Shown: positions 1 to 64,000 of the stretch, in pieces
Position numbering within the stretch: the first letter of the stretch is position 1
How the letters are laid out: each line of letters starts with the position of its first letter
From: Methylomonas subterranea
GTDB taxonomy: Bacteria > Pseudomonadota > Gammaproteobacteria > Methylococcales > Methylomonadaceae
NCBI RefSeq assembly: GCF_024505185.1
Contig: NZ_JANIBJ010000018.1
Location: 1-64,000, forward strand
DNA: 64,000 nt
Direction: 5' to 3'
Made by a program: the position numbers and the translations under genes
Notes under the pieces: generated by a model
What the model saw: only the letters and a program-made list of their open reading frames with translations
Told to the model about the DNA's origin: nothing
Databases searched by the model: none

Positions 1-62
1 GTTATTTTTTACGCGCCGGACTGGCTGCGGGATCGAAAAGACCCCGCGCCCCCTTGACAAAA

Positions 63-443
63 CTACTTGCCCAAAACCTCGCCACGAACCGACTCTACTA
101 TAGCCGCAGCCTCTTCTATTAATTCAGCAGGTACATTCAATTGCCGCATGGTTGAACCCAAGTGCTCCATAACGATATCAAAATGCGAGTCATTCAAACC
201 CATGGCAACCAGCCTGGCATGCCCGTCTCGCAATGAGCGCCCCGTATAATCGTTCGGACCTCCGAAAGCTACCGTCATGAAAGCCTTCAAATGGGCAACC
301 TGCTTCGGCATATCGGTTTTATCGAAATACCGATTGATTCGATAATCGCTTAATACCTTATCGTAAAAAATATCCACGGCCGCATTAACCGCCGCTTCGC
401 CGCCCAACCGCTCGTATAACGACGCAACCTCGTTTTCACTCAT
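63..443 (-). CDS. group 1 truncated hemoglobin
   Basis: A 126-residue single-domain globin of the short 2-on-2 (group 1, TrHbN-like) type, which binds haem and usually handles O2 or NO in the cytoplasm. Seen: the start LYERLGGEAAV typical of the family, a B-helix Tyr in IFYDKVL, the AFGGP turn, and the proximal His in RDGHARL. The length is normal for the family. A clear GAGGAGG ribosome-binding site lies just upstream of the ATG at 443. It stands alone, reading away from serS's upstream neighbours, so context gives no substrate. Function in NO detoxification or O2 delivery is inference from the family. Confidence 0.93.
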   Translation of the reverse strand: MSENEVASLYERLGGEAAVNAAVDIFYDKVLSDYRINRYFDKTDMPKQVAHLKAFMTVAFGGPNDYTGRSLRDGHARLVAMGLNDSHFDIVMEHLGSTMRQLNVPAELIEEAAAIVESVRGEVLGK

Positions 444-591
444 GGTACCTCCTCATAAATGTTGTTTTTATAATTTATGACCGTCCGCATCCGCAAGAAC
501 AAGCCCTCCAGACAGAGTCGATCAACGAAGATGATACTACCGATTAGTTTTGATCCAAAACCGATCCAGTTGTCCGTGTATTTCTTGTCGC

Positions 592-1863
592 TCAACCGAT
601 ACGATCAACACCTCCCATATATGCTCGCAATACTTCGGGCACGGTGATTGTGCCGTCCTGGTTTTGATAATTTTCCATCACGGCAATCAGAGTCCTACCC
701 GCCGCCAAGCCCGAGCCGTTTAGTGTGTGCACCAACTCCGGCTTACCCGTCTCGGGATTGCGCCAGCGCGCTTGCAAGCGTCGCGCCTGAAAATCCTTGA
801 AATTACTGCAGGACGAAATCTCGCGATACTTTTGCTGGCCCGGCAGCCAAACTTCCAAATCATAGGTTTTCGACGATGAGAACCCAGTATCGCCGGCACA
901 CAGCAAGACCTTACGGTACGGCAAATTCAGCTTGCGTAAAATCGCTTCCGCGTGCGCGGTCAGTTCTTCATGCGCCCGAGCCGATTGCTCCGGCGCGACA
1001 ATTTGCACCAGTTCGACTTTTTCGAATTGATGTTGGCGTATCATACCGCGCACATCACTGCCGTAAGCCCCCGCCTCGCTGCGGAAACACGGCGAATGGC
1101 AGACATATTTCAGCGGCATCTGCTTGGCATCGACAATCACGTCGCGCACGATATTGGTGACTGGTACTTCGGCGGTCGGAATCAGGTAAAAAGTCGGATC
1201 GTTCCTGACGGTGAACAAATCCGCCTCGAACTTGGGCAACTGGCCGGTACCGCGCAAGCTATCGGCATTGGCCAGGAAGGGTACATAAGTTTCCTGATAA
1301 CCATGCTCATTGACGTGCGTATCCAACATTAGTTGAATGATGGCTCGCTGCAACGTGGCAAGCTTACCCGCCAAGACCACAAATCGCGCGCTGGCGATTT
1401 TTGCGCCCAACTCAAAATTCATGCCTAGCGGCTCGCCTAAATCCACATGATCCCTAGGTGTAAAATCAAACCGGGGCAATTCGCCCCAACGGCCGATTTC
1501 GACATTATCCGCATCGCTCTTTCCAGCCGGCACGGCCTCATCCAGAATATTGGGCAGGCCCTCCATAATGGCGTTCAACTGCGTTTGAATCTCGGCCAAT
1601 TCGGTTTCCGCGGCCTTGAGTTGATCGCCCAAATCCGCCACCTGATTCAGCAGCGGCTGAATGTCTTCGCCCTTGGCCTTGGCCTGACCGATCGCCTTGG
1701 AACGGGTGTTACGCTCGTTTTGCAACTCCTGGGTTTTAACCTGAATGTCTTTCCGGCGGCTTTCCAAGGCCAGATAATTATCGACGGCGAATTCCACGCC
1801 GCGTCTATTGAGTTGTTGTTGCACGAATTCCAGTTCGCTTCTGAATAAACGAGGATCTAACAT
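592..1863 (-). CDS. serS: seryl-tRNA synthetase
   Basis: Charges tRNA-Ser (and tRNA-Sec where present) with serine. The 423-residue length is standard for the bacterial class II enzyme. Seen: an N-terminal long coiled-coil arm (about residues 27-105, rich in Lys/Gln/Glu) that grips the tRNA long arm, then the class II core with motif 2 around [20 protein letters not shown] and motif 3 near [19 protein letters not shown]. The ATG at 1863 begins the usual MLDPRLFR. The bases directly before it read CCCTCCT instead of a purine-rich Shine-Dalgarno, so initiation may be weak or may use a more distant AGG. It lies downstream of orn on the same strand. Confidence 0.98.
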
Positions 1864-1956
1864 AGGAGGGAATTACCTGGTTTTTAAAAAAATAGGGATT
1901 TGGGTTTACGGCCGACAAGCGCGTCGAACATTGGATTTAACCGAAGATTCCAGATC

Positions 1957-2502
1957 TTAAAGCCTGAAAAAATGCTCTCGGTAATACTTTAATTCTTCTA
2001 TGGATTCGAGAATGTCATCCAGGGCTTTGTGAGTGGCTTTTTTACTGAAACCATCCTTCAATTGCGGCGCCCAACGCCCGGCCAGTTCTTTTATTGTCGA
2101 TACATCAAGATTGCGATAATGAAAATATTCTTCCAGCTTGGGCATGTGCCGGTACAAAAAACGCCTGTCCTGACAAATGCTGTTCCCGCAAATCGGCGAT
2201 GACCTGGCCGGCAACCAATCAGCTAAAAATTCCAGCGTCAATCGCTCGGCGTCCGCCGCGGTGATGCCAGACTCCCTGACCCGCTGAATCAAACCGGACT
2301 GGCCATGGTGGCGCTGATTCCAGTCATCCATCGCCGCCAGTGCCGCTTCGGATTGATGAACCGCAAGGACCGGACCTTCCGCCAACAAATTAAGATTTTT
2401 ATCGGTGACGACCGTGGCGATTTCGATAATCAAGTCGGTATCCGGATCGAGCCCGGTCATTTCCAGATCGATCCAGATTAGATTGTCAGCATCCTGAGCC
2501 AT
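1957..2502 (-). CDS. orn: oligoribonuclease
   Basis: A 3'-5' exonuclease that degrades 2-5 nt RNAs, including pGpG, the product of c-di-GMP breakdown by EAL enzymes. It is 181 residues, the family length. Seen: DEDDh exonuclease motifs, with the first Asp/Glu in [11 protein letters not shown], the second Asp in ICQDRRFL, and the HKALDDI block with the final His/Asp. It precedes serS on the minus strand with about 90 bases between them. It is divergent from the Ste24-like protease gene. The pGpG link matters here because this window encodes several c-di-GMP proteins. Confidence 0.97.
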
Positions 2503-2605
2503 TTTTATTTCCGTTAAGGCTTGTAGATTAATAATGTTGCGGCAAATTGTAGCATTAGCTACCCTGTACCGCTAATTGTTAACCCCCCTCCACCAATCCG
2601 TATCG

Positions 2606-3856
2606 ATGAACACCTTTACAGTCATATTTTTATTCGCCCTGACCCTTTCCTACAGCGTCCAGTTTTGGCTCTCGGCCCGACAAAAAGCCCATGTTGCCAG
2701 CCATCGTAACGAAGTACCCCTGGCTTTCCGGGACCGGGTGACATTGTCCGCGCACCAAAAAGCCGCCGATTACACCATCGAAAAAAGCAAACTGGGCGAC
2801 ATCGATGGAGGGGTCGGCATGTTGTTTTTACTATTGCTGACCTTGGGCGGCGGCATCAGCCTGGCCTTCGACTTTTGGTCGACATTCGATTTATCACCCA
2901 TGTGGGCCGATTTAATTGCCGTGGCCAGCATCTTTATCTTGATGACGCTGATCGAAATCCCGTTCAGCCTGTATCAAACCTTTGTCATTGAAGACAAATA
3001 CGGCTTCAACAAAAACACTCTGCCGCAATTCGCCAAGGACCAACTCATCTCCATGGGCCTGACCCTGGGGATAGGTCTGCCGATTCTGGCCCTGATTTTA
3101 TGGGTGATGTCCAGCATCGGCAGCCTGTGGTGGCTATATGCCTGGGCCATCATCATGTCTTTTTCGCTGTTGATGAGCTGGCTGTTCCCAACACTGATTG
3201 CACCGCTGTTCAATAAATTCACCCCGATGCAGGACGGCAGCCTGAAAGACCGCATCAAAAACCTGCTGGAGCGTTGCGGCTTTAACAGCCAGGGCATTTT
3301 CATCATGGATGGCTCGCGCCGTTCCGGCCATGGCAACGCTTACTTTACCGGCTTGGGCAATAACAAACGCATCGTATTTTTCGACACCCTGGTCAATTCG
3401 CTGGATGAAGAAGAACTGGAAGCCGTTTTAGCTCACGAACTGGGCCACTTTAAATGCAAACATGTGATCAAAATGTTGATCGCCTCTTCGGTGATGACGC
3501 TGATCAGCTTTGCGGTATTGGGCTGGCTGATCACTCAGGCTTGGTTTTTCGACGGCCTGGGCGTAGACACTCATTCCAATGCGGCGGCCCTGTTACTGTT
3601 CATGCTGGTATCGCCGGTATTCACCACCTTCATGCAGCCGATCAGCGCTTACTTTCAACGTAAATTCGAATTCGAAGCCGACGAGTTCGCCACCCGACAC
3701 GCGCAAGGCAGCAAAATGATCAGCGGCTTGGTCAAACTCTATGAAGAAAACGCCAGCACCTTGACACCCGACCCGATTTACTCGGCCTTCCATTACAGCC
3801 ACCCGCCAGCGGCGATCCGAATCGCTCACATCGAAGAAAAAATGCAGACTGCCTGA
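2606..3856 (+). CDS. M48-family CAAX prenyl protease 1 homologue (Ste24-like)
   Basis: A 416-residue membrane zinc metallopeptidase of family M48A. Seen: several hydrophobic segments in the first 230 residues, the HEXXH zinc motif in HELGHFKCKH (about residue 276) and the downstream third ligand in FEFEADEFATRHA. Length and layout match bacterial Ste24/HtpX-like enzymes thought to act in membrane protein quality control. An upstream TTG at 2576 could add ten residues, but the ATG at 2606 starts directly at the first membrane helix and is preferred. It overlaps the next gene by one base (TGATG), indicating translational coupling with rsgA. The true substrate in bacteria is not known. Confidence 0.93.
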   Translation: MNTFTVIFLFALTLSYSVQFWLSARQKAHVASHRNEVPLAFRDRVTLSAHQKAADYTIEKSKLGDIDGGVGMLFLLLLTLGGGISLAFDFWSTFDLSPMWADLIAVASIFILMTLIEIPFSLYQTFVIEDKYGFNKNTLPQFAKDQLISMGLTLGIGLPILALILWVMSSIGSLWWLYAWAIIMSFSLLMSWLFPTLIAPLFNKFTPMQDGSLKDRIKNLLERCGFNSQGIFIMDGSRRSGHGNAYFTGLGNNKRIVFFDTLVNSLDEEELEAVLAHELGHFKCKHVIKMLIASSVMTLISFAVLGWLITQAWFFDGLGVDTHSNAAALLLFMLVSPVFTTFMQPISAYFQRKFEFEADEFATRHAQGSKMISGLVKLYEENASTLTPDPIYSAFHYSHPPAAIRIAHIEEKMQTA

Positions 3857-4746
3857 TGACCTCTCTCGGGGAAGGCTTGGTTATCGCCCACCTTGGCAAG
3901 GGCATTGCGGTGGAAGTGGGCGAACAAATCGTTCTTTGCCAAACCCTGCGCAAACTGGATACGGTGGTGGTGGGCGACCGGGTTTTGCTGTCGCAGTCCG
4001 CTCCGGACCAAGGCCGCATAGAGCAACTATTACCGCGACGCTCGGTGTTGCAACGGCCCAGCCGCGGCGATCAAATCAGGCCTGTCGCCGCCAATATCGA
4101 CACTATTTTCGTAGTCTTCGCCGCCGAACCGGATTGCGATTTTTTATTGTTGGACCAATATCTGGCCATCTGCGAAAACTGCAATATCGACGCCTCGCTG
4201 GTCTTCAACAAAATCGACCTGCCCTATTCGGAGTCGGTCGAACTGGAACTGCAAAACTACCTGACCCTGGGCTACACCCTATACCGGGTCAGCGCTAACC
4301 GACAAGTCGGCCTCGACACCTTGCGGCAGGCTTTATCGCAGCGAACCAGCATGTTTGCCGGCCAATCCGGAGTAGGCAAATCGTCGCTGACCAATACCCT
4401 GTTACCGGATAAAACCCTCAAAATCAACAGCGTATCCGAAACCACCCGTCACGGTCGCCACACCACCACCGCCGCCACGCTGTATCATTTACCTAGCGGC
4501 GGAGACTTGATCGACAGCCCCGGCGTGGCTATTTTCGGCTTGGCAGGCTTGTCGGAGGCGCAACTGGCCTGGGGTTACCGAGAGTTTCACCCCTTTATCG
4601 GCAAGTGCCGCTTTAACGACTGCCGTCATGTCAACGACAAGGACTGCGCGGTACGCGAGGCAGCAGAAAGCGGCCTGATATCGAGCAGCCGTTATTATCG
4701 CTTCTTGAAGTTAAGAGAAAAAATGCCGCCCGCCAATCGCCTGTAA
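3856..4746 (+). CDS. rsgA: ribosome small-subunit-dependent GTPase A
   Basis: A GTPase that helps mature the 30S subunit. It is 296 residues, slightly short but in range. Seen: an N-terminal OB-fold, then a circularly permuted GTPase with the G4 motif FNKIDLPY before the P-loop GQSGVGKSSLTN and G3 DSPG, which is the permuted order that defines the family. The C-terminal zinc cluster is CRFNDCRHVNDKDC. Start is ATG in the TGATG overlap with the protease gene. A Ste24-like protease next to rsgA is a recurrent gammaproteobacterial neighbourhood (orn is also often nearby). Confidence 0.97.
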   Translation: MTSLGEGLVIAHLGKGIAVEVGEQIVLCQTLRKLDTVVVGDRVLLSQSAPDQGRIEQLLPRRSVLQRPSRGDQIRPVAANIDTIFVVFAAEPDCDFLLLDQYLAICENCNIDASLVFNKIDLPYSESVELELQNYLTLGYTLYRVSANRQVGLDTLRQALSQRTSMFAGQSGVGKSSLTNTLLPDKTLKINSVSETTRHGRHTTTAATLYHLPSGGDLIDSPGVAIFGLAGLSEAQLAWGYREFHPFIGKCRFNDCRHVNDKDCAVREAAESGLISSSRYYRFLKLREKMPPANRL

Positions 4747-4891
4747 CGCCGGATAAACCATTTTGAAAACTCATCGGCCGCGATAACCTGCTGTCCGGCC
4801 GCCACCAACTTCAAGCGGAAATCTTACCCTCCCCACCTTTATCGCGCGCCTATACGGTCGTCGCCCATGGGCTTATGGCTTATTAGCGACC

Positions 4892-4901
4892 GGGGGGGGG
4901 G
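4892..4901. repeat. homopolymer run of ten G
   Basis: Ten consecutive G on the plus strand, 14 bases beyond the stop codon of the HIT gene (ten C in the sense of that gene). It is outside coding sequence. Such tracts slip during replication and are also error-prone in sequencing. Confidence 0.95.
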
Positions 4902-4914
4902 CAAATCTGCGTCA

Positions 4915-5253
4915 TCAACCCGGCGGCCATGTCATGCGCCGACCGCCGATAACATGCAAATGCAAGTGATGCACGGTTTGGCCGCCGTCATCGTTGCAAT
5001 TGAATACCGCCCGATAACCCGATTCGGCGTAGCCCTGCTCTTCCGCGATACAGGCGGCGATTTTGAGCATATGCCCTCCCAGGGCCGCCTCCCGCAAGGC
5101 GTTCAAATTCGCGATATGCAGTTTGGGCACCACCAAGACGTGCATGGGTGCCTGCGGATTGATATCCTTGAATGCCAGCACTTTTTCATCCTCAAACACC
5201 ACATCCGGTTTGATTTCACCGCTTACCATTTTGCAAAAAAGACAGTCCGTCAT
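4915..5253 (-). CDS. histidine triad (HIT) nucleotide-binding protein, HinT-like
   Basis: A 112-residue purine nucleoside phosphoramidase/nucleotide hydrolase of the HIT superfamily. Seen: N-terminal CLFCKMVSGEI, central DINPQAPMHVLVVPK, and the catalytic triad HLHLHVIGG with the second His as nucleophile. The start is set at the ATG at 5253, because GGGAG lies five bases upstream; an in-frame TTG four codons earlier overlaps that site and is unlikely. It is divergent from purD with about 160 bases between the starts. The stop is followed at once by a C10 tract. Confidence 0.95.
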   Translation of the reverse strand: MTDCLFCKMVSGEIKPDVVFEDEKVLAFKDINPQAPMHVLVVPKLHIANLNALREAALGGHMLKIAACIAEEQGYAESGYRAVFNCNDDGGQTVHHLHLHVIGGRRMTWPPG

Positions 5254-5411
5254 AGCAACTCCCAAAATTTATAAAAAGCATTATCCGATATGAATCGTCG
5301 CACGGCGCACGCTAACACGGCCGCCGCACAAATTCCAACCCACCCCGGCAAATCCCGTTAAAATTTGCCGAAAAATTTTAAACCATCCATCAAACCAAGG
5401 TTTTGTATCCC

Positions 5412-6683
5412 ATGAGAATTTTGATCGTCGGCAGCGGTGGCCGTGAGCACGCCCTGGCCTGGAAAGCCAAACAATCCGCCCATGTCAGCCAGGTATTCGT
5501 CGCCCCCGGCAATGCCGGCACCGCACTCGAAGCAGGCGTGGAAAACGTCGCCATCCAGGCGGACGATATCGCCGGCTTGTTGAATTTCGCTCAAGCCCGC
5601 GACATCGGCTTGACCATCATAGGCCCTGAAGTGCCGCTGGTGAAAGGCGTGGTGGACGCCTTCAATGCCGCCGGTCTGGCTTGTTTCGGCCCGACCGCGC
5701 AAGCGGCGCAATTGGAAGGCTCCAAATCGTTCTGCAAGGACTTCATGACTCGCCACGGCATCCCCACCGCGGACTATCAAACCTTTAGCGACCCCGAACC
5801 GGCCATTGCCTATATCCAGCGCAAAGGCGCGCCGATAGTGGTGAAAGCCGATGGCTTGGCGGCCGGCAAGGGCGTCATCGTCGCCCAAACCAAACAACAA
5901 GCCATAGACGCCGTGCGGGACATGTTGTCGGGCAACAGTTTCGGCGAGGCCGGCCACCGGGTGGTGATCGAAGAGTTTTTGGCCGGCGAGGAAGCCAGTT
6001 TCATCGTCATCGCCGACGGCTTGCACGCGCTGCCGATGGCCACTTCGCAAGATCACAAGGCCCGCGACAACGGCGACCAAGGGCCCAATACCGGCGGCAT
6101 GGGCGCATACTCCCCCGCCCCCATCGTCACTCCGGAGATACACCAGCGGGTGATGGACGAAGTCATCATCCCCACCCTAAAAGGCATGCGCGATGACGGC
6201 AACGAATACACCGGCTTTTTATATGCCGGCTTGATGATAGGCAAAAACGGCAGCATCAAGGTATTGGAATACAACTGCCGCTTCGGCGACCCGGAAACCC
6301 AGCCCATCATGATGCGCTTGCAAAGCGATTTGGTGGAACTCTGCCTGGCCGCCCTGAACAAAAGCCTCGATCAAATCGGCACCGAATGGGACGCACGCCC
6401 GGCCCTCGGCGTGGTATTGGCGGCGGGCGGTTATCCGGACGACTACGCCAAGGGCCATGTCATCAGCGGCTTACCCAACGACAGTACCGACTGCAAGGTT
6501 TTTCACGCCGGCACCCAACAACAAGGGGCCGACGTCGTCACCGCCGGCGGCCGGGTGCTGTGCGCCTGCGCCCTGGGACAATCGATTGCGGACGCCCAAA
6601 CCAAAGCCTATCAGCTATGTAGGCAAATCGACTGGCGGGATATGTATTACCGCACCGACATCGGCTTTAAAGCCATAAGCTGA
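5412..6683 (+). CDS. purD: phosphoribosylamine-glycine ligase (GAR synthetase)
   Basis: Second step of purine synthesis: joins glycine to phosphoribosylamine using ATP. It is 423 residues, the standard length. Seen: the N-terminal Rossmann-like start MRILIVGSGGREHALAW, the ATP-grasp region with VVKADGLAAGKGV and GEEASFIVIADG, and the metal-binding end of the grasp fold in LEYNCRFGDPETQ. Starting at the ATG at 5412 gives the canonical N terminus; a TTG three codons earlier is ignored. It is monocistronic here, not joined to purH as in many relatives. Confidence 0.98.
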   Translation: MRILIVGSGGREHALAWKAKQSAHVSQVFVAPGNAGTALEAGVENVAIQADDIAGLLNFAQARDIGLTIIGPEVPLVKGVVDAFNAAGLACFGPTAQAAQLEGSKSFCKDFMTRHGIPTADYQTFSDPEPAIAYIQRKGAPIVVKADGLAAGKGVIVAQTKQQAIDAVRDMLSGNSFGEAGHRVVIEEFLAGEEASFIVIADGLHALPMATSQDHKARDNGDQGPNTGGMGAYSPAPIVTPEIHQRVMDEVIIPTLKGMRDDGNEYTGFLYAGLMIGKNGSIKVLEYNCRFGDPETQPIMMRLQSDLVELCLAALNKSLDQIGTEWDARPALGVVLAAGGYPDDYAKGHVISGLPNDSTDCKVFHAGTQQQGADVVTAGGRVLCACALGQSIADAQTKAYQLCRQIDWRDMYYRTDIGFKAIS

Positions 6684-6745
6684 AACTTGTTCTGCCGCTT
6701 GACGGACAATACAAACCGCATAACTTGATTCCATTTACGCCATCC

Positions 6746-6765
6746 GCAATCAAGCGCTTGATTGC
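6746..6765. promoter_or_regulatory. perfect 20-bp palindrome
   Basis: GCAATCAAGC followed directly by its reverse complement, between purD and the diguanylate cyclase gene. It can fold as an 8-bp stem with a GCGC loop. There is no T-run after it, so it could be a weak terminator for purD or an operator for the next gene. Role unknown. Confidence 0.45.
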
Positions 6766-6851
6766 CTGGGCAAAATAACCTGAAAAGCTCTTTGATATTG
6801 GACATTGGTACGTTTTACCTCGCGGCTGTTTTGTAAGAGAATGCCTACAAA

Positions 6852-9593
6852 ATGGCCGCTATCGATACTCCGCGCATCGATAACGAAACAGCACGCCGAA
6901 GCACCACGCCTGGAAAATCAAAGAGTCCGATTCACGTCTTGAACAATACGCTCATCACCCGCCTGCAAGCCCTAAACAAATGGCAAATCTGGCTGAGCGC
7001 CGTAATATTGGCGGTCGCGATGACATTGCTGATTGTCGCCGGCATGAATTTCCTGCTGGAGGGCCGGTTAACGGCCAATTACCTGTTGACCGGTCTAGTC
7101 GCCTCGCTTGCGGTGGCAACGGCCGTCAGCGGTTTAATTATCTATTTTTTGACCTTACTTGCCCAAATACAGCAGGACAAGCGCCACCTAAACGCCATTA
7201 TCGCCGCCTGCCCCATCCCTATTGCCTTAAACGACGACGCGCACAATATTGTGCTGATGAACCCGGAATTCAGCAAGGTATTCGGATTTAGCCAAGACGA
7301 CACCCCAACTCTGCACGCATGGTGGTCGAAGGCATATCCCGATGCGGATTACCGGCAAGAGGTGGTCGATACCTGGCAAGCGCGCTTGGACGCCATGCAA
7401 GCCAACGGCGGAAATTTCGAACCTCTCGAAGTCAGAATTTGCTGCAAAAACGGCACCATCAAAACCGCGCTGGCCACGGCCACCCCGCTCGAGCCGGTTT
7501 ATACGGGGCTGCATATGGTGATCCTGTACGATATCACCGAAACAGCCCGCACGGCCGCGGAGCTGCTGCAATCCCGCAACATATTGCAATCGATCATAGA
7601 AACCATACCGATGCGGGTTTTTTGGAAGGACCTGGACTCGCGCTACCTGGGTTGCAACACGGCATTCGCCCAAGATGGCGGCGAATCCGGTCCCCTGGGC
7701 GTGATCGGCAAACTGGATTTCGATCTGACCTGGAAAGATCAGGCCGATTTATACCGATTCGACGACCAACAAGTCATGCGGGCCAGCGCGTGCAAACTGG
7801 CCTACGAAGAACCGCAAACCACGCCGAACGGCCAAACCATCTGGTTGCGCACCTCCAAAACCCCGCTGCGCGACAACCAGTCCAATGTCATCGGCGTGCT
7901 GGGCGTTTACGAAGACATTACCGACCGCAAGCAAATAGAAAATGAACTGTGGCTGGCCAAAGCCATACTGGATAAAAGCAACACCGCTTTTTACAGGGTT
8001 AGCTCCGACGGCACCGTGCAATACGCGAATGCCTACGCCAGTCAATCCCTGGGTTACTCGCCTGAAGAATTGACTGGCATGCATCCTTGGGATTTCGATC
8101 CCAACTTCCCCGCCTCGGCTTGGCCCGAAGTCTGGCGTCAACTGCAAAACCAAAAGACCTTGCATTTTGAAACCCGCCACCGGCGCAAGGACGGCGGTTT
8201 GTTCGACGTCGCCATCACCGGTCATCACATCGTTTTCAACGGCGAGGAATTCAGTTTCACCTTTGCGCAGGACATTAGCGCCCGCAAACGCATCGAAACG
8301 GCCCTGGCGCAAAAAGAAGGCTATCAACGCGCGCTGCTGGACAACTTTCCCTTCGGTGTCTGGCTAAAAGACCCCCAAAGCCGTTTTCTGGCAGTCAACC
8401 AGGTGTTTGCCCGCTCGTTTGGAGCTCCCAACCCGGATGCCTTGATCGGCAAAACGGATTACGACATCGCCGGCAAAAATTTCGCCGATGCCTACCGGGC
8501 GGACGACGCGGCCGTCATGCTATCCAGACGACAAAAAATAACCGAGGAACAAATTGTCGGCGCGGACGGGCAGAAATGGGTGGAGACTTTCAAGGCCCCG
8601 GTTATCGAGGAAAGCGGGACCCTATTGGGTACGGTCGGATTTTTCCGGGACATCTCGGAGCGCAAATCAGTGGAAATTCAATTACGCATCGCCGCCACCG
8701 CTTTCGAGTCCCAGGAGAGCATGGTGATCACGGACCACGAAACCGTGATCCTGAAAGTCAATCGGGCCTTTACCGACCTGACCGGCTATATGACCGAAGA
8801 AGTCGTCGGCAAAAAAATGAATATTTTGCGCTCCGGCATCCATGATGCCGGTTTTTACGACGATATGTGGTCCATCATTGCGAAAACGGGCTATTGGCAA
8901 GGCGAAATCTGGAATCGGCGCAAAAACGGCGATACCTATCCGGAATGGCTCACCATCACCGCCGTCAAGGACAACACCGGCCGAATCACGCATTATGTCG
9001 GCAGCATGCAGGACATCACCAGCCGCAAGGAAATCGAAGAGGAAGTCAGGCACTTGGCTCATTTCGATGTATTGACCGATTTACCCAACCGCACCCTGCT
9101 GACCGATCGCTTGCACCAGGCCCTGGCCCAAGTGCGCCGGGAAAAAGCCAAGCTGGCGCTGATGTTTCTGGATCTGGACCGGTTCAAGCCGGTCAACGAC
9201 ACCCTGGGACACGGCATCGGCGACCTGCTGCTGGCCGAAGTCGCCAGGCGCTTGCAAACCTGCATCAAGCGCGAAACGGACACCGTGGCCCGCCTCGGCG
9301 GCGATGAATTCGTGATTCTGCTTTCCCGTATCGATGACGCCAGAGAGGCGACCCTGGTTGCGGAAAACGTTGTGCACACCTTGAATCAACCCTTTATCAT
9401 TGAACGGCACACCATCAATATTTCCACCAGCTTGGGTATTGCGCTGTATCCCTCTCATGGCATCGACGCCAAAACCTTGCTGAAAAAAGCAGACAATGCC
9501 ATGTATCAGGCCAAGGAGGCCGGACGCAGTTGTTTCAGGTTTTTCCAGGAAGCGGAAAAAAGCAGCCGCCCGGCCCGCCAATCCGACGGTTGA
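6852..9593 (+). CDS. membrane diguanylate cyclase with five PAS domains
   Basis: A 913-residue signalling enzyme predicted to make cyclic di-GMP. Seen in order: a polar N tail, two membrane helices (about residues 46-68 and 77-106), five PAS-type repeats (about 110-230, 240-360, 370-480, 490-605, 610-735), and a C-terminal GGDEF domain with intact LGGDEF. A product-inhibition I-site RxxD (RETD) stands five residues before GGDEF, so feedback control by c-di-GMP is expected. There is no EAL domain. The PAS modules imply sensing of redox, oxygen or a small ligand, but none shows a diagnostic cofactor residue I can identify. It is convergent with the histidine kinase gene, with six bases between stops. 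Confidence 0.93.
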   Translation: MAAIDTPRIDNETARRSTTPGKSKSPIHVLNNTLITRLQALNKWQIWLSAVILAVAMTLLIVAGMNFLLEGRLTANYLLTGLVASLAVATAVSGLIIYFLTLLAQIQQDKRHLNAIIAACPIPIALNDDAHNIVLMNPEFSKVFGFSQDDTPTLHAWWSKAYPDADYRQEVVDTWQARLDAMQANGGNFEPLEVRICCKNGTIKTALATATPLEPVYTGLHMVILYDITETARTAAELLQSRNILQSIIETIPMRVFWKDLDSRYLGCNTAFAQDGGESGPLGVIGKLDFDLTWKDQADLYRFDDQQVMRASACKLAYEEPQTTPNGQTIWLRTSKTPLRDNQSNVIGVLGVYEDITDRKQIENELWLAKAILDKSNTAFYRVSSDGTVQYANAYASQSLGYSPEELTGMHPWDFDPNFPASAWPEVWRQLQNQKTLHFETRHRRKDGGLFDVAITGHHIVFNGEEFSFTFAQDISARKRIETALAQKEGYQRALLDNFPFGVWLKDPQSRFLAVNQVFARSFGAPNPDALIGKTDYDIAGKNFADAYRADDAAVMLSRRQKITEEQIVGADGQKWVETFKAPVIEESGTLLGTVGFFRDISERKSVEIQLRIAATAFESQESMVITDHETVILKVNRAFTDLTGYMTEEVVGKKMNILRSGIHDAGFYDDMWSIIAKTGYWQGEIWNRRKNGDTYPEWLTITAVKDNTGRITHYVGSMQDITSRKEIEEEVRHLAHFDVLTDLPNRTLLTDRLHQALAQVRREKAKLALMFLDLDRFKPVNDTLGHGIGDLLLAEVARRLQTCIKRETDTVARLGGDEFVILLSRIDDAREATLVAENVVHTLNQPFIIERHTINISTSLGIALYPSHGIDAKTLLKKADNAMYQAKEAGRSCFRFFQEAEKSSRPARQSDG

Positions 9594-9599
9594 GCTTGT

Positions 9600-10934
9600 T
9601 TAGCCGCGTCTGTCCGCGCATTCGTCGCCAATAGGTATCCAGGCGGTGATGCGCATGCCGGCGCCGGGCCGCGAGTCTAACAAAACTTCTCCAGCCAGGG
9701 ATTTAACCCGCTCCTTAATACCGCGCAAACCGAAACCGCGATTAAGGTTTTGCAAGTCGCAGCCCCGCCCATCGTCGGATACCTTCAAACACAATCTGCT
9801 CTCGCCGGCCGGCCTGTGCAGATCGATCCGGACCCGCCGGGCCCCGGCATGACGAATAACATTGGTCAGGCACTCCTGTATCACCCTGAATATTTGCCGG
9901 GTGATGTTTTTATCCAGGCCGTCCACTTCGTCGCCGCAGTCGATACTTAATTTCAAATCCGGATTTCGTTCGGACCAATGGTTAACCATCTCTTCCAAGG
10001 TCGCTTTCAAGCCCAGTTCGGTCAAAATCAAGGGGTGCAATTGTTGCATCATGGAACGCAACACCAAAGTCAGGTGATCACAAATATCGCCTATGGTGGC
10101 GGTAATTTTACCGACATCGGCGTTAGGCCGGGCGGCAGTGACGGCCATGACCTTGATGGCGGTCAGGGACTGACCGAACTCGTCGTGCAGTTCCTGGGAT
10201 AAATGCTGGCGCTCTTCTTCCTGAATGGCCAAGGAATGCTGAGTCAGGTCGCTGTTTTCCCGACGGGTCTTTTCCAATTCCAGCGTCATATGATTGATGG
10301 CTTTGGCGATACCGTCGAACTCATCGGTGGCAAAGGACGGCAACTGGTGCTTGTACTGCCCGGTTTCGATGATGCGCAATGCCTCGACAATCACGCCGAT
10401 GGCTTGCAAAGACTTGTTGAGAACCAGATTGACGACAAGGAAACTCAGCAGAGTCAATAGAGACAAGGAACTGAAAAAACTCAGGCTTTCATGCCAGACT
10501 TCGGTAATTTCGTCCAGCGGCTGGGCTTCGATGATCAAGGTCAAGGCCTCCCCGCTTTGCGTCTCGATCCGCTGTTCGACCTTGGGATACTGGCCCTTGA
10601 CCGCGCGGATGAACCAGGCCGGCGGCATGTCCTCCGCGCGGCTGGCTTGCGGTTCGCCGGCGAAATGCACCAACCGCCCGTCCGCCTTTAGCAATTGCAT
10701 GCTCAGATGGCGGGTTTGCCGCAGCGCCCGCAAGCGGGACAAATCCTCGGGACTTTGCAACGACGAAATATCGGCCATGCCCAGGGTAACCAGCTGTAGC
10801 GCCAAGTGGATGGAAGCTTCGACCTCTTTTTCGACCGCCTGTCTGGCCTGCCAAATCGCAATCGCCCCGCCCAACAGCAGGATACACAGCGACGACAACA
10901 GGATGCGAAAAATAATCTGATAACGCAGACTCAT
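9600..10934 (-). CDS. NarX/UhpB-type sensor histidine kinase
   Basis: A 444-residue membrane sensor kinase. Seen: an N-terminal membrane helix, a periplasmic segment of about 130 residues, a second helix near residue 160, a HAMP linker, a HisKA_3 phosphoacceptor with LSQELHDEFGQSL (His is the site), and a HATPase_c domain with N-box ECLTNVIRHA and G-boxes DDGRG and GFGLRGIKERV. This class normally pairs with a LuxR/NarL-type response regulator. None is encoded next to it or elsewhere in the window, so it is an orphan here. It points tail-to-tail with the PAS-GGDEF gene. Confidence 0.93.
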   Translation of the reverse strand: MSLRYQIIFRILLSSLCILLLGGAIAIWQARQAVEKEVEASIHLALQLVTLGMADISSLQSPEDLSRLRALRQTRHLSMQLLKADGRLVHFAGEPQASRAEDMPPAWFIRAVKGQYPKVEQRIETQSGEALTLIIEAQPLDEITEVWHESLSFFSSLSLLTLLSFLVVNLVLNKSLQAIGVIVEALRIIETGQYKHQLPSFATDEFDGIAKAINHMTLELEKTRRENSDLTQHSLAIQEEERQHLSQELHDEFGQSLTAIKVMAVTAARPNADVGKITATIGDICDHLTLVLRSMMQQLHPLILTELGLKATLEEMVNHWSERNPDLKLSIDCGDEVDGLDKNITRQIFRVIQECLTNVIRHAGARRVRIDLHRPAGESRLCLKVSDDGRGCDLQNLNRGFGLRGIKERVKSLAGEVLLDSRPGAGMRITAWIPIGDECADRRG

Positions 10935-11057
10935 GACAAGCGGCCCAAGACAAACCGCCTATTATCGTCGGCTCTCGGCCCGCCGGCCATGGGAAAAAAT
11001 CATTTTATGCGCGGCCATGCCGGGAAACCGGCGGCAACCGGCATCCCGGCATGATGG

Positions 11058-11939
11058 TCAGATTTTAGCTGTCCGTTGTTTCAAATAATCGGCAAACTCG
11101 GATTTGATTTCCGCATGTAACAGACCATATTCGACGTTGGCTAGCAGGAAGCCGAATTTCGAGCCGCAATCGTAGCGGTTGCCTTTAAATTCGTAAGACA
11201 AGACTTGTTCGTCCCGCATCAAGGCCGCAATGGCGTCGGTCAACTGAATTTCGCCGCCCGCGCCGCGGCCGGTGGTTTCGATTTTCTCGAATATGGCCGG
11301 GGTCAGAATATAACGGCCAACTACGGCAATGTTGGACGGCGCCACTTCCGGCTTGGGCTTTTCGACGATGGATTTCAGCTTGCCGACGCCGGGCAAGGTC
11401 TCGGTATGCTCGACGATGCCATATTTATGGGTTTCCTTGGGATCGACCCGCTCGACGCCCAAAATACTGCTCTGTTGTTGCTCGAACAAATCCACCATTT
11501 GTCGCATGCAACCGCGGCTGCCGTCTTCTATCAGGTCATCAGGCAAAATCACCGCAAACGGCTCATCGCCGACTACCGGTTTAGCGCAATGCACCGCATG
11601 CCCCAGGCCCAAAGCCTCGGCCTGACGCACGAACACGCAGGACACATGCGGCGGTAGCAATTCGCGCAACATTTTCAACAACTCGGTTTTACCGCTTTTT
11701 TCCAGCTCTTTTTCCAGTTCGTAGGATTTATCGAAGTGATTGGGAATCGAGTCCTTATTGCGGCCGGTGACGAAAATCATGGTATCGATGCCGGCGGCGA
11801 TGGCTTCCTCAACGGCATATTGGATCAGTGGCTTGTCGACGACCGGCAGCATCTCCTTGGCCACGGCTTTGGTGGCGGGCAGCGAACGGGTGCCGAGTCC
11901 GGCGACGGGGAAAACGGCTTTGGTAACTTTTCTGGTCAT
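11058..11939 (-). CDS. galU: UTP-glucose-1-phosphate uridylyltransferase
   Basis: Makes UDP-glucose for polysaccharide and envelope synthesis. It is 293 residues, as expected. Seen: the nucleotidyltransferase start VTKAVFPVAGLGTRSLPATK, then KEMLPVVDKPLIQY and the late block GNRYDCGSKFGFLLANVEY. The reading frame is open for 21 codons upstream, but the ATG at 11939 gives the standard N terminus. It is divergent from the TolC-family gene, leaving a 143-base shared upstream region. Confidence 0.97.
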   Translation of the reverse strand: MTRKVTKAVFPVAGLGTRSLPATKAVAKEMLPVVDKPLIQYAVEEAIAAGIDTMIFVTGRNKDSIPNHFDKSYELEKELEKSGKTELLKMLRELLPPHVSCVFVRQAEALGLGHAVHCAKPVVGDEPFAVILPDDLIEDGSRGCMRQMVDLFEQQQSSILGVERVDPKETHKYGIVEHTETLPGVGKLKSIVEKPKPEVAPSNIAVVGRYILTPAIFEKIETTGRGAGGEIQLTDAIAALMRDEQVLSYEFKGNRYDCGSKFGFLLANVEYGLLHAEIKSEFADYLKQRTAKI

Positions 11940-12082
11940 GGTAGCTCTTTGAGTTGGTTTTTTATTTTGACGAATCCATACTGAGGGCCTAACCTTATGC
12001 AAAACTTAAATTAAGCTGCAGAAGTATCTGTATTTTAGGCCATAATAGATAATAATTTCATTCTTCCGCACGAGATATTGTA

Positions 12083-13393
12083 ATGACACGAACGTTGGCG
12101 ACGCTGATCCTGGCATCCATTCCCCTGAAGTTTGCTTATGCCGAAGACCTGATGGAAATTTATCGCTTGGCCGTGCAAAACGACCCCGAAATCAAGATCA
12201 GCGACATCAATCAATTGGCTACCGGCGAAATCAAGTCTCAAAGCATAGCGCAAATGCTGCCCAAGTTGGGTCTGTCCGCCGGCAGCACCTGGAATCGTCT
12301 GAACAATGAAAAGCAAAGCTTTTTGGGTACCGGCCTGCAGCACTATTTGGACAACTTGCTGACCGTCAACCTGACTCAGCCGGTATTCAACTGGAGCCAT
12401 TGGGTGCAATTGGACCAAGCGGACAATAAGATTGCCCAGGCGGAAGCGCAATTTCAAGCCAAGCAACAGGAACTGATGACCCGCACCGTGGAAGCCTATT
12501 TCAACGTGTTGGCGGCCAAGGATAACCTGGAATTCGTCATGGCGGAAAAAACAGCCATCGAAAAACAACTGGAACAAGCCAAGCAACGCTTCGATGTGGG
12601 GATTATTGCCATTACCGATGTTTACGAGGCCCAAGCCGGTTTCGACCGAGCCATGGCAGCAGTTATCGAGGCGGAAAATCTGCTGGATAATCGCAAGGAA
12701 GCCCTGCGGGAAATCATCGGCGACAATGTGGTGGATTTGAAAAAACTGCCGGAGGACATTCCGTTGAGCCCCCCCAACCCGGCCGATATATCCGCTTGGG
12801 CCAATACCGCCGAAAGCAATAACTTTTCGATTGTGGCGCAGGTCAATCAGGCCGAATTCATCCGCAAAAATATAGAACTGCAACAATCCAAGCATTTACC
12901 GACCCTGGACATCGTCGCGCAATACCGGCAATCCGATAACGGCAACCAGTTCGGTTTTCGCGGCGACAACGAAAGTGTCGGCCTGCAATTCAACCTGCCC
13001 TTGTTCGAAGGCGGCGGCACCGTGTCCCGCACCCGGCAGGCGGAATTCGAATACGAAGCGGCCAAGGAGGAATTGACCAAGGTCAAGCGCGGCGTTACCC
13101 GCGGCGTCAAGGACGCCTACCGCGGAGTGCTGTCCAGCATCGACCAGGTCAAGGCCCTCAAATCGACCACCGCATCCGGCCAACTGGCGGTAGAAGCCGC
13201 CGAAGCCGGTCTGGAAGTCGGCACCCGCACAATGGTGGACGTGCTGGCCATTCAACGCAATCTTTACAAAGCCAAAAGCGACTACGCCCAAGGCCGCTAC
13301 AATTATCTGATCAACGGCGTTAAGCTCAAACAGACCGCCGGCAGTTTAAGCGAACAGGATTTATTGCAAATCAACGAATACCTGAAAAATTAG
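12083..13393 (+). CDS. TolC-family outer membrane efflux protein
   Basis: A 436-residue outer-membrane channel component for type I secretion or tripartite efflux. Seen: a signal peptide ending at FAYA before EDLMEIY, then two repeats of the outer-membrane efflux fold with long alpha-helical stretches (Gln/Ala-rich, about residues 95-170 and 300-400) and typical motifs such as ITDVYEAQAGFD and RTMVDVLAIQRNLYKAKSDY. It resembles TolC itself rather than a CusC-type lipoprotein, since there is no lipobox. No adaptor or inner-membrane pump is adjacent, so it probably serves several systems. Confidence 0.93.
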   Translation: MTRTLATLILASIPLKFAYAEDLMEIYRLAVQNDPEIKISDINQLATGEIKSQSIAQMLPKLGLSAGSTWNRLNNEKQSFLGTGLQHYLDNLLTVNLTQPVFNWSHWVQLDQADNKIAQAEAQFQAKQQELMTRTVEAYFNVLAAKDNLEFVMAEKTAIEKQLEQAKQRFDVGIIAITDVYEAQAGFDRAMAAVIEAENLLDNRKEALREIIGDNVVDLKKLPEDIPLSPPNPADISAWANTAESNNFSIVAQVNQAEFIRKNIELQQSKHLPTLDIVAQYRQSDNGNQFGFRGDNESVGLQFNLPLFEGGGTVSRTRQAEFEYEAAKEELTKVKRGVTRGVKDAYRGVLSSIDQVKALKSTTASGQLAVEAAEAGLEVGTRTMVDVLAIQRNLYKAKSDYAQGRYNYLINGVKLKQTAGSLSEQDLLQINEYLKN

Positions 13394-13445
13394 ACCTTGC
13401 GCCGCCCCGCATGCGCACCTTTCAATGTCTGATCCGGAGATAATC

Positions 13446-13835
13446 ATGAAAAAACCCTTTGTTTTCTGCCTGCTTTTTTTACCTGTCGGCGCAACGGCCC
13501 AAAACATGCCGATGTCGGAAGCGCAAATGCAGCAATTGATGCAGCAGGCCCAAACCATGCAAAACTGCATGGCCAACATCGATGAAGCCGAAATGGAAGC
13601 ATTCCAGCAAAAAGCCGAAGCCATGGATGCGGAAGTCAAGGCCCTTTGCGCCGAAGGGAAACGCGACGCCGCCATGGCGCGCGCCATGGCATTCGGCAAG
13701 GAAACCGCGCAAAGCAGCATCATGCGGGACATGAAGAAATGCGGCGAGGGCATGAAAAATCTAATGCCGAACCTGCCTAAAACCGCGCAAACCCCCGAAG
13801 ATGGCGGAAAACCCCGGCATATTTGCGATGAATAA
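13446..13835 (+). CDS. small exported Met/Gln-rich hypothetical protein
   Basis: Not assigned to a known family. The 129-residue product begins with a signal peptide (MKKPFVFCLLFLPVGATAQ) and a mature part that is strongly helical and rich in Met, Gln, Ala and Glu. It has four Cys in the mature region (NCM, LCA, KCG, ICDE), suggesting disulfides in the periplasm. The ATG at 13446 follows CGGAG; an upstream in-frame ATG at 13425 would bury the signal peptide and is rejected. It follows the TolC-family gene by 52 bases on the same strand and ends just before a strong terminator, so it may be its operon partner. Confidence 0.75.
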   Translation: MKKPFVFCLLFLPVGATAQNMPMSEAQMQQLMQQAQTMQNCMANIDEAEMEAFQQKAEAMDAEVKALCAEGKRDAAMARAMAFGKETAQSSIMRDMKKCGEGMKNLMPNLPKTAQTPEDGGKPRHICDE

Positions 13836-13855
13836 ACAAAAACCATAAGCATAAT

Positions 13856-13879
13856 AAAGGGCGATTTTCATCGCCCTTT
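13856..13879. terminator. bidirectional rho-independent terminator
   Basis: A perfect 10-bp stem AAAGGGCGAT with a TTTC loop and ATCGCCCTTTT. The T-run on one side and A-run on the other let it work on both strands. It sits between the convergent small exported protein gene and the GlcG-like gene. Confidence 0.9.
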
Positions 13880-13902
13880 TGCATGACCGCTCAGCGTATT
13901 TG

Positions 13903-14718
13903 TTATGGCAACGGAGCTTCAAGCAATACTTGGTCGTTATCGGCTTGAGAACTGGCTGAACAGGTTGGATGGCCGAATCCCTCGGCACTGACGCCATCCA
14001 CTATGTCAAATATGATGTTGTCTTTATTGTTCCCCGCCACGCCGGAAGGAACGTAGTCAAGAGCCAAAGTGTGACGAACCCGCCAAGCGATATTATGATC
14101 GGCGCACGATGTATCGCCGCTGACGCCAACCGCCCCGACCAATTTGCCGCTTTGGTTGTATAGCGCCAAGCCGCCGCCGAACACGTTAATACCGCCGACT
14201 CTGCGCCCTGTCATGGGATCGTCCCGGCGTCCGAATTTTGTGGAATTTCCGGCATAAGCCCAATTGGTATCGACGGGGTTGCTATGTTGCAAGCCATACA
14301 AACTACCACCTGGTTGCGTCGCGCTATACAGATTGGCGGTGGACAAGGCCAAGCCGCCATCGATACTGAAGGCATTTGCCGTATAAGCTTTCTGGGCCGA
14401 AATGACCCGACTACCCAACCATTGCTGATTCAACTGCGCAGCGGATTTGGCGACGGCACAAACCACGCCTTTTGTATTGACCACGGTGGCCCACATATTT
14501 AAACCGAGACCGCCATTAGTTTTACTTTGCGCAGCGATAATCGCACTTTCCAGTTCGGCGTGACTAACGGGGCAAAAATTCTCAGCCTTGCCTTCGCCTT
14601 TGTGTTTCAGCTTGTCATCGAAACCTTTGTCATCTTTACCCTTGCCTTTGTCCGCAAAGGCAGCGGATGAAGTCATCAATGCAAAAATCGATACACAGAG
14701 TAATAGCTTTTTATTCAT
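13903..14718 (-). CDS. exported GlcG/HbpS-family (DUF336) haem-binding-like protein
   Basis: A 271-residue protein with a signal peptide ending at AAFA, a short charged Lys/Asp/Gly-rich linker (about residues 23-45), then a GlcG/HbpS fold (about 50-265). Seen: HAELESAIIAAQSK at the start of the domain and the late block GAVGVSGDTSCADHNIAWRV, which is the family signature. HbpS relatives bind haem or cobalamin extracellularly; whether this one does is inference. It has several Cys. It stands alone, closed by the bidirectional terminator. Confidence 0.88.
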   Translation of the reverse strand: MNKKLLLCVSIFALMTSSAAFADKGKGKDDKGFDDKLKHKGEGKAENFCPVSHAELESAIIAAQSKTNGGLGLNMWATVVNTKGVVCAVAKSAAQLNQQWLGSRVISAQKAYTANAFSIDGGLALSTANLYSATQPGGSLYGLQHSNPVDTNWAYAGNSTKFGRRDDPMTGRRVGGINVFGGGLALYNQSGKLVGAVGVSGDTSCADHNIAWRVRHTLALDYVPSGVAGNNKDNIIFDIVDGVSAEGFGHPTCSASSQADNDQVLLEAPLP

Positions 14719-14862
14719 AATTTCACCTCGAAGCGGCTTTCGCCGACATAAAAAAATATTTATAATTCATATATTTAAAAAATCCCTCACAATGCTTCGG
14801 CATTCTAGAATCTAGTTGCCGCATCGTCAACTGCCTAAAAGTCTGAATGTAATTAAAATTAA

Positions 14863-15507
14863 ATGAAATTAGTAAAAGTAGTTTTTATATCGTCTATTTT
14901 TACAGCCATTGCTTATGCGGGCTATAAAAATAATTTTCTCCAATTCCTGATTGACGCTTACCAAAACACGGAAATTACGGCAGTTGACAACCCCGAGCCG
15001 TCCAAACAACGACACCCCCCGGAATTCAACGCCAATCAGCAGGCCGATCTATTGATTCAGCAACAATATCAAAAAATTCTGTCGGAACAAGCGGAGGAAT
15101 TGGAGGATGAATTAACGGACGGCGAGAAATTACAACTCGTGGAAGCCGCATTACGGGAACTTGCCAACGCCGACGATGAATACGACAGGGAGCAAGCCAT
15201 TATGACCTTGGGAACATTAAGCGGCAGCGAAGCAAAGCAAGGCATCCTGGACGGACTTCGGGACGAATCCGGCATAGTGGTATCCCAGGCGATTCGCCAA
15301 ATCAACCAATGGCGGAATACCGATGAACGCACCGAGATGCTGCTGATCGCCCTTCGGCACGTTGACGATGACGTTGTCGAACAAACCCTGCTTGAAATCA
15401 ACGCCGTGGAAGACAAAAAGCTGCTTGCCCGACTGAATCAATTAAGCAAACACCACAATCCGAGCATCCGCGCGGCCGCCGAACTGGCACTGAATTTGGC
15501 GCCCTAA
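14863..15507 (+). CDS. membrane-anchored HEAT-repeat protein
   Basis: A 214-residue protein with an N-terminal hydrophobic anchor (about residues 2-20) followed by a polar linker and helical repeats. Seen: repeated helix pairs beginning YDREQAIMTLGTLSGSEA, DGLRDESGIVVSQAIRQI, LRHVDDDVVEQTLLEINAV and LSKHHNPSIRAAAELALN, each resembling HEAT/PBS-lyase repeats. Such proteins are scaffolds for protein contacts; no partner can be named. The first 130 bases and the upstream region are AT-rich and no clear ribosome-binding site is seen. It is convergent with pgpA. Confidence 0.8.
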   Translation: MKLVKVVFISSIFTAIAYAGYKNNFLQFLIDAYQNTEITAVDNPEPSKQRHPPEFNANQQADLLIQQQYQKILSEQAEELEDELTDGEKLQLVEAALRELANADDEYDREQAIMTLGTLSGSEAKQGILDGLRDESGIVVSQAIRQINQWRNTDERTEMLLIALRHVDDDVVEQTLLEINAVEDKKLLARLNQLSKHHNPSIRAAAELALNLAP

Positions 15508-15516
15508 TGCAGAGTT

Positions 15517-16029
15517 TTAAAATAGCGTATTCAATACCAGGGCAGCCAACAAACCCGCCGCCACATCGTCCAGCATGATGCCCATACCGCCCTGGACATG
15601 CCGGTCCAGCCAGCCGATGGGCCAGGGCTTGACGATGTCGAATAATCTGAACAGGGCAAAACCGGCCAACAAAGTTTGCCAGGAAAAAGGTAGCCAGCAC
15701 ATGGTGATCAAAAAGCCGGCAATTTCGTCCCAGACGATGCCGCCATAATCGTGCACTTGCAACTTTTGCGCGGCCTTATCGCAAATATAAACGCCACCGA
15801 CAATACCGGCCAAGGTAGCAAACAGGTAGAGCCAGCCGGGACCTTGCAGTAACAGTAAATACAAGGGCACCGCCGCCAAGGTGCCGAAGGTACCGGGCAT
15901 TTTCCCGCTTAAACCCGATCCGAAACCAAAGGCCAGAAACAACAGTGGATCCCTGACGATTTGCGCCGCGCTCAAACGGCTGTTGCCGTAATGGTCTCTA
16001 AGAAAAATGCTCAAAACCCGTCGCCTCAA
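15517..16029 (-). CDS. pgpA: phosphatidylglycerophosphatase A
   Basis: Removes phosphate from phosphatidylglycerol phosphate at the inner membrane. It is 170 residues, typical. Seen: FGFGSGLSGKMPGTFGTLAA near the N terminus, several hydrophobic segments, and the acidic motifs GGIVWDEIAGFLITM and HVQGGMGIMLDDVAAG that hold the metal-dependent active site. The start is uncertain: TTG at 16029 or TTG at 16014, both inside the end of thiL, giving an overlap of 32 or 17 bases. Last gene of the riboflavin/nusB/thiL operon. Confidence 0.94.
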   Translation of the reverse strand: MRRRVLSIFLRDHYGNSRLSAAQIVRDPLLFLAFGFGSGLSGKMPGTFGTLAAVPLYLLLLQGPGWLYLFATLAGIVGGVYICDKAAQKLQVHDYGGIVWDEIAGFLITMCWLPFSWQTLLAGFALFRLFDIVKPWPIGWLDRHVQGGMGIMLDDVAAGLLAALVLNTLF

Positions 16030-16933
16030 ATGCTTCGATGTTGCCTGCCCGCTGCAGGCGCAGGCCCGGATCCGCCTCTATCATGCCGATGTAATGACAA
16101 CCCGCGGGCAATTGCGGAACCCGTTCGGCGGGAACGGTGAAACACAGTTCGTAATCGTCCCCGGCCGTCAGCGGCATTTGCCAATCGCCGGTTTGCTCGA
16201 TGTATTGCCCTACCTGCGCGGACAGGGGCAAACGCTCCCAAACCAGACAGGCACCTACCTGGCTTTGCGCCAGAATATGTCCCAAGTCGGCGGCCAAGCC
16301 ATCGGAAATATCGATGCAGGCATGGGCCAACTCGCGCAGGACCAGTCCTTCGGCGATGCGCGGCACGGGCCGGTTAAAGCAGCGTAACGGCAATTCCGGC
16401 TCCGCGCAGGCAAAACCTTGCTTGATTTTCAAACCCAAGCCGGCGTTGCCGACTTGACCGCTGACGAAAATCAGGTCGCCGGCCTTGGCGCCGGAACGCA
16501 ACAAGGCCTTGCCCCTTGGCACGGCGCCCATGGCTTGCACGGTCAGGCTCAAGGGCCCGGAAGTGGTATCGCCGCCGATCAGATCGACGTCATACCATTG
16601 AGCCAAGCCGATAAAGCCGTCGGCAAACGCTTCCAGCCAGCTTTCATCCACTTTCGGCAAGGTCAAGGCCAGCGTCACAGCAAAGGGCTCCGCGCCCATG
16701 GCCGCCAAATCGCTTAAATTGACCGCCAGCAATTTGTGACCTAACAGGTAGGGATCGGCATCGGCGAAAAAATGCACGTTTTCCACCATGGTATCGGTCG
16801 TGACGGCCAATTGAGCATCAGGCGGCAAATTCAACAAGGCGCAATCGTCGCCCACGCCCAACCGCGTAAACGGATGTTGCGGCGTTCGCAAGACGAAGTA
16901 ACGCTGGATCAGGTCGAATTCAGCCAAAGCCAT
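15998..16933 (-). CDS. thiL: thiamine-monophosphate kinase
   Basis: Phosphorylates thiamine monophosphate to the ThDP cofactor. It is 311 residues, normal. Seen: FDLIQRYF at the start, the GDDCALL metal-binding motif, VTTDTMVENVHF, LSDLAAMGA and the DISDGLAADLGHI block of the AIR-synthase-like fold. It directly follows nusB, with the two genes abutting at 16933, and overlaps pgpA downstream. This nusB-thiL-pgpA order is conserved in gammaproteobacteria. Confidence 0.97.
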   Translation of the reverse strand: MALAEFDLIQRYFVLRTPQHPFTRLGVGDDCALLNLPPDAQLAVTTDTMVENVHFFADADPYLLGHKLLAVNLSDLAAMGAEPFAVTLALTLPKVDESWLEAFADGFIGLAQWYDVDLIGGDTTSGPLSLTVQAMGAVPRGKALLRSGAKAGDLIFVSGQVGNAGLGLKIKQGFACAEPELPLRCFNRPVPRIAEGLVLRELAHACIDISDGLAADLGHILAQSQVGACLVWERLPLSAQVGQYIEQTGDWQMPLTAGDDYELCFTVPAERVPQLPAGCHYIGMIEADPGLRLQRAGNIEAFEATGFEHFS

Positions 16934-17376
16934 TAGCGTTGCGGCTTGGCCTGTTTGGCGGCAATTTCGACGGCGCGGTGTTTTTGCGACACCTTATCCA
17001 GTATGCCGTTGACATATTTGTGACTGCCTTCCGCGCCGAAATCCTTGGCCAGATTGACGCCCTCGTTGATGATGACCTTGTAGGGCGTTTCCAGGCGGTT
17101 GATCAATTCATAGGCGCCGATGCGCAGAATGGCTCGCTCCACGGGATCGATTTTTTCCACCGGCCGGTCGACGAATTCAGCCAACGCGGCATCGAGCTCG
17201 GCCAGTTGCTTGGGAACGCCGTGAAACAGCTCGCTGAAATAGGTCTTCTGCGCGCCTTTTAAATGCTCTTCTTCCAGAAAATAGCTTTCGATGCGGGTCA
17301 GGCTTTCGCCGCTCATTTGCCACTGGTACAAGGCCTGCACCGCGCACTTGCGGGCATTGGTTTTTGCTTGACTCAT
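16933..17376 (-). CDS. nusB: transcription antitermination factor NusB
   Basis: All-helical RNA-binding protein for rRNA antitermination with NusE(S10). It is 147 residues. Seen: ARKCAVQALYQWQMSG at the N terminus and the C-terminal block PYKVIINEGVNLAKDFG followed by HKYVNGILDKV, both diagnostic. The ATG overlaps the ribH stop in TAATG, so translation is coupled to lumazine synthase. Confidence 0.97.
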   Translation of the reverse strand: MSQAKTNARKCAVQALYQWQMSGESLTRIESYFLEEEHLKGAQKTYFSELFHGVPKQLAELDAALAEFVDRPVEKIDPVERAILRIGAYELINRLETPYKVIINEGVNLAKDFGAEGSHKYVNGILDKVSQKHRAVEIAAKQAKPQR

Positions 17377-17852
17377 TAAACGCCCATGGTATTGAACAGA
17401 CTCACCATTTCGATGGCGGACAACGCGGCTTCCGCGCCTTTATTGCCGGCCTTGGTGCCGGCGCGCTCAATGGCTTGTTCGATGCTGTCCACGGTCAATA
17501 CGCCGAAACTGACCGGAATATCGTATTGCAGCGCCACTTGGGCGATACCTTTCACGCATTCGCCGGCCACGTATTCGAAATGCGGGGTACCGCCGCGAAT
17601 CACCGCGCCCAGGGCAATAATCGCATGGTATTTTTTACTGGCGGCCACCCGCTGCACCACCATGGGCAATTCGAAGGCGCCCGGCGCCTTCACCAGGGTA
17701 ATATCGGCTTTATTGCCGCCATGCCGGACAATGGCGTCGATGGCGCCGGCTTCCAGTTGCTCGACGATGAAGCTGTTGAAGCGCGAGGAAACGATGCAAA
17801 ATTTGCCGCCTTGGGCGGAAAGATGACCTTCCAGAGTAGTGACTGCTGTCAT
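17376..17852 (-). CDS. ribH: 6,7-dimethyl-8-ribityllumazine synthase
   Basis: Penultimate riboflavin step: condenses the pyrimidine product with dihydroxybutanone phosphate. It is 158 residues. Seen: the substrate-binding [11 protein letters not shown], the [10 protein letters not shown] and the [14 protein letters not shown] motif with the catalytic His in the following helix context. It lies 21 bases after ribB/X and before nusB. Confidence 0.97.
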
Positions 17853-17873
17853 AGGATTACCTTCGTTAATGGA

Positions 17874-19016
17874 TTAAATACTGTCTATAGCTTGCGGGCC
17901 GCTGCAAACGGCGGTGTCGATATGCTCCACCACTTCCAGATCGAAACCCGACAAACCGATATATTTTTTCTGCGTGCCCATGACCTTCAGACGCCGCACG
18001 CCCAAATCGGACAAAATCCGCGAGCCGGTGCCGGTGGTACGCCAATCGGCGTCGGCACTGAGATCCCGGCTGTTTTTGATACCGTGGTCCTGCATCTGAT
18101 AAGCGTGAATCAGCTCCACAAGGGCCTTGTTGTCTTCCTTCTGCCGGATGATCACCAACACGCCGCGCCCGTCGGCGGCAATTTTTTTCATGGCTTCGCG
18201 CACCGGCAAACTGCAATCGCTGCGTAGCGAAAAAAACAGATCGTCGATCAGGTTGCGCGCATGCACCCTGACCAACACCGGCTCGTCACCGGCCACGTCG
18301 CCCATCACCAGGGCCAAATGTACGTTGTCATCGTTGCGATCTTGATAGGCATACAGGCGGAACTCGCCGAATTCGGTGGGATAAATGCATTCGCTGATGC
18401 GTTCCAGGGTGTTTTCGTGCTTGATGCGATAATGGATCAAGTCGGCTATGGTGCCGATTTTCAGATTGTGCGTTTCGGCAAAGGCTTCCAGATCCGGACG
18501 CCGGGCCATCGAGCCATCGTCGTTCAAAATCTCCACGATTACCGCCGCCGGCTCGACGCCCGCCAAACGGGCCAAATCGCAGCCCGCTTCGGTATGGCCG
18601 GCCCGGTTCAACACGCCGCCGGCCTGCGCCATCAATGGAAAAACATGGCCGGGTTGCACCAGATCGCTGGGTTGGGCAGCCTTGGCTACCGCCGCTTGTA
18701 TCGTCAACGCCCTATCGGCCGCCGAAATCCCGGTGGTCACACCTTCGGCCGCTTCTATCGATACGGTAAAATTGGTGGTGTAGGGGGTTTTGTTGTCGTT
18801 CACCATCAAGGGCAAGCGCAATTGCTGGCAGCGTTCGCGGGTCAGCGTCAGACAAATCAAGCCGCGGCCGTATTTGGCCATGAAATTGACGTCTTCCGGA
18901 CGGGTAAACGCCGCCGCCATCAACAAATCGCCTTCGTTCTCGCGGTCTTCATCGTCCATGATGATGACCATTTTGCCTTGGCGCAAATCCTCGATGATTT
19001 CTTCTATGCTGTTCAT
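17874..19016 (-). CDS. DHBP synthase with degenerate GTP cyclohydrolase II domain (RibBX type)
   Basis: A 380-residue fusion. The N-terminal half (about 1-205) is an apparently intact 3,4-dihydroxy-2-butanone-4-phosphate synthase: [18 protein letters not shown] and AGHTEAG are present. The C-terminal half (about 210-370) aligns with GTP cyclohydrolase II, but of the three zinc Cys (in E. coli RibA the order is SEC...RCDC) only the last remains: the region reads [17 protein letters not shown]. The catalytic RG-rich loop is also replaced by RQKEDNKAL. It is thus probably a RibBX-type protein without cyclohydrolase activity, so a separate ribA is needed elsewhere. The ATG at 19016 overlaps ribE by four bases (ATGA) and is preferred to a frame open further upstream. 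Confidence 0.92.
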
Positions 19017-19669
19017 TTGATAAAGCCGCTGTTTTGTAATAAGGCCTCGGTGACGCCGGGTCGGCATTGCGCCGCCGCATCGCCCCGCATCAGGCGCTCC
19101 ATGTAGCGGGCCAACAGATCGACTTCCAGATTCACTTCATGGCCGACTTCGGTACTACCCAGGGTGGTTTCCGCCAAGGTATGCGGCACGATGTTGACCG
19201 AAAAATACGCCCCCTCCACATTATTCACCGTCAAGCTGATGCCGTTGATGCAGATCGAGCCTTTCTCGGCGATATACTTGGCCAGACCGTCCGGCGCCTT
19301 GAATTTGAACCGCATGGAGCGGCCGTCGGCCTGTTTTTCCACCACCTTGCCGATGCCGTCCACATGGCCGCTGACGATGTGGCCGCCCAGCCGGGTGGAC
19401 GGGGTCAAGGCCAGTTCCAGATTCACCGGCGTGCCGGGTTTGGCGGATTGCAGCGTGGTGCGCGACAAGGTTTCGTTGGAAACGTCGGCGGCAAAAAAAT
19501 GCTCGCCGAGTTCCACGGCGGTCAAACAGACGCCGTTTACCGCTATGCTATCGCCCAAATGGCAATCATTCAGATCGAGCTTGCCGGTATCGACCTTCAA
19601 GCGGCAATCGCCGCCCCGCTGACGGACGCTGGCAATATGGCCCATGGCTAAAATAATTCCGGTAAACAT
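19013..19669 (-). CDS. ribE: riboflavin synthase alpha subunit
   Basis: Dismutates two lumazines to riboflavin. It is 218 residues. Seen: the N-terminal MFTGIILAMGHI and two internally similar lumazine-binding barrels (about 1-97 and 98-195), the first with SIAVNGVCLTAV, the second with SICINGISLTVN. The gene starts about 80 bases after the small exported-protein gene; no FMN riboswitch consensus was recognised in that gap or upstream of nrdR. Confidence 0.97.
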   Translation of the reverse strand: MFTGIILAMGHIASVRQRGGDCRLKVDTGKLDLNDCHLGDSIAVNGVCLTAVELGEHFFAADVSNETLSRTTLQSAKPGTPVNLELALTPSTRLGGHIVSGHVDGIGKVVEKQADGRSMRFKFKAPDGLAKYIAEKGSICINGISLTVNNVEGAYFSVNIVPHTLAETTLGSTEVGHEVNLEVDLLARYMERLMRGDAAAQCRPGVTEALLQNSGFIK

Positions 19670-19748
19670 TCATCCTCGTTGGGTTTTGGGTAAAGTATTC
19701 ATGGATTAATCCGCGCGTGGCGTCGGGACCCGCAATTCGAGCACGGAC

Positions 19749-20000
19749 TCAACGCGGCCCGGACTCCGGCGCCGGGGCTTTTTGCGCTTCCTTGGCCTTT
19801 TTTTCCGGCTCGCGGTAAACCTTAAACGTCTGCATGGTTCCGGTATGGTAATCGTAAACTTCGATTTCGTGCTCTTCGAGTATCAGTTTTCCTTCCCTGA
19901 AAATCAGTTTGCGCGAACTTTCGGTTTCAGTGTCGCTGTCATCCCCGAAAGCGGTGCCGAACAACAGCAAACCGCCAACCAAGCAAGCCCAAAGTTTCAT
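19749..20000 (-). CDS. 83-residue exported hypothetical protein inside the riboflavin operon
   Basis: Not recognised as a named family. The ATG at 20000 follows a strong GGGAGGT, and the product begins with a signal peptide (MKLWACLVGGLLLFGTAFG) and then a charged mature region: acidic DDSDTETESS, a short beta-like stretch with HEIEVYDYHTGTMQTFKVY, and a Lys/Ala/Pro tail. The frame stays open upstream into ribD, but that part is a shadow. It lies 16 bases after ribD and before ribE on the same strand, so it is transcribed with riboflavin genes although its export makes a direct role unlikely. Confidence 0.75.
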   Translation of the reverse strand: MKLWACLVGGLLLFGTAFGDDSDTETESSRKLIFREGKLILEEHEIEVYDYHTGTMQTFKVYREPEKKAKEAQKAPAPESGPR

Positions 20001-20016
20001 TCGATACCTCCCAAAA

Positions 20017-21114
20017 TCAAGCGCGCCGCGGCCGATACCGCAAACGCAAATCCGGTCCGATTTGCCGGGAGTCCAGCAGCTCCAGCTTGACTTTATCTTC
20101 CATGCGATGCAATTCGGGAAACCGAAACAGACCGCGGGCGCTGTCGCCCAAAATACAGGGCGCCACATACAACAGCCATTCGTCCACCAGTTCCGTTTGC
20201 AGCAAGGCACCATTCAAGCTTGCGCCGGCTTCCACCCAAACCGTGTTGATTTGCTGCCGCGCCAACAACTTGAATGCCGCGTTCAAATCGACCCGGCCCA
20301 TGCGGCTGTCCACCGTCCAGACCTTGCAACCGGCATCCCGCAGGCGCATCTGTTTGGCATGATCCTCATGACAGGCGATCACCCAGGTTTCGCCGGGCAG
20401 TTGCAGCATCCCGGCATTCAGCGGCATGCGCAAATGCGAATCCAGCACCACCCTGACCGGCTGTTTGACGGCAAAATCCACTCGGGCATTCAGGGACGGG
20501 TCGTCGGCCAACACGGTATCGATTCCGGTAACGATGGCACTGCTTTCGGCCCGGAATTTTTGCACGTCTTGTCTGGCCTGTTCCGAGCTAATCCATTGGC
20601 TTGCGCCGTTGGCCAGCGCGGTGCGGCCGTCCAGACTCATGGCCAGCTTGCTGCGCACGAACGGCAAACCGCTCAGCATGCGTTTGATAAAGCCGCGATT
20701 CAATTGCTCGGCGTCGGCCCGCAACAAACCGCAACTAACCTCGACGCCGGCGTCGCGCATTTTCCGTAGACCGTTTCCCGCCACCAGCGGATTAGGGTCC
20801 TGCATGGCCGCTACCACGCGGCGGATGCCGGCCGCGACCAAGGCTTCGCAACAGGGACCGGTACGGCCGTGATGGCTGCAGGGTTCCAGGCTGACATAAG
20901 CGGTTGCGCCACGAGCCAGGGCCGGGTCGGCCAGTTTGGCCAAGGCATCGACTTCGGCGTGCGCCTGCCCGGCTTGCGCATGCCAGCCCTCGGCCAGAAT
21001 TTGCCCGTCCTTGACCAACACACAACCCACCCGCGGATTGGGATCGGCGGTATAAAACCCATTCCTGGCCAGTTGCAGGGCCCTGGCCATGAAGCCGGCA
21101 TCGGCGGCACTCAT
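20017..21114 (-). CDS. ribD: bifunctional riboflavin deaminase/reductase
   Basis: Second and third steps of riboflavin synthesis after GTP opening. It is 365 residues. Seen: an N-terminal deaminase domain (about 1-145) with zinc motifs HAEVDAL and [11 protein letters not shown], then the reductase domain (about 147-360) starting [16 protein letters not shown]. The start ATG overlaps the nrdR stop by four bases, so the two are translationally coupled, as in many gammaproteobacteria. Confidence 0.97.
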
Positions 21115-21563
21115 CTCTGCTTAAGCTGCTCTATCATGTCGGTGAATTCGCTGACATCCTGAAAGCTGCGGTACACCGAGGCAAAGCGCACGAAGGCCAC
21201 ATGATCCAACGCGCTCAACTCCTTCATGACCAGTTCGCCCAATTCATCGGCATGAATTTCGCGCTCGCCCTTACCCACCAAAATTTTCTTGATCCGGTTG
21301 ATGGCCGCTTCGACCGCATCGACATTCACCGGACGCTTTTCCAGCGCCCGCTGCATGCCGGCGCGTAATTTGGCTTCGCTAAAAGCTTCCCGGGCTCCGT
21401 TGCGCTTGATAATCGGCGGCAACGTCAACTCCACCACTTCAAACGTGGTAAAGCGCTCCTTGCAAACCGCGCACTCGCGCCGGCGCTTGACCTGGTCGCC
21501 CTCATCGGCCAAACGGGTGTCGATGACCCGGGTATCTTGTGCTGAGCAAAACGGACAACGCAT
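21111..21563 (-). CDS. nrdR: transcriptional repressor of ribonucleotide reductase
   Basis: A zinc-finger/ATP-cone repressor of nrd genes. It is 150 residues. Seen: the zinc ribbon MRCPFC with [12 protein letters not shown] (two CxxC pairs), and the ATP-cone (about 49-139) starting [19 protein letters not shown]. First gene of the riboflavin operon; its own promoter probably lies in the 76 bases between 21564 and 21639. Confidence 0.97.
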
Positions 21564-21639
21564 TCGATTAGGCTAAAAACCAAACTGTTACAAAGCCGGA
21601 CATTTTATTACAGAATGGTTTTTTAATGAAATCGCCGAC

Positions 21640-24600
21640 TTAGCCACTGACCCGAACCGCCTGGATACCGTCCGCCACCGAACGGATGTGTACATCTCGC
21701 TGCGGAAACGGAATCTCGATCCCATGGCTCTGCAAGGCGGCGTAAAACTTTTTATGCAACTCATGAGTCACCGCTATCCGGTCGCCCAACTCCCGCACGA
21801 ATACGCACACTCGAAAATCCAGCGAGCTTTCGCCGAAAGCCATGAAACTGACGGAAGCCTCCGGTTCCGGCAACACCAGTTCCACCGAGGCTATGGTTTC
21901 TTTCAATACCCTTTCCACCAGTTCGACATTGCTGCCGTAGCCCACCCCTATCATCAACACCACCCGGGTAACCGTATCGGTCAGGGTCCAATTGACCAAG
22001 CGCTCGGTAATGATGTTCTTATTCGGCACCACCAGCTCTTTCATATCCCAATCTATGATATGGGTGGCGCGCATCTGAATTCTGCAGACCCGGCCGGTGA
22101 CATCGCCCACCGTAACGGTATCGCCCACCCGAATAGGCCGCTCGAACAGCAAAATGATCCCGGACACCATGTTGGCGAAAATTTCCTGCAAACCGAAACC
22201 CAAACCCACGCTGAGCGCCGCCACCAACCACTGTACTTGCGCCCATCTGCCGCCCAATTCGTTGGCGACGTATAAAAAACCCACGCTGACCAATAAATAG
22301 CGCACCAGTTGAATCAAGGCATAGCGACTGCCGGCCGTCATGGCGAATTTACCGGCGGACAGCAAATCGACCAAGCCGGGAAAGTTGCTGACGAATACGG
22401 CTGTCAAACCGACATAGAAAAAACTGATCAGCAGATTGGTCATCGTGATACGGATTACCGCTTCCTTGCCATCGACGAGGTCGTTATATTGCCAAAGCTC
22501 GACGCGATCGAAAATGGAAAACGCCGGCAAAATGTCTTTCCAGTTCATCCAGACGCCCACCACCAGAATTACCGCGATCATGGTCGTCAGCAATTTGTTG
22601 CTTTGTTGATTGATTTTGGACAGATCCAGCAAGTTTTCTTCCGGCGCGTAAGCTCCCTCGACACCGGAAACAGCGGCGGCCTGATCGGCCTGCTTACGTT
22701 TTTGCCGGGCATTTTGCAAGGCCAGCTGTCGCTTGGTCACCGTCAACCAGCGCAACACCAGGGCATGGAATAGGGCCGTGGCAAATACCAACCGCAACGT
22801 AATGATCAGCTTGCTCTGCAGCTCCAGCGCGCTCTGATAGTAGCCCATAACCGCAAAGCCAATTACCGCCAGCGGCGCCGCGACGGCGGAAAAGTACCAC
22901 AGGTAGCGGAAACGGCTGACCCAGCCGTCCGAGTTGGCGAAATAGGTGTTGCCCAGGCCGCTCCGCGGATGCGTCAAACGATGCATCACATAGGACATGG
23001 TCAGCATCAGGATGATCAAAACGGATCTGCCCAGCGCATTGCTGTAGCCGGAAAACAGATTGGTATTCGCCATTCCCAGCAGGAATATGCAAGGGATGAT
23101 GACGAAGCGCGCCCACTTGAGTTGACTGAAAAGCAGCCTCACCGTCCGCCGGTTCCAATGAAACAAAACGTCAGCCACGCCTTCCGGTTTGCTCATGCGA
23201 TAAAAAAATTGCAATACCGCCAATGAAACGGCGGCGGCTGTCAAGCCGCCGGCCACCGCCCGGCTGAAATTATCCGCCCCCGGACTCAGGGTCATGACCC
23301 ATGCCATCCAGACCATGACCAGCGAAGCAGGCAAGGAAAGCAGCAACAAATAGCCCAGGCAACTCAAATTTTGATTGAAACTGAGCAAGTATTGATTGCC
23401 ACTGCTTTTGGTCAGCAGCGCGGCCAAATTCGACTTCAAATCGGTACGCTTGCGCCAATATAAAAACACCAAGGCCACCACCATCGCCGGCAAGAAAAAC
23501 GGATAAGCCTCCAGGCCCTTGCCGACATCGCTCACGGCCCGCAACCAATTGGCCGGCGACACGATCCATAGCAACGATTGCGACATATTGCCCAGGTAAT
23601 CTTCGGTAATCACCGGGGCGCTGGGCACCCACAACAGGCGTTGATCCAGATAGGCGCCAAACCGGTCGGCCCCGTTCAACATCTGCTGCAGGACAAAGTC
23701 GACATCGCCCAGTACCCGCGCATAGTCGCTATAAGCCGCGCTTAAGCGCCCCGCCAGTTCCTTTTGATCATTCAACAGCATGCGTAATTCGGTTCGGATG
23801 GGCAGCGATTCCGCCGCATCCACATCGGCCGGCAATTCCTGCTCCAGCCGGCTGAGCAGGACCTGGTTTACATCCGACAGCTGCTTTTTGGTTTCATCCA
23901 GCTTGAACATTTCCAGGCTGGCCGCGGCGATTTCGCTTTGAATGCCGTCGTTCAGGCTGTTGAATTGTTTGCGCTGCGGCAAATTGCGCCGCTGCTCCCG
24001 CAATAAATTCCCCAGGGCGGGGCTCAAGCCGGCCAGACTGATTTTTTGTTCCGCGCTTTGAAAGTCCTTCTCGATTTGTTGCGAACGCGCATCCAGTTCG
24101 GCTTTCTGGCTTTGATAGAACTCGATGTTCTTGTTGATTTTTTGCAGCTGCCGGTTGAAGCGCATATTTTCCCGGGTCGCATCCCTGATCAAGGGATGCT
24201 TGCCCTCCGCCGCCTTCTCCGCCTGTATCAATGCGGCCTGCTCCTTGTCTATCTCCTGCTGCCGTCTTTCCAATAATGCGGTCTCCAACTCGCTGATCAG
24301 CAGCATCTGCCGTTCGCGCTGCAGGTTCAACAGACTCATGCGATCCTTCTGATACTGCAATTGCACTGGATTGCTGATGTTTTCCAGGCCCAAGGTTATC
24401 AAACTGCTGTTTAACAGTCTGGAGCGGATCTCCAGTTGAATTTGCTTGGCTTCCTTTTCATATTCATTGGCGCCGCTTCTGCCGGCCAATTGCTGCTGTT
24501 CCTGTTGGGTGGCCGCCTGCTTGTTTTTTATCTCGGAAATTTTTTCCCGGATTAGTTGCGGACCGTTAGTCAATTCGTTGATCTGCGCTTCATTTTTGGC

Positions 24601-25035
24601 AATTTCCGCATCCAGGTCGCTGAGGCGGGTTTTTTCCATCACCAGACGCTGTTCAAGTTCGTCCATCGGCACAAAACCCGGCTTTTCAGGCTTGCGCTGG
24701 TTTAACGCCGCCTCCATTTCCCTGATCTGCGCCTGCAATTGTTTGGAATCGAAGGGCAAGTTTCTTGACGCGCGCTTGAAGGCTTCGGCCTGATTTTCCT
24801 GGGCCTGCAATTGCCTCAGGTTGACTTCGCTTTCCTGGTAAGCAGCTAAAATGCGGTTTTTCAGCTCGTCGGACACGTTTTGCCTTTCCTTGACCGACTG
24901 TATTCGCAGCTGAATTTCTTCGATTGTGATACTTTTTGTACTTTGTTTTTGATTCTGGGCCAGTGCCGGGCTTGCGCTGACCAGCAGCAACAGTAATCCG
25001 AACCCAAAACGGCATATGCAGCTAATAAAACTCAT
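21640..25035 (-). CDS. large MscK/KefA-like mechanosensitive channel
   Basis: A 1131-residue channel of the MscS superfamily, comparable in size to E. coli MscK. Seen: a signal peptide ending ASPALA, a periplasmic coiled-coil-rich region of about 480 residues (Glu/Gln/Lys-heavy), about eight membrane helices between residues 500 and 840, then the three-helix MscS core (about 860-950) with GLGFGLQEIFANMVSGIILL and the cytoplasmic MscS barrel with FERPIRVGDTVTVGDVTG. The ATG at 25035 gives a clean signal peptide; a TTG ten codons upstream is less likely. It protects against osmotic downshock by inference. It is divergent from the class II aldolase gene, with only 44 bases between starts. Confidence 0.93.
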   Translation of the reverse strand: MSFISCICRFGFGLLLLLVSASPALAQNQKQSTKSITIEEIQLRIQSVKERQNVSDELKNRILAAYQESEVNLRQLQAQENQAEAFKRASRNLPFDSKQLQAQIREMEAALNQRKPEKPGFVPMDELEQRLVMEKTRLSDLDAEIAKNEAQINELTNGPQLIREKISEIKNKQAATQQEQQQLAGRSGANEYEKEAKQIQLEIRSRLLNSSLITLGLENISNPVQLQYQKDRMSLLNLQRERQMLLISELETALLERRQQEIDKEQAALIQAEKAAEGKHPLIRDATRENMRFNRQLQKINKNIEFYQSQKAELDARSQQIEKDFQSAEQKISLAGLSPALGNLLREQRRNLPQRKQFNSLNDGIQSEIAAASLEMFKLDETKKQLSDVNQVLLSRLEQELPADVDAAESLPIRTELRMLLNDQKELAGRLSAAYSDYARVLGDVDFVLQQMLNGADRFGAYLDQRLLWVPSAPVITEDYLGNMSQSLLWIVSPANWLRAVSDVGKGLEAYPFFLPAMVVALVFLYWRKRTDLKSNLAALLTKSSGNQYLLSFNQNLSCLGYLLLLSLPASLVMVWMAWVMTLSPGADNFSRAVAGGLTAAAVSLAVLQFFYRMSKPEGVADVLFHWNRRTVRLLFSQLKWARFVIIPCIFLLGMANTNLFSGYSNALGRSVLIILMLTMSYVMHRLTHPRSGLGNTYFANSDGWVSRFRYLWYFSAVAAPLAVIGFAVMGYYQSALELQSKLIITLRLVFATALFHALVLRWLTVTKRQLALQNARQKRKQADQAAAVSGVEGAYAPEENLLDLSKINQQSNKLLTTMIAVILVVGVWMNWKDILPAFSIFDRVELWQYNDLVDGKEAVIRITMTNLLISFFYVGLTAVFVSNFPGLVDLLSAGKFAMTAGSRYALIQLVRYLLVSVGFLYVANELGGRWAQVQWLVAALSVGLGFGLQEIFANMVSGIILLFERPIRVGDTVTVGDVTGRVCRIQMRATHIIDWDMKELVVPNKNIITERLVNWTLTDTVTRVVLMIGVGYGSNVELVERVLKETIASVELVLPEPEASVSFMAFGESSLDFRVCVFVRELGDRIAVTHELHKKFYAALQSHGIEIPFPQRDVHIRSVADGIQAVRVSG

Positions 25036-25079
25036 GTATATGAAACTAAAAGAAAAAATAAACAAGGGAACAACATAAC

Positions 25080-25730
25080 ATGTCTGAATCGGAAGGTGTC
25101 ATCAAATATCGGCTGGAGCACCGGCAAAGCCCGCTACCCGACGCCATCGATACCGGCCCTATCAACGGCTGGCGCTGCCTGCTGTTCCGCCTGGGCCTGA
25201 TCGGGCAAAAGCCGGAAAGATACGAAGGACTGGGTTACGGCAATATCAGCCAACGACTGGCGCCGGACGGAAACGGATTTTTGATATCCGGCACTCAAAC
25301 CGGCCAGCTTGCTTATCTTGCGCCCAAGGATTTTGCCGTTGTGACAGGCGCTTCGGCAACACTCAACAGCATACAGTCCCTGGGCCCCAGCATGCCGTCC
25401 TCGGAAGCCTTGACCCATGCCGCCATTTACGCGCTGACCCCATCCGCCCAGGCGGTAATCCACGTGCATTGCCCGGAAATTTGGCGACAAACCCGCTGTT
25501 TGGGCTTGCCGTTTACCGCCGTTGAAATTGCCTACGGCAGCGTGGAAATGAACCTGGCCGTCGAAGGGCTTTTTGCCTCCGGACAGCTGCATCATTTGCC
25601 CTTGTTCAGCATGCTCGGCCACCAAGACGGCATCGTCGCCTTCGGCGACTCGTTGACGTCCGCCGCGCAAACCCTGTTAAGCCAGCTGGCCCGAGCATTG
25701 GCTATTGAGCAAAACCGCGCTGCTGGTTAG
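25080..25730 (+). CDS. class II aldolase/adducin-family protein
   Basis: A 216-residue zinc-type aldolase or dehydratase fold, related to fuculose-phosphate aldolase and MtnB. Seen: GLGYGNISQRL near residue 56 (substrate phosphate loop), SMPSSEALTHAAIY with the catalytic Glu, the metal HxH pair in VIHVHCPEIW, and a third His in MLGHQDGIVAFG. No other methionine-salvage gene is present, so MtnB identity is not claimed. The next gene, grxC, follows 35 bases later. Confidence 0.88.
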   Translation: MSESEGVIKYRLEHRQSPLPDAIDTGPINGWRCLLFRLGLIGQKPERYEGLGYGNISQRLAPDGNGFLISGTQTGQLAYLAPKDFAVVTGASATLNSIQSLGPSMPSSEALTHAAIYALTPSAQAVIHVHCPEIWRQTRCLGLPFTAVEIAYGSVEMNLAVEGLFASGQLHHLPLFSMLGHQDGIVAFGDSLTSAAQTLLSQLARALAIEQNRAAG

Positions 25731-25765
25731 AATGACCCGTTTATAAGCATTTATTAATTTTAATC

Positions 25766-26014
25766 ATGTCCGAAATCGTAATCTATACCGGCCGGTTTTG
25801 TCCCTATTGCACCATGGCCAAGAAATTATTCCAGCGCAAGGGCGCAAGCTATACGGAAATCGATGTCGATGCAAAGCCCGGCTTGCGTGAGGAACTGATG
25901 GAAAAAACCAAACGCCGAACGGTTCCGCAGATATTTATCGGTGAACGCCATATTGGCGGTTTTGACGATTTACATGCACTCGATATGCAGGGACAGTTGG
26001 ATCCCTTGCTATAG
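25766..26014 (+). CDS. grxC: glutaredoxin 3
   Basis: An 82-residue thiol oxidoreductase that uses glutathione. Seen: the dithiol active site CPYC in GRFCPYCTMAKKLF, the cis-Pro RRTVPQIFI, and the GGFDDLHAL glutathione-binding end. Length and motif match GrxC. It is convergent with the PilZ gene, 14 bases between stops. Confidence 0.96.
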   Translation: MSEIVIYTGRFCPYCTMAKKLFQRKGASYTEIDVDAKPGLREELMEKTKRRTVPQIFIGERHIGGFDDLHALDMQGQLDPLL

Positions 26015-26028
26015 AACTGAAGGTCCAC

Positions 26029-26607
26029 TCATCCTATCGAGATGATCTGCAAGCCAACCAGGACGGCACCGGTCTTTTCCTTGACCCAGACCACCTTGCC
26101 CAGGGCCACTAAGCCGAACTCCCTGATTTGCAACTTGACCGGCGCATTGACTTTGACGGCGGGGTGCGGAGCCGGCATTCTCACGCACAGGCCCTTGGTG
26201 GAACGGTTGATACCTTCCACATGCAAACGCTCTTTATCGACAAACAACTCGGCTGTAAAGGGTTCGGTTTTACGATAACCGCGCCGCTTCAGCCATAACT
26301 TGTCGGCGTCATGCACCACGGTTTCGAATTCCAGCCCGGTCAGGATCCGGCCGCGCTCTTCCCGCACCCAGACGATGTTGACTTCGCCGGCCAGCATTAG
26401 CTCTTCGATGAACACTTCGGCGCGCCTGTCCTCGACAAGCAGCTTTTCAAAATCGTCCACCGTCGCCAGCAGTTGTCCCGGCAGCAGTTCGACCATGGCA
26501 CCCTTGACGGAGACGTCGTAACAATTGAACTGCAAGGTTTCACCTCCCACATTCAACTGACCGACGGCGTTGAATTTTTTTCTGTATTCTTTTCGTTCTT
26601 GAAACAT
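26029..26607 (-). CDS. tandem PilZ-domain c-di-GMP receptor
   Basis: A 192-residue cytoplasmic protein made of two PilZ-like domains. Seen: the first with the N-terminal RKEYRKKF arginine motif and DVSVKGAMVEL (D/NxSxxG); the second from about residue 108 with RRGYRK and NRSTKGLCVRM. Both c-di-GMP half-motifs are thus present twice. It is 90 bases downstream of the EAL gene on the same strand, suggesting that the two share a transcript and a local c-di-GMP circuit. The output partner is unknown. Confidence 0.85.
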   Translation of the reverse strand: MFQERKEYRKKFNAVGQLNVGGETLQFNCYDVSVKGAMVELLPGQLLATVDDFEKLLVEDRRAEVFIEELMLAGEVNIVWVREERGRILTGLEFETVVHDADKLWLKRRGYRKTEPFTAELFVDKERLHVEGINRSTKGLCVRMPAPHPAVKVNAPVKLQIREFGLVALGKVVWVKEKTGAVLVGLQIISIG

Positions 26608-26697
26608 GGCGAAACTCTCGTGTATATCGATGGGTGCATCAAAGATAGCTTATTTTTGCATTCCGCGCTTGACCCGGCCGGCGCGCCGGCTCCCGCG

Positions 26698-28344
26698 TCA
26701 GCTTGCTTGCGGATTAATAAATTTTGCCGCTTCCAGACGCATCCATTGGTTGAAATCTTCCAACCCAATCGGTTTACTCAAATAATAGCCCTGGGCCAGA
26801 TCGCAGGCATAGTCATCCAGCATATCCAGGATTTGTTGGTTTTCCACCCCTTCCGCGGTGACTTGCAGCCCCAGGTTGTGGGCAAGGTTGATGGTCGCCT
26901 TGACGATCACTGCGTCGTTGTCGCTTTTTAGCACGTCGCCGACAAAGGACTTATCGATTTTCAACTCGGTCAGCGGCATTTTTTTCAAATAAGCCAGGGA
27001 GGAATAACCGGTACCGAAATCGTCGATCGACAGCTTATAACCCATGTCGTGCAAGCGCTGGATGATGTCCAGACTTCTTTCCGGGTCGGTCATGATGGAG
27101 CTTTCGGTGATTTCCAGCATCATCCAGGAGGGTTGCACTCTGGACGCCGCCGCTACCCCGGCAATGATGTCCGGCAACTCGGGATCGTGCAGGTCCCGCG
27201 CGGACAAATTGACCGAAACGATCAAATCCAGACCTTGCCGATGCCATTCCGCACACTGCCTGAAGGTCTGTTTCAACGCCCACAAGGTCAAATGCTTGAT
27301 CATGCGGGTTCTTTCCGCCATCGGAATGAATTCATCGGGCGGGACAAAACCGTGCTTGGGGTGGTTCCAGCGCACCAGGGCCTCGGCGCCGTATAAACGG
27401 CCGCTTCCGACCGCGACCTTGGGCTGGTAATAAATCTGCAACTCGTCTCTTTCCAGGGCTTGACGCAACTCGCTCATCAGGGTCAAGCGCCGGGGACTGT
27501 GATCGTCAAAGGCCGAGGTATACACCGCGTAACCTTCATGCGACCTGCCCGCCATAAACAGCGCCACGCCGGCTTTTTGCACCAGCGTGTCGACATCGCC
27601 GCCGTGTTCCGGAAAGTTTACGATACCGATGTTGACATGTATGGACAGGTTCAGCCTCTCGGCCTTGAAGGGCGATTCCAAGGCGGCCTGCACGTTTTTG
27701 GCCAACATCACGCCGGCATTTTCGTCATCGGTGGCCGGCACCAATAAACTGAAAATATTGCCGTCGATGCGGGCGACGCTGTCGTTACCCAGCACCACGC
27801 TTTGCAGGCGAGTGGCGATTTGCTTCAAAACCAGATCGCTGCTGTTGCGGCCCAGGGTGTCGTAAACCTCCTTGAAATTGGCGAACTCCACCAATAAAAC
27901 CGACAACAGTTTGTTTTGCTGGTTGGCCGAGCGTATGGCTTGCTCGACCCGGTCGTAAAACAACACCCGATTCGGCAAATCGGTGGCAATATCGTGGGTT
28001 GCGGAGTAATTGGCCTGCTTTTCCATGGACTCGGCCCGGCTGCGCAGTTCCTGGGTTTGATCGAAAATCATCGCGCCGGCCTGATAGGCGATGATGGCGC
28101 TGGAATACTGGCCCCAAAAGCCGAACACAAACGGTATGCTGTCCAACACCCAAAGCCCGTAATTCTCGGACTGGGCCTTGACAATGGCTTCCAGCGTGAT
28201 GGCGCCGGTTTGGTAATAAGCCACGCAAAGCGTGGCGATGATGATGGCGGAAATTGCTATGGCCACGCCCTGATAAGCGGTTTTGGAAACCTGGCTTTTC
28301 AGAATCCGGACATTATCCGAAAGCACGTTCTTGGCAAATTCCAT
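26698..28344 (-). CDS. EAL phosphodiesterase with degenerate GGDEF domain
   Basis: A 548-residue inner-membrane c-di-GMP enzyme. Seen: two hydrophobic segments (about residues 26-48 and 66-95), a coiled linker, a GGDEF-like domain (about 120-275) in which the signature is lost (RIDGNIFSL instead of RxGGDEF), and an EAL domain (about 290-540) with intact YGAEALVRWNHP, DDFGTGYSSLAYL and KIDKSF motifs. It therefore looks like an active phosphodiesterase with a regulatory, non-cyclase GGDEF. The ATG follows GGGGAA and lies nine bases after metZ, so it is the tail of the long trp-acc-pur-met operon. Confidence 0.93.
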   Translation of the reverse strand: MEFAKNVLSDNVRILKSQVSKTAYQGVAIAISAIIIATLCVAYYQTGAITLEAIVKAQSENYGLWVLDSIPFVFGFWGQYSSAIIAYQAGAMIFDQTQELRSRAESMEKQANYSATHDIATDLPNRVLFYDRVEQAIRSANQQNKLLSVLLVEFANFKEVYDTLGRNSSDLVLKQIATRLQSVVLGNDSVARIDGNIFSLLVPATDDENAGVMLAKNVQAALESPFKAERLNLSIHVNIGIVNFPEHGGDVDTLVQKAGVALFMAGRSHEGYAVYTSAFDDHSPRRLTLMSELRQALERDELQIYYQPKVAVGSGRLYGAEALVRWNHPKHGFVPPDEFIPMAERTRMIKHLTLWALKQTFRQCAEWHRQGLDLIVSVNLSARDLHDPELPDIIAGVAAASRVQPSWMMLEITESSIMTDPERSLDIIQRLHDMGYKLSIDDFGTGYSSLAYLKKMPLTELKIDKSFVGDVLKSDNDAVIVKATINLAHNLGLQVTAEGVENQQILDMLDDYACDLAQGYYLSKPIGLEDFNQWMRLEAAKFINPQAS

Positions 28345-28353
28345 GCAATTCCC

Positions 28354-29535
28354 CTACAGGCCCCGCAACAAATCGGCCTTGATGTCCTCTATATGCTCCA
28401 GACCCACCGAAACCCTGACCAAACTGTCGGCAATACCGGCTTCCGCCCTGGCTTCGGGACTCAATCTGCCGTGAGTCGTGGTGGCGGGATGGGTGATGGT
28501 GGTTTTCACATCGCCCAGATTGGCGGTAATCGACAACATGCGGGTGGCGTCTATCAGCCGCCAGGCCTGTTCCTTGCCGCCGCTCAATTCGAAACTGACC
28601 ACCGCGCCGAAATGGTTTTGCTGACGCTTGGCCAACTCGTGCTGGGCATGAGAGGCCAGACCGGGATAATGCACCTTGGCCACCGCCGGCTGGGTTTCCA
28701 GCCACTTGGCCAACTCAAACGCATTGTCGCAATGCGCTTTCATCCGTATGGCCAGCGTTTCCAGACCGGACAAAAACACCCAGGCGTTGAACGGGCTCAT
28801 GCTGGCGCCGCCGGTGCGCAGATAGGGGTAAATGTCCTTTTCTATCAGCTCTTCGTTGCCTATGACTGCTCCACCCACGCAACGACCCTGGCCGTCTATG
28901 AATTTGGTGGCCGATTGCACCACCAGATCAGCCCCCAGGGCCAAGGGTTGTTGTAATACCGGAGTGCAAAAACAGTTGTCCACCACCAGAAGGCAGCCAT
29001 GCCGGTGGGCAATGTCCGCCAAGGCCCGGATGTCGGCGATTTCGATCAAGGGGTTGGATGGAGTTTCCAGAAACAGGAAGCGGGTGTTCGGTTTGATGGC
29101 CGCTTCCCAGGCGGACAGGTCGGTCAAGGCGACAAAGTCGGTATCGACGCCGAATTTGCCGAAATAATTTTGAAAGGCCAATACGGAATTGCCGAACACG
29201 CTGCGCGAACACAAAACATGATCGCCGGCCTTCAGCAAGGCCATGCCCACCGCCATGATCGCCGCCATGCCGGAGGCAAAGGCCAGACAACGTTCGCCGC
29301 GCTCCATCAGGGCCAGACGGTCCTGAAATGCGCTGACGGTGGGATTGGTAAAGCGCGAATAAATGTTGCCCGCTTGCTTGCCGGTAAAACGCAGCGAGGC
29401 CTGTTCGGCGGATGCGAACACATAGCTGGAGGTGGCAAATATCGGAATGCTGTGCTCGTCCTCGTGCGTGCGACTGTGCCCCACTCTGATGGCCTGGGTT
29501 TCCAGGGAATAATCCTGTCTGTCGAAATCCGTCAT
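28354..29535 (-). CDS. metZ: O-succinylhomoserine sulfhydrylase
   Basis: PLP enzyme that makes homocysteine directly from O-succinylhomoserine and sulfide. It is 393 residues. Seen: the Cys/Met metabolism PLP fold with YSRFTNPTV at the N terminus, and the PLP-binding Lys in VVQSATKFIDGQGR. Position immediately after purF (12 bases) is the conserved pseudomonad-type purF-metZ arrangement, which supports MetZ over cystathionine synthase. Confidence 0.95.
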   Translation of the reverse strand: MTDFDRQDYSLETQAIRVGHSRTHEDEHSIPIFATSSYVFASAEQASLRFTGKQAGNIYSRFTNPTVSAFQDRLALMERGERCLAFASGMAAIMAVGMALLKAGDHVLCSRSVFGNSVLAFQNYFGKFGVDTDFVALTDLSAWEAAIKPNTRFLFLETPSNPLIEIADIRALADIAHRHGCLLVVDNCFCTPVLQQPLALGADLVVQSATKFIDGQGRCVGGAVIGNEELIEKDIYPYLRTGGASMSPFNAWVFLSGLETLAIRMKAHCDNAFELAKWLETQPAVAKVHYPGLASHAQHELAKRQQNHFGAVVSFELSGGKEQAWRLIDATRMLSITANLGDVKTTITHPATTTHGRLSPEARAEAGIADSLVRVSVGLEHIEDIKADLLRGL

Positions 29536-29547
29536 TTCATACTCCCC

Positions 29548-31047
29548 TTATTTTTGCGCGGCGGCCGTGGGCGCATTGCGTTGTTCCTGCGCGCCGTCGT
29601 TGCGCAAGGCCTCGACGCGCGCCAGATAGTCGTCGTCGATATCGCCGGTAATGTATTCATGGCTGAAACAGGAGGTATCGAACTGCTTGATGTTGGGATT
29701 GCCCTTGCCCACCGCGTCTATCAGATCCTCCAGATCCTGATAGATCAGTTTATCCGCCCCTATGGCCTTGCAGACTTCCTGTTCGGTACGCCCGTGGGCA
29801 ATCAGTTCATGAGCGGCCGGCATATCGATGCCGTAAACGTTCGGGTAACGCACCGGCGGCGCGGCGGAAGCGAAATAGACTTTCTTGGCCCCGGCATCCC
29901 TGGCCATCTGGATAATCTGCTCGGAGGTGGTGCCGCGCACCACCGAATCGTCCACCAACAACACATTTTTGCCGCTGAATTCCAGGCCGATAGCATTCAA
30001 TTTTTGCTTGACCGACTTTTTCCGCATTTTCTGTCCGGGCATGATGAAAGTCCTACCGATATAACGGTTTTTCATGAAACCTTCGCGAAATTTGACCCCC
30101 AACTCGTGGGCAATCTGCAGGGCGGCGGTGCGGCTGGTATCGGGAATCGGGATCACCACATCGATGTCGTGGTTGTCCCATTCTTTTTGGATTTTCTTGG
30201 CCAGCTTTTTACCCATCCGCATTCTGGCCTTGTAGACGGATATGTTGTCGATAATGGAATCGGGGCGGGCAAAGTAGACATATTCGAAAATGCAGGGGCA
30301 ATGGTTGGTTTTTTCCGCGCATTGCTTGGTATGCAGTTTACCGGCCGCTTCGATGAATACCGCCTCGCCGGGCGCGATGTCGCGGATCAGTTTAAAATCC
30401 AGCACATCCAGCGCTACGCTTTCCGAGGCGATCATGTAATCGCTGCCGCCATCGTCGTTCTGGCGCTCGCCGAATACGATGGGCCGAATGCCGTGCGGGT
30501 CGCGAAAACCCAAAATGCCGAAACCGGCTATCATCACTACCACCGCATAGGCGCCCCGGCAGCGCTTGTGCACGATGCTGACGGCCTTGAACACGTCGTC
30601 GACCGTCAGTGTCAAGCGGCCGGTCTGTTGCAATTCGTGGGCAAACACATTCAACAACACTTCCGAATCCGACCCGGTATTGATATGCCGCTGATCGTCG
30701 ACGAATACCTGAATTTTCAATTCATCGGTATTGGTCAGGTTGCCGTTGTGCGCCAGCGTCAAGCCGAAGGGCGAATTGACGTAGAACGGTTGCGCTTCTT
30801 CCGCGCTGGTGCAGCCGGCGGTGGGATATCTGACATGAGCAATCCCCATGCTACCCTTGAGTTTCAACATTTCCTTGCTGGAAAACACATCACGGGTCAA
30901 ACCGTTTTCCTTGCGCAAATGCAGACGGGACCCCTCGCAAGTGGCAATCCCGGCGGCGTCCTGTCCCCGATGTTGCAATACGGTCAAGGCATCGTACAAA
31001 TCCTGATTGACATTTTGATTGGAAACAATTGCGGCAATACCACACAT
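29548..31047 (-). CDS. purF: amidophosphoribosyltransferase
   Basis: First committed step of purine synthesis: PRPP plus glutamine to phosphoribosylamine. It is 499 residues. Seen: an N-terminal Ntn glutaminase starting MCGIAAIV, where Cys2 becomes the nucleophile after Met removal (no propeptide), [13 protein letters not shown], and the PRPP site [17 protein letters not shown]. It follows cvpA by 13 bases, the classic cvpA-purF pair. Confidence 0.98.
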
Positions 31048-31060
31048 AACAATCCTAAAG

Positions 31061-31585
31061 CTAACGATAATGAATAGAGCCCGTCAGAGCCGACGGGATG
31101 TGATCTTTCAGCCAAACGGCCAGGGCTTGAAACGGCGGAATCGTCAACGATTGCTTCCACCAGGAATCCTCCGGCAGAGGGGTCATTCCACCCAGCAACA
31201 CCAAAACGGAAACCAACACCGACCCGCGCGCCGCGCCGAACAACATGCCCAACAGCCGGTCGGAACCGGTCAAGCCGGCTTTGTCGAACAAGTGATTCAG
31301 AATCAAGCCGATCAGGCCGCCCAAAGCCAGCGTCATGAAAAACAACATGCCGAACGCGGCGGCGATACGCGCCGATGGATGACTGATGACATTTTGCATC
31401 AGCAGCGCGAAATCGCGGCAGTAATGCAGACCAATCCCGACAGCCGCCACCCAGCTAAGCAAGGCCAGGGCTTCCTTGACGAAACCGCGCAGCAAACCTA
31501 TCACGGCCGACACCGTCACCAAACCGGCAATCAGATAATCGACCCAGACCATCTTGTCCCAGGGCAATACATCCCACATGCTCAA
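31061..31585 (-). CDS. cvpA: CvpA family membrane protein
   Basis: A 174-residue inner-membrane protein with four predicted helices. Seen: [20 protein letters not shown] and [15 protein letters not shown], matching the family start. Originally linked with colicin V production and purine operon context; in several bacteria it affects envelope integrity. The cellular mechanism is not settled. Sits between dedD and purF as in other gammaproteobacteria. Confidence 0.94.
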
Positions 31586-31612
31586 ACCCGCCGGAGCGGA
31601 CGACGGCAGCCG

Positions 31613-32374
31613 CTATTCATCACCCGTGACGAAACTGTTGACATTGATTTGCGACAATTTGGCCTTGACAGCCTGGGCCTGGGCCTTGTCCAGCATGGGC
31701 CCGACCCTGACCTTGTAAACCTTGCCCTTTTCGCCGGTCGCTTCCTTTATCGAAGCGGCAAAACCCTGTTTTTTTAGCGAATCCTGCAATGCTTGCGCAT
31801 TGGCCAATTGACTGAAGCTGCCGGCATTCAGGTACAGACGGGTCACCGCGCTTTCCGGCGCGGTGGCGGGCTTTGCGGGAGCAACGACAGCCGGCGGCTT
31901 AACCGTTTTGGCCGGTGCCTCGGCGGCCGTCGTCGCGGCCGTCGTCGCAGGCGCGGGCACGGGCTTTGCCGGCTTGACCGCCGGCACAACCGGCGCCGCT
32001 GGCGGCACATCTTCTTCCTCGACATCCGGCTCGACAAATTTGGCCGCTGCCGCCGGCGTCGGAAGCGTATCTTTGGCCGTAATACGCGCGGCCGGCCGCG
32101 AAGTTTCCAGCTCCCCTTCATCGTCCGCTTCGTAAACCACCGCGGGCGAGTCGGGTTTTTTCTGTTCCGCCAGCGTCGCCACATCCTCCACTTTCTCCGG
32201 CAACGGCATGATTTCCACATCTTGCGCCTTGGCGGGCAATTCCGGAATTTTCAGTTCGTTGATGCTTTTACCCGATTCATCGATGGGGTCGTCGAACAGC
32301 ATCGGCACAAAAATGGCCGCCAGTGCCGTAATCACGGCGGCGCCAATCAATCGTTGCTTTAACTCTTGATCCAT
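31613..32374 (-). CDS. dedD: SPOR-domain protein, DedD-like
   Basis: A 253-residue division-associated protein. Seen: one N-terminal membrane helix (LIGAAVITALAAIFVPMLF), a long Ala/Pro/Lys-rich periplasmic linker (about 110-170) that is low complexity, and a C-terminal SPOR domain (about 175-250) with LYLNAGSFSQLANAQAL and YKVRVGPMLDKAQAQAV, which binds denuded septal glycan. The ATG at 32374 begins MDQELKQRLIGA, the family start; the open frame further upstream is a shadow over folC. The folC-dedD-cvpA order supports the name. Confidence 0.92.
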   Translation of the reverse strand: MDQELKQRLIGAAVITALAAIFVPMLFDDPIDESGKSINELKIPELPAKAQDVEIMPLPEKVEDVATLAEQKKPDSPAVVYEADDEGELETSRPAARITAKDTLPTPAAAAKFVEPDVEEEDVPPAAPVVPAVKPAKPVPAPATTAATTAAEAPAKTVKPPAVVAPAKPATAPESAVTRLYLNAGSFSQLANAQALQDSLKKQGFAASIKEATGEKGKVYKVRVGPMLDKAQAQAVKAKLSQINVNSFVTGDE

Positions 32375-32385
32375 GTTGATCACCT

Positions 32386-33651
32386 TTAGGCAAATTGCGA
32401 TAAATACTCGGAAACCAAAAAAAACGAGCCGAAAATCAGGATCAATTCGCCCGGCCCGGCTTGGCGACGGGCCGAGTCGAAAGCGGCTGAAAAGTCGGCG
32501 TAGCCCTTGTTCACATTTGTTATGTCTTGCTGCTGAAAATAAGCATTCAACACTTCCTCGTTCGCCGCGCGCGGATTTTTCAACGGCGCCAGATACCAAT
32601 GATCCACTCTGTCCCGCATCAGCGCCAAAACCCCGGCGATATCCTTGTCCTTCATCATGGCAAACAGTGCGTGAATTTTGACATCCGGAAAGTAAGTCCG
32701 CAAATAACTCAACAGGGTTTGCACGGCCTGCGGATTATGCCCGACATCGAGCAAAACCGGCGGTTTTCCGTCTATCAGTTGAAAACGGCCGCTTAATTGC
32801 GCATTACGCAAACCCTCCCGAATGGCCGATTCCGCCACCGGCAAACGCTCTCGCAGACAACATACCGCCATGATCACGGCCGAGGCATTTCTGAATTGAT
32901 GTTCGCCCAGCAATCCGGGCAAGGGCAAGCCGCTCAATTCCGTCCGTTGCGTCCACCAGTCCCAATGGTCGGCATGCTTACGGTAGTCAAAGGCCCGGCC
33001 GATTTGAAAAATGTCCGCCCGCTTTTGCCGAGCGCTACTAATCAAGGAAGCCGGTGCCTGTTGATCGCCGATCACGGCCGGCGCGCCGGCGCGGAAGATA
33101 CCGGCTTTTTCCCGGCCGATGGCTTCCACGGTATCACCCAGCCAATCGACATGGTCAATGGCGATGGTGGTAACCACGGCCACATCCGCATCGATGATGT
33201 TGACGGCGTCCAGGCGCCCGCCCAACCCCACCTCCAGAATCCGTATATCCACCCCGGCCCGGCTGAAAATATCCAGCGCCGCCAGAGTACCGAATTCGAA
33301 ATAGCTCAGACTGGTGTCGACCCGCGCCGCGTCGATACGTTCGAACGCCGCGCAAATAGCCTCATCCGCCACTGGTTGCCCGTCTATCCTTATCCTTTCG
33401 TTGTAACGCAGAATATGCGGAGAAGTATAAGCGCCGACCTTATAGCCTTGCGCCCGGTAAATGGCCTCCAGAAAAGCCACGCAGGAGCCCTTGCCGTTGG
33501 TACCTCCCACCGTGATGGTGGGGACTTTTTCCGGCTGGGCCGCCAGCCGCGCGAAAACGCCCGCCACGCGCTCCAAACCCAGGTCTATCGGCCTGGGGTG
33601 AGACTGCTCTTGCCAGGCCAGCCAATCAGCCAACGCTGAAAAACGCGGCAT
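32386..33651 (-). CDS. folC: bifunctional folylpolyglutamate/dihydrofolate synthase
   Basis: Adds glutamate to folates and makes dihydrofolate from dihydropteroate. It is 421 residues. Seen: the Mur-ligase-like fold with P-loop TVGGTNGKGSCVAFLE, SPHILRYNERIRIDG and TIAIDHVDWLG. The gene lies five bases after accD and 11 before dedD, as in many gammaproteobacteria. Confidence 0.97.
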   Translation of the reverse strand: MPRFSALADWLAWQEQSHPRPIDLGLERVAGVFARLAAQPEKVPTITVGGTNGKGSCVAFLEAIYRAQGYKVGAYTSPHILRYNERIRIDGQPVADEAICAAFERIDAARVDTSLSYFEFGTLAALDIFSRAGVDIRILEVGLGGRLDAVNIIDADVAVVTTIAIDHVDWLGDTVEAIGREKAGIFRAGAPAVIGDQQAPASLISSARQKRADIFQIGRAFDYRKHADHWDWWTQRTELSGLPLPGLLGEHQFRNASAVIMAVCCLRERLPVAESAIREGLRNAQLSGRFQLIDGKPPVLLDVGHNPQAVQTLLSYLRTYFPDVKIHALFAMMKDKDIAGVLALMRDRVDHWYLAPLKNPRAANEEVLNAYFQQQDITNVNKGYADFSAAFDSARRQAGPGELILIFGSFFLVSEYLSQFA

Positions 33652-33656
33652 GCGGA

Positions 33657-34577
33657 TTAATTGACGAATACTTCGCTGTCGGCGGCCGCGCTGGCTTGTT
33701 CGGGAACGGGCTGGTTCCGCGGCGCATGGGGAAACAGCATGGACAAAATACTGGCGATTTTGTCGCGCATTTCACGGCGGTCGACGATCATGTCGATGGC
33801 GCCATGCTCTTGCAGAAACTCGCTACGCTGGAAACCCTCGGGCAATTTTTCCCGCACGGTTTGCTCAATCACCCGCGGCCCGGCAAAACCGATCAAGGCA
33901 TCCGGCTCGGCGACATTGATGTCGCCCAGCATGGCCAGACTGGCCGATACGCCGCCCATGGTCGGGTCGGTCATGAAGGAAATATAGGGAATGCCCGCTT
34001 CCGCCAAGCGGGTCAAGGCCGCGCTGGTTTTGGTCATTTGAAACAGGGAAAACAGCGACTCCTGCATTCTGGCGCCGCCGCTGGCGGTAAACACGATAAA
34101 CGGCACCCCGTCTTGCAGACTTTGATTGATGCCGCGCACGAAACGCTCGCCGACCACCGAACCCATCGAACCGCCCATAAAGGTAAAGTCGAAGGCCGCC
34201 GCCACAATGCCCCGACCTTTCAACGTGCCTTTCATCACCACCAGGGCATCGTTTTCGCTGCTGGCTTTTTGCGCTTGCTTGATGCGATCCCTGTAGCTCT
34301 TGCTGTCCTTGAATTTCAGCGGATCGGAGGGCTTCAGGCCGGCGCCGATCTCGACCCGGCCCTCCGGATCCAGAAACAGGTCCAGCCGGGTTCGGGCATT
34401 GATACGCAAATGATGCTCGCATTTGGGACAGACACTGGAATTTTTCACCAATTCCGCATTGAACAGAATGGCGTCGCAGCGCGGGCATTTGTTCCACAAA
34501 CCTTCCGGTACGGTAGTCTTTTTTTCCGCCGTGTCGGTTCTGATGACGGAAGGGACTAATTTTTCAAACCAACTCAT
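33657..34577 (-). CDS. accD: acetyl-CoA carboxylase carboxyltransferase subunit beta
   Basis: Carboxyltransferase subunit for malonyl-CoA synthesis. It is 306 residues. Seen: the N-terminal zinc ribbon with [11 protein letters not shown] and [11 protein letters not shown] (two CxxC), then the crotonase-like core with [16 protein letters not shown] and [15 protein letters not shown]. It follows trpA by 24 bases. Confidence 0.98.
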
Positions 34578-34601
34578 TCGTTGTCTACTCCGCTTGAATG
34601 C

Positions 34602-35405
34602 TTAACTATCCATCGCCGAACGCATGGACTTCAACAAGGTGATAATGTCCCGCCTTGCCTGCTCGGGATCGTCAAGGCTGGCTTCCACCTTGCTGATCAG
34701 CGCACTGCCGACCACCACGCCATCGGCTAGATCGGCGACGGTCTTGGCGGTTTCGGCATCCTTCACGCCAAAACCGACTCCAACCGGCAAGGCCGTGTTG
34801 GCGCGGATCAAGGCCAGTTTTTCCTTGACGTCGCCGGTATCCAGGTGGCCGGCGCCGGTGACGCCCTTCAAGGACACGTAATACAGATAACCGCTACCGA
34901 CCGCATCCATTTTTCGAATCCGCTCGGCATCGCTATTGGGCGCCAGCAGAAAAATTTGGTCTATGCCGCGCTCGCGCAACAAGGCCACGCAGCTTTCGGC
35001 TTCCTCCGGCGGCAAGTCCACCGTCAGCACGCCGTCGACGTCCGCCCGTTGCGCGGCGTTGGCAAAATCTTCATAACCCATCATTTCGATGGGATTCAGG
35101 TAACCCATCAAGACCAGCGGCGTGGTTTGATCGGTTTTCCGAAACTCCATGACCATGCTCAGCACTTTACGCAAACCGACCTTATGCGCCAAGGCCCGCT
35201 CGCTGGCGCGCTGGATCACCGGGCCATCGGCCATCGGATCGGAAAACGGCACGCCCAGTTCGATCAGGTCGGCGCCGGCAGCCACCATCTGGTGCAGCAG
35301 CGGCACGGTAAATTCCGGATAGGGATCGCCGGCCGTGATGAAGGGAATCAGCGCCTTGCGGCCGGAGGCTTTCAGTTCGGCGAATTTGTTGGCAAGGCGG
35401 CTCAT
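34602..35405 (-). CDS. trpA: tryptophan synthase alpha subunit
   Basis: Cleaves indole-3-glycerol phosphate and channels indole to TrpB. It is 267 residues. Seen: the catalytic Glu and Asp in [19 protein letters not shown], and the phosphate loop near [11 protein letters not shown]. The ATG overlaps the end of trpB by four bases, so the two subunits are coupled. Confidence 0.98.
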
Positions 35406-36604
35406 AAGCTGATCCCCTCGCGTTGCATGATGGTGTGCATGTCTTTGTCACCGCGTCCGGACAAATTAACGATAATGATTTGATCCTTGCGCAGGGTCGG
35501 CGCCAGTTTCATGGTATACGCCAGGGCGTGGCTGGATTCCAGGGCCGGAATGATGCCTTCCATGCGGGTCAGGGCGTGAAAACCTTCCAGCGCTTCATCG
35601 TCGGTGATATTGACGTACTGGGCGCGGCCGGTATCCTTCAACCAGGCGTGCTCCGGGCCGACACCTGGGTAATCCAGGCCGGCGGAAATGGAATGGGTTT
35701 CGATAATTTCGCCGTCGTCGTCCGCCATCAGGTAGGTACGGTTGCCGTGCAACACGCCGGGCCGGCCGGCACACAGTGGCGCGGAATGCCGTCCTGTTTC
35801 GACACCATCGCCAGCGGCTTCGACGCCGTACATTTTGACCGATTTGTCTTCGATAAACGGATAAAACAGACCGATGGCGTTGGAGCCGCCGCCGACGCAT
35901 GCCACCAGGGCATCCGGCAGACGCCCGGCCTGGTCGACACACTGCTGCTTGGCTTCGCGGCCGATCACGGCCTGAAAATCGCGCACCATGGCCGGATAGG
36001 GATGCGGACCAGCCACGGTACCGATAATATAAAAGGTGTTGTCGATATTGGTCACCCAATCGCGCAAGGCTTCGTTGAGGGCGTCCTTCAGGGTTTTGGA
36101 GCCGGACTCGACCGCCACTACGGTGGCGCCGAGCAATTTCATCCGGTACACGTTCAGCGCCTGACGGGCCACATCGACCGCGCCCATGTACACCACGCAT
36201 TCCAGGCCCAAGCGGGCAGCCACCGTGGCCGTGGCCACGCCGTGCTGTCCGGCGCCGGTTTCGGCGATGATGCGGGTCTTGCCCATGCGCTTGGCCAGCA
36301 AGGCCTGACCGACGGTGTTGTTGACCTTGTGGGCGCCGGTATGATTCAGGTCTTCCCGCTTCAGATAAATTTGCGCGCCGCCCAGGTGCTTGCTCCAGCG
36401 TTGCGCATGGTACAGCGGCGACGGCCGGCCGACGTAATCCCGCAGATCGGCGTCCAGTTCGGCGATAAATTCCGGATCGACCAAATAGCGCTGATAAGCC
36501 TCATTCAGTTCGGTTATTGCCGGCATCAGCGTTTCCGCCACAAAGATACCCCCGTACGGCCCGAAGTGGCCCCGGGCATCCGGCATATCGTATTTGTCTG
36601 TCAT
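35402..36604 (-). CDS. trpB: tryptophan synthase beta subunit
   Basis: PLP enzyme joining indole and serine. It is 400 residues, the TrpB1 type that pairs with TrpA. Seen: the PLP Lys in [16 protein letters not shown], the phosphate-binding [12 protein letters not shown], and the [10 protein letters not shown] substrate loop. It follows trpF by seven bases; trpE, trpD and trpC are not in the window. Confidence 0.98.
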
Positions 36605-36611
36605 AGTCGTT

Positions 36612-37232
36612 TTACGTCGTTTGATTAATTTTTTTTATAAAGGCAGCCATTTTTTCTGCATCCTTGATGCCCTTGCCGGCTTCCACCCCGCTACTCACGT
36701 CCAGCGCATACGGTCTGACCCGCCGCACTGCCTCTGCCGCGTTGCCGGCCGACAAGCCGCCCGCCAGAATCAAGGGCAATGCCAGCTTACCGGTAATCAG
36801 GTCCCAGTCAAACCCGCCGCCCGTGCCGCCTTGCAAGTCGGGATGATAGGCATCCAGCAACAGACCGGCCGCGTCGGCATATTGGGCTTCAATCCCCTCC
36901 AGATCGGTGTCCGGCCGCATGCGCACCGCCTTGATGTAGGGCTTGCCGTAAAGCCGGCACTCTTCGGGCGATTCGTCGCCGTGAAACTGCAGGCAATCGA
37001 CATTTACCTCGGCCAGCACATCCCTGACCCAATCCGGCTCGGCATCCACGAACAGGCCGACCACGCTGACGAAAGCCGGCAGGGCCCGGGTTATCTCGAT
37101 TGCCTTGGCAATCGACACGTTACGCGGACTCTGGGAATAAAATACCAGCCCTATCGCATCCACTCCCAGACGGGCCGCGGCCCGCGCATCCTCCATCCGG
37201 GTAAAGCCGCAAATTTTAACGCGGGTACGCAT
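36612..37232 (-). CDS. trpF: phosphoribosylanthranilate isomerase
   Basis: Amadori isomerisation in tryptophan synthesis. It is 206 residues. Seen: the TIM-barrel start [13 protein letters not shown] with the catalytic Cys, CLQFHGDES, and the late catalytic Asp and phosphate block [15 protein letters not shown]. The ATG at 37232 is chosen because GAGG lies six bases before it; a GTG four codons upstream coincides with that site. It is the first gene of the trp-acc-fol-pur-met operon. Confidence 0.96.
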
Positions 37233-37336
37233 AAAAAGCCTCACAAAAAAGGCCGGCTAGAATACCACACAAGCCCGTGATTTCACGCTTACAAGCCGCA
37301 AAAAAACCCGTAAAACCGCCCTAAAAATCCTCGCCG

Positions 37337-38044
37337 TCAATGTGCGTGGTCTTGGTGATCGTGAACATGCCCATCGTCCTCCTCGTCATCGTCCGATGCC
37401 GGCAAGGCGGCGGCCTCGCCATGCTGGTGCAGCGCGGCGGCGTCTTGATTCATCTCGCTCACCGGCTCTACGGCGACGCCGTATTTATAAACCATCAAAC
37501 CGCCGAAATCGGCCGTAAAGATCAACAGCACGGCCAATATGCCGGCGGATAACAAATATAAGGTGTTGGCGGGGCCAGATATTTGCCCCTTGGCCAGCCA
37601 GCGCCAGCCCGCCAGCACGGCCGACAGCGCGAACACCGAAATCCCCAGGTGCTCATGGGTTTCCATAATCTCATGTACATCGCCGCCATGCGCAACCGAG
37701 CCGGCGGCAAGCAGACCGGCCGCAACCGTAAAGCCGGCAAACAAGGCGCCGAAATATAAAAACCAACCCGCCGCCCGCCGCCAGTCGGCTTTGCCGGCCA
37801 AGGTTCCGCTCAAGTCCAGCAGGAAGAACACTATCAGCAAGGCGATGGGAAAATGCACCAGCAAGGGATGCGGATTATCCAGCGCGGACAGCCCCGGCAT
37901 CAGCTCGGCAAACATTTCGGCCGGCGACAAGTTCAGCAAACCCTCCAGGAAACCGAGCAATCCCTCGACGCTGCCGGCCACGCCTCCGCCGGAATCGGCC
38001 CCGCCATGCACGGAAAACTGCAAATCATTGGTCAAATCAAACAT
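37337..38044 (-). CDS. DUF2231-like integral membrane protein with His/Asp-rich tail
   Basis: A 235-residue membrane protein with four or five predicted helices between residues 55 and 190. Seen: HPLLVHFPIALLIVFFLLDL, a typical DUF2231 signature, and a charged C-terminal tail containing acidic and His residues (DDDEEDDGHVHDHQDHAH), which could bind divalent metal. Function is unknown; DUF2231 proteins are often found near haem or redox genes. It follows apbE by 51 bases on the same strand. Confidence 0.82.
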   Translation of the reverse strand: MFDLTNDLQFSVHGGADSGGGVAGSVEGLLGFLEGLLNLSPAEMFAELMPGLSALDNPHPLLVHFPIALLIVFFLLDLSGTLAGKADWRRAAGWFLYFGALFAGFTVAAGLLAAGSVAHGGDVHEIMETHEHLGISVFALSAVLAGWRWLAKGQISGPANTLYLLSAGILAVLLIFTADFGGLMVYKYGVAVEPVSEMNQDAAALHQHGEAAALPASDDDEEDDGHVHDHQDHAH

Positions 38045-38095
38045 CGGCTCCCCCTTGAAAAACCCGCCGCCGGGCTGGCGGACGGCAGTTACGGC

Positions 38096-39118
38096 TCACT
38101 CAATCGTCAGACCGCTGGCCTCCAAGGCCCGCGATTTGCTTTCCACCAAAACATCGCCTTGCTGCTGGATGAACAAGACTCGCAAATTTTCCGCGTCCGC
38201 CAGTCGCATGCCTTGCTGTTGCCCCACGCACAACAAGGCGGTGGACCAGGCATCGGCCACGGTGGGATCTTCGTGCAACACGGTGACCGCCACCAAGTCA
38301 TGACTAACCGGCTTGCCGCTACGCGCGTCCAGAATATGGCTATAGCGCTGTCCGTTGACATCGAAATAGTGCCGGTAAGTTCCCGAAGTCATCACCGCGA
38401 ACGGTTGGTCCCTGGGCGCGGTCAATATTTTCAGAAGCCGTTGGTCGCCCGGCAGCGGCTTTTCCACCGCGATGCGCCAAGCCGAACCGTCCGGCTTGTG
38501 GCCGTTTGTTTTCAGTTCGCCGCCGATTTCCACCAGATAGTCGCGCACCCCCCGCTGCTCCAGAATCCAGCTGATTTTTTCCACGCTGTAGCCCTGCGCC
38601 ACCGACGACACATCCACCGTGACTCCAGCCGGCTTTTGCAGATGGCTATCGTCGACAACCGCCACCTTATCCAAACCCACCTCGCCGAGCGCCCGTTGCA
38701 GCACCTCGTCCTCGGGCATGGTCAGGGCATCTCCCCGAAAACCCCACAGCTCGAACAGCGGCTTCACAGTCAAATCGTAACAGCCCTGGCTGGCATGACC
38801 GACCTTGGCCGCCACCCGGATCAGATCAACGATTTCAGTACCGACGAACTGGCTTTCGGCCGACGGGTTGGCATTAAAGCCCTCGATCACCGAATCGGGG
38901 CGGTAATTGGATAATTGTTTATCGATCTCGGCAAGCGCGGAATTCACCTGGGTTTCCACGGCCTTGCCATCGACCGGCGTTGGCGACCAGTAACTGACGT
39001 GATAGGTGGTTCCTTGGGCAAAGCCCTCGAATTTGACTACATCCGGAACGGATTCGCCGCAAGCGGACAAACCGGCGGCAATCAGCAGACAAGCGAGTAA
39101 TGAAGCGATTTTTTTCAT
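38096..39118 (-). CDS. apbE: FAD:protein FMN transferase lipoprotein
   Basis: Attaches FMN covalently to a Thr of redox proteins such as NqrB/C or RnfG. It is 340 residues. Seen: a lipoprotein signal with lipobox LSAC (Cys about residue 20), GTTYHVSYWS, the FAD region VDVSSVAQGYSVEKI, and the Mg-binding VMTSGTYRHYFDV with SHILDARSGKPV. The ATG at 39118 gives the lipoprotein start; the long upstream extension of the frame is a shadow. The target flavoprotein is not encoded in the window. Confidence 0.95.
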   Translation of the reverse strand: MKKIASLLACLLIAAGLSACGESVPDVVKFEGFAQGTTYHVSYWSPTPVDGKAVETQVNSALAEIDKQLSNYRPDSVIEGFNANPSAESQFVGTEIVDLIRVAAKVGHASQGCYDLTVKPLFELWGFRGDALTMPEDEVLQRALGEVGLDKVAVVDDSHLQKPAGVTVDVSSVAQGYSVEKISWILEQRGVRDYLVEIGGELKTNGHKPDGSAWRIAVEKPLPGDQRLLKILTAPRDQPFAVMTSGTYRHYFDVNGQRYSHILDARSGKPVSHDLVAVTVLHEDPTVADAWSTALLCVGQQQGMRLADAENLRVLFIQQQGDVLVESKSRALEASGLTIE

Positions 39119-39134
39119 CTGGCAAATCGATAAG

Positions 39135-39713
39135 CTAGCGCAACAGCGCGGAAATACTTTTAAACTGGGGATGACGGGCGTCGCGCAACCATTCAAACAA
39201 CACCGACTCGTGACAGACCACGCCGACACCGGCCTGGCGCATGCGCCAGAGGGCGCTTTCCTTGTGCCTGACCGCTCTCGAGCATACCGCGTCCTCGACC
39301 ACGAACACCTCGAAACCTTGTTGTTGTAACTCGAAGGCAGTCTGCAGCACGCAAACATGGGCTTCCTGGCCGGCAATCACGACTTGGCGCTTACCGCCGG
39401 CCCGCAGGGCATGATTGAACTCCGCGCTGCCGCAACAGGAAAACGCGCTCTTTTCGAAATAACCGGCGGCTTCCGGCAGGGCCAGTCCGACCGCTTCGAC
39501 GCTAGGCCCCAGGCCCTTGGGATATTGCTCGGTCAACAGCACCGGCACATCCAGCAACGCGGCCGCCCGCAACATGACGACCGTATTATCCAGCACGTCT
39601 TGCGCTTCCGCCGGCGGCATGGCCGCCAGCAACCAGCCTTGCAGATCGACGACCAGCAACAGGCTGTGTTCGGCGCTCAGCAAACCGGCCCGCTTATCGG
39701 CGGCATCAGCCAT
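39135..39713 (-). CDS. isochorismatase-family cysteine hydrolase
   Basis: A 192-residue hydrolase of the isochorismatase/nicotinamidase superfamily. Seen: the catalytic Asp in [12 protein letters not shown], the Lys in FEKSAFSCC, and the nucleophile Cys in [16 protein letters not shown]. It resembles the YcaC/hydrolase group of unknown substrate. Its ATG lies inside the end of smpB (8-base overlap ATGGCTGA), so it is translated with smpB. Confidence 0.9.
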
Positions 39714-40191
39714 GTTTCATGACCCGCGCCTTCTCCCGCTGCCAATCCTTGTCCTTGGCGGTGGCGCGCTTATCGTGCAATTTTTTACCCTTGGCCAGAC
39801 CGATTTTCAGCTTGGCCCGCCCCCTGACCCAGTACATGGACAAGGGAATCAGGGTAAAGCCCTTGCGTTCCACCGAACCGATCAGCCGGCTGAGTTCGCG
39901 CTTGTGCAGCAACAGTTTTTTCCGCCGCACCGCATCCGGATTGACATGCGTGGACGCCGACAGCATCGGCGAAACATGCGCGCCGCACAACCAAGCTTCG
40001 CCGCGCTTGATGTCGACATAACTTTCCTTCAGCTGTATGCGCCCGTCGCGCAGACTCTTCACTTCCCAACCTTCCAACACCAGCCCGGCCTCGAATTGTT
40101 CTTCTATGAAATATTCGTGGGACGCCTGCCGATTGACGGCAATGGTATTGTCGGTTTGCTTGCTGTCCTTTTTGGATTTTTTGGCTGCCAT
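39706..40191 (-). CDS. smpB: SsrA-binding protein
   Basis: tmRNA-binding protein for trans-translation rescue of stalled ribosomes. It is 161 residues. Seen: [37 protein letters not shown] and the basic C-terminal tail [14 protein letters not shown] that enters the mRNA channel. The ATG at 40191 starts MAAKKSKKD; the open frame before it is a shadow. It is divergent from the symporter and from the ratA-rnfH pair, an order common in gammaproteobacteria. No ssrA gene was seen in the window. Confidence 0.97.
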
Positions 40192-40289
40192 GGCGTTGCG
40201 TCGCTTTTTTAGACTGACTGAAAACAATAATTTTGATATTTTACCCGACCAGCCCACAAAATAACGACTTAATCACGGAGCTTGGCAGC

Positions 40290-41648
40290 ATGACGGAAAA
40301 AACCCAATCCATTCACGGCCAATGGTCGTCGCGTTTCATATTCATTCTGGCCGCCACCGGTTCGGCGGTCGGTCTCGGCAATATCTGGAAATTCCCCTAT
40401 ATTACCGGCGAAAACGGCGGCGGCGCCTTCGTGATGGTCTATTTGCTGTGCGTGGCCGCGCTCGGCATTCCGATCATGATTGCCGAAATCATGCTGGGCC
40501 GCCGCGGCCGGCAAAGCCCCATCAACAGCATGAAATCCCTGGCGGCGGAAGCCGGCGCCGACCCGCGTTGGCATTATCTCGGCTGGACCGGCATGATCGC
40601 CGGCTTTTTGATCCTGGCCTATTACAGCGTGATCGCCGGCTGGGCCATGGCCTACATCGTCAAGGCCTTTTTCGGCCAATTCATCAACAGCGACGCCGGC
40701 GAAATCAAACGCCTGTTCGAGAACCTGATGGCCAGCCCGGTACAACAAATCTTCTGGCACACGGCCTTCATGATGAGCACTATGTATTTCGTCATGCAAG
40801 GGGTACAGAACGGCCTGGAAAAAGCCGTGCGCTTTTTGATGCCGACCCTGTTCGTGATTTTGATCCTGCTGGTGGCTTACGCCATGTCCACCGGCGCCTA
40901 CGAACAGGGCGTGAACTTTATGTTCAGTCCCGATTTCAGCAAGATAGACGCCGACGCGGTGCTGACCGCCATGGGCCACGCCTTCTTTACCCTGAGCCTG
41001 GGCATGGGCGCCATCATGGTGTACGGTTCCTATCTGCCCAACCACATATCGATCGCCAAAACCACCTTCTATATCGCCGGCGCCGATACCGTGGTGGCCT
41101 TATTGGCAGGCATCGCCATTTTTCCGCTGGTATTCGCCAACAACCTGGAAGCCAGTGCCGGACCGGGCCTGATTTTCCAAACCCTGCCGCTGGCTTTCGG
41201 CCACATGAGCGGCGGCTGGCTGTTCGGCCTGCTGTTTTTCATCCTGCTGTTTTTTGCCGCCCTGTCATCTTCCATCTCGCTGATCGAACCGGCGGTGACC
41301 TGGCTGGTGGAAAACAAAAACATCGAACGCCACCGGGCCAGCCTGTGGTCCGGCGCCGCTTGCTGGACGCTGGGCGTGGGCGTGGTATTTTCGTTCAACA
41401 TCTGGGCCGACCTGAAACTGTTCGACAAAAACCTGTTCGAACTGCTGGACTACCTGACCGCCAATCTGATGCTGCCGCTGGGCGGCATGGCCATCGCCGT
41501 GTTTGCCGGCTGGATGATGAAAACCGGCCACGCGGAACAGGAACTGGAACTGCGGGCGGAAGGCTTCCGGGCTTGGCACGTGTTGATCAAATTCGTGGCG
41601 CCCGCGGCGGTATTTCTGGTGTTTCTGCATGTACTGGGAGTGCTTTAA
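40290..41648 (+). CDS. sodium-dependent transporter of the NSS/SNF family
   Basis: A 452-residue symporter with 11-12 predicted helices. Seen: the conserved helix 1 block RFIFILAATGSAVGLGNIWK, with FPYITGENGGGAFVMVYL, and FFTLSLGMGAIMVYGSY, typical of LeuT-fold bacterial NSS proteins. Substrate is likely an amino acid but cannot be chosen. The ATG at 40290 follows GGAG. Its stop overlaps the ratA start (TAATG), so it is translationally coupled with ratA, an unusual insertion into the smpB-ratA neighbourhood. Confidence 0.94.
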   Translation: MTEKTQSIHGQWSSRFIFILAATGSAVGLGNIWKFPYITGENGGGAFVMVYLLCVAALGIPIMIAEIMLGRRGRQSPINSMKSLAAEAGADPRWHYLGWTGMIAGFLILAYYSVIAGWAMAYIVKAFFGQFINSDAGEIKRLFENLMASPVQQIFWHTAFMMSTMYFVMQGVQNGLEKAVRFLMPTLFVILILLVAYAMSTGAYEQGVNFMFSPDFSKIDADAVLTAMGHAFFTLSLGMGAIMVYGSYLPNHISIAKTTFYIAGADTVVALLAGIAIFPLVFANNLEASAGPGLIFQTLPLAFGHMSGGWLFGLLFFILLFFAALSSSISLIEPAVTWLVENKNIERHRASLWSGAACWTLGVGVVFSFNIWADLKLFDKNLFELLDYLTANLMLPLGGMAIAVFAGWMMKTGHAEQELELRAEGFRAWHVLIKFVAPAAVFLVFLHVLGVL

Positions 41649-42082
41649 TGATCTCCGTGGTACAAAAAAGCGCCCTGGTGAAATTTTCCGCCAAGCAGAT
41701 GTTCGATCTGGTCGACGACATCGAATCCTATTCCAAGTTTTTACCTTGGTGCGGCGGCAGCCGTATCCTGCGCCGCGAAGGCAATATTGTCGAGGGCGAA
41801 ATCCAAATTGCCAAGGCCGGCTTTCATAAATCCTTTTCCACCCGCAATGTGGTGGACCCCGGCGGCCGCATCACCATCAGCCTGCTGGACGGCCCCTTCA
41901 AATCCCTGGAAGGCGTCTGGAGTTTCATGCCGCTACGCGAAGACGCCAGCAAAATCTCGCTGGATCTGGAATTCGAAATCGCCAGCACCTTCGCCAGCCT
42001 GGCCTTCGGCCCGGTGTTCAACCAAATCTGCAACACCATGGTCGGCTCGTTCACCCAACGCGCCAAAGCCGTTTATGGCTGA
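41648..42082 (+). CDS. ratA: RatA/COQ10-type START-domain protein
   Basis: A 144-residue START-like lipid-binding protein. Seen: ALVKFSAKQMFDLVDDIESY with YSKFLPWCGGSRIL at the N terminus and NQICNTMVGSFTQRAKAVYG at the end, both hallmarks of the RatA/Coq10 family. It has been described both as a ribosome association toxin and as a ubiquinone chaperone; its true role here is open. It overlaps rnfH by eight bases. Confidence 0.92.
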   Translation: MISVVQKSALVKFSAKQMFDLVDDIESYSKFLPWCGGSRILRREGNIVEGEIQIAKAGFHKSFSTRNVVDPGGRITISLLDGPFKSLEGVWSFMPLREDASKISLDLEFEIASTFASLAFGPVFNQICNTMVGSFTQRAKAVYG

Positions 42083-42356
42083 CGGCTTGATCAACGTGGA
42101 AGTGGCTTACGCCACGCCCGAACGGCAAGCCGTCATCGCCGTCAGCCTGCCCGCCGGCGCCGCCGCAGAACAGGCTATTTTGGCATCCGGCATATTGAGC
42201 CAGTTTGCCGAGATCGATTTATCGGCGCAAAAAATAGGCATCTTCGGCTCGGTCTGCAAACCGGACCGGATACTGACCGACGGCGACCGGGTGGAGATTT
42301 ATCGGCCGTTACAACAAAATCCGATGGATGCGCGGCGGGGAAGATTGCAAAAATGA
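42075..42356 (+). CDS. rnfH: RnfH-family ubiquitin-like protein
   Basis: A 93-residue beta-grasp protein, formerly RatB. Seen: INVEVAYATPERQAVIAVSL at the start and IGIFGSVCKPDRILTDGDRVEIY near the end, the family core, which reads as two separate blocks joined by a short linker. It begins inside the end of ratA (ATGGCTGA overlap). It is the last core gene before the mobile island. Confidence 0.92.
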   Translation: MADGLINVEVAYATPERQAVIAVSLPAGAAAEQAILASGILSQFAEIDLSAQKIGIFGSVCKPDRILTDGDRVEIYRPLQQNPMDARRGRLQK

Positions 42357-42397
42357 AACGCTACGCATGCGAGATAAATAGCTGACCCGAAAAACCC

Positions 42398-42511
42398 GCG
42401 CGGGGCGGATTCGGAGCGCTAGCGACAATCCGCCATGGTATTGGCCATGGCGCTAACCACGGCGTGGACCATGGGTCTGTCCTCGACACGGCGGATTGCT
42501 TGATCCACTCG
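42398..42511. repeat. two-hairpin REP/BIME-like element, copy A (decayed)
   Basis: The left hairpin arm GGCGGATT...AATCCGCC (42404-42434) is intact, followed by the CATGGTATTGGCCATGG centre. The right arm is degraded (GGCGGATTGCTTGATCCACT). It belongs to the same family as copies B-D. The rest of the 440-base interval after rnfH holds only this and the palindrome array. Confidence 0.85.
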
Positions 42512-42645
42512 GAATAGGTAGGTTCGGTATGCGGCGAATAATGCTTGAGCCGCATGGCGCGGCGAACAGCTTGCAACAAAGACGGCGATTTTGAACTTGA
42601 CACAAGAGCATTAGCAACTATAGTCAGGCGAAAATCTATTATATA

Positions 42646-42768
42646 GGCAAATCTGCCCGAATTTATGGCTAATATCGGATTATCAAGGCACATTTGCCCG
42701 GTTTGGGTACTATCAGAGCAAAAGTGCCTGAAAAGCCGGGTAATATCAACTTATCGGGCAGATTTGCC
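42646..42768. repeat. array of four 12-bp palindromes before the first cassette
   Basis: GGCAAATCTGCC (42646), GGCACATTTGCC (42687), AGCAAAAGTGCC (42717) and GGCAGATTTGCC (42757) share the consensus GGCANATNTGCC at steps of 41, 30 and 40 bases. TATC or GATAA flanks several copies, and the last is embedded in a 24-base imperfect palindrome (42752-42775). Function unknown: protein-binding sites or the remains of a recombination site. Confidence 0.6.
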
Positions 42769-42780
42769 TGATAATCAATA

Positions 42781-42787
42781 GTTAGGC
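42781..42787 (+). other. cassette boundary core site GTTAGGC
   Basis: Matches the attC/attI core GTTRRRY where cassettes join. It lies 12 bases before the start codon of the next gene, the short leader usual for cassette genes. No convincing full attC was found upstream of it. Confidence 0.55.
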
Positions 42788-42798
42788 CAGAAGAAGAC

Positions 42799-43329
42799 AT
42801 GCCATTTACGCCATTTCACATGGGGCCGGGAGCAGCAATTAAGGCTGTAACAGGGCGCTATTTTAGTTTGACAATTTTCGGATTCGCTCAAGTTGCTATT
42901 GATCTGGAGCCGTTAATAAGAATTGTGCGGCACGATAGCGTGCTGCATGGTTTTACACACACGTATCTAGGTGCATTCACGATTGGGTTGCTTACTCTTT
43001 TCATGGGCAAAATAGTATGCCAATGGTTGCTTCGTTCATGGAATTTCTTACTAAATTTTAAATACTTGAAATGGCTGCAAGTGAATTCAAAAATTTCTTG
43101 GTTTGCGGCTTCTACAGGTGCTTTTATTGGTACATTTTCCCATGTGTTGTTGGACAGTATCATGCATGCAGATATGCAACCATTTTGGCCAATTAGCTCA
43201 AATAATGCGTTGCTAAATTTTATACCAGGGGCTTGGGTATATTTACTGTGTAGCATACTGGGTGTAATTGGGCTAATGAGCCTATTTGTAATAGGTTTAT
43301 GGAACAAATGGGCAATCGAAATAGAATGA
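42799..43329 (+). CDS. cassette-borne YdjM/metal-dependent hydrolase-like membrane protein
   Basis: A 176-residue membrane protein resembling the PF04307 (YdjM, LexA-binding inner membrane hydrolase) family. Seen: PFTPFHMGPGAAIKA with an early His, VLHGFTHTYLGAF and FSHVLLDSIMHADMQPFWP, giving conserved His/Asp positions, and four hydrophobic stretches. Base composition is clearly more AT-rich than the flanking core genes, indicating transfer. It lies between a GTTAGGC core and a full attC site, so it fits a gene cassette. The enzymatic activity is unproven for the family. Confidence 0.75.
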   Translation: MPFTPFHMGPGAAIKAVTGRYFSLTIFGFAQVAIDLEPLIRIVRHDSVLHGFTHTYLGAFTIGLLTLFMGKIVCQWLLRSWNFLLNFKYLKWLQVNSKISWFAASTGAFIGTFSHVLLDSIMHADMQPFWPISSNNALLNFIPGAWVYLLCSILGVIGLMSLFVIGLWNKWAIEIE

Positions 43330-43369
43330 ATGGTGTAAGAAAACCAAGAAGCTCGCAGTTACCAATTTG

Positions 43370-43456
43370 GCCTAACCAGCGGGTCAACTTGACCGGCAAA
43401 AGCTACGCTCCTATCGTCGCTACGCTTTCGCCGTCAAGTTACCCTTAACGTTAAAC
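43370..43456 (+). other. complete integron attC site
   Basis: The R'' core GCCTAAC (43370-43376) and R' core GTTAAAC (43450-43456) bound an imperfect inverted repeat. The arm GGGTCAACTTGACCGGC (43381-43397) pairs with GCCGTCAAGTTACCC (43430-43444), leaving two unpaired C on one arm. Such extrahelical bases are the hallmark by which integrases choose the bottom strand. The spacer (43398-43429) has its own partial dyad. It follows the YdjM-like gene by 40 bases. Confidence 0.82.
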
Positions 43457-43474
43457 GTAAAAAGGGAAACCGTG

Positions 43475-43609
43475 ATGGCAGAACAGAAACCTTTGCAACC
43501 GCAACCACAACAGCCGGTGTCGCCGGCAAGAGTGCCAACGGGAAACCCTGGTACTCGTGACGATGGGCCTCGCCCACTGACGGGAACTATCCCATTGAAA
43601 AAAGAATGA
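43475..43609 (+). CDS. 44-residue Pro/Gln-rich hypothetical protein
   Basis: A short open frame that begins 18 bases after the attC core, with AAAGGGAAAC before the ATG at 43475. The product begins MAEQKPLQPQPQQP and is rich in Pro and Gln, ending PLTGTIPLKKE. No family is recognised. Its stop overlaps the start of the next gene in ATGA, which argues that it is translated and coupled, rather than a chance frame. Confidence 0.55.
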   Translation: MAEQKPLQPQPQQPVSPARVPTGNPGTRDDGPRPLTGTIPLKKE

Positions 43610-43992
43610 AGAATTCTGAGGCCTGGGATCAGTACAAGTCGTACACAAAGGATATTACAGAAGTATCACGGAAACTTGGGTTCGCCGGAGCAGCAATATG
43701 CTGGGTACTTAAAACACCTGAAGGCGCATTTTCATTATGCGTCTTATGGGGGCTTGCTTTTTTTGTGGCTTTTTTCATTGCCGATGTCTTGCAAAGCTTC
43801 GTCGGCGCTCTTCTTCTGCGACATTGGCTTCGCGGAGAAGAGCTTAAACAATGGCAGGCGACCAACAGTATTGAAGGGGAGTATCTAAAGCCTGGCTGGC
43901 TCGATTATCCTTCATTCGCGCTTTTTTTGTTGAAAGTAATATTTCTACTAATCGGATTTACATTTCTTGCAGTCGAGATACTTTCACGATGA
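43606..43992 (+). CDS. cassette-borne small membrane protein
   Basis: A 128-residue protein of unknown family. Seen: a charged N-terminal part (about 1-25), two or three hydrophobic segments (about 26-38, 41-72 and 104-126, with FALFLLKVIFLLIGFTFLAV), and a central HWLRGEELKQW. It starts in an ATGA overlap with the upstream 44-residue frame and ends five bases before a half attC. AT-rich composition and position make it the second cassette. Small membrane proteins of unknown role are common cassette products. Confidence 0.65.
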   Translation: MKNSEAWDQYKSYTKDITEVSRKLGFAGAAICWVLKTPEGAFSLCVLWGLAFFVAFFIADVLQSFVGALLLRHWLRGEELKQWQATNSIEGEYLKPGWLDYPSFALFLLKVIFLLIGFTFLAVEILSR

Positions 43993-43996
43993 AAAC

Positions 43997-44021
43997 GTTT
44001 AACAAACGCATAAACTCGGAC
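43997..44021 (+). other. half attC site (R''-L'' arm only)
   Basis: GTTTAAC (RYYYAAC, 43997-44003) is followed by an arm ending CTCGGAC at 44021. The expected partner arm and R' core are missing, since sequence resembling the 3' end of a group II intron begins at 44022. Thus the site was broken by an insertion or a later deletion. Confidence 0.5.
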
Positions 44022-44240
44022 ATCGGGTCAGAGGGAGCCGCAGATCCCGTCTGCCCACAGAACCGTGCGTACGGGTCCGTACACGGCTCCTCACGCAAGA
44101 CGAATCCACTGAGAAACATCAAACCAATGTGCCAATTGTCGGTCGGATCGTATTTCCTGGCCCATCAGGTTGATAAACCAACTATTCGGATAGGCTCTTG
44201 TCACCGCACGGGTGACTGAAAGCGCCCATCGTTTCTGGTT
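44022..44240 (-). mobile_element. truncated 3' end of a group II intron
   Basis: On the minus strand, 44089-44059 folds as a group II domain V: GAGCCGTG pairs with CACGGTTC around a two-base CG bulge and a TACG/CGTA upper stem, with the catalytic AGC present. The loop is GACC rather than GNRA. Domain VI-like GCAGA...TCTGC follows, and the putative 3' end CCCGAT meets the half attC. Upstream, an open frame ends exactly before domain V (44091-44240, ending SQWIRLA), possibly the tail of an intron-encoded protein, though I cannot match it to a known reverse transcriptase end. The rest of the intron is gone; REP copy B begins at 44250. Confidence 0.55.
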
Positions 44241-44249
44241 GGAAAACCC

Positions 44250-44360
44250 GCGTAAGGCGGATTCGGAGCGGTAGCGACAATCCGCCATGGTATTGGCCAT
44301 GGCGCTAACTACGGCGCCGTCCTCAACATGGCGGATTGCTATCGCGAATCCACCCTACGC
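44250..44360. repeat. two-hairpin REP/BIME-like element, copy B
   Basis: Starts GCGTAAGGCGGATTCGG and ends AATCCACCCTACGC, so the ends are inverted repeats. Inside are two hairpins of the GGCGGATT...AATCCGCC type joined by a CCATGG-rich centre. It abuts the intron fragment and supplies the first codons of the frame that continues into the next gene. Confidence 0.9.
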
Positions 44361-44386
44361 CTAAACCGAAACCACCCGGCACCCAA

Positions 44387-44782
44387 ATGCGTCCTCACAG
44401 CCCGACCTCTACCGTAGGGACCACCCTTGTTCTGATCTCGATGGACGCCTCGGCGTCGACTGGCGTAACGGTCGAAGCTTTGTTGTTCACGCTACTTGCT
44501 GTCGGCGGAGCCTTCTGGCTTGCCTTCGCCTTCATCGATCCGTTTCGGCGAACAATGTTGCGCATCCCGCGCAACGCTAATTCCCTACTTCTGTTTATCC
44601 TGGGAGCCGTGGTGCTTTCGTATGCTGCCGGCTCAGCAGCACTTGGAAAGACTTGGCTTGGTGCAAACGTTGTACTGCGCACCGTTGAACCGAATTGGTT
44701 CTGGATGCTCGTGAAGTTCGAAGCGGCGGTCGGTGCCGCCCTCCTCATCCTCGGCTTTCTCTCGCCTCGGCGGCCGAAGTAG
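44387..44782 (+). CDS. small membrane protein between REP copies
   Basis: A hypothetical membrane protein of 131 residues if it starts at the ATG at 44387; an ATG at 44441 is equally possible, and neither has a clear ribosome-binding site. The frame is open further upstream into REP copy B, but that part is repeat-derived. Seen: three hydrophobic segments (VEALLFTLLAVGGAFWLAF, LLLFILGAVVLSYAAGSAAL and FEAAVGAALLILGFL) and basic loops. No family recognised. It lies between two REP copies, which is typical for genes caught between mobile repeats. Confidence 0.5.
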   Translation: MRPHSPTSTVGTTLVLISMDASASTGVTVEALLFTLLAVGGAFWLAFAFIDPFRRTMLRIPRNANSLLLFILGAVVLSYAAGSAALGKTWLGANVVLRTVEPNWFWMLVKFEAAVGAALLILGFLSPRRPK

Positions 44783-44795
44783 GTGAAGACAATCC

Positions 44796-44910
44796 GCGTA
44801 AGGCGGATTCGGAGCGGTAGCGACAATCCGCCATGGTATTGCCCATGGCGCTAACTACGGCGCCGTCCTCAATCAACATGGCGGATTGCTATCGCGAATC
44901 CGCCCTACGC
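44796..44910. repeat. two-hairpin REP/BIME-like element, copy C
   Basis: Nearly identical to copy B, with both outer ends intact (GCGTAAGGCGGATTC to GAATCCGCCCTACGC). It lies 56 bases upstream of the RAYT transposase start and, with copy D, brackets that gene. Confidence 0.92.
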
Positions 44911-44966
44911 CTCTCTAGCCACTCTGCTAGTCTTTAGGCGTTTGAACGGCTTTTAAGGATGACGAG

Positions 44967-45494
44967 ATGCCCAATTATCGACGGAACTTCGTTGCTGGTG
45001 GTTGCTACTTTCTTACCGTGAATTTGCTGGAACGACGCCGAACCTTGCTGATTGACCATATTGACTTGCTGCGCGATTCGGTGCGGCAAGTGAAACGTTT
45101 GTATCCTTTCCATATCGATGCCTGGGTGGTGCTACCGGATCACATGCATTGCATCTGGACCCTACCGCCCGATACCCATGACTTCTCGTTACGCTGGCGC
45201 CTGATTAAATTACTGTTCTCCAAACAAATGCCGAAAACCGAACGATTATCCGCGACCCGGAAACGACGCGGCGAGCGTGGTATCTGGCAACGGCGCCTGT
45301 GGGAACATACCATCACCGGTCAATACGATTACAATCGTCATGTCGATTATATTCATATCAACCCCTTGAAACATGGTTACGTGCAGCGGATTTGCGATTG
45401 GCCATATTCGAGCTTTCACCGTTATGTCTCCGATGGCTTGTTGCCATTACATTGGAGCGGCGACGTAACGGATTTACCCTCGGCGGCGGAATGA
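44967..45494 (+). CDS. REP-associated tyrosine transposase (RAYT)
   Basis: A 175-residue Y1-type HUH transposase of the RAYT group (TnpA-REP), a single-copy relative of IS200/IS605 transposases that binds and cuts REP sequences. Seen: the N-terminal RRNFVAGGCYFLTVNLLERR, the HUH metal motif in LPDHMHCIWTLP, and the late block with the candidate nucleophile Tyr in DYNRHVDYIHINPLKHGY. Length is normal. A good AAGGATGACGAG lies before the ATG. Flanked by REP copies C and D, it forms a typical REPtron. It appears intact. Confidence 0.93.
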   Translation: MPNYRRNFVAGGCYFLTVNLLERRRTLLIDHIDLLRDSVRQVKRLYPFHIDAWVVLPDHMHCIWTLPPDTHDFSLRWRLIKLLFSKQMPKTERLSATRKRRGERGIWQRRLWEHTITGQYDYNRHVDYIHINPLKHGYVQRICDWPYSSFHRYVSDGLLPLHWSGDVTDLPSAAE

Positions 45495-45498
45495 CCAT

Positions 45499-45522
45499 AA
45501 GAGCCGGGGGTCCGATTTGCGA
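45499..45522 (+). repeat. short direct repeat, copy 1
   Basis: AAGAGCCGGGGGTCCGATT followed by TGCGA, just after the RAYT stop and before REP copy D. A near-identical copy (about 21 of 24 bases) lies at 46034. Confidence 0.6.
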
Positions 45523-45523
45523 A

Positions 45524-45620
45524 GCGTAAGGCGGATTCGGAGCGATAGCGACAATCCGCCATGGCGCCAACCATGGTGCTGCCCTCGACATGGCGGATTG
45601 CTGTCGCGAATCCGCCCTAC
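45524..45620. repeat. two-hairpin REP/BIME-like element, copy D
   Basis: Starts GCGTAAGGCGGATTCGG and ends GAATCCGCCCTAC. The central spacer is shorter than in B and C: the TATTGG segment of the centre is missing. Both hairpins are intact. Confidence 0.9.
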
Positions 45621-45652
45621 ATTTTAATAATCGTTCGCTGAAGAGGTGCGCC

Positions 45653-46054
45653 ATGGACTCCGTTTTTAACCTTGTTGGCATTGCAATTGTGGTGACAACC
45701 TCCGGGCTGACGGCTTTCATTGCCAAGCGAAAAGGGCTGAATGTGGCCGGCTGGTTCGCTCTGGGATTATTCACCCAACTACTGGCCCTTGTCGCGATTC
45801 TGTTGCTGCCCTCCCGGATACCGACAGCGGAAGCCCCCATAATCGATGACGGCCGACTGATCGCTTTTATTGGCAAGGTGTTCGCCGGCCTATTCGCCGG
45901 CTTCATGCTTGTTTTCATCGCGGGCGGCGGAGCCGCCGGCTCATCCGAGTTGAATGCGCCTACCTGGACGGTATTGATCGTTTACCTTGTTTTCTTCATA
46001 CCCTTGGTGATTCGCTGGGCAAGGCAGATATACAAGAGCCGCGGGTCCGATTAG
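45653..46054 (+). CDS. small four-helix membrane protein
   Basis: A 133-residue protein of unknown family. Seen: four hydrophobic segments (about residues 3-20, 29-48, 66-88 and 101-120) with short loops, including LGLFTQLLALVAILLLP. The ATG at 45653 follows GAAGAGGTG; the upstream part of the open frame is REP copy D. Its last four codons (RGSD) lie in the second copy of the short direct repeat. It is convergent with gpmI. Confidence 0.6.
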   Translation: MDSVFNLVGIAIVVTTSGLTAFIAKRKGLNVAGWFALGLFTQLLALVAILLLPSRIPTAEAPIIDDGRLIAFIGKVFAGLFAGFMLVFIAGGGAAGSSELNAPTWTVLIVYLVFFIPLVIRWARQIYKSRGSD

Positions 46055-46057
46055 CGT
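46034..46057 (+). repeat. short direct repeat, copy 2
   Basis: AAGAGCCGCGGGTCCGATT followed by AGCGT, overlapping the stop of the small membrane protein gene. It matches the copy at 45499 at all but about three positions, so the two flank REP copy D plus this gene. Confidence 0.6.
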
Positions 46058-46097
46058 AGCTTGCCACGGATATCCGCGGCAAGCGTCCGCGCGAGCT

Positions 46098-47738
46098 TTA
46101 AACCGCTTCGATCAGGCTGGGATCGTAATCCTCCGGCGCTTCGAAACCCAGCAGATTCAAGACGGTCGCCGCCACATTCGACAGACCGGCTCTAGGTAAA
46201 TCCCGCCGTAAACCGTAGCCGGGGTTCTCTCCGGACACCAACACGAAGGGCACCGGGTTCAGGGTGTGCGAGGTCTTGGCCTTGGTGCGGCCTTCGGCGT
46301 TGCGGGTCACATTGCCTTTCTTATCCAGTTCGTACATTTCGTCGGCGTTGCCGTGGTCGGCGGTGATGATCGCGGTGCCGTTCATTTCCAGAATCACCGG
46401 AATCAGCCGCGCCAGTTGCAAATCCAGGCCCTGCATGGCGGTGACCGCCGCCTCGAAATTGCCGGTGTGGCCGACCATGTCGCCGTTGGCGTAATTGACC
46501 CGCAGGTATTTGTACTGGCCGCTGCGTACCGCGGCTATCAGGGTATCGGTGATCTCCGCGCATTTCATCCAGGGCCGTTGCTCGAACGGCACCACGTCGC
46601 TGGGGATTTCCACGTAGGTTTCGGAAGCTTCGTCGAATTTACCGGAGCGGTTGCCGTTCCAGAAATAAGTCACGTGGCCGAATTTCTGGGTTTCGCTGAT
46701 GGCGTATTGGCTGATGCCGTTTTTGGCCAGATATTCGCCCAGGGTACGGTCTATGGTTGGCGGCTCCACCAGAAAACGCGGCGGCAGTTTGGTGTCGCCG
46801 TCGTATTGCATCATGCCGGCATAAGTCACTTTCGGCAGCGGGCCGCGCTCGAACGGGCAAAACTGTTCTTCGGTAAAGGCGCGGGAAATTTCGATGGCGC
46901 GGTCGCCGCGAAAGTTGAAGAACACCACCGCGTCGCCGTCGACTATGGTACCCAGCGGCTTGCCGTCTTTTGCAATCACGAAGCCGGGCAAATCCTGGTC
47001 GATCACGTTTGTTTCGCTACGGAAGGTTTCGATGGCTTCACGGGCGCTGGCGAACTGGCGGCCCTGGCCTAACACGTGGATATCCCAGCCGCGCTTGACC
47101 ATGCTCCAATCTGCTTCATAGCGGTCCATGGTGATTTTCATGCGACCGCCGCCGGAAGCAATCGCCACATCGAACTCAGGGCCGCGCAAACCGTCCAGAT
47201 AGACTTCGAACGGATCGACGTAATCCAATGCGGAGGTTTCGCCGACATCGCGGCCGTCCAGCAGAATGTGAATCCGCGCCTTGGCCACGCCTTCCTGCTT
47301 GGCGCGTTCCAGCATCGCTTTCAAATGGTCGATATGCGAATGCACATTACCATCCGAGAACAAGCCCAGGAAATGCAAAGTACCGCCCTGCTTGGCGGCG
47401 GCGACTACTTCCCGCCAGGCATGGCCTTGCCACAGATGGCCGGAGTTGATCGATTCGGCGACCAGTTTGGCGCCCTGGGCAAACACCCGGCCGGCGCCGA
47501 AGGCATTGTGGCCGACTTCGCTGTTGCCCATGTCCTCGTCGCTGGGCATGCCGACCGCCGTGCCGTGCGCAAGCAATCGGGTCATCGGATAATTTGCCAT
47601 CAAGCTATCCAGAGTGGGGGTGCGGGCGGACTTGACCGCGTCGCCGTCTTCGCGCGGCGAAATACCGACGCCATCCAGCACGATAGTGACCACGGGGCCC
47701 GGACAAGGGGAAAAACGGGAAGATTTTGCTAGTTTCAT
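46098..47738 (-). CDS. gpmI: 2,3-bisphosphoglycerate-independent phosphoglycerate mutase
   Basis: Glycolytic interconversion of 3- and 2-phosphoglycerate. It is 546 residues, somewhat longer than the usual 510. Seen: the metal site [13 protein letters not shown], the catalytic Ser in [16 protein letters not shown], and the late metal block [13 protein letters not shown]. The ATG at 47738 lies near a 17-base palindrome (47773-47789). It has no operon partner. Confidence 0.96.
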
Positions 47739-47772
47739 GATAATTTCGAGTGATGGGAAAGTCGGATGCCGA

Positions 47773-47789
47773 TTAAAACCGGGTTTTAA
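47773..47789. promoter_or_regulatory. 17-base palindrome upstream of gpmI
   Basis: TTAAAACC, one G, GGTTTTAA. It is 35 bases upstream of the gpmI start codon, where an operator or promoter element could lie. No known regulator consensus was recognised. Confidence 0.3.
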
Positions 47790-47955
47790 CAGCCGTTCAG
47801 GCCCATTTTAACAGTTGTGCCGCTTGCACTGAAATCCCGCCGCGACCGGATGCAAGCCAAACGCGAAAAATCCCACAATAAAACTATACTGATTACCCAT
47901 TCCGCCATTCCCGTCGCGGCAATGGTTTTTCCAACCATTTTTACAGGATAAAGTC

Positions 47956-48411
47956 ATGCAAAAATTAGTGAAGCTGCTGTCCGACCCGGAATTTACTGCC
48001 GCCGTCGAGGGCGAAAAACTGACCTTCCCCGCCGACAGCATCATGCTGGATGAAGGCTCGGAAGGCAGGGATTTATTCGTAATCACCCAAGGCGAAGCCC
48101 TGGTCAGCTACGAGCTTGACGACACCTTAGAGCATCCGGCCCGCTTGGCCAAGTTGAAGGTCAACGATATTTTCGGCGAGTTGTCTTTGTTCGACAGCGG
48201 CCCGCGCAGCGCCGAGGTAAAAGCCGTGAGCGATTGCCAGGTAACTAAAATTTCCGGCGCATCGCTGCTGGCATTTCTGGATGCCCGCCCCGAACAGGGC
48301 TATTACGTGCTGAGGGATCTGCTGCAACACCTGATCGAGCAGATGCGCCAGAACAACATGCGCACCAAAATGACCCTGCAGATGTACTTTCACGAGCACG
48401 AAGACGATTGA
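47956..48411 (+). CDS. stand-alone cyclic nucleotide-binding domain protein
   Basis: A 151-residue protein with only a CRP-like cNMP-binding fold and no DNA-binding helix-turn-helix. Seen: LTFPADSIMLDEGSEGRDLF at the start of the beta-roll and the phosphate-binding-cassette-like IFGELSLFDSGPRSAEV, with the FGEL and PRSA elements in place, followed by a helical end rich in Gln and Met. It could be a regulatory subunit or a sensor adaptor for another protein; no partner is adjacent. It is divergent from gpmI. Confidence 0.85.
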   Translation: MQKLVKLLSDPEFTAAVEGEKLTFPADSIMLDEGSEGRDLFVITQGEALVSYELDDTLEHPARLAKLKVNDIFGELSLFDSGPRSAEVKAVSDCQVTKISGASLLAFLDARPEQGYYVLRDLLQHLIEQMRQNNMRTKMTLQMYFHEHEDD

Positions 48412-48530
48412 ACCGGGATCGCGGACATTTTCGGCATAGGCAAGCCGGCACGGCCTGCAATACAATAGCGGCCCCGATCCGGCGAACCCGGACGAACAGG
48501 GTTCCGTATATTATTTGACCTTTAATTCAC

Positions 48531-49133
48531 ATGAACAAAGACATCCGCATCCAGCGCCTAAGCGGCGAAGCCTTGATTCAATACATCCCGGAACTGGCGC
48601 GTCTGCGCATCGAAGTGTTCCGCGATTTCCCCTATCTGTACGACGGCGATTACGAATACGAGAAAAAATACCTGCAAACCTATATCGACTGTCCGGAAAG
48701 CGTGATCGTGTTGGCCTTCGACGGCGATGCCATCATCGGCGCATCGACCGCGATACCGTTGAAATACGAAACCGCCGAGGTGAAAAAGCCCTTTGTCGAC
48801 CACTGTTACGACCCGGATCAGGTGTTCTACTGCGGCGAATCGGTGTTGAACAAGGCCTATCGCGGCCTGGGAATAGGGGTGAAATTCTTCGAACAGCGCG
48901 AAGCGCATGCCGAGGATTTGGGCGGCTTCCGGCATATCACCTTCTGCTGTGTCGAGCGTCCGGCCGACCATCCGCGCCGACCGGCCGATTATGTGCCGCT
49001 GGACGCGTTCTGGAACAAGCGAGGCTATTTCAAACACCCCGAGTTGCATACCACTTACTCCTGGAAAGATTTGGACGACAGCGAGGAAACTCCCAAACCG
49101 ATGACCTTCTGGTTAAAGGAAGATCATGCCTAA
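48531..49133 (+). CDS. GNAT-family N-acetyltransferase
   Basis: A 200-residue acetyltransferase-like protein. Seen: the fold with LRIEVFRDFPYLYDGDYEYE, VIVLAFDGDAIIGAS and the acetyl-CoA loop region YRGLGIGVKFFEQREAHAE. It overlaps the nitrilase-family gene by eight bases. These two domains occur fused in one protein in some bacteria (for example the YhcX type), so they probably act on one substrate. That substrate is not known. Confidence 0.88.
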   Translation: MNKDIRIQRLSGEALIQYIPELARLRIEVFRDFPYLYDGDYEYEKKYLQTYIDCPESVIVLAFDGDAIIGASTAIPLKYETAEVKKPFVDHCYDPDQVFYCGESVLNKAYRGLGIGVKFFEQREAHAEDLGGFRHITFCCVERPADHPRRPADYVPLDAFWNKRGYFKHPELHTTYSWKDLDDSEETPKPMTFWLKEDHA

Positions 49134-49986
49134 AATCGCCAGCGCCCAATACGACATCAGCTTCCTGGAAACCTGGGAAAATTTCGAAGCCAAAACCCGC
49201 CGCTGGGTAAAAGACGCCGCCGACCACAAGGCCGACATCCTGCTGTTTCCGGAATATGCCTGCATGGAATTGGCGTCTTTGTTTCCCAAGGAAACTTACA
49301 GCTCCTTGAACGGCCAACTGGACGCCTTGCAAACCCTGTTGGCGGATTATCTGGACTTATTCAAAACCCTGGCGGCCGAGCACGGGGTTTACATCCAGGC
49401 CGGCACCTACCCTGTCAAGCACGACAACGGCGAGTTCCGCAATCACGCCTATTTCTTCACCCCGCAAGGCGGGGTGGATTTCCAGGAAAAACTGACCATG
49501 ACCCGCTTCGAGAACGAGCAGTGGCATATTTCACGCGGCCTGGACATCAAACTGTTCGATACGAAATTCGGCAAGATAGCGATCAATATCTGCTACGACA
49601 GCGAATTCCCGCACTACGCCCGCCAGCAAGCGGAGCGCGGCGCCACGTTGATTCTGGTGCCCAGCTGCACGGACACCGAAGCGGGTTACTACCGGGTGCG
49701 GATAGGCTGTCAGGCCCGCGCACTGGAAAACCAATGCTACGTCGTGCAAGCCTCGCTGGTCGGCGATGCGGACTGGTCGGAAGCGGTTGACATCAACCGC
49801 GGCGCCGCGGCGATTTACACGCCGGTGGACCGGGGCTTCCCCAACAACGGCATCTTGGCCATCGGCGAATACAACAAAGTGCAATGGGTATATGCCGACG
49901 TCGATTTGGCCGCCGTGGATACCGTGCGCCGGGAAGGCCAGGTGTTTAACTATCGCGATTGGCCGAAACAATTCGATTGCCGCTAG
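49126..49986 (+). CDS. carbon-nitrogen hydrolase (nitrilase superfamily)
   Basis: A 286-residue amidase-like enzyme. Seen: the catalytic triad Glu in LLFPEYACMELAS, Lys in QEKLTMTRFENEQW, and Cys in AINICYDSEFPHYAR, and a C-terminal NRGAAAIYTP region. It is translationally coupled to the GNAT gene. The pairing suggests acylation and deacylation of an amine or amide compound, by inference. Confidence 0.92.
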   Translation: MPKIASAQYDISFLETWENFEAKTRRWVKDAADHKADILLFPEYACMELASLFPKETYSSLNGQLDALQTLLADYLDLFKTLAAEHGVYIQAGTYPVKHDNGEFRNHAYFFTPQGGVDFQEKLTMTRFENEQWHISRGLDIKLFDTKFGKIAINICYDSEFPHYARQQAERGATLILVPSCTDTEAGYYRVRIGCQARALENQCYVVQASLVGDADWSEAVDINRGAAAIYTPVDRGFPNNGILAIGEYNKVQWVYADVDLAAVDTVRREGQVFNYRDWPKQFDCR

Positions 49987-50097
49987 CCGTCCGGCCAGTC
50001 GCCGCGCGCCAGCCAATTACCCTACTATCCCTAATAGTTCTGTTCAGGCTGTGTTACAATTCAAGCCCGTTTAAACAAGACTCAAAAGGCTTTAACC

Positions 50098-50487
50098 ATG
50101 CGAATTCAAACACTTCCTGTCCTTGCCCTGCTGGTTTTATCGTTTGCGGCGACAGCCGAAGTTGCCCTGACTCAGGCCGATGTCTTGGGAACCTGGCAAA
50201 TCGATAAAGAATCCGCCAACCGCGACGGCAGCAACGCCAGAACTTCCAACACCACCTGGAACATCAAACCCGACGGCACCCTGGAAGGCATAACCAAGGA
50301 TTCAGACGCTCACGCCCGTCTCGACAGCCTAAAAGCCGTGCTGAACTATTCCATTCAAGACGGCAAACTGGTCAAACAGGCCGCGCCGGGCCGCTCAAAA
50401 ATGGAGACCTGCGAAGCCGTCGAAAAAAGCGGCAATCAAATGGTCTTGAAATGCCAGACGGTTTATTACTTCATGAGTAAAAAATAA
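50098..50487 (+). CDS. exported lipocalin-like hypothetical protein
   Basis: A 129-residue protein with a signal peptide ending AATA, then a beta-rich mature part. Seen: VLGTWQIDKESANRDG and IKPDGTLEGITKDS, reminiscent of lipocalin-like domains that start with a GxW motif, and two Cys (TCEA, KCQT) that could form a disulfide. It is a single gene with TACAAT 38 bases upstream as a possible -10 box. Not assigned. Confidence 0.65.
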   Translation: MRIQTLPVLALLVLSFAATAEVALTQADVLGTWQIDKESANRDGSNARTSNTTWNIKPDGTLEGITKDSDAHARLDSLKAVLNYSIQDGKLVKQAAPGRSKMETCEAVEKSGNQMVLKCQTVYYFMSKK

Positions 50488-50515
50488 CCATTGCCCGCCT
50501 GGCCTATCGTCCCCA

Positions 50516-50545
50516 AGCCGGTTTTCGCCACGGCGAAACCCGGCT
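50516..50545. terminator. strong hairpin, possible terminator
   Basis: AGCCGGTTTTCGCC pairs with GGCGAAACCCGGCT with one mismatch. It lies 29 bases after the lipocalin-like gene. The T-tract after it is weak (CTCCCCTTTAT), so termination is likely but not certain. Confidence 0.45.
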
Positions 50546-50752
50546 CACTCGCCTCCCCTTTATACCAGCTTCGGCATTTAAACCGCGAAGAATCCGCAAG
50601 GCGCGCGGGATAACAATGATTGCCGATATTCTATAAAGCGGAATCTACAATTTACCGGATTGATAGGGATATTCGACGCAAACAGCAATGGGTGAACGTT
50701 CATGCTTTTGTGATTTACAACGCTGGAAACAGGAGCATCAAGGACGATATCT

Positions 50753-50979
50753 ATGCAACCATTAAAAATAAATGCGGAATGGGATGAGGACGCTGGCGTT
50801 TGGGTCGCGACAAGCCATGACGTTGACGGCTTGCCAGTACAATGGATGCCTTGATAGAGCGGCTGAAGATCGTCATTCCCGAACTGATGGAAGCCAATCA
50901 CAAAGCGCTTTCCGAACAAAATTTGCCATTTATGCTCGATGGCTATTTTGCACGTAGGACCGGCTCTCACGCTCGCTAA
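50753..50979 (+). pseudogene. frameshifted DUF1902-type (HicB-like) antitoxin
   Basis: The frame from the ATG at 50753 (AAGGA upstream) reads MQPLKINAEWDEDAGVWVAT with DVDGL, then loses the family pattern and stops at 50852-50854. The expected remainder, MDALIERLKIVIPELMEANH, continues in another frame from 50842 to the stop at 50979. Between GL and MD there are only 8 bases where relatives need about 18, so a loss of about 10 bases fits. The stop overlaps the hicA-like start (TAATG). An assembly error or recoding cannot be excluded. Confidence 0.75.
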
Positions 50980-51173
50980 TGGGCGACTTCGCGCCGCCAT
51001 TAAAAAAGGCGCTCAAAGCCCAAGGCTGTTATTTTATCCGGCAAGGTAAGGGCGACCATGAGATATGGTTTAGCCCAACATCTCAAAAGCACTTTGTCGT
51101 AGATGGCAAGATCAAGTCGAGACACACCGCCAACGCGGCGTTACTGCAAACCGGACTAAACAAGCAGTTTTAA
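50979..51173 (+). CDS. HicA-family mRNA interferase-type toxin
   Basis: A 64-residue protein of the HicA/YcfA double-stranded-RNA-binding-like fold. Seen: GCYFIRQGKGDHEIW with the catalytic His of the family and the conserved VVDGKIKSRHTANAALLQ. It appears full length and is coupled to the upstream antitoxin gene by TAATG. Since that antitoxin is broken, either the toxin is not expressed well, or it is controlled by another antitoxin, or the antitoxin frame is still functional by slippage. Confidence 0.85.
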   Translation: MGDFAPPLKKALKAQGCYFIRQGKGDHEIWFSPTSQKHFVVDGKIKSRHTANAALLQTGLNKQF

Positions 51174-51390
51174 GCCCCCCACGGATTTTTACATTCATAG
51201 AGGGTACCGGCATGGGCGCGCAGGGTCGCGACGCGCAAAACCATCGACGCAATCCCGCGTCTCCGGCACGAAACCGCCTTTAGTTCCCCCGCCCGTCCGG
51301 CGGTTTAATCCCCACTTGTATCATTGCTATCCAACGTCTATCTTGAAACCACTCTACCAACGCGTGCATTCAAGTGTGCCAGGATGTGAT

Positions 51391-53379
51391 ATGTCATCTG
51401 GAAAGCCCGGGCGAAGCGCCTCAAAGCGGTCGTGGCGAACAAAAATAAAGACCGACGGCAGCGCATGCCTGGTATTTGTTCTGGGCCTGTCGATTACCGC
51501 CGCAGGCTGGCATTCGGCCCAACGTTCGCTGACACAAGACACCCGCGCGTATTTCGACTTCAGAGTCAAGCAATTATTGGCAACCATAGAAAACCGTATC
51601 GACAACTATCAACAGGTACTTCAAGGGACTCGCGGCTTGTTCACGGCTTCCGTGGCAGTCGAACGATCCGAGTTTCAGCGCTATATAGACTCTTTAAACC
51701 TTGCTGCCCGTTATCCCGGCATACAGGGGGTCGGTTTTTCCCTGATCGTGGCGCCGGCGCAACTGCCGGCTCATCTCGAATCGATCCGCCGGGAAGGTTT
51801 TACCGACTATGAAATTCATCCCGCCGGACAGCGGGAACTGTATACCACCATCATCTATCTGGAACCTTTTGCCGGACGCAATCTGCGGGCATTCGGTTAC
51901 GACATGTTCACCGAACCCACCCGCCGTCAAGCCATGGTTTATGCCCGCGACATGAACACGGTAGGCATGACCGGCAAAGTGACCTTGGTACAGGAAATCG
52001 ACAGCGACATTCAAGCCGGTTTTTTGATGTACCTGCCGGTGTTCGAAAACTTTCAAGCCCACGACAATGCGGCCGAGCGGCGCAAGCACATTATCGGCTG
52101 GGTATATGCGCCATTCCGCATGCGCGATTTCATGAGCGGCATCGGAGGCGAGCGCAGCGCCGATTTACATCTGAGCATCTACGATGGCGAGGAAGTATCG
52201 GACACCAAGCTGATGTATAGCGACCAAATCGATCGCGTGCCGCAAAAGGCCATCAGCAAACGCCTGAACCTGACTGTCGGCGGACATACCTGGACACTGG
52301 TCATACATAGCGAAGCCGGTTTGAAAAACTGGCTCAACAATTATCAGCCCCTGCTCATTTTGGTCGGCGGCGGCGGCTTGAGCCTTTTGCTTGCGCTATC
52401 GACCCGCCAATACATCACGCGCGGCCAGGCCCTGGCCATGGCGGCGGCCGTCAACCGCGCCTTGCAGGAAAGCGAATCCCGCTTCCGCCTGTTGGCCGAC
52501 TCGGCCCCCGTGCTGATTTGGCTGACGGACGTCAAGCAATCGGCCATCTGGTTCAACAAGCAGTGGTTGAGCTTTACCGGGCGTCCGTTGCCGGAACAAC
52601 TTGACCAGGGCTGGCTCAACTTAGTGGAGCCGTCGCAAACGGAATTGGTGCTTAAACTGCTGCAATGGCATTATCAGACCCGTAAGCCGTTTAACGTCGA
52701 GTTTCGTTTAAGGCGCCATGACGGCGAATATCGCTGGATACTCAATACGGGCGCGCCCAGGTTCAATAATGACGGCGAATTCGTCGGCTTCATCGGCTCC
52801 TGCATCGACATTACCCGGCATAGGGAGATGGAAGAAGAATTATGGGAATTGGCCACCACCGACGGTTTGACCGGCTTTTTAAATCGCCGGCATTTTCTGG
52901 TACGCCTGCGGGAGGAATTCGATCGAATCCAGCGCAATGCCGAGTTACAATCGGCCTTGCTGATGTTGGATCTCGATCATTTCAAGCGCATCAACGACCA
53001 TTACGGCCATGCCGTCGGCGATGAGGTTTTGCAGCATTTCGCCCAAATCATCCGCTCGCAACAGCGCAAAATCGATATTGTGGGACGCCTGGGCGGCGAG
53101 GAGTTTGCCATCATCCTGCCCGACACCGAGCTGTCCGAAGCCTATGTACTGGCCGAACGTCTGCTTCACACGGTGGCCGGCACGCCGCTGGCGCATGAAA
53201 TGTCGCTGATCGAAATCACCATTTCCATCGGGGTTGCGCAATTGAACATAGGCAGCGAAAGCCCCGACGCCGCGCTGAAACAGGCCGACCAGGCCTTGTA
53301 TCGCGCCAAGAAGGCGGGTAGAAATCAAATAGTTCTCCAATCCCAGCCCGAAACCACCCCGAACCAACCACGTCGTTGA
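51391..53379 (+). CDS. CHASE-PAS-GGDEF diguanylate cyclase
   Basis: A 662-residue membrane sensor predicted to make c-di-GMP. Seen: a first helix (about residues 24-42), a periplasmic CHASE domain (about 60-290) with YPGIQGVGFSLIVAPAQL and FTDYEIHPAG, a second helix (about 317-335), a PAS domain (about 360-480), and a GGDEF domain (about 490-650) with RLGGEEFAIIL. An I-site RxxD (RKID) lies five residues before GGEEF. The ATG at 51391 follows CCAGGATGTGAT; a TTG 25 codons earlier is less likely. No partner gene is adjacent. Confidence 0.93.
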   Translation: MSSGKPGRSASKRSWRTKIKTDGSACLVFVLGLSITAAGWHSAQRSLTQDTRAYFDFRVKQLLATIENRIDNYQQVLQGTRGLFTASVAVERSEFQRYIDSLNLAARYPGIQGVGFSLIVAPAQLPAHLESIRREGFTDYEIHPAGQRELYTTIIYLEPFAGRNLRAFGYDMFTEPTRRQAMVYARDMNTVGMTGKVTLVQEIDSDIQAGFLMYLPVFENFQAHDNAAERRKHIIGWVYAPFRMRDFMSGIGGERSADLHLSIYDGEEVSDTKLMYSDQIDRVPQKAISKRLNLTVGGHTWTLVIHSEAGLKNWLNNYQPLLILVGGGGLSLLLALSTRQYITRGQALAMAAAVNRALQESESRFRLLADSAPVLIWLTDVKQSAIWFNKQWLSFTGRPLPEQLDQGWLNLVEPSQTELVLKLLQWHYQTRKPFNVEFRLRRHDGEYRWILNTGAPRFNNDGEFVGFIGSCIDITRHREMEEELWELATTDGLTGFLNRRHFLVRLREEFDRIQRNAELQSALLMLDLDHFKRINDHYGHAVGDEVLQHFAQIIRSQQRKIDIVGRLGGEEFAIILPDTELSEAYVLAERLLHTVAGTPLAHEMSLIEITISIGVAQLNIGSESPDAALKQADQALYRAKKAGRNQIVLQSQPETTPNQPRR

Positions 53380-53390
53380 AGTGCCGCGGA

Positions 53391-54155
53391 TCAGTTTTTA
53401 ATCCCCACTCCCTTGCGCAGCAACCACAGGCTCAGCAAGGTCAGAAACGCGATCAAGCCGAGCGTCATTTCAAAAGCCAGCGTCACATCCACGTCCGTCA
53501 CGCCGATCAAGCCGAACCGAAAGGCGTTGATCATGTAAATGATGGGGTTGCCTTGGGCGATGACTTGCCAGGCGGGCGGCAACATGGCCACCGAATAGAA
53601 CACCCCGCCCAGATAACTCAGGGGCGTCAGCACGAAATTGGGAATGATGGAAATATCGTCGAAACTTTCGGCAAACACCGCGTTGATAAAACCCGCCAGC
53701 GCGAACAGGGTGGCGGTTAGCAGCAGCATCCCGATGGAGATACTCCAGGACAGCACCCCGACCCGGGTAAACAGCATGGAGATGCCGGCCACCACCAACC
53801 CCACCAGCACGCCGCGGGCTATGCCGCCGCCGACATAGCCGATCAGGATCACCCAGTTCGGCACCGGTGCCACCAATAGCTCCTCGATATGGTGCTGAAA
53901 TTTGGTGGAATAAAACGACGACACCACGTTGGAAAAGGCGTGACTGATCACCGACATCAGAATCACTCCCGGCACGATGTAATCCATGTAAGCCACGCCC
54001 AGCACGGAGCCGATGCGGCCGCCGATCAGCTTGCCGAAAATCAGAAAATACAGGGCGGTGGTAATGGCCGGCGGCAGCAGGGTTTGCGGCCAGATACGGG
54101 TAAAGCGGCGGATTTCCTTGTACAGGATGGTAAAAAGCGGAACGGAATAATTCAT
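53391..54155 (-). CDS. ABC-2 type transporter permease, YadH-like
   Basis: A 254-residue inner-membrane protein with six predicted helices. Seen: LYKEIRRFTRIWPQTLLPP at the N terminus and the ABC-2 core PLSYLGGVFYSVAMLPPAW near residue 195. It overlaps the ATPase gene by four bases. It would form an exporter of two permeases and two ATPases; the substrate is unknown. The family name YadH is by similarity of layout. Confidence 0.9.
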   Translation of the reverse strand: MNYSVPLFTILYKEIRRFTRIWPQTLLPPAITTALYFLIFGKLIGGRIGSVLGVAYMDYIVPGVILMSVISHAFSNVVSSFYSTKFQHHIEELLVAPVPNWVILIGYVGGGIARGVLVGLVVAGISMLFTRVGVLSWSISIGMLLLTATLFALAGFINAVFAESFDDISIIPNFVLTPLSYLGGVFYSVAMLPPAWQVIAQGNPIIYMINAFRFGLIGVTDVDVTLAFEMTLGLIAFLTLLSLWLLRKGVGIKN

Positions 54156-55057
54156 TGCAGCAGATCGATAAAAAGTTGTTCCAGCCGGTTGGATTTGTTT
54201 TTCAAACTCAGGACCTCTATTCCCAAGGCGGTCAATTGTTGAAACAGGCGGTTCAGGCCATGGCTTTTCGGCACCGCCACATTCAGCAACTGGGCTTCGG
54301 CCAGTTCTATCTCATAGCCCTCGATAAGCGGGGCCGCTTGCAGATGCTGGGCAATGTTCAAAACGAAATGTTCGGTATGGATGCGCCGCAGCAAACTGTT
54401 CATGGCCGACTTTTCGACGATTTGGCCGTTATTGATGATGGCTATATTGCGGCACAGGCTTTCCGCCTCTTCCAGATAATGGGTGGTTAAAATGATGGTG
54501 GTGCCCTGCCGGTTCGCTTCCCGCATCATTTGCCACATGGAGCGGCGAATTTCGATGTCCACCCCGGCGGTCGGTTCGTCCAATATCAAGAGCCTTGGTC
54601 TGTGCACCATGGCGCGGGCAATCATCAGGCGCCGCTTCATGCCGCCCGACAAGCGCCGCGACACCAGATCGCGCTTGTCCCATAAATCCATTTGCTTCAG
54701 ACAATGCTCGGTTTGCGCCAGCGCCTGTTTACGCGAGATTCCGTAATAACCGGCCTGAATCAGCACCACATTTTTGACGGTTTCGAATTGATTGAAATTG
54801 ACTTCCTGCGGCACCAGGCCGATGCAGCGCTTGGCTTGTTCGTTGTCCTTGACCAGATCGTGACCGAAGACGCCAACCTCGCCGGCGGTTTTAGTGACCA
54901 GGGAACTGATGATGCCTATCAAGGTCGATTTACCGGCCCCGTTCGGTCCCAGCAAGGCGAAGAAATCACCGTCTTCCACTTCAAGATCCACGCCTTTCAA
55001 GGCCTGGAAGCCGTTGTTATAGGTCTTTTTTAGATTATGAATGGATAAAGCCTTCAT
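54152..55057 (-). CDS. ABC transporter ATP-binding protein, YadG-like
   Basis: A 301-residue ATPase. Seen: Walker A LLGPNGAGKSTLIG, signature SRRLSGGMKRRLMIARAM, Walker B LLILDEPTAGVD, and a C-terminal extension of about 80 residues after the ATPase. The ATG at 55057 starts MKALSIHNLKKTYN. It is followed by the permease with a 4-base overlap. It is divergent from ppx. Confidence 0.94.
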   Translation of the reverse strand: MKALSIHNLKKTYNNGFQALKGVDLEVEDGDFFALLGPNGAGKSTLIGIISSLVTKTAGEVGVFGHDLVKDNEQAKRCIGLVPQEVNFNQFETVKNVVLIQAGYYGISRKQALAQTEHCLKQMDLWDKRDLVSRRLSGGMKRRLMIARAMVHRPRLLILDEPTAGVDIEIRRSMWQMMREANRQGTTIILTTHYLEEAESLCRNIAIINNGQIVEKSAMNSLLRRIHTEHFVLNIAQHLQAAPLIEGYEIELAEAQLLNVAVPKSHGLNRLFQQLTALGIEVLSLKNKSNRLEQLFIDLLQ

Positions 55058-55174
55058 GGGGTAGTTTATAATGCCGACAGACCAGAACGGGCGCGACATC
55101 CGTGGACACCGCCTAAAGGTGGCGAATTTTAACAGAATTCCCCATACCGCCCACGCCTAAACAGGAATACAAAC

Positions 55175-56668
55175 TTGCCATATCCGATACCCACCAATGT
55201 CGCCGCCGTCGACTTGGGCTCCAACAGTTTCCACATGATTATTTGCAGTCTCAAGGACGGTAAACTGCAAACCATAGACCGATTGAAGGAAATGGTGCGG
55301 CTGGCGGCCGGCATGGACGAAAGCAAAATGTTGAATCAAGACATTCAGGAAAAAGCCCTGGCCTGCCTGGAACGTTTCGGACAACGCATCAGCAATTTTC
55401 CGCCCAACAGCGTACGCATCGTCGGCACCAATACCTTGCGGCAAGCCGTAAACGCCGGCCAATTCATCAAAAAAGCCGAACAGGCCCTGGGACATCCCAT
55501 CCATATCGTATCCGGCATCGAGGAAGCCCGCCTGATTTACCAGGGCGTCGCCCACAGCCTGGCCAGCAACGCCAACGAGCGATTTGTGATGGATATCGGC
55601 GGCAGCAGTACCGAATACATCATCGGCAAACAGGACAGTCCGCACACCAAGGAAAGTTTGAACATGGGCTGCGTAACGGTCAGCCAAAACTTTTTCAAAA
55701 ACGGCGCCCTGTCCAAAAAAGCCTTCAGAAAAGCCTGCCTGTTTGTCGAACAACAGTTGGAGCCGTTTCAGGACACCTTCAACAGCCGACGTTTCGACGA
55801 GGCGATAGGCGCTTCCGGTAGTCTGAAAGCCGTCAGCAACGTGCTGCAGAGCGCCGGCTTCAGCAACAACGGCATCACTTTGGACGGACTGGAGCTACTG
55901 GTCACGCACTTGCTCGGCCTGGAGCATGTCGATCAAATCAATTTCCCGCCGCTCAGCGTCGAACGACGGCCGGTTTTCATCGGCGCGGTGGCTATCGTTT
56001 ACGCCAGCTTCAAAACCCTGAACATTCAACAAATGACCGTATCCGACGGCGCCTTGCGGGAAGGCTTGATCTACGACCTGCTGGGGCGGATTTACGATCA
56101 CGACATTCGCTCCCAAACCAGCCGCACCACCGCCGAGCGTTATCACGCCGACCTGCGCCATGCCGATCAGCTCAAGGACACCATCCGTTACATGGCGGCA
56201 CAACTGGAACGACACCCCTGCTTCGACGACAATCCGGCCAGCCTGCAGTTTCTGGAATGGACGGCCGATTTACACGAGATCGGTTTCGAGATTGCCCACA
56301 GCCAATACCACAAGCACAGCGCCTACATCATCGAAAACGCCGATCTGGCCGGCTTTTCCAAACAGGATCAATTGATCATTTCCCGGCTGGTGCGCAGTCA
56401 CCGCAAAAAGCTCAGCCAATCCCGCTTTGACGATCTGCCGGCGCCCTGGCCCCGGCACGCCCCCATCCTGACGATCATTTTCCGTCTCGCCGCCCTGCTG
56501 CACAGAAACCGCCATACTCAGCGGCCGGATTTCCAAATCGATATCGAGGCTAACGACATAAAATTGAACTTTCCGGGACAATGGCTGGAACAGGCTCCGC
56601 TGACTCAGGCCGACTTGAAACAGGAGGCCCAATACCTGAAGGAAGCCCGGTTCAATCTATCTTTTTAA
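55175..56668 (+). CDS. ppx: exopolyphosphatase/pppGpp phosphohydrolase
   Basis: Releases phosphate from polyphosphate; relatives also hydrolyse pppGpp. It is 497 residues. Seen: the ASKHA fold with AAVDLGSNSFHMII and VMDIGGSSTEYIIG phosphate loops and an HD-like C-terminal domain with ERHPCFDD and HEIGFEIAHSQYHKHSAYI. The start appears to be TTG at 55175, eight bases after AGGA, since there is no ATG or GTG before the conserved domain. The gene is followed by a membrane-anchored protein of unknown function, three bases after the stop. Confidence 0.94.
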   Translation: MPYPIPTNVAAVDLGSNSFHMIICSLKDGKLQTIDRLKEMVRLAAGMDESKMLNQDIQEKALACLERFGQRISNFPPNSVRIVGTNTLRQAVNAGQFIKKAEQALGHPIHIVSGIEEARLIYQGVAHSLASNANERFVMDIGGSSTEYIIGKQDSPHTKESLNMGCVTVSQNFFKNGALSKKAFRKACLFVEQQLEPFQDTFNSRRFDEAIGASGSLKAVSNVLQSAGFSNNGITLDGLELLVTHLLGLEHVDQINFPPLSVERRPVFIGAVAIVYASFKTLNIQQMTVSDGALREGLIYDLLGRIYDHDIRSQTSRTTAERYHADLRHADQLKDTIRYMAAQLERHPCFDDNPASLQFLEWTADLHEIGFEIAHSQYHKHSAYIIENADLAGFSKQDQLIISRLVRSHRKKLSQSRFDDLPAPWPRHAPILTIIFRLAALLHRNRHTQRPDFQIDIEANDIKLNFPGQWLEQAPLTQADLKQEAQYLKEARFNLSF

Positions 56669-56671
56669 CCC

Positions 56672-57937
56672 ATGTCCAAATCCCTCGCCGTCCCAAGATC
56701 CGTCAAGCTGTTGCTTTACGCCTGCCTGATCGTCGCGCTGCTGTTCAATTTGCTGCTGCTGTTTACCTTGGACGACACCCCCCTGCTACCAATCCACCGG
56801 GGCTTCAATCGCGAGGACATCCAACGCGCCAAGCAAATCCTGCATTTATCGCCGGAGGAACGCGACCACATCAAAACCATCGTCCTGAACCAAAATGACA
56901 TCAATATCGCCGTCGGCTACCTGTTGAATCATTTTTTCGAAAACACGGTGCGTATCGACATCGGCAACGGCGTGATCGTTGCCCAGATCGCCGTGTTTGT
57001 GCCGCCGACCTTCTGGGGGCGTTATCTGGATTTCAGTTTCAAGCTGATAGAAACCGGTCAACAGTTCAGTATCAAGTCCCTGAAAATCGGCGAAATATCG
57101 ATACCCGACCCGGCTGCCAATTACCTGGTTCCGGCCATCGCGCGCATCACGCCGCTAAAAAATTATTGGCAGTTGGGCCAGCAATACATCAAGGACATCC
57201 GTTTTACCGCCGAAGGCATCCAAATCAGCTATCTGGGCGCCATCGTCGACGCCGCCAGGCAACTGGTGATCCAGAAACACCGCGAATACCCCAATCTGCA
57301 TGTATACCAACAACAAATCAACGACATCGTCAGCCGCCACGACCCAAGCTGGCGTTTATCCCTGATGGATTTGATGCAACCGCTGTTCCTGTCCGCCTAT
57401 CAGCGTTCGACCCAGGAAACCGCCATTCGGGAAAACCGCGCCGTCATCATCGCGGTCGGCAGCTATATCTTCAAATACGATTTGCGGCGCTACCTGCCGC
57501 TGGGCCTGGTTTACAGCAAGGAATATTCGGTATTCGCCTATAAACGCATCGATATTCCGCAGCACTTCATCGCCTCGGCCCTGCTGGCGGCGGTGGACGC
57601 CTCGATACTGGGCGAGCATTTGGGGGAGGACAAGGAACTGGCGGACGCCGACCGCGGCAGCGGCTTCAGTTTCATCGACCTAAGCGCCGACCGGGCGGGC
57701 AGCCGCTTCGGCCGACAGGCCACAGGCTCGCCCGCGCAGGCCCGCGAATTGCAGCGCAGGCTGGCGCAAACCAAGGATTACACCAGTATCATTCCCGATA
57801 TTAAAGGACTGCCGGAACACCTGGACGAACCGGCTTTCAGAGCCCGCTTCGACAACACCGACAGCGCACTCTATCGCGGCATGCTGGCGGAAATCGATGC
57901 CCGCATCGACGCACTGCCCCTGTACCGGCCGCATTGA
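56672..57937 (+). CDS. membrane-anchored protein of unknown function downstream of ppx
   Basis: A 421-residue protein that I do not recognise. Seen: one N-terminal helix (about residues 11-32, LLLYACLIVALLFNLLLLF) and no further membrane segment, then a mixed alpha/beta domain (about 60-330) with FENTVRIDIGNGVIVAQIAV and LPLGLVYSKEYSVFAYKRID, and a charged tail (about 330-421). No catalytic motif stands out. It follows ppx by three bases, so it is almost certainly co-translated with it, and may link polyphosphate turnover with the envelope. That role is inference. Confidence 0.7.
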   Translation: MSKSLAVPRSVKLLLYACLIVALLFNLLLLFTLDDTPLLPIHRGFNREDIQRAKQILHLSPEERDHIKTIVLNQNDINIAVGYLLNHFFENTVRIDIGNGVIVAQIAVFVPPTFWGRYLDFSFKLIETGQQFSIKSLKIGEISIPDPAANYLVPAIARITPLKNYWQLGQQYIKDIRFTAEGIQISYLGAIVDAARQLVIQKHREYPNLHVYQQQINDIVSRHDPSWRLSLMDLMQPLFLSAYQRSTQETAIRENRAVIIAVGSYIFKYDLRRYLPLGLVYSKEYSVFAYKRIDIPQHFIASALLAAVDASILGEHLGEDKELADADRGSGFSFIDLSADRAGSRFGRQATGSPAQARELQRRLAQTKDYTSIIPDIKGLPEHLDEPAFRARFDNTDSALYRGMLAEIDARIDALPLYRPH

Positions 57938-58015
57938 TTCGCCGGCCGCCGCCCAATATCTGTCTGACCGCCGCCTCGACGGCGGGGTATAAACAAACCA
58001 ACCACGAGGTATCTC

Positions 58016-59059
58016 ATGAGCAGCAGTATCGAAATCAGCGAATCGGTTCGGCATTACTACGGGCAAGTTCTGCAATCCAGCCAGGACCTGAAAACCAGTG
58101 CCTGTTGCAGCATCGATGCCATGCCCGACTACTTAAAAGCGCTGTTGGCCGACTTGCATCCGGAGGTTCTGGAGCGTTTTTACGGTTGCGGCTCGCCGCT
58201 GCCGCCGGCCCTGACAGGCAAAACCGTGCTGGATCTGGGTTGCGGCAGCGGCCGCGATTGCTATTTGCTGTCGAAACTGGTCGGCCCGTCGGGCCGGGTG
58301 ATCGGGGTGGACATGACTCCCGAGCAATTGGAAGTCGCCGTCCGCCACCAGGCATGGCATGCCGAGCGCTTCGGTTACGCCAACGTGGAATTTCTGCACG
58401 GTCACATTGAAAACCTGCATACGGTCGGGATTGCCGACAACAGCGTGGACGTGGTGGTGTCCAATTGCGTGATCAATCTGTCGCCGGACAAACCCGGCGT
58501 ATTGGCGGAAATTTTCCGGGTTTTGAAACCTGGCGGCGAATTGTATTTTTCCGACGTATTCGCCGACCGCCGCATTGCGGCGGAACTGCGCCGGGACCCG
58601 GTACTGCTGGGGGAATGCCTGGGCGGCGCGCTGTATTGGGAAGATTTTCGCCGCATTTTGCAAGACCTGGGCTGCCCCGACGCACGGACGGTCAAGCAAA
58701 ACCCCATCAGCATCGACGATCCGGAGCTGTTTGCCAAGATCGGCATGGTCAAGTTCAATTCGGTAACGGTGCGGGCCTTCAAAATGGCCCTGGAAGACCG
58801 TTGCGAAGACTTCGGCCAGGTAGCCGTTTACCTGGGCGGCATGGACAGGCATCCGCACGGCTTCGACCTGGACGATCATCATCATTTCGAAACCGGCCGG
58901 CCGCTCAGAGTCTGCGGCAATACCGCCGATATGTTGGCCTTGAGCCGTTATGGCGCATATTTCCAGGTCCTGGGCGACAAATCCCGCCACTTCGGCCTGT
59001 TCGATTGCGCCCCGGGTCCGCAAGGCAGCGCTACATCCACGGACGGCGCCTGTTGTTGA
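58016..59059 (+). CDS. arsM: ArsM-type arsenite S-adenosylmethionine methyltransferase
   Basis: A 347-residue SAM methyltransferase that methylates As(III). Seen: the SAM motif VLDLGCGSGRDCYLLSKLVG (about residues 73-92), VDMTPEQLEVA, and the family Cys positions: CC in TSACCSIDAMP, VVSNCVINLSPDK and LLGECLGGALYWEDF. A Cys pair ends the protein (GACC). Length fits. There is no arsR, arsB or arsC in the window, so arsenic regulation is not shown by context. It is separated from the ThDP-enzyme operon by 323 bases. Confidence 0.9.
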   Translation: MSSSIEISESVRHYYGQVLQSSQDLKTSACCSIDAMPDYLKALLADLHPEVLERFYGCGSPLPPALTGKTVLDLGCGSGRDCYLLSKLVGPSGRVIGVDMTPEQLEVAVRHQAWHAERFGYANVEFLHGHIENLHTVGIADNSVDVVVSNCVINLSPDKPGVLAEIFRVLKPGGELYFSDVFADRRIAAELRRDPVLLGECLGGALYWEDFRRILQDLGCPDARTVKQNPISIDDPELFAKIGMVKFNSVTVRAFKMALEDRCEDFGQVAVYLGGMDRHPHGFDLDDHHHFETGRPLRVCGNTADMLALSRYGAYFQVLGDKSRHFGLFDCAPGPQGSATSTDGACC

Positions 59060-59148
59060 AGCTTGGCGGACAATGTGGAAACTCGGCGGCGCCTGGTTCC
59101 ATTCGCCCGTTCTGCTTAAAAATCCCGCCACTATTCAGCGATTGCGAG

Positions 59149-59172
59149 GCGCGGGGTGGACAGGCCCCGCGC
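59149..59172. terminator. GC-rich hairpin after arsM
   Basis: GCGCGGGG and CCCCGCGC form an 8-bp stem with an 8-base loop, 89 bases after arsM. There is no T-run, so termination is uncertain. The rest of the gap 59060-59382 holds AT-rich sequence (59180-59260) with TTGCTT-16-TACTCT as a weak candidate promoter for the next operon, and nothing else recognised. Confidence 0.4.
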
Positions 59173-59382
59173 ATCCAGCGTGATTACCGAATTATTACAA
59201 AATCCCTACCATTTGCTTTTCAAGCGGCAATCTCTACTCTACACTTTCGGTTCCGGATTTAAACGGCATCGGACCCGCGCGGCCAATACCGAACCCGGAC
59301 GCTCCACCGCCCAGTGAGCGCCATTTCCCGACTCCGGTCGGCCAATAAGAACACCCTATCGTTAAGCATTAAAGGGGGGAAC

Positions 59383-61245
59383 ATGAATGCTCACATTTCT
59401 CTGATCCACAGCCAGACGGAATCGGCCGGGGAAAATCCGGCCCCCCCCATCGACGTAGCGGATTTATTGGTCGCCTACCTGGAACAACTGGAGATCGAAT
59501 ATGTGTTCGGTGTCCCCGGCGGTGCGATCGAACCGTTTTACAATGCCATCGCCCGCAGCACCCGCCGAGGCCGTATCCGGCACATTTTGGCCCGCCACGA
59601 AGCCGGGGCCGCCTTTATGGCCGACGGTTATGCCCGCGAAAGCGGCAAGATCGGCGTCTGCTGCGCCACTTCCGGGCCGGGCGCCACCAATCTGATCACC
59701 GGCGTGGCCTGTGCCTACGACAACAATATTCCGATGCTGGTCATCACCGGACAACCCGCCCTGCCGGCTTTCGGCAAAAACCCGCTGCAGGAATCCTCCT
59801 GCACCGGCATCAACACCTTGGGCATGTTTCGCCACTGTACCCGCTACAATTCCCTGGTATCCCATCCCAAGCAACTGGAAGCCAAACTGGTCGCGGCCTT
59901 GCAGCGGGCGGTGCGAGCCCCCAGGGGGCCTTCCCACCTCACCGTGCCGGTCGACGTATTCCGCGGCCCCAGCCCCAGGCCGGATCCATCCTACGATTTG
60001 CAAAACCTGTTGGCGCCCTCCTCCATGGTGGATAACGACGCCATCGAAACCTTGCGCGACATGCTGACCAAGGCCCAAAACGTGGTGCTGCTGATTGGCG
60101 GCCTGTGCGGTGAAGCCATAGGCTCCATCCTGCAGTTTGCCGCCCTGAAGGGCACGGCCATCGTCACCACTCCGGACGGCAAGGGCTTGGTCAACCCCCG
60201 CCACCCGCTGTTTCGCGGCGTATTCGGTTTCGGCGGCCATGAAACGGCCGAAACCATACTGCGGGATAGATCGACCGATCTGATACTGGCCATCGGCGCC
60301 AACATGGGCGAATGGAACAGCGGCGGCTGGAGCGAAAGCCTGCTGAACGAGCGCTTGGTGCATATCGACGAATACGAAGAGCATCTGGCCCGCACCCCCA
60401 TGGCCAAACTGCACGTGCGCGGACGCATCCAGTCCGTTTTCAGCCGGCTGGTGGAACTATTCCACAACCAACAAAAAGCCGACAACTTCGAATATGCCCG
60501 CCAGCGGGAATCCCGCGATCGCAATATCGCCCAGTGGGAACCGCACCGCATGCTGACGGAAGCGGCTAAATTCGACAGCGACGCGGTACCTATCAAGCCG
60601 CAACGGCTGATGAAGGAACTGGGCCTGATTTTCCCGCCCACCACCCGCTTCCTGGCCGATACCGGCAACAGCGTTTCCTGGTCCGTGCATTACCTGCATT
60701 CCAGCATAGACCGGCGCTTGGGCGAAAGGCGCCTGGGCGGCGGCGGACGCAAACCCTCGCCCGGCCAACGTAAAACCGATGGCGGCTGGTTCCGGGTGAC
60801 GATGAATTTCGCCGCCATGGGTTGGGCCATAGGCGGCGCGGTCGGCACGGCGGTGGCCAATCGCAAGCATCCGGTGGTCTGCATCACCGGCGACGGCAGC
60901 ATGTTGATGAACGGCCAGGAAATTTCGGTGGCGGTAGCCGAAAAAGTCAGCATCGTCTTTGTGGTGCTCAACGACCAATCCCTGGGCATGGTCAAACACG
61001 GCCAACGCATGGCGGGCGCGGAACAAATCGGCTGCGACCTGCCGCCCAACGACTTCGCCGCGCTGGCCCGCGCGCTGGGCGCCGCCGCATACAGCATACG
61101 CACGCCGGACGATCTGGCCAAACTCGACATCGCCGCCATCTGCGCCCGCCAAGGCCCCACGCTACTGGATGTTTACATCGATCCCGACGAAGAGCCTCCG
61201 ATGAATGTGAGGATGCGGGTTTTGGTCAACCAGGGCGACAGGTAA
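59383..61245 (+). CDS. acetolactate-synthase-like ThDP enzyme with internal insertion
   Basis: A 620-residue thiamine-diphosphate enzyme of the acetolactate synthase/pyruvate oxidase family, about 60 residues longer than usual. Seen: the N-terminal PYR domain with YVFGVPGGAIEPF, the activating Glu in ILARHEAGAAFMADGYARE and TSGPGATN, a central domain (about 220-350), and the PP domain with GDGSMLMNGQEI and the distal Asn in VVLNDQSLGM. A basic insertion, SSIDRRLGERRLGGGG with KPSPGQRKTDGG, lies just before NFAAMGWAIGG (about residues 445-475). No ilvN-like small subunit follows. The ATG at 59383 follows GGGGGG. It heads a tight operon with an SDR and two citrate-synthase-like genes, so it probably makes a specialised acyloin or decarboxylated ketoacid rather than acetolactate for valine synthesis. 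Confidence 0.88.
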   Translation: MNAHISLIHSQTESAGENPAPPIDVADLLVAYLEQLEIEYVFGVPGGAIEPFYNAIARSTRRGRIRHILARHEAGAAFMADGYARESGKIGVCCATSGPGATNLITGVACAYDNNIPMLVITGQPALPAFGKNPLQESSCTGINTLGMFRHCTRYNSLVSHPKQLEAKLVAALQRAVRAPRGPSHLTVPVDVFRGPSPRPDPSYDLQNLLAPSSMVDNDAIETLRDMLTKAQNVVLLIGGLCGEAIGSILQFAALKGTAIVTTPDGKGLVNPRHPLFRGVFGFGGHETAETILRDRSTDLILAIGANMGEWNSGGWSESLLNERLVHIDEYEEHLARTPMAKLHVRGRIQSVFSRLVELFHNQQKADNFEYARQRESRDRNIAQWEPHRMLTEAAKFDSDAVPIKPQRLMKELGLIFPPTTRFLADTGNSVSWSVHYLHSSIDRRLGERRLGGGGRKPSPGQRKTDGGWFRVTMNFAAMGWAIGGAVGTAVANRKHPVVCITGDGSMLMNGQEISVAVAEKVSIVFVVLNDQSLGMVKHGQRMAGAEQIGCDLPPNDFAALARALGAAAYSIRTPDDLAKLDIAAICARQGPTLLDVYIDPDEEPPMNVRMRVLVNQGDR

Positions 61246-61248
61246 GCC

Positions 61249-62007
61249 ATGAACAAACTCAACGGTAAAACCGCCCTGATTACCGGCGGCTCCAGCGGCA
61301 TAGGCCTGGCGACGGCCCGGCTGTTCAAGGCGGAGGGCGCCCGGCTGGCGATTACCGGCCGCGACCGGGAAAGGCTGGCCGCCGCCCGGGCTCAGCTGGG
61401 CGACGACACCCTGACCATCGTCAGCGAGGCCGGCTGCCTGAATGAAATCGAAGCCATGCTGGCCCAGGTCGACCAACATTTCGGCAAGCTGGACATCCTG
61501 TTTCTGAATGCCGGCATCGCCGAGCCGACTCCGCTGGAGCAGGCCACCGAAGCCCAATTCGACAGCATCATGCGCGTCAATTTCAAGGGCGTGTTCTTTA
61601 CCATCCAGAAAGCGCTGCCATTGCTCAAGCCCAAGGCCTCCATCATCGTCACCACCTCGATCACCAACCGCAGCGGCACGCCGAATTTCAGCGTTTATGC
61701 CGCCAGCAAGGCCGCCTTGCGTTCCCTGGTGCAGTCGCTGGCGTTGACCCTGATAGGCCGCGACATCCGGGTCAACGCCATCAACCCCGGCCCGATCGAT
61801 ACCGAGGGTTTCAACCGCCTGCCGCTGCCCAGCGAGGTGTTCCATGCCATCAAATCCGATATCGAGGATCGTTCGCCGATCAAACGTTTCGGCGCCCCGG
61901 ACGAAGTGGCCAAGGTTGCCCTGTTCCTGGCCTCGGAAGACTCGGCCTATGTGGTCGGCGAAGAAATCGTGGTTGACGGCGGCATGACTTTAGTCTGTTT
62001 ACCCTAG
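61249..62007 (+). CDS. short-chain dehydrogenase/reductase
   Basis: A 252-residue NAD(P)-dependent oxidoreductase. Seen: the nucleotide motif TGGSSGIGLATARLF, NAG in LFLNAGIAEPT, the catalytic Ser in IIVTTSITNRSG, and YxxxK in VYAASKAALRSLV. The family end EDSAYVVGEEIVVDGGM is present. It starts three bases after the ThDP gene, suggesting it reduces the product of that enzyme. Confidence 0.94.
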   Translation: MNKLNGKTALITGGSSGIGLATARLFKAEGARLAITGRDRERLAAARAQLGDDTLTIVSEAGCLNEIEAMLAQVDQHFGKLDILFLNAGIAEPTPLEQATEAQFDSIMRVNFKGVFFTIQKALPLLKPKASIIVTTSITNRSGTPNFSVYAASKAALRSLVQSLALTLIGRDIRVNAINPGPIDTEGFNRLPLPSEVFHAIKSDIEDRSPIKRFGAPDEVAKVALFLASEDSAYVVGEEIVVDGGMTLVCLP

Positions 62008-62015
62008 GAGAACGC

Positions 62016-62813
62016 ATGGCCGCTCAGCATAATCCGCATGCCGTCCGCAGTGCCATCTGGCGCGAGGAAGCCGAAGCCGACAACCCCTTCGCCGCCCGCG
62101 CCGCCTATTGCCGAGGTTACGATGTCTACGGCGAAATGCTGGGCCGGGCCAGTTGGGCGGACATGCTGTTCTTACTGTTTATGCCGGAAGCCCCCACGCC
62201 CGCCCAAGCCGGCTTATTGGAAAGCCTGGCGCTGGCGCTGGCCAACCCCGGCCCGCGCGACCCCGCCGTGCACGCGGCGATGAGCGGCGGCGTCTGCGGC
62301 TCCTCGGCGGCCTCGTCGCTGATGGCCGCCTTGGCGGTCGGTGCCGGACAACTGGCCGGCGCCCGCGAAGTGTTTAACGCCGTGTCGGGCTGGAGCCGCT
62401 GCGGAACCAATCTGCAGGCTTGGCGCGACTGGTTTGCCGGCCCCTTCGAACTGCCCGGCAGCGTCTGGCCGGAACCGGAACACGCGCCCGGTTTCGACCC
62501 TCGCGGCATCACTACCGCGACGCCGGTCAAACAAACGCTGACTTGTCTGGCCGCTTACGCCGCCGGCCCCTATTTACCCTGGCTGCAACAGCACCGATTG
62601 CAGATGGAGACGGCGGCCGGCCGGCCGCTGTCCTTGACCGGCGTGGCCGCCGCGGCACTGGCCGATCTGGGTTTCGGTCCCGAGCAAAGCGAGATGCTGT
62701 ATCTGTTGCTGCGGCTACCCGGTGCGGCGGCTCACGCCCTGGAACAGCGTGCCCTGGGTTATAAGAAATTTCCGTTCGGCGTGGTCGAACTGGAACACGG
62801 AAATGGAGAGTAA
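62016..62813 (+). CDS. citrate synthase/citryl-CoA-lyase-like protein A, catalytic residues apparently lost
   Basis: A 265-residue protein that aligns with the short citryl-CoA lyase branch of the citrate synthase family. Seen: CRGYDVYGEMLGRASWADML, PTPAQAGLLESLALALANPG and the late block LLLRLPGAAAHALEQRALGY. Where relatives have GDVHGGA, this one has VGAGQLAGAREV (His lost); the GFGHP-type His is not found; and NVDG is replaced by SLTG (Asp to Thr). It may therefore bind CoA or a polyketide-like acid without the standard chemistry. It lies eight bases after the SDR and five before the second copy. Confidence 0.78.
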   Translation: MAAQHNPHAVRSAIWREEAEADNPFAARAAYCRGYDVYGEMLGRASWADMLFLLFMPEAPTPAQAGLLESLALALANPGPRDPAVHAAMSGGVCGSSAASSLMAALAVGAGQLAGAREVFNAVSGWSRCGTNLQAWRDWFAGPFELPGSVWPEPEHAPGFDPRGITTATPVKQTLTCLAAYAAGPYLPWLQQHRLQMETAAGRPLSLTGVAAAALADLGFGPEQSEMLYLLLRLPGAAAHALEQRALGYKKFPFGVVELEHGNGE

Positions 62814-62818
62814 GACGC

Positions 62819-63649
62819 ATGCAAGAACCCGATTTGCCCGCCGCCCCTCTCGGCGTATTGAAAAGCCGCATGGGTACCTTTTACCCCGGCAGCCACGTCA
62901 TCTTTCGCGGTCAAGATTTGCATGAAGACTTGAAAGATTTGGACTGGCTAGCGCTTTATCTGTTCGGCATCACCGGCCGCCGCTTCGACGCCGCCCAATT
63001 AAAACTGCTGAATGCTATCTGGACTTATACCAGTTACGCCGATGCGCGGCTGTGGAACAACCGGGTCGCGGCTCTGGCCGGCAGCTCCCGCAGTTCCGGC
63101 GCGCTGGGTCTGGCCGCCGCCTTGGCCGTATCGGAAGCGGCCATTTACGGCGGCGGCATACTGATGCGCGCCATCGAATTTTTCATCCGCGCGCTGCATG
63201 AAACGGCCTGTGGAGCAGATCTAAGCGACTGCGTGCGGCGCGAGTTGGAGCTGCATCGCAGCATCGCCGGTTACGGCCGGCCCCTGGTCAACGGCGACGA
63301 GCGTATACAACCCTTGCTGAAGCTGGCCGCCGAGTTGGGTTTGGATCGGGGGCCGCATCTGGAATTGGCGCTGGCGGTGGAAATCAAGCTGTTGCACGGG
63401 CGTTGGCGCATGAAAATGAACTACGCGGCGCTGGTGGCGGCCCTGGGAGCCGATCTCGGGCTGGACGCGGCTGAATTTTACCTCTACATGTTCCCGGTTT
63501 TCCTGGCCGGCATGCCGCCCGGTTACATCGAAGCCGGCGAACGGCCGGAGGGCGGTTTATACGCCATACCCTGCGATCACATTGTATACAGCGGGCCGGC
63601 ACGGCGAAACTGGCCCACGGCAAACGCCGAACCCGGGGCTTCGACATAA
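62819..63649 (+). CDS. citrate synthase/citryl-CoA-lyase-like protein B, catalytic residues apparently lost
   Basis: A 276-residue second citrate-synthase-like protein. Seen: HVIFRGQDLHEDLKDLDWL at the N terminus, AIYGGGILMRAIEFF where relatives have AHGGANEAV (His to Tyr), GYGRPLVNGDERIQPLL where they have GFGHPLHKxxDPR (His to Arg), and KMNYAALVAALGADLGL where they have NVDG (Asp to Tyr). The family end FLAGMPPGYIEA is kept. A and B differ strongly and could form a heterodimer, as the two-subunit fold would suggest. Function unknown. Confidence 0.78.
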   Translation: MQEPDLPAAPLGVLKSRMGTFYPGSHVIFRGQDLHEDLKDLDWLALYLFGITGRRFDAAQLKLLNAIWTYTSYADARLWNNRVAALAGSSRSSGALGLAAALAVSEAAIYGGGILMRAIEFFIRALHETACGADLSDCVRRELELHRSIAGYGRPLVNGDERIQPLLKLAAELGLDRGPHLELALAVEIKLLHGRWRMKMNYAALVAALGADLGLDAAEFYLYMFPVFLAGMPPGYIEAGERPEGGLYAIPCDHIVYSGPARRNWPTANAEPGAST

Positions 63650-63722
63650 AATGCAGCCATTAGCCCACGGGCTTGGTATCATCCAGCCATCGTCCATCAT
63701 GAATTAACCCAGAGTTTTTAGC

Positions 63723-64000
63723 GTGAAATTACCCAAGCCCAAGCCAAGCCTTTCCAGCCGCCTGCCGTGGCTGCTTGGCGCCCTCAGTCTGGCCCCCGGC
63801 GCGTGGGCGCAACCGGTTTCGCTCGAGGACGAGGAAAGAGCGCTGTCGCAAATATACGGCGGCGAGGAAATGGTCAGCCTCGCCAGCGGTTACAAACAAC
63901 CGATCTCCAAGGCTCCGTCCATCGCCACCGTGATTACCGCCGAAGATATCAAGGCCATCGGCGCCACCGACATCGACGAAGTGCTGGAAACCGTGCCGGG
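63723..64000 (+). CDS. TonB-dependent receptor (N-terminal part, runs off the window)
   Basis: Only the first 92 codons are present. The GTG at 63723 starts VKLPKPKPSLSSRLPWLL, a signal peptide that ends GAWA before QPVSLEDEE. The plug domain begins with APSIATVITAEDIKAIGATD followed by EVLETVPG, the usual plug start. It lies 73 bases after the second citrate-synthase-like gene on the same strand, so it may take up or recycle a product of the operon. The substrate and the rest of the protein are not visible. Confidence 0.88.
   Translation, partial: MKLPKPKPSLSSRLPWLLGALSLAPGAWAQPVSLEDEERALSQIYGGEEMVSLASGYKQPISKAPSIATVITAEDIKAIGATDIDEVLETVP

What the first reader, a model, noticed from the sequence alone, without database searches (positions are those of the whole stretch)
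59383..63649. Four-gene operon with a ThDP enzyme, an SDR and two citrate-synthase-like proteins
Spacings are 3, 8 and 5 bases, so the genes act together. The combination (acetolactate-synthase-like carboligase, dehydrogenase, two citryl-CoA-lyase-like proteins) plus a TonB receptor downstream does not match a pathway I can name. It could make a small carboxylate or acyloin that is exported and taken back, such as a metallophore or signal. This is the best candidate here for an undescribed system.
Basis: partly seen in the sequence, partly recalled or inferred. Interest (0 to 1): 0.8.

Follow-up and report, generated by a model that had tools for sequence, protein, structure and literature searches.

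The report
Mobile synthase paired with sensor genes
A methane-eating bacterium carries a small set of genes that appears to make an unknown small molecule and, right beside it, genes that look able to capture and sense one, which suggests an undescribed chemical signalling system that other bacteria share.

Summary
The operon is real: ThDP enzyme, SDR and two citrate-synthase-fold proteins, gaps 3, 8 and 5 bases. It is half of a larger unit. Past the window end the contig continues with TonB receptor, PF04392 periplasmic binding protein and a membrane kinase with GGDEF-EAL. I mapped the ThDP-CS1-CS2 core, whole or cut by contig ends, in 44 genomes. In 33 a trio of receptor, binding protein and membrane sensor protein lies beside it; 6 loci are cut off, 1 is disrupted, 4 carry another kinase. 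The SDR is an accessory (11 of 44). In a 398-genome sample, close ThDP relatives and strong CS1 matches occur in the same 10 genomes. CS1 and CS2 match no Pfam family and lack the citrate synthase catalytic set. No transporter family recurs beside them. In Methylomonas the trio occurs alone in 13 of 37 genomes. Synthase and sensor trees conflict, so the cassette seems to have changed sensor partners. Best reading, unproven: a diffusible-ligand synthase coupled to an outer-membrane and periplasmic sensor with c-di-GMP output here. Product, substrate and exporter are unknown; metallophore and catabolic readings remain open.

The parts
59383..61245 (+). ThDP-dependent carboligase/decarboxylase-like enzyme, core gene 1
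   Evidence: TPP_enzyme N, M and C domains; catalytic Glu73, GDG and Asn530 in 16 of 16 aligned homologues; best NCBIfam match TIGR00118 at 297 bits, far below its cut-off of 538; closest solved chains BbmA 8x3x and CsmA 8x3z
61249..62007 (+). SDR oxidoreductase, accessory gene
   Evidence: adh_short; TGGSSGIG, NAG and YAASK motifs; between ThDP and CS1 in 11 of 44 genomes, not visible in one (L022, cut off)
62016..62813 (+). CS1, citrate-synthase-fold protein without the catalytic set, core gene 2
   Evidence: profile match to 6hxp citryl-CoA lyase at E 1e-9; hhalign probability 99.6% to a profile headed by the genome's own GltA, with the catalytic His, His, Asp positions replaced
62819..63649 (+). 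CS2, second citrate-synthase-fold protein without the catalytic set, core gene 3
   Evidence: profile match to 6hxp at E 2e-10; hhalign 99.4% to the same profile; Arg at the second catalytic His position in 18 of 18
63723..64000 (+). TonB-dependent receptor, first 92 codons; continues to 65900 on the contig (G000:C18), followed there by PF04392 binding protein 65913-66887 and sCache-HAMP-HisKA-HATPase-REC-REC-GGDEF-EAL kinase 66902-71239

Best explanation
A ligand-synthesis and ligand-sensing module. ThDP enzyme plus a CS1/CS2 heteromer (plus SDR here) make a small diffusible compound, probably an acyloin or 2-hydroxy-3-oxo acid type product made from a 2-oxo acid. The compound leaves the cell, is brought back across the outer membrane by the TonB receptor, is bound in the periplasm by the PF04392 binding protein, and the ligand-loaded protein sets the co-encoded membrane kinase, whose output here is two receivers and a GGDEF-EAL pair, i.e. 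c-di-GMP. Shown: gene order, domains, co-occurrence, conflicting histories of cassette and sensor, loss of citrate synthase catalytic residues. Inferred: that CS1 and CS2 form one complex, that the core makes the ligand of the trio, the direction of signal flow, and every chemical step.
For: The core was mapped in 44 genomes with the trio beside it in 33; 6 of the other 11 are cut by contig ends. Close ThDP relatives and strong CS1 matches in exactly the same 10 of 398 genomes; I set the ThDP limit to lie above ordinary acetolactate synthases. The core is paired with two unrelated sensor designs: TonB receptor/PF04392/membrane sensor, or in 4 genomes a Ser/Thr-kinase-AAA protein (with GAF and histidine-kinase domains in 3 of them), with a response regulator beside it in 3. 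One Methylomonas (L028) has the trio and a Ser/Thr-kinase-AAA protein. Clustering of neighbours in 43 loci: the families recurring in two or more lineages are the core, SDR, TonB receptor, binding protein, sensor proteins and response regulator; no permease. Histories conflict: Methylomonas and betaproteobacterial synthases are one clade (SH-aLRT 100), Methylococcales-only is rejected at p-AU 8e-8, while for the sensor Methylomonas+Beta is rejected at 2e-7. In 37 Methylomonas genomes 6 have synthase and trio, 13 trio only, 0 synthase only (one-sided Fisher 0.012; genomes are related, so nominal). Accessory tailoring genes vary: SDR in some lineages, O-methyltransferase in one genus.
Against: No product, substrate, binding or regulation data. 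No exporter is linked. A small acyloin would usually cross the outer membrane through porins without TonB. More Methylomonas genomes carry the trio without the synthase than with it, so the trio may sense something not made by the cassette. The TonB receptor's best, sub-threshold family matches are heme, B12 and siderophore receptors. Four genomes have the core with no TonB receptor in the 10-16 kb seen. c-di-GMP output is not general: the g108 sensor tested (L072) is a hybrid kinase without GGDEF or EAL, and the Gallionellaceae-type one tested (L017) has GGDEF-EAL but no kinase domain. Mean identities of the binding protein alone hardly separate the two histories (35.9 against 36.9%).
Confidence: 0.45

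Rival explanations
1. Catabolic operon: the TonB receptor takes up an external hydroxy-acid or similar substrate, the binding protein and kinase sense it, and ThDP enzyme, CS1/CS2 and SDR degrade it.
For: Uptake-plus-sensor-plus-enzyme layout fits inducible catabolism; the citryl-CoA-lyase fold family includes lyases; a citryl-CoA-lyase-like homologue with the catalytic residues sits beside CoA-transferase family III, TctA and TctC transport genes in L083, so relatives of this fold do occur in catabolic-looking loci; 13 Methylomonas genomes keep the trio alone.
Against: No inner-membrane transporter family recurs beside the core (transporters elsewhere in the genome are not excluded); CS1 and CS2 lack the catalytic set; in 4 genomes the enzymes stand without TonB receptor or binding protein beside a Ser/Thr-kinase-AAA protein.
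Confidence: 0.25
2. Hydroxycarboxylate metallophore: the core makes a small chelator, the TonB receptor takes back the metal complex, and the binding protein and kinase report metal status (a FecA-like logic, recalled).
For: A TonB requirement is explained by a metal complex; best sub-threshold receptor families include heme, B12 and siderophore receptors; hosts include Gallionellaceae and Methylomonas, whose high metal demand is recalled; genomes with and without the synthase co-exist, as expected for a public good. CopA-like multicopper oxidase and CopB follow in this contig.
Against: No NRPS, NIS synthetase, exporter or inner-membrane importer family recurs; CopA and CopB were found in no other fetched locus, though most of these end at or inside the sensor gene; c-di-GMP output would be unusual for metallophore control.
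Confidence: 0.2
3. Two unrelated units side by side: a biosynthetic operon for an intracellular compound, and a general nutrient-sensing trio.
For: The trio exists alone in 13 Methylomonas genomes; synthase and sensor trees conflict.
Against: Adjacency holds in 33 genomes across Methylococcales families, Gallionellaceae, Oxalobacteraceae, G102 and genus g108, in three arrangements, and no Methylomonas genome has synthase without trio.
Confidence: 0.1

Closest known systems
NspS-MbaA polyamine sensing with norspermidine synthesis (Vibrio cholerae)
   Same: A periplasmic binding protein acts with a membrane protein on c-di-GMP, and Vibrionales make the ligand norspermidine (PMC8967002 and PMC5646818: search listing and start of abstracts only)
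   Different: Here the putative ligand maker sits in the same cluster, a TonB receptor is included, the binding protein is of PF04392, and the Methylomonas kinase also has HisKA/HATPase and receivers
LuxP-LuxQ autoinducer-2 sensing (recalled)
   Same: Binding protein plus membrane hybrid kinase, ligand self-made
   Different: Different synthase chemistry, no TonB receptor; no sequence relation tested
CqsA-CqsS and LqsA-LqsS alpha-hydroxyketone systems (recalled)
   Same: Carboligation-type small-molecule synthase next to a sensor kinase
   Different: Those synthases are PLP enzymes; here ThDP plus two citrate-synthase-fold proteins
Citryl-CoA lyase / citrate synthase (6hxp, GltA)
   Same: Fold, by profile
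   Different: Two adjacent divergent copies without the catalytic His-His-Asp set
BbmA and CsmA ThDP enzymes (PDB 8x3x, 8xod, 8x3z)
   Same: Closest solved relatives of the ThDP protein by profile
   Different: No paper on them appeared in the listing (20 of 146 shown), so their reaction could not be compared

Membership tests
Acetolactate synthase (AHAS/ALS) | Score above the curated model cut-off | tested here: not met
   TIGR00118 297 of 538 bits; all 25 families shown (of 56) are below their cut-offs
Acetolactate synthase (AHAS/ALS) | ThDP catalytic Glu and GDG...N motif | tested here: met
   16 of 16 homologues
Acetolactate synthase (AHAS/ALS) | Acceptor-binding Arg in the RFDDR region (recalled) | tested here: inconclusive
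   Region reads GANMGEWNSGGW here; the residue taken as equivalent is Met or Leu in 16 of 16, but the placement rests on recall
Citrate synthase / citryl-CoA lyase | Citrate synthase fold | tested here: met
   hhalign 99.6% and 99.4% to a profile of the genome's two GltA and four citryl-CoA-lyase-like proteins; 6hxp at E 1e-9 and 2e-10. By profile only; no structure could be predicted
Citrate synthase / citryl-CoA lyase | Catalytic His (AHGGAN), His (GFGH) and Asp (NVD) | tested here: not met
   CS1: His kept in 2 of 17 and 1 of 17, Asp in 0 of 17. CS2: Tyr (Phe in 1), Arg, and Ala/Ser/Gly in 18 of 18. No protein keeps all three. Motif roles are recalled
Citrate synthase / citryl-CoA lyase | Curated family score | tested here: not met
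   No Pfam match; best PRK06224 models 59 of 261 and 45 of 245 bits
Autoinducer system (synthase plus cognate sensor) | Synthase and sensor genes linked | tested here: met
   33 trio loci plus 4 with an alternative kinase among 44 genomes
Autoinducer system (synthase plus cognate sensor) | Product released and bound by the sensor | not testable with these tools
   needs chemistry
Siderophore/metallophore cluster | NRPS/NIS-type assembly, exporter and inner-membrane importer in the cluster | tested here: not met
   none recurs in two or more lineages; one locus (L073) has an adenylation protein

The most novel reading that the evidence does not exclude
A new class of bacterial chemical signalling: a mobile ThDP plus split-citrate-synthase-fold synthase makes an undescribed carboligation signal that is gated through a TonB receptor and read by a PF04392 binding protein into c-di-GMP, with many close relatives that listen without producing.
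Probability: 0.35. Interest if true: 0.87.

Novelty: new variant of a known kind. Interest (0 to 1): 0.7.

Why it matters
If right, methanotrophs, Gallionellaceae and Oxalobacteraceae share a chemical channel not described in the papers searched, in which enzymes normally found in central metabolism have been turned into a ligand synthase. Genomes with synthase and sensor and genomes with sensor only within one genus (6 against 13 in 37) make the question who talks and who listens directly testable. It also offers an enzymatic puzzle: what two always adjacent citrate-synthase-fold proteins do without the citrate synthase catalytic residues.

Tried and rejected
Ordinary acetolactate synthase and ordinary citryl-CoA lyase: rejected on curated cut-offs and catalytic residues. 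Known RNA control: no Rfam match at gathering threshold in the 19 kb contig stretch. Promoter-like sites 4 against 4.5 expected, terminator-like 19 against 15.4 (sd 3.6): no information. Plasmid-borne spread: CS2 has no match in 72,556 plasmid records at E 0.001. Identification of the BbmA/CsmA reaction through papers: nothing relevant in the listings (20 of 146 shown, 2 papers). Literature for the combination: searches (1 paper; 0 each; 20 of 77 shown; 2), nothing relevant in the listings. The arsM-like methyltransferase and the 421-aa gene upstream as part of the unit: seen in 1 (G008, L040) of the 23 other loci mapped; rejected. Structure prediction was planned for CS1 and CS2 and was not available.
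Full report
1. The observation. Pfam gives three TPP_enzyme domains for the first and adh_short for the second; the third and fourth have no Pfam match and only sub-threshold 'citryl-CoA lyase' matches in NCBIfam. The genus is taken as Methylomonas: the same-genus genome G034 holds a synthase contig of the same length (85131) as Methylomonas koyamae contig NZ_LUUK01000226.1, so I treat the two as one record; Methylomonas belongs to Methylococcales, which is how 'same order' genomes are called below.

2. What follows. The contig does not end at 64000. It continues with a TonB-dependent receptor (63723-65900), a PF04392 periplasmic binding protein (65913-66887) and a 1445-aa membrane protein (66902-71239) with sCache_4 (25 bits, cut-off 22), HAMP, HisKA, HATPase_c, two receivers, GGDEF and EAL. 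The gaps are 73, 12 and 14 bases. The kinase has two hydrophobic stretches (17-42, 179-204) around a presumably periplasmic domain, and its SHELRTPLN, GGDEF and EAL motifs are present; the binding protein has an N-terminal hydrophobic stretch.

3. Conservation. CS1 was found in 14 of 61 near genomes by protein search, one of them with a weak second match; CS2 in 11 loci of the named collection, one of which (L016) is taken as G034. By profile, CS1 matched 35 of 398 genomes of the phylum sample, 10 strongly (E 4e-22 or better) and 25 at 1e-12 to 1e-4 only. By profile, CS2 matched 73 of 301 genomes of the order: 24 at more than 190 bits and 49 at 19-28 bits, which I read as ordinary citrate synthases; it matched 4 of 74 in the family of G077 and 4 of 48 in the order of G125. 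I mapped loci from 44 genomes: 6 Methylomonas, 19 other Methylococcales, 10 betaproteobacterial records (Gallionellaceae, other Nitrosomonadales or Gallionellales bins, Oxalobacteraceae), G102 of the same class, 4 of genus g108 and 4 of the order of G125. ThDP, CS1 and CS2 stand together as far as the contigs reach: ThDP is cut off in L022, CS2 in L040 and partly in L037, CS2 is broken in G039, and the ThDP frame is interrupted in L020 and L095. The trio of receptor, binding protein and membrane sensor is beside the core in 33. Six loci are cut by contig ends (L024, L035, L037, L040, L092, L093; in L024 and L092 the receptor is visible, and for G008, locus L040, the trio is on another contig, L125). 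G039 has a broken CS2 and no trio in the stretches read. Four have another kinase.

4. Arrangements and sensor types. In Methylococcales, Oxalobacteraceae and G102 the order is ThDP-(SDR)-CS1-CS2-receptor-binding protein-sensor; in seven Gallionellaceae-type loci (L017, L018, L019, L020, L021, L023, L025) the binding protein and sensor are divergent upstream, and the one tested (L017) is HAMP-PAS-GGDEF-EAL without a kinase domain; in g108 the order is receptor-CS1-CS2-ThDP-binding protein-sensor (L072, L074, L078, L079), and the one tested (L072) is a HAMP-PAS-HisKA-HATPase-receiver kinase without GGDEF or EAL. So c-di-GMP output is not general. In the order of G125 (L073, L075, L076, L077) no TonB receptor or binding protein was found in the 10-16 kb read; beside the core stands a Ser/Thr-kinase-AAA protein, with GAF and HATPase_c plus HisKA_3 matches in L075, L076 and L077, and a response regulator follows in these three, of LuxR type in the one tested (L077). 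L073 shows the Ser/Thr-kinase-AAA part only. One Methylomonas, G014 (L028), has the trio and, divergent from the core, a Ser/Thr-kinase-AAA protein. The core is therefore linked to sensors of two unrelated designs.

5. Accessory genes. The SDR lies between ThDP and CS1 in 11 of 44 genomes: 6 Methylomonas, 4 betaproteobacterial, 1 of family f4; in L022 the place is cut off. In genus g9 an O-methyltransferase-like gene (L033 by Pfam, L099 by eye), and in L033 also a different SDR, lie between receptor and binding protein. A clustering of neighbours in 43 loci (L030 and L101 left out; ORFs of 80 aa or more from a simple caller; clusters of three or more members in two or more lineages) lists nine clusters: the core, SDR, TonB receptor, binding protein, sensors and response regulator; no inner-membrane transporter and no exporter. 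The stretches read were about 21 kb at most and often shorter, so distant partners would be missed.

6. Co-occurrence test. In the same 398-genome sample, ThDP matches at E of 1e-105 or better occur in 10 genomes, and these are exactly the 10 with strong CS1 matches. The next CS1 match is 1.4e-12. The ThDP limit was chosen by me to lie between the subfamily and ordinary acetolactate synthases, and at most 3 candidates per genome were scored, so this is supportive and not a blind test.

7. The trio without the cassette. Of 37 Methylomonas genomes (G000-G036), 19 hold the receptor at 80% identity or more (partly, at a contig end, in G008) and the binding protein at 65% or more, 6 of them with the synthase and 13 without; none has the synthase without the trio. 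The 13 loci were fetched: receptor, binding protein and kinase are together in all 13 (the binding protein of L108 by profile), and the genes upstream are unrelated: formate/nitrite-family transporter, cyanase and a PP2C-Ser/Thr kinase protein in 8 (named from one of them, L110), other genes in 5. These are candidate listeners; they also show that the trio has a use without the cassette, which weighs against a strict one-to-one reading.

8. Histories. Mean identities between Methylomonas and Betaproteobacteria against Methylomonas and other Methylococcales: ThDP 74.6 and 50.8%, CS1 68.6 and 53.0, CS2 66.3 and 44.4, but receptor 45.3 and 53.5, binding protein 35.9 and 36.9, the last hardly different. 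In trees (LG+G4, short search; 31 synthase rows, 47 sensor rows; loci lacking a gene, L030 and the G125 order left out) the Methylomonas and betaproteobacterial synthases form one clade with support 100, while the betaproteobacterial sensors group with synthase-less second copies in other Methylomonas loci (L120, L123, L124; support 93). Holding Methylococcales synthases together is rejected (p-AU 8e-8), holding Methylomonas and Beta sensors together is rejected (2e-7), and holding the five synthase-bearing Methylomonas sensors together is rejected (0.012). The sensor tests left out the three second copies, the program warned of long branches, and I named the groups after seeing the identities. 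The simplest reading is that the cassette moved between lineages and re-joined a different trio; differential loss of an old duplicate is not excluded.

9. The enzymes. The ThDP protein keeps the catalytic Glu, GDG and Asn in 16 of 16 but scores far below acetolactate synthase cut-offs. Its closest solved relatives are BbmA and CsmA (392 and 332 bits), whose reactions I could not read up. CS1 and CS2 align to a profile of the genome's two citrate synthases and four citryl-CoA-lyase-like proteins (hhalign 99.6% and 99.4%). At the positions of the catalytic His, His and Asp (roles recalled) CS1 keeps His in 2 of 17 and 1 of 17 and Asp in 0 of 17; CS2 has Tyr (Phe in one), Arg, and Ala, Ser or Gly in 18 of 18. 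R154-P155 and R162 of CS2 are invariant in 18. The constant adjacency of two divergent copies suggests one heteromer; this is inference.

10. Mechanism. My best reading is a ligand synthase with its sensor (confidence 0.45). The strongest points are the repeated coupling to sensors of two kinds, the lack of recurring transporters, the producers-and-listeners pattern, and the varying tailoring genes. Against it stand the lack of any chemistry, the TonB receptor (unusual for a small signal), the varied outputs, and the trio's independent life. A catabolic operon (0.25) and a hydroxycarboxylate metallophore (0.2) are the main rivals; the binding-protein and supernatant experiments listed would separate them.

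11. Comparison. The sensing half works like NspS-MbaA (binding protein plus a c-di-GMP membrane protein; search listing with the start of abstracts only) and, from recall, like LuxPQ. It is not filed as a member of either: sequence relation was not tested. The making half resembles no autoinducer synthase that I recall, and none was found in the searches.

12. Check.

Noticed in passing
L032:8502-8708 and L104:10631-11383 (G039): CS2 of this genome is in two pieces: its first part beside CS1, the rest about 0.5 Mb away with a transposase-like gene nearby (by eye), and no trio in either stretch; a naturally broken module.
   Followed up: partly
L108-L115 (8 Methylomonas genomes): The synthase-less trio follows a conserved formate/nitrite-family transporter, cyanase and PP2C phosphatase-Ser/Thr kinase fusion (named from L110).
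   Followed up: partly
L073:8057-9571: A stand-alone amino-acid adenylation enzyme lies downstream of the core in one genome of the G125 order, a hint at product or substrate activation.
   Followed up: partly
L033:1617-3600 and L099:6639-7694: O-methyltransferase (plus a second SDR in L033) between receptor and binding protein in one genus; possible product tailoring.
   Followed up: partly
L083 (also L081, L086 by eye): Citryl-CoA-lyase-like proteins with the catalytic residues sit with CoA-transferase family III and TctA/TctC transport genes, a likely catabolic context distinct from this system.
   Followed up: partly
window 58016-59059: Arsenite methyltransferase-like protein (202 of 263 bits) upstream of the operon; among the 23 other loci it is beside the core only in G008.
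   Followed up: partly
contig G000:C18:71190-73719, past the window: Multicopper oxidase (CopA-like) and CopB follow the kinase; found in no other fetched locus, though most of these stop at or inside the sensor gene.
   Followed up: partly
L026:3706-6244: In Herbaspirillum a MauG-type cytochrome c peroxidase and a DAHL-GGDEF protein precede the core, another possible c-di-GMP link.
   Followed up: partly
L020:7370-9158 and L095:7628-9418: The ThDP gene is interrupted: a change of frame in L020, a stop inside the frame in L095; decay or assembly error was not distinguished.
   Followed up: partly
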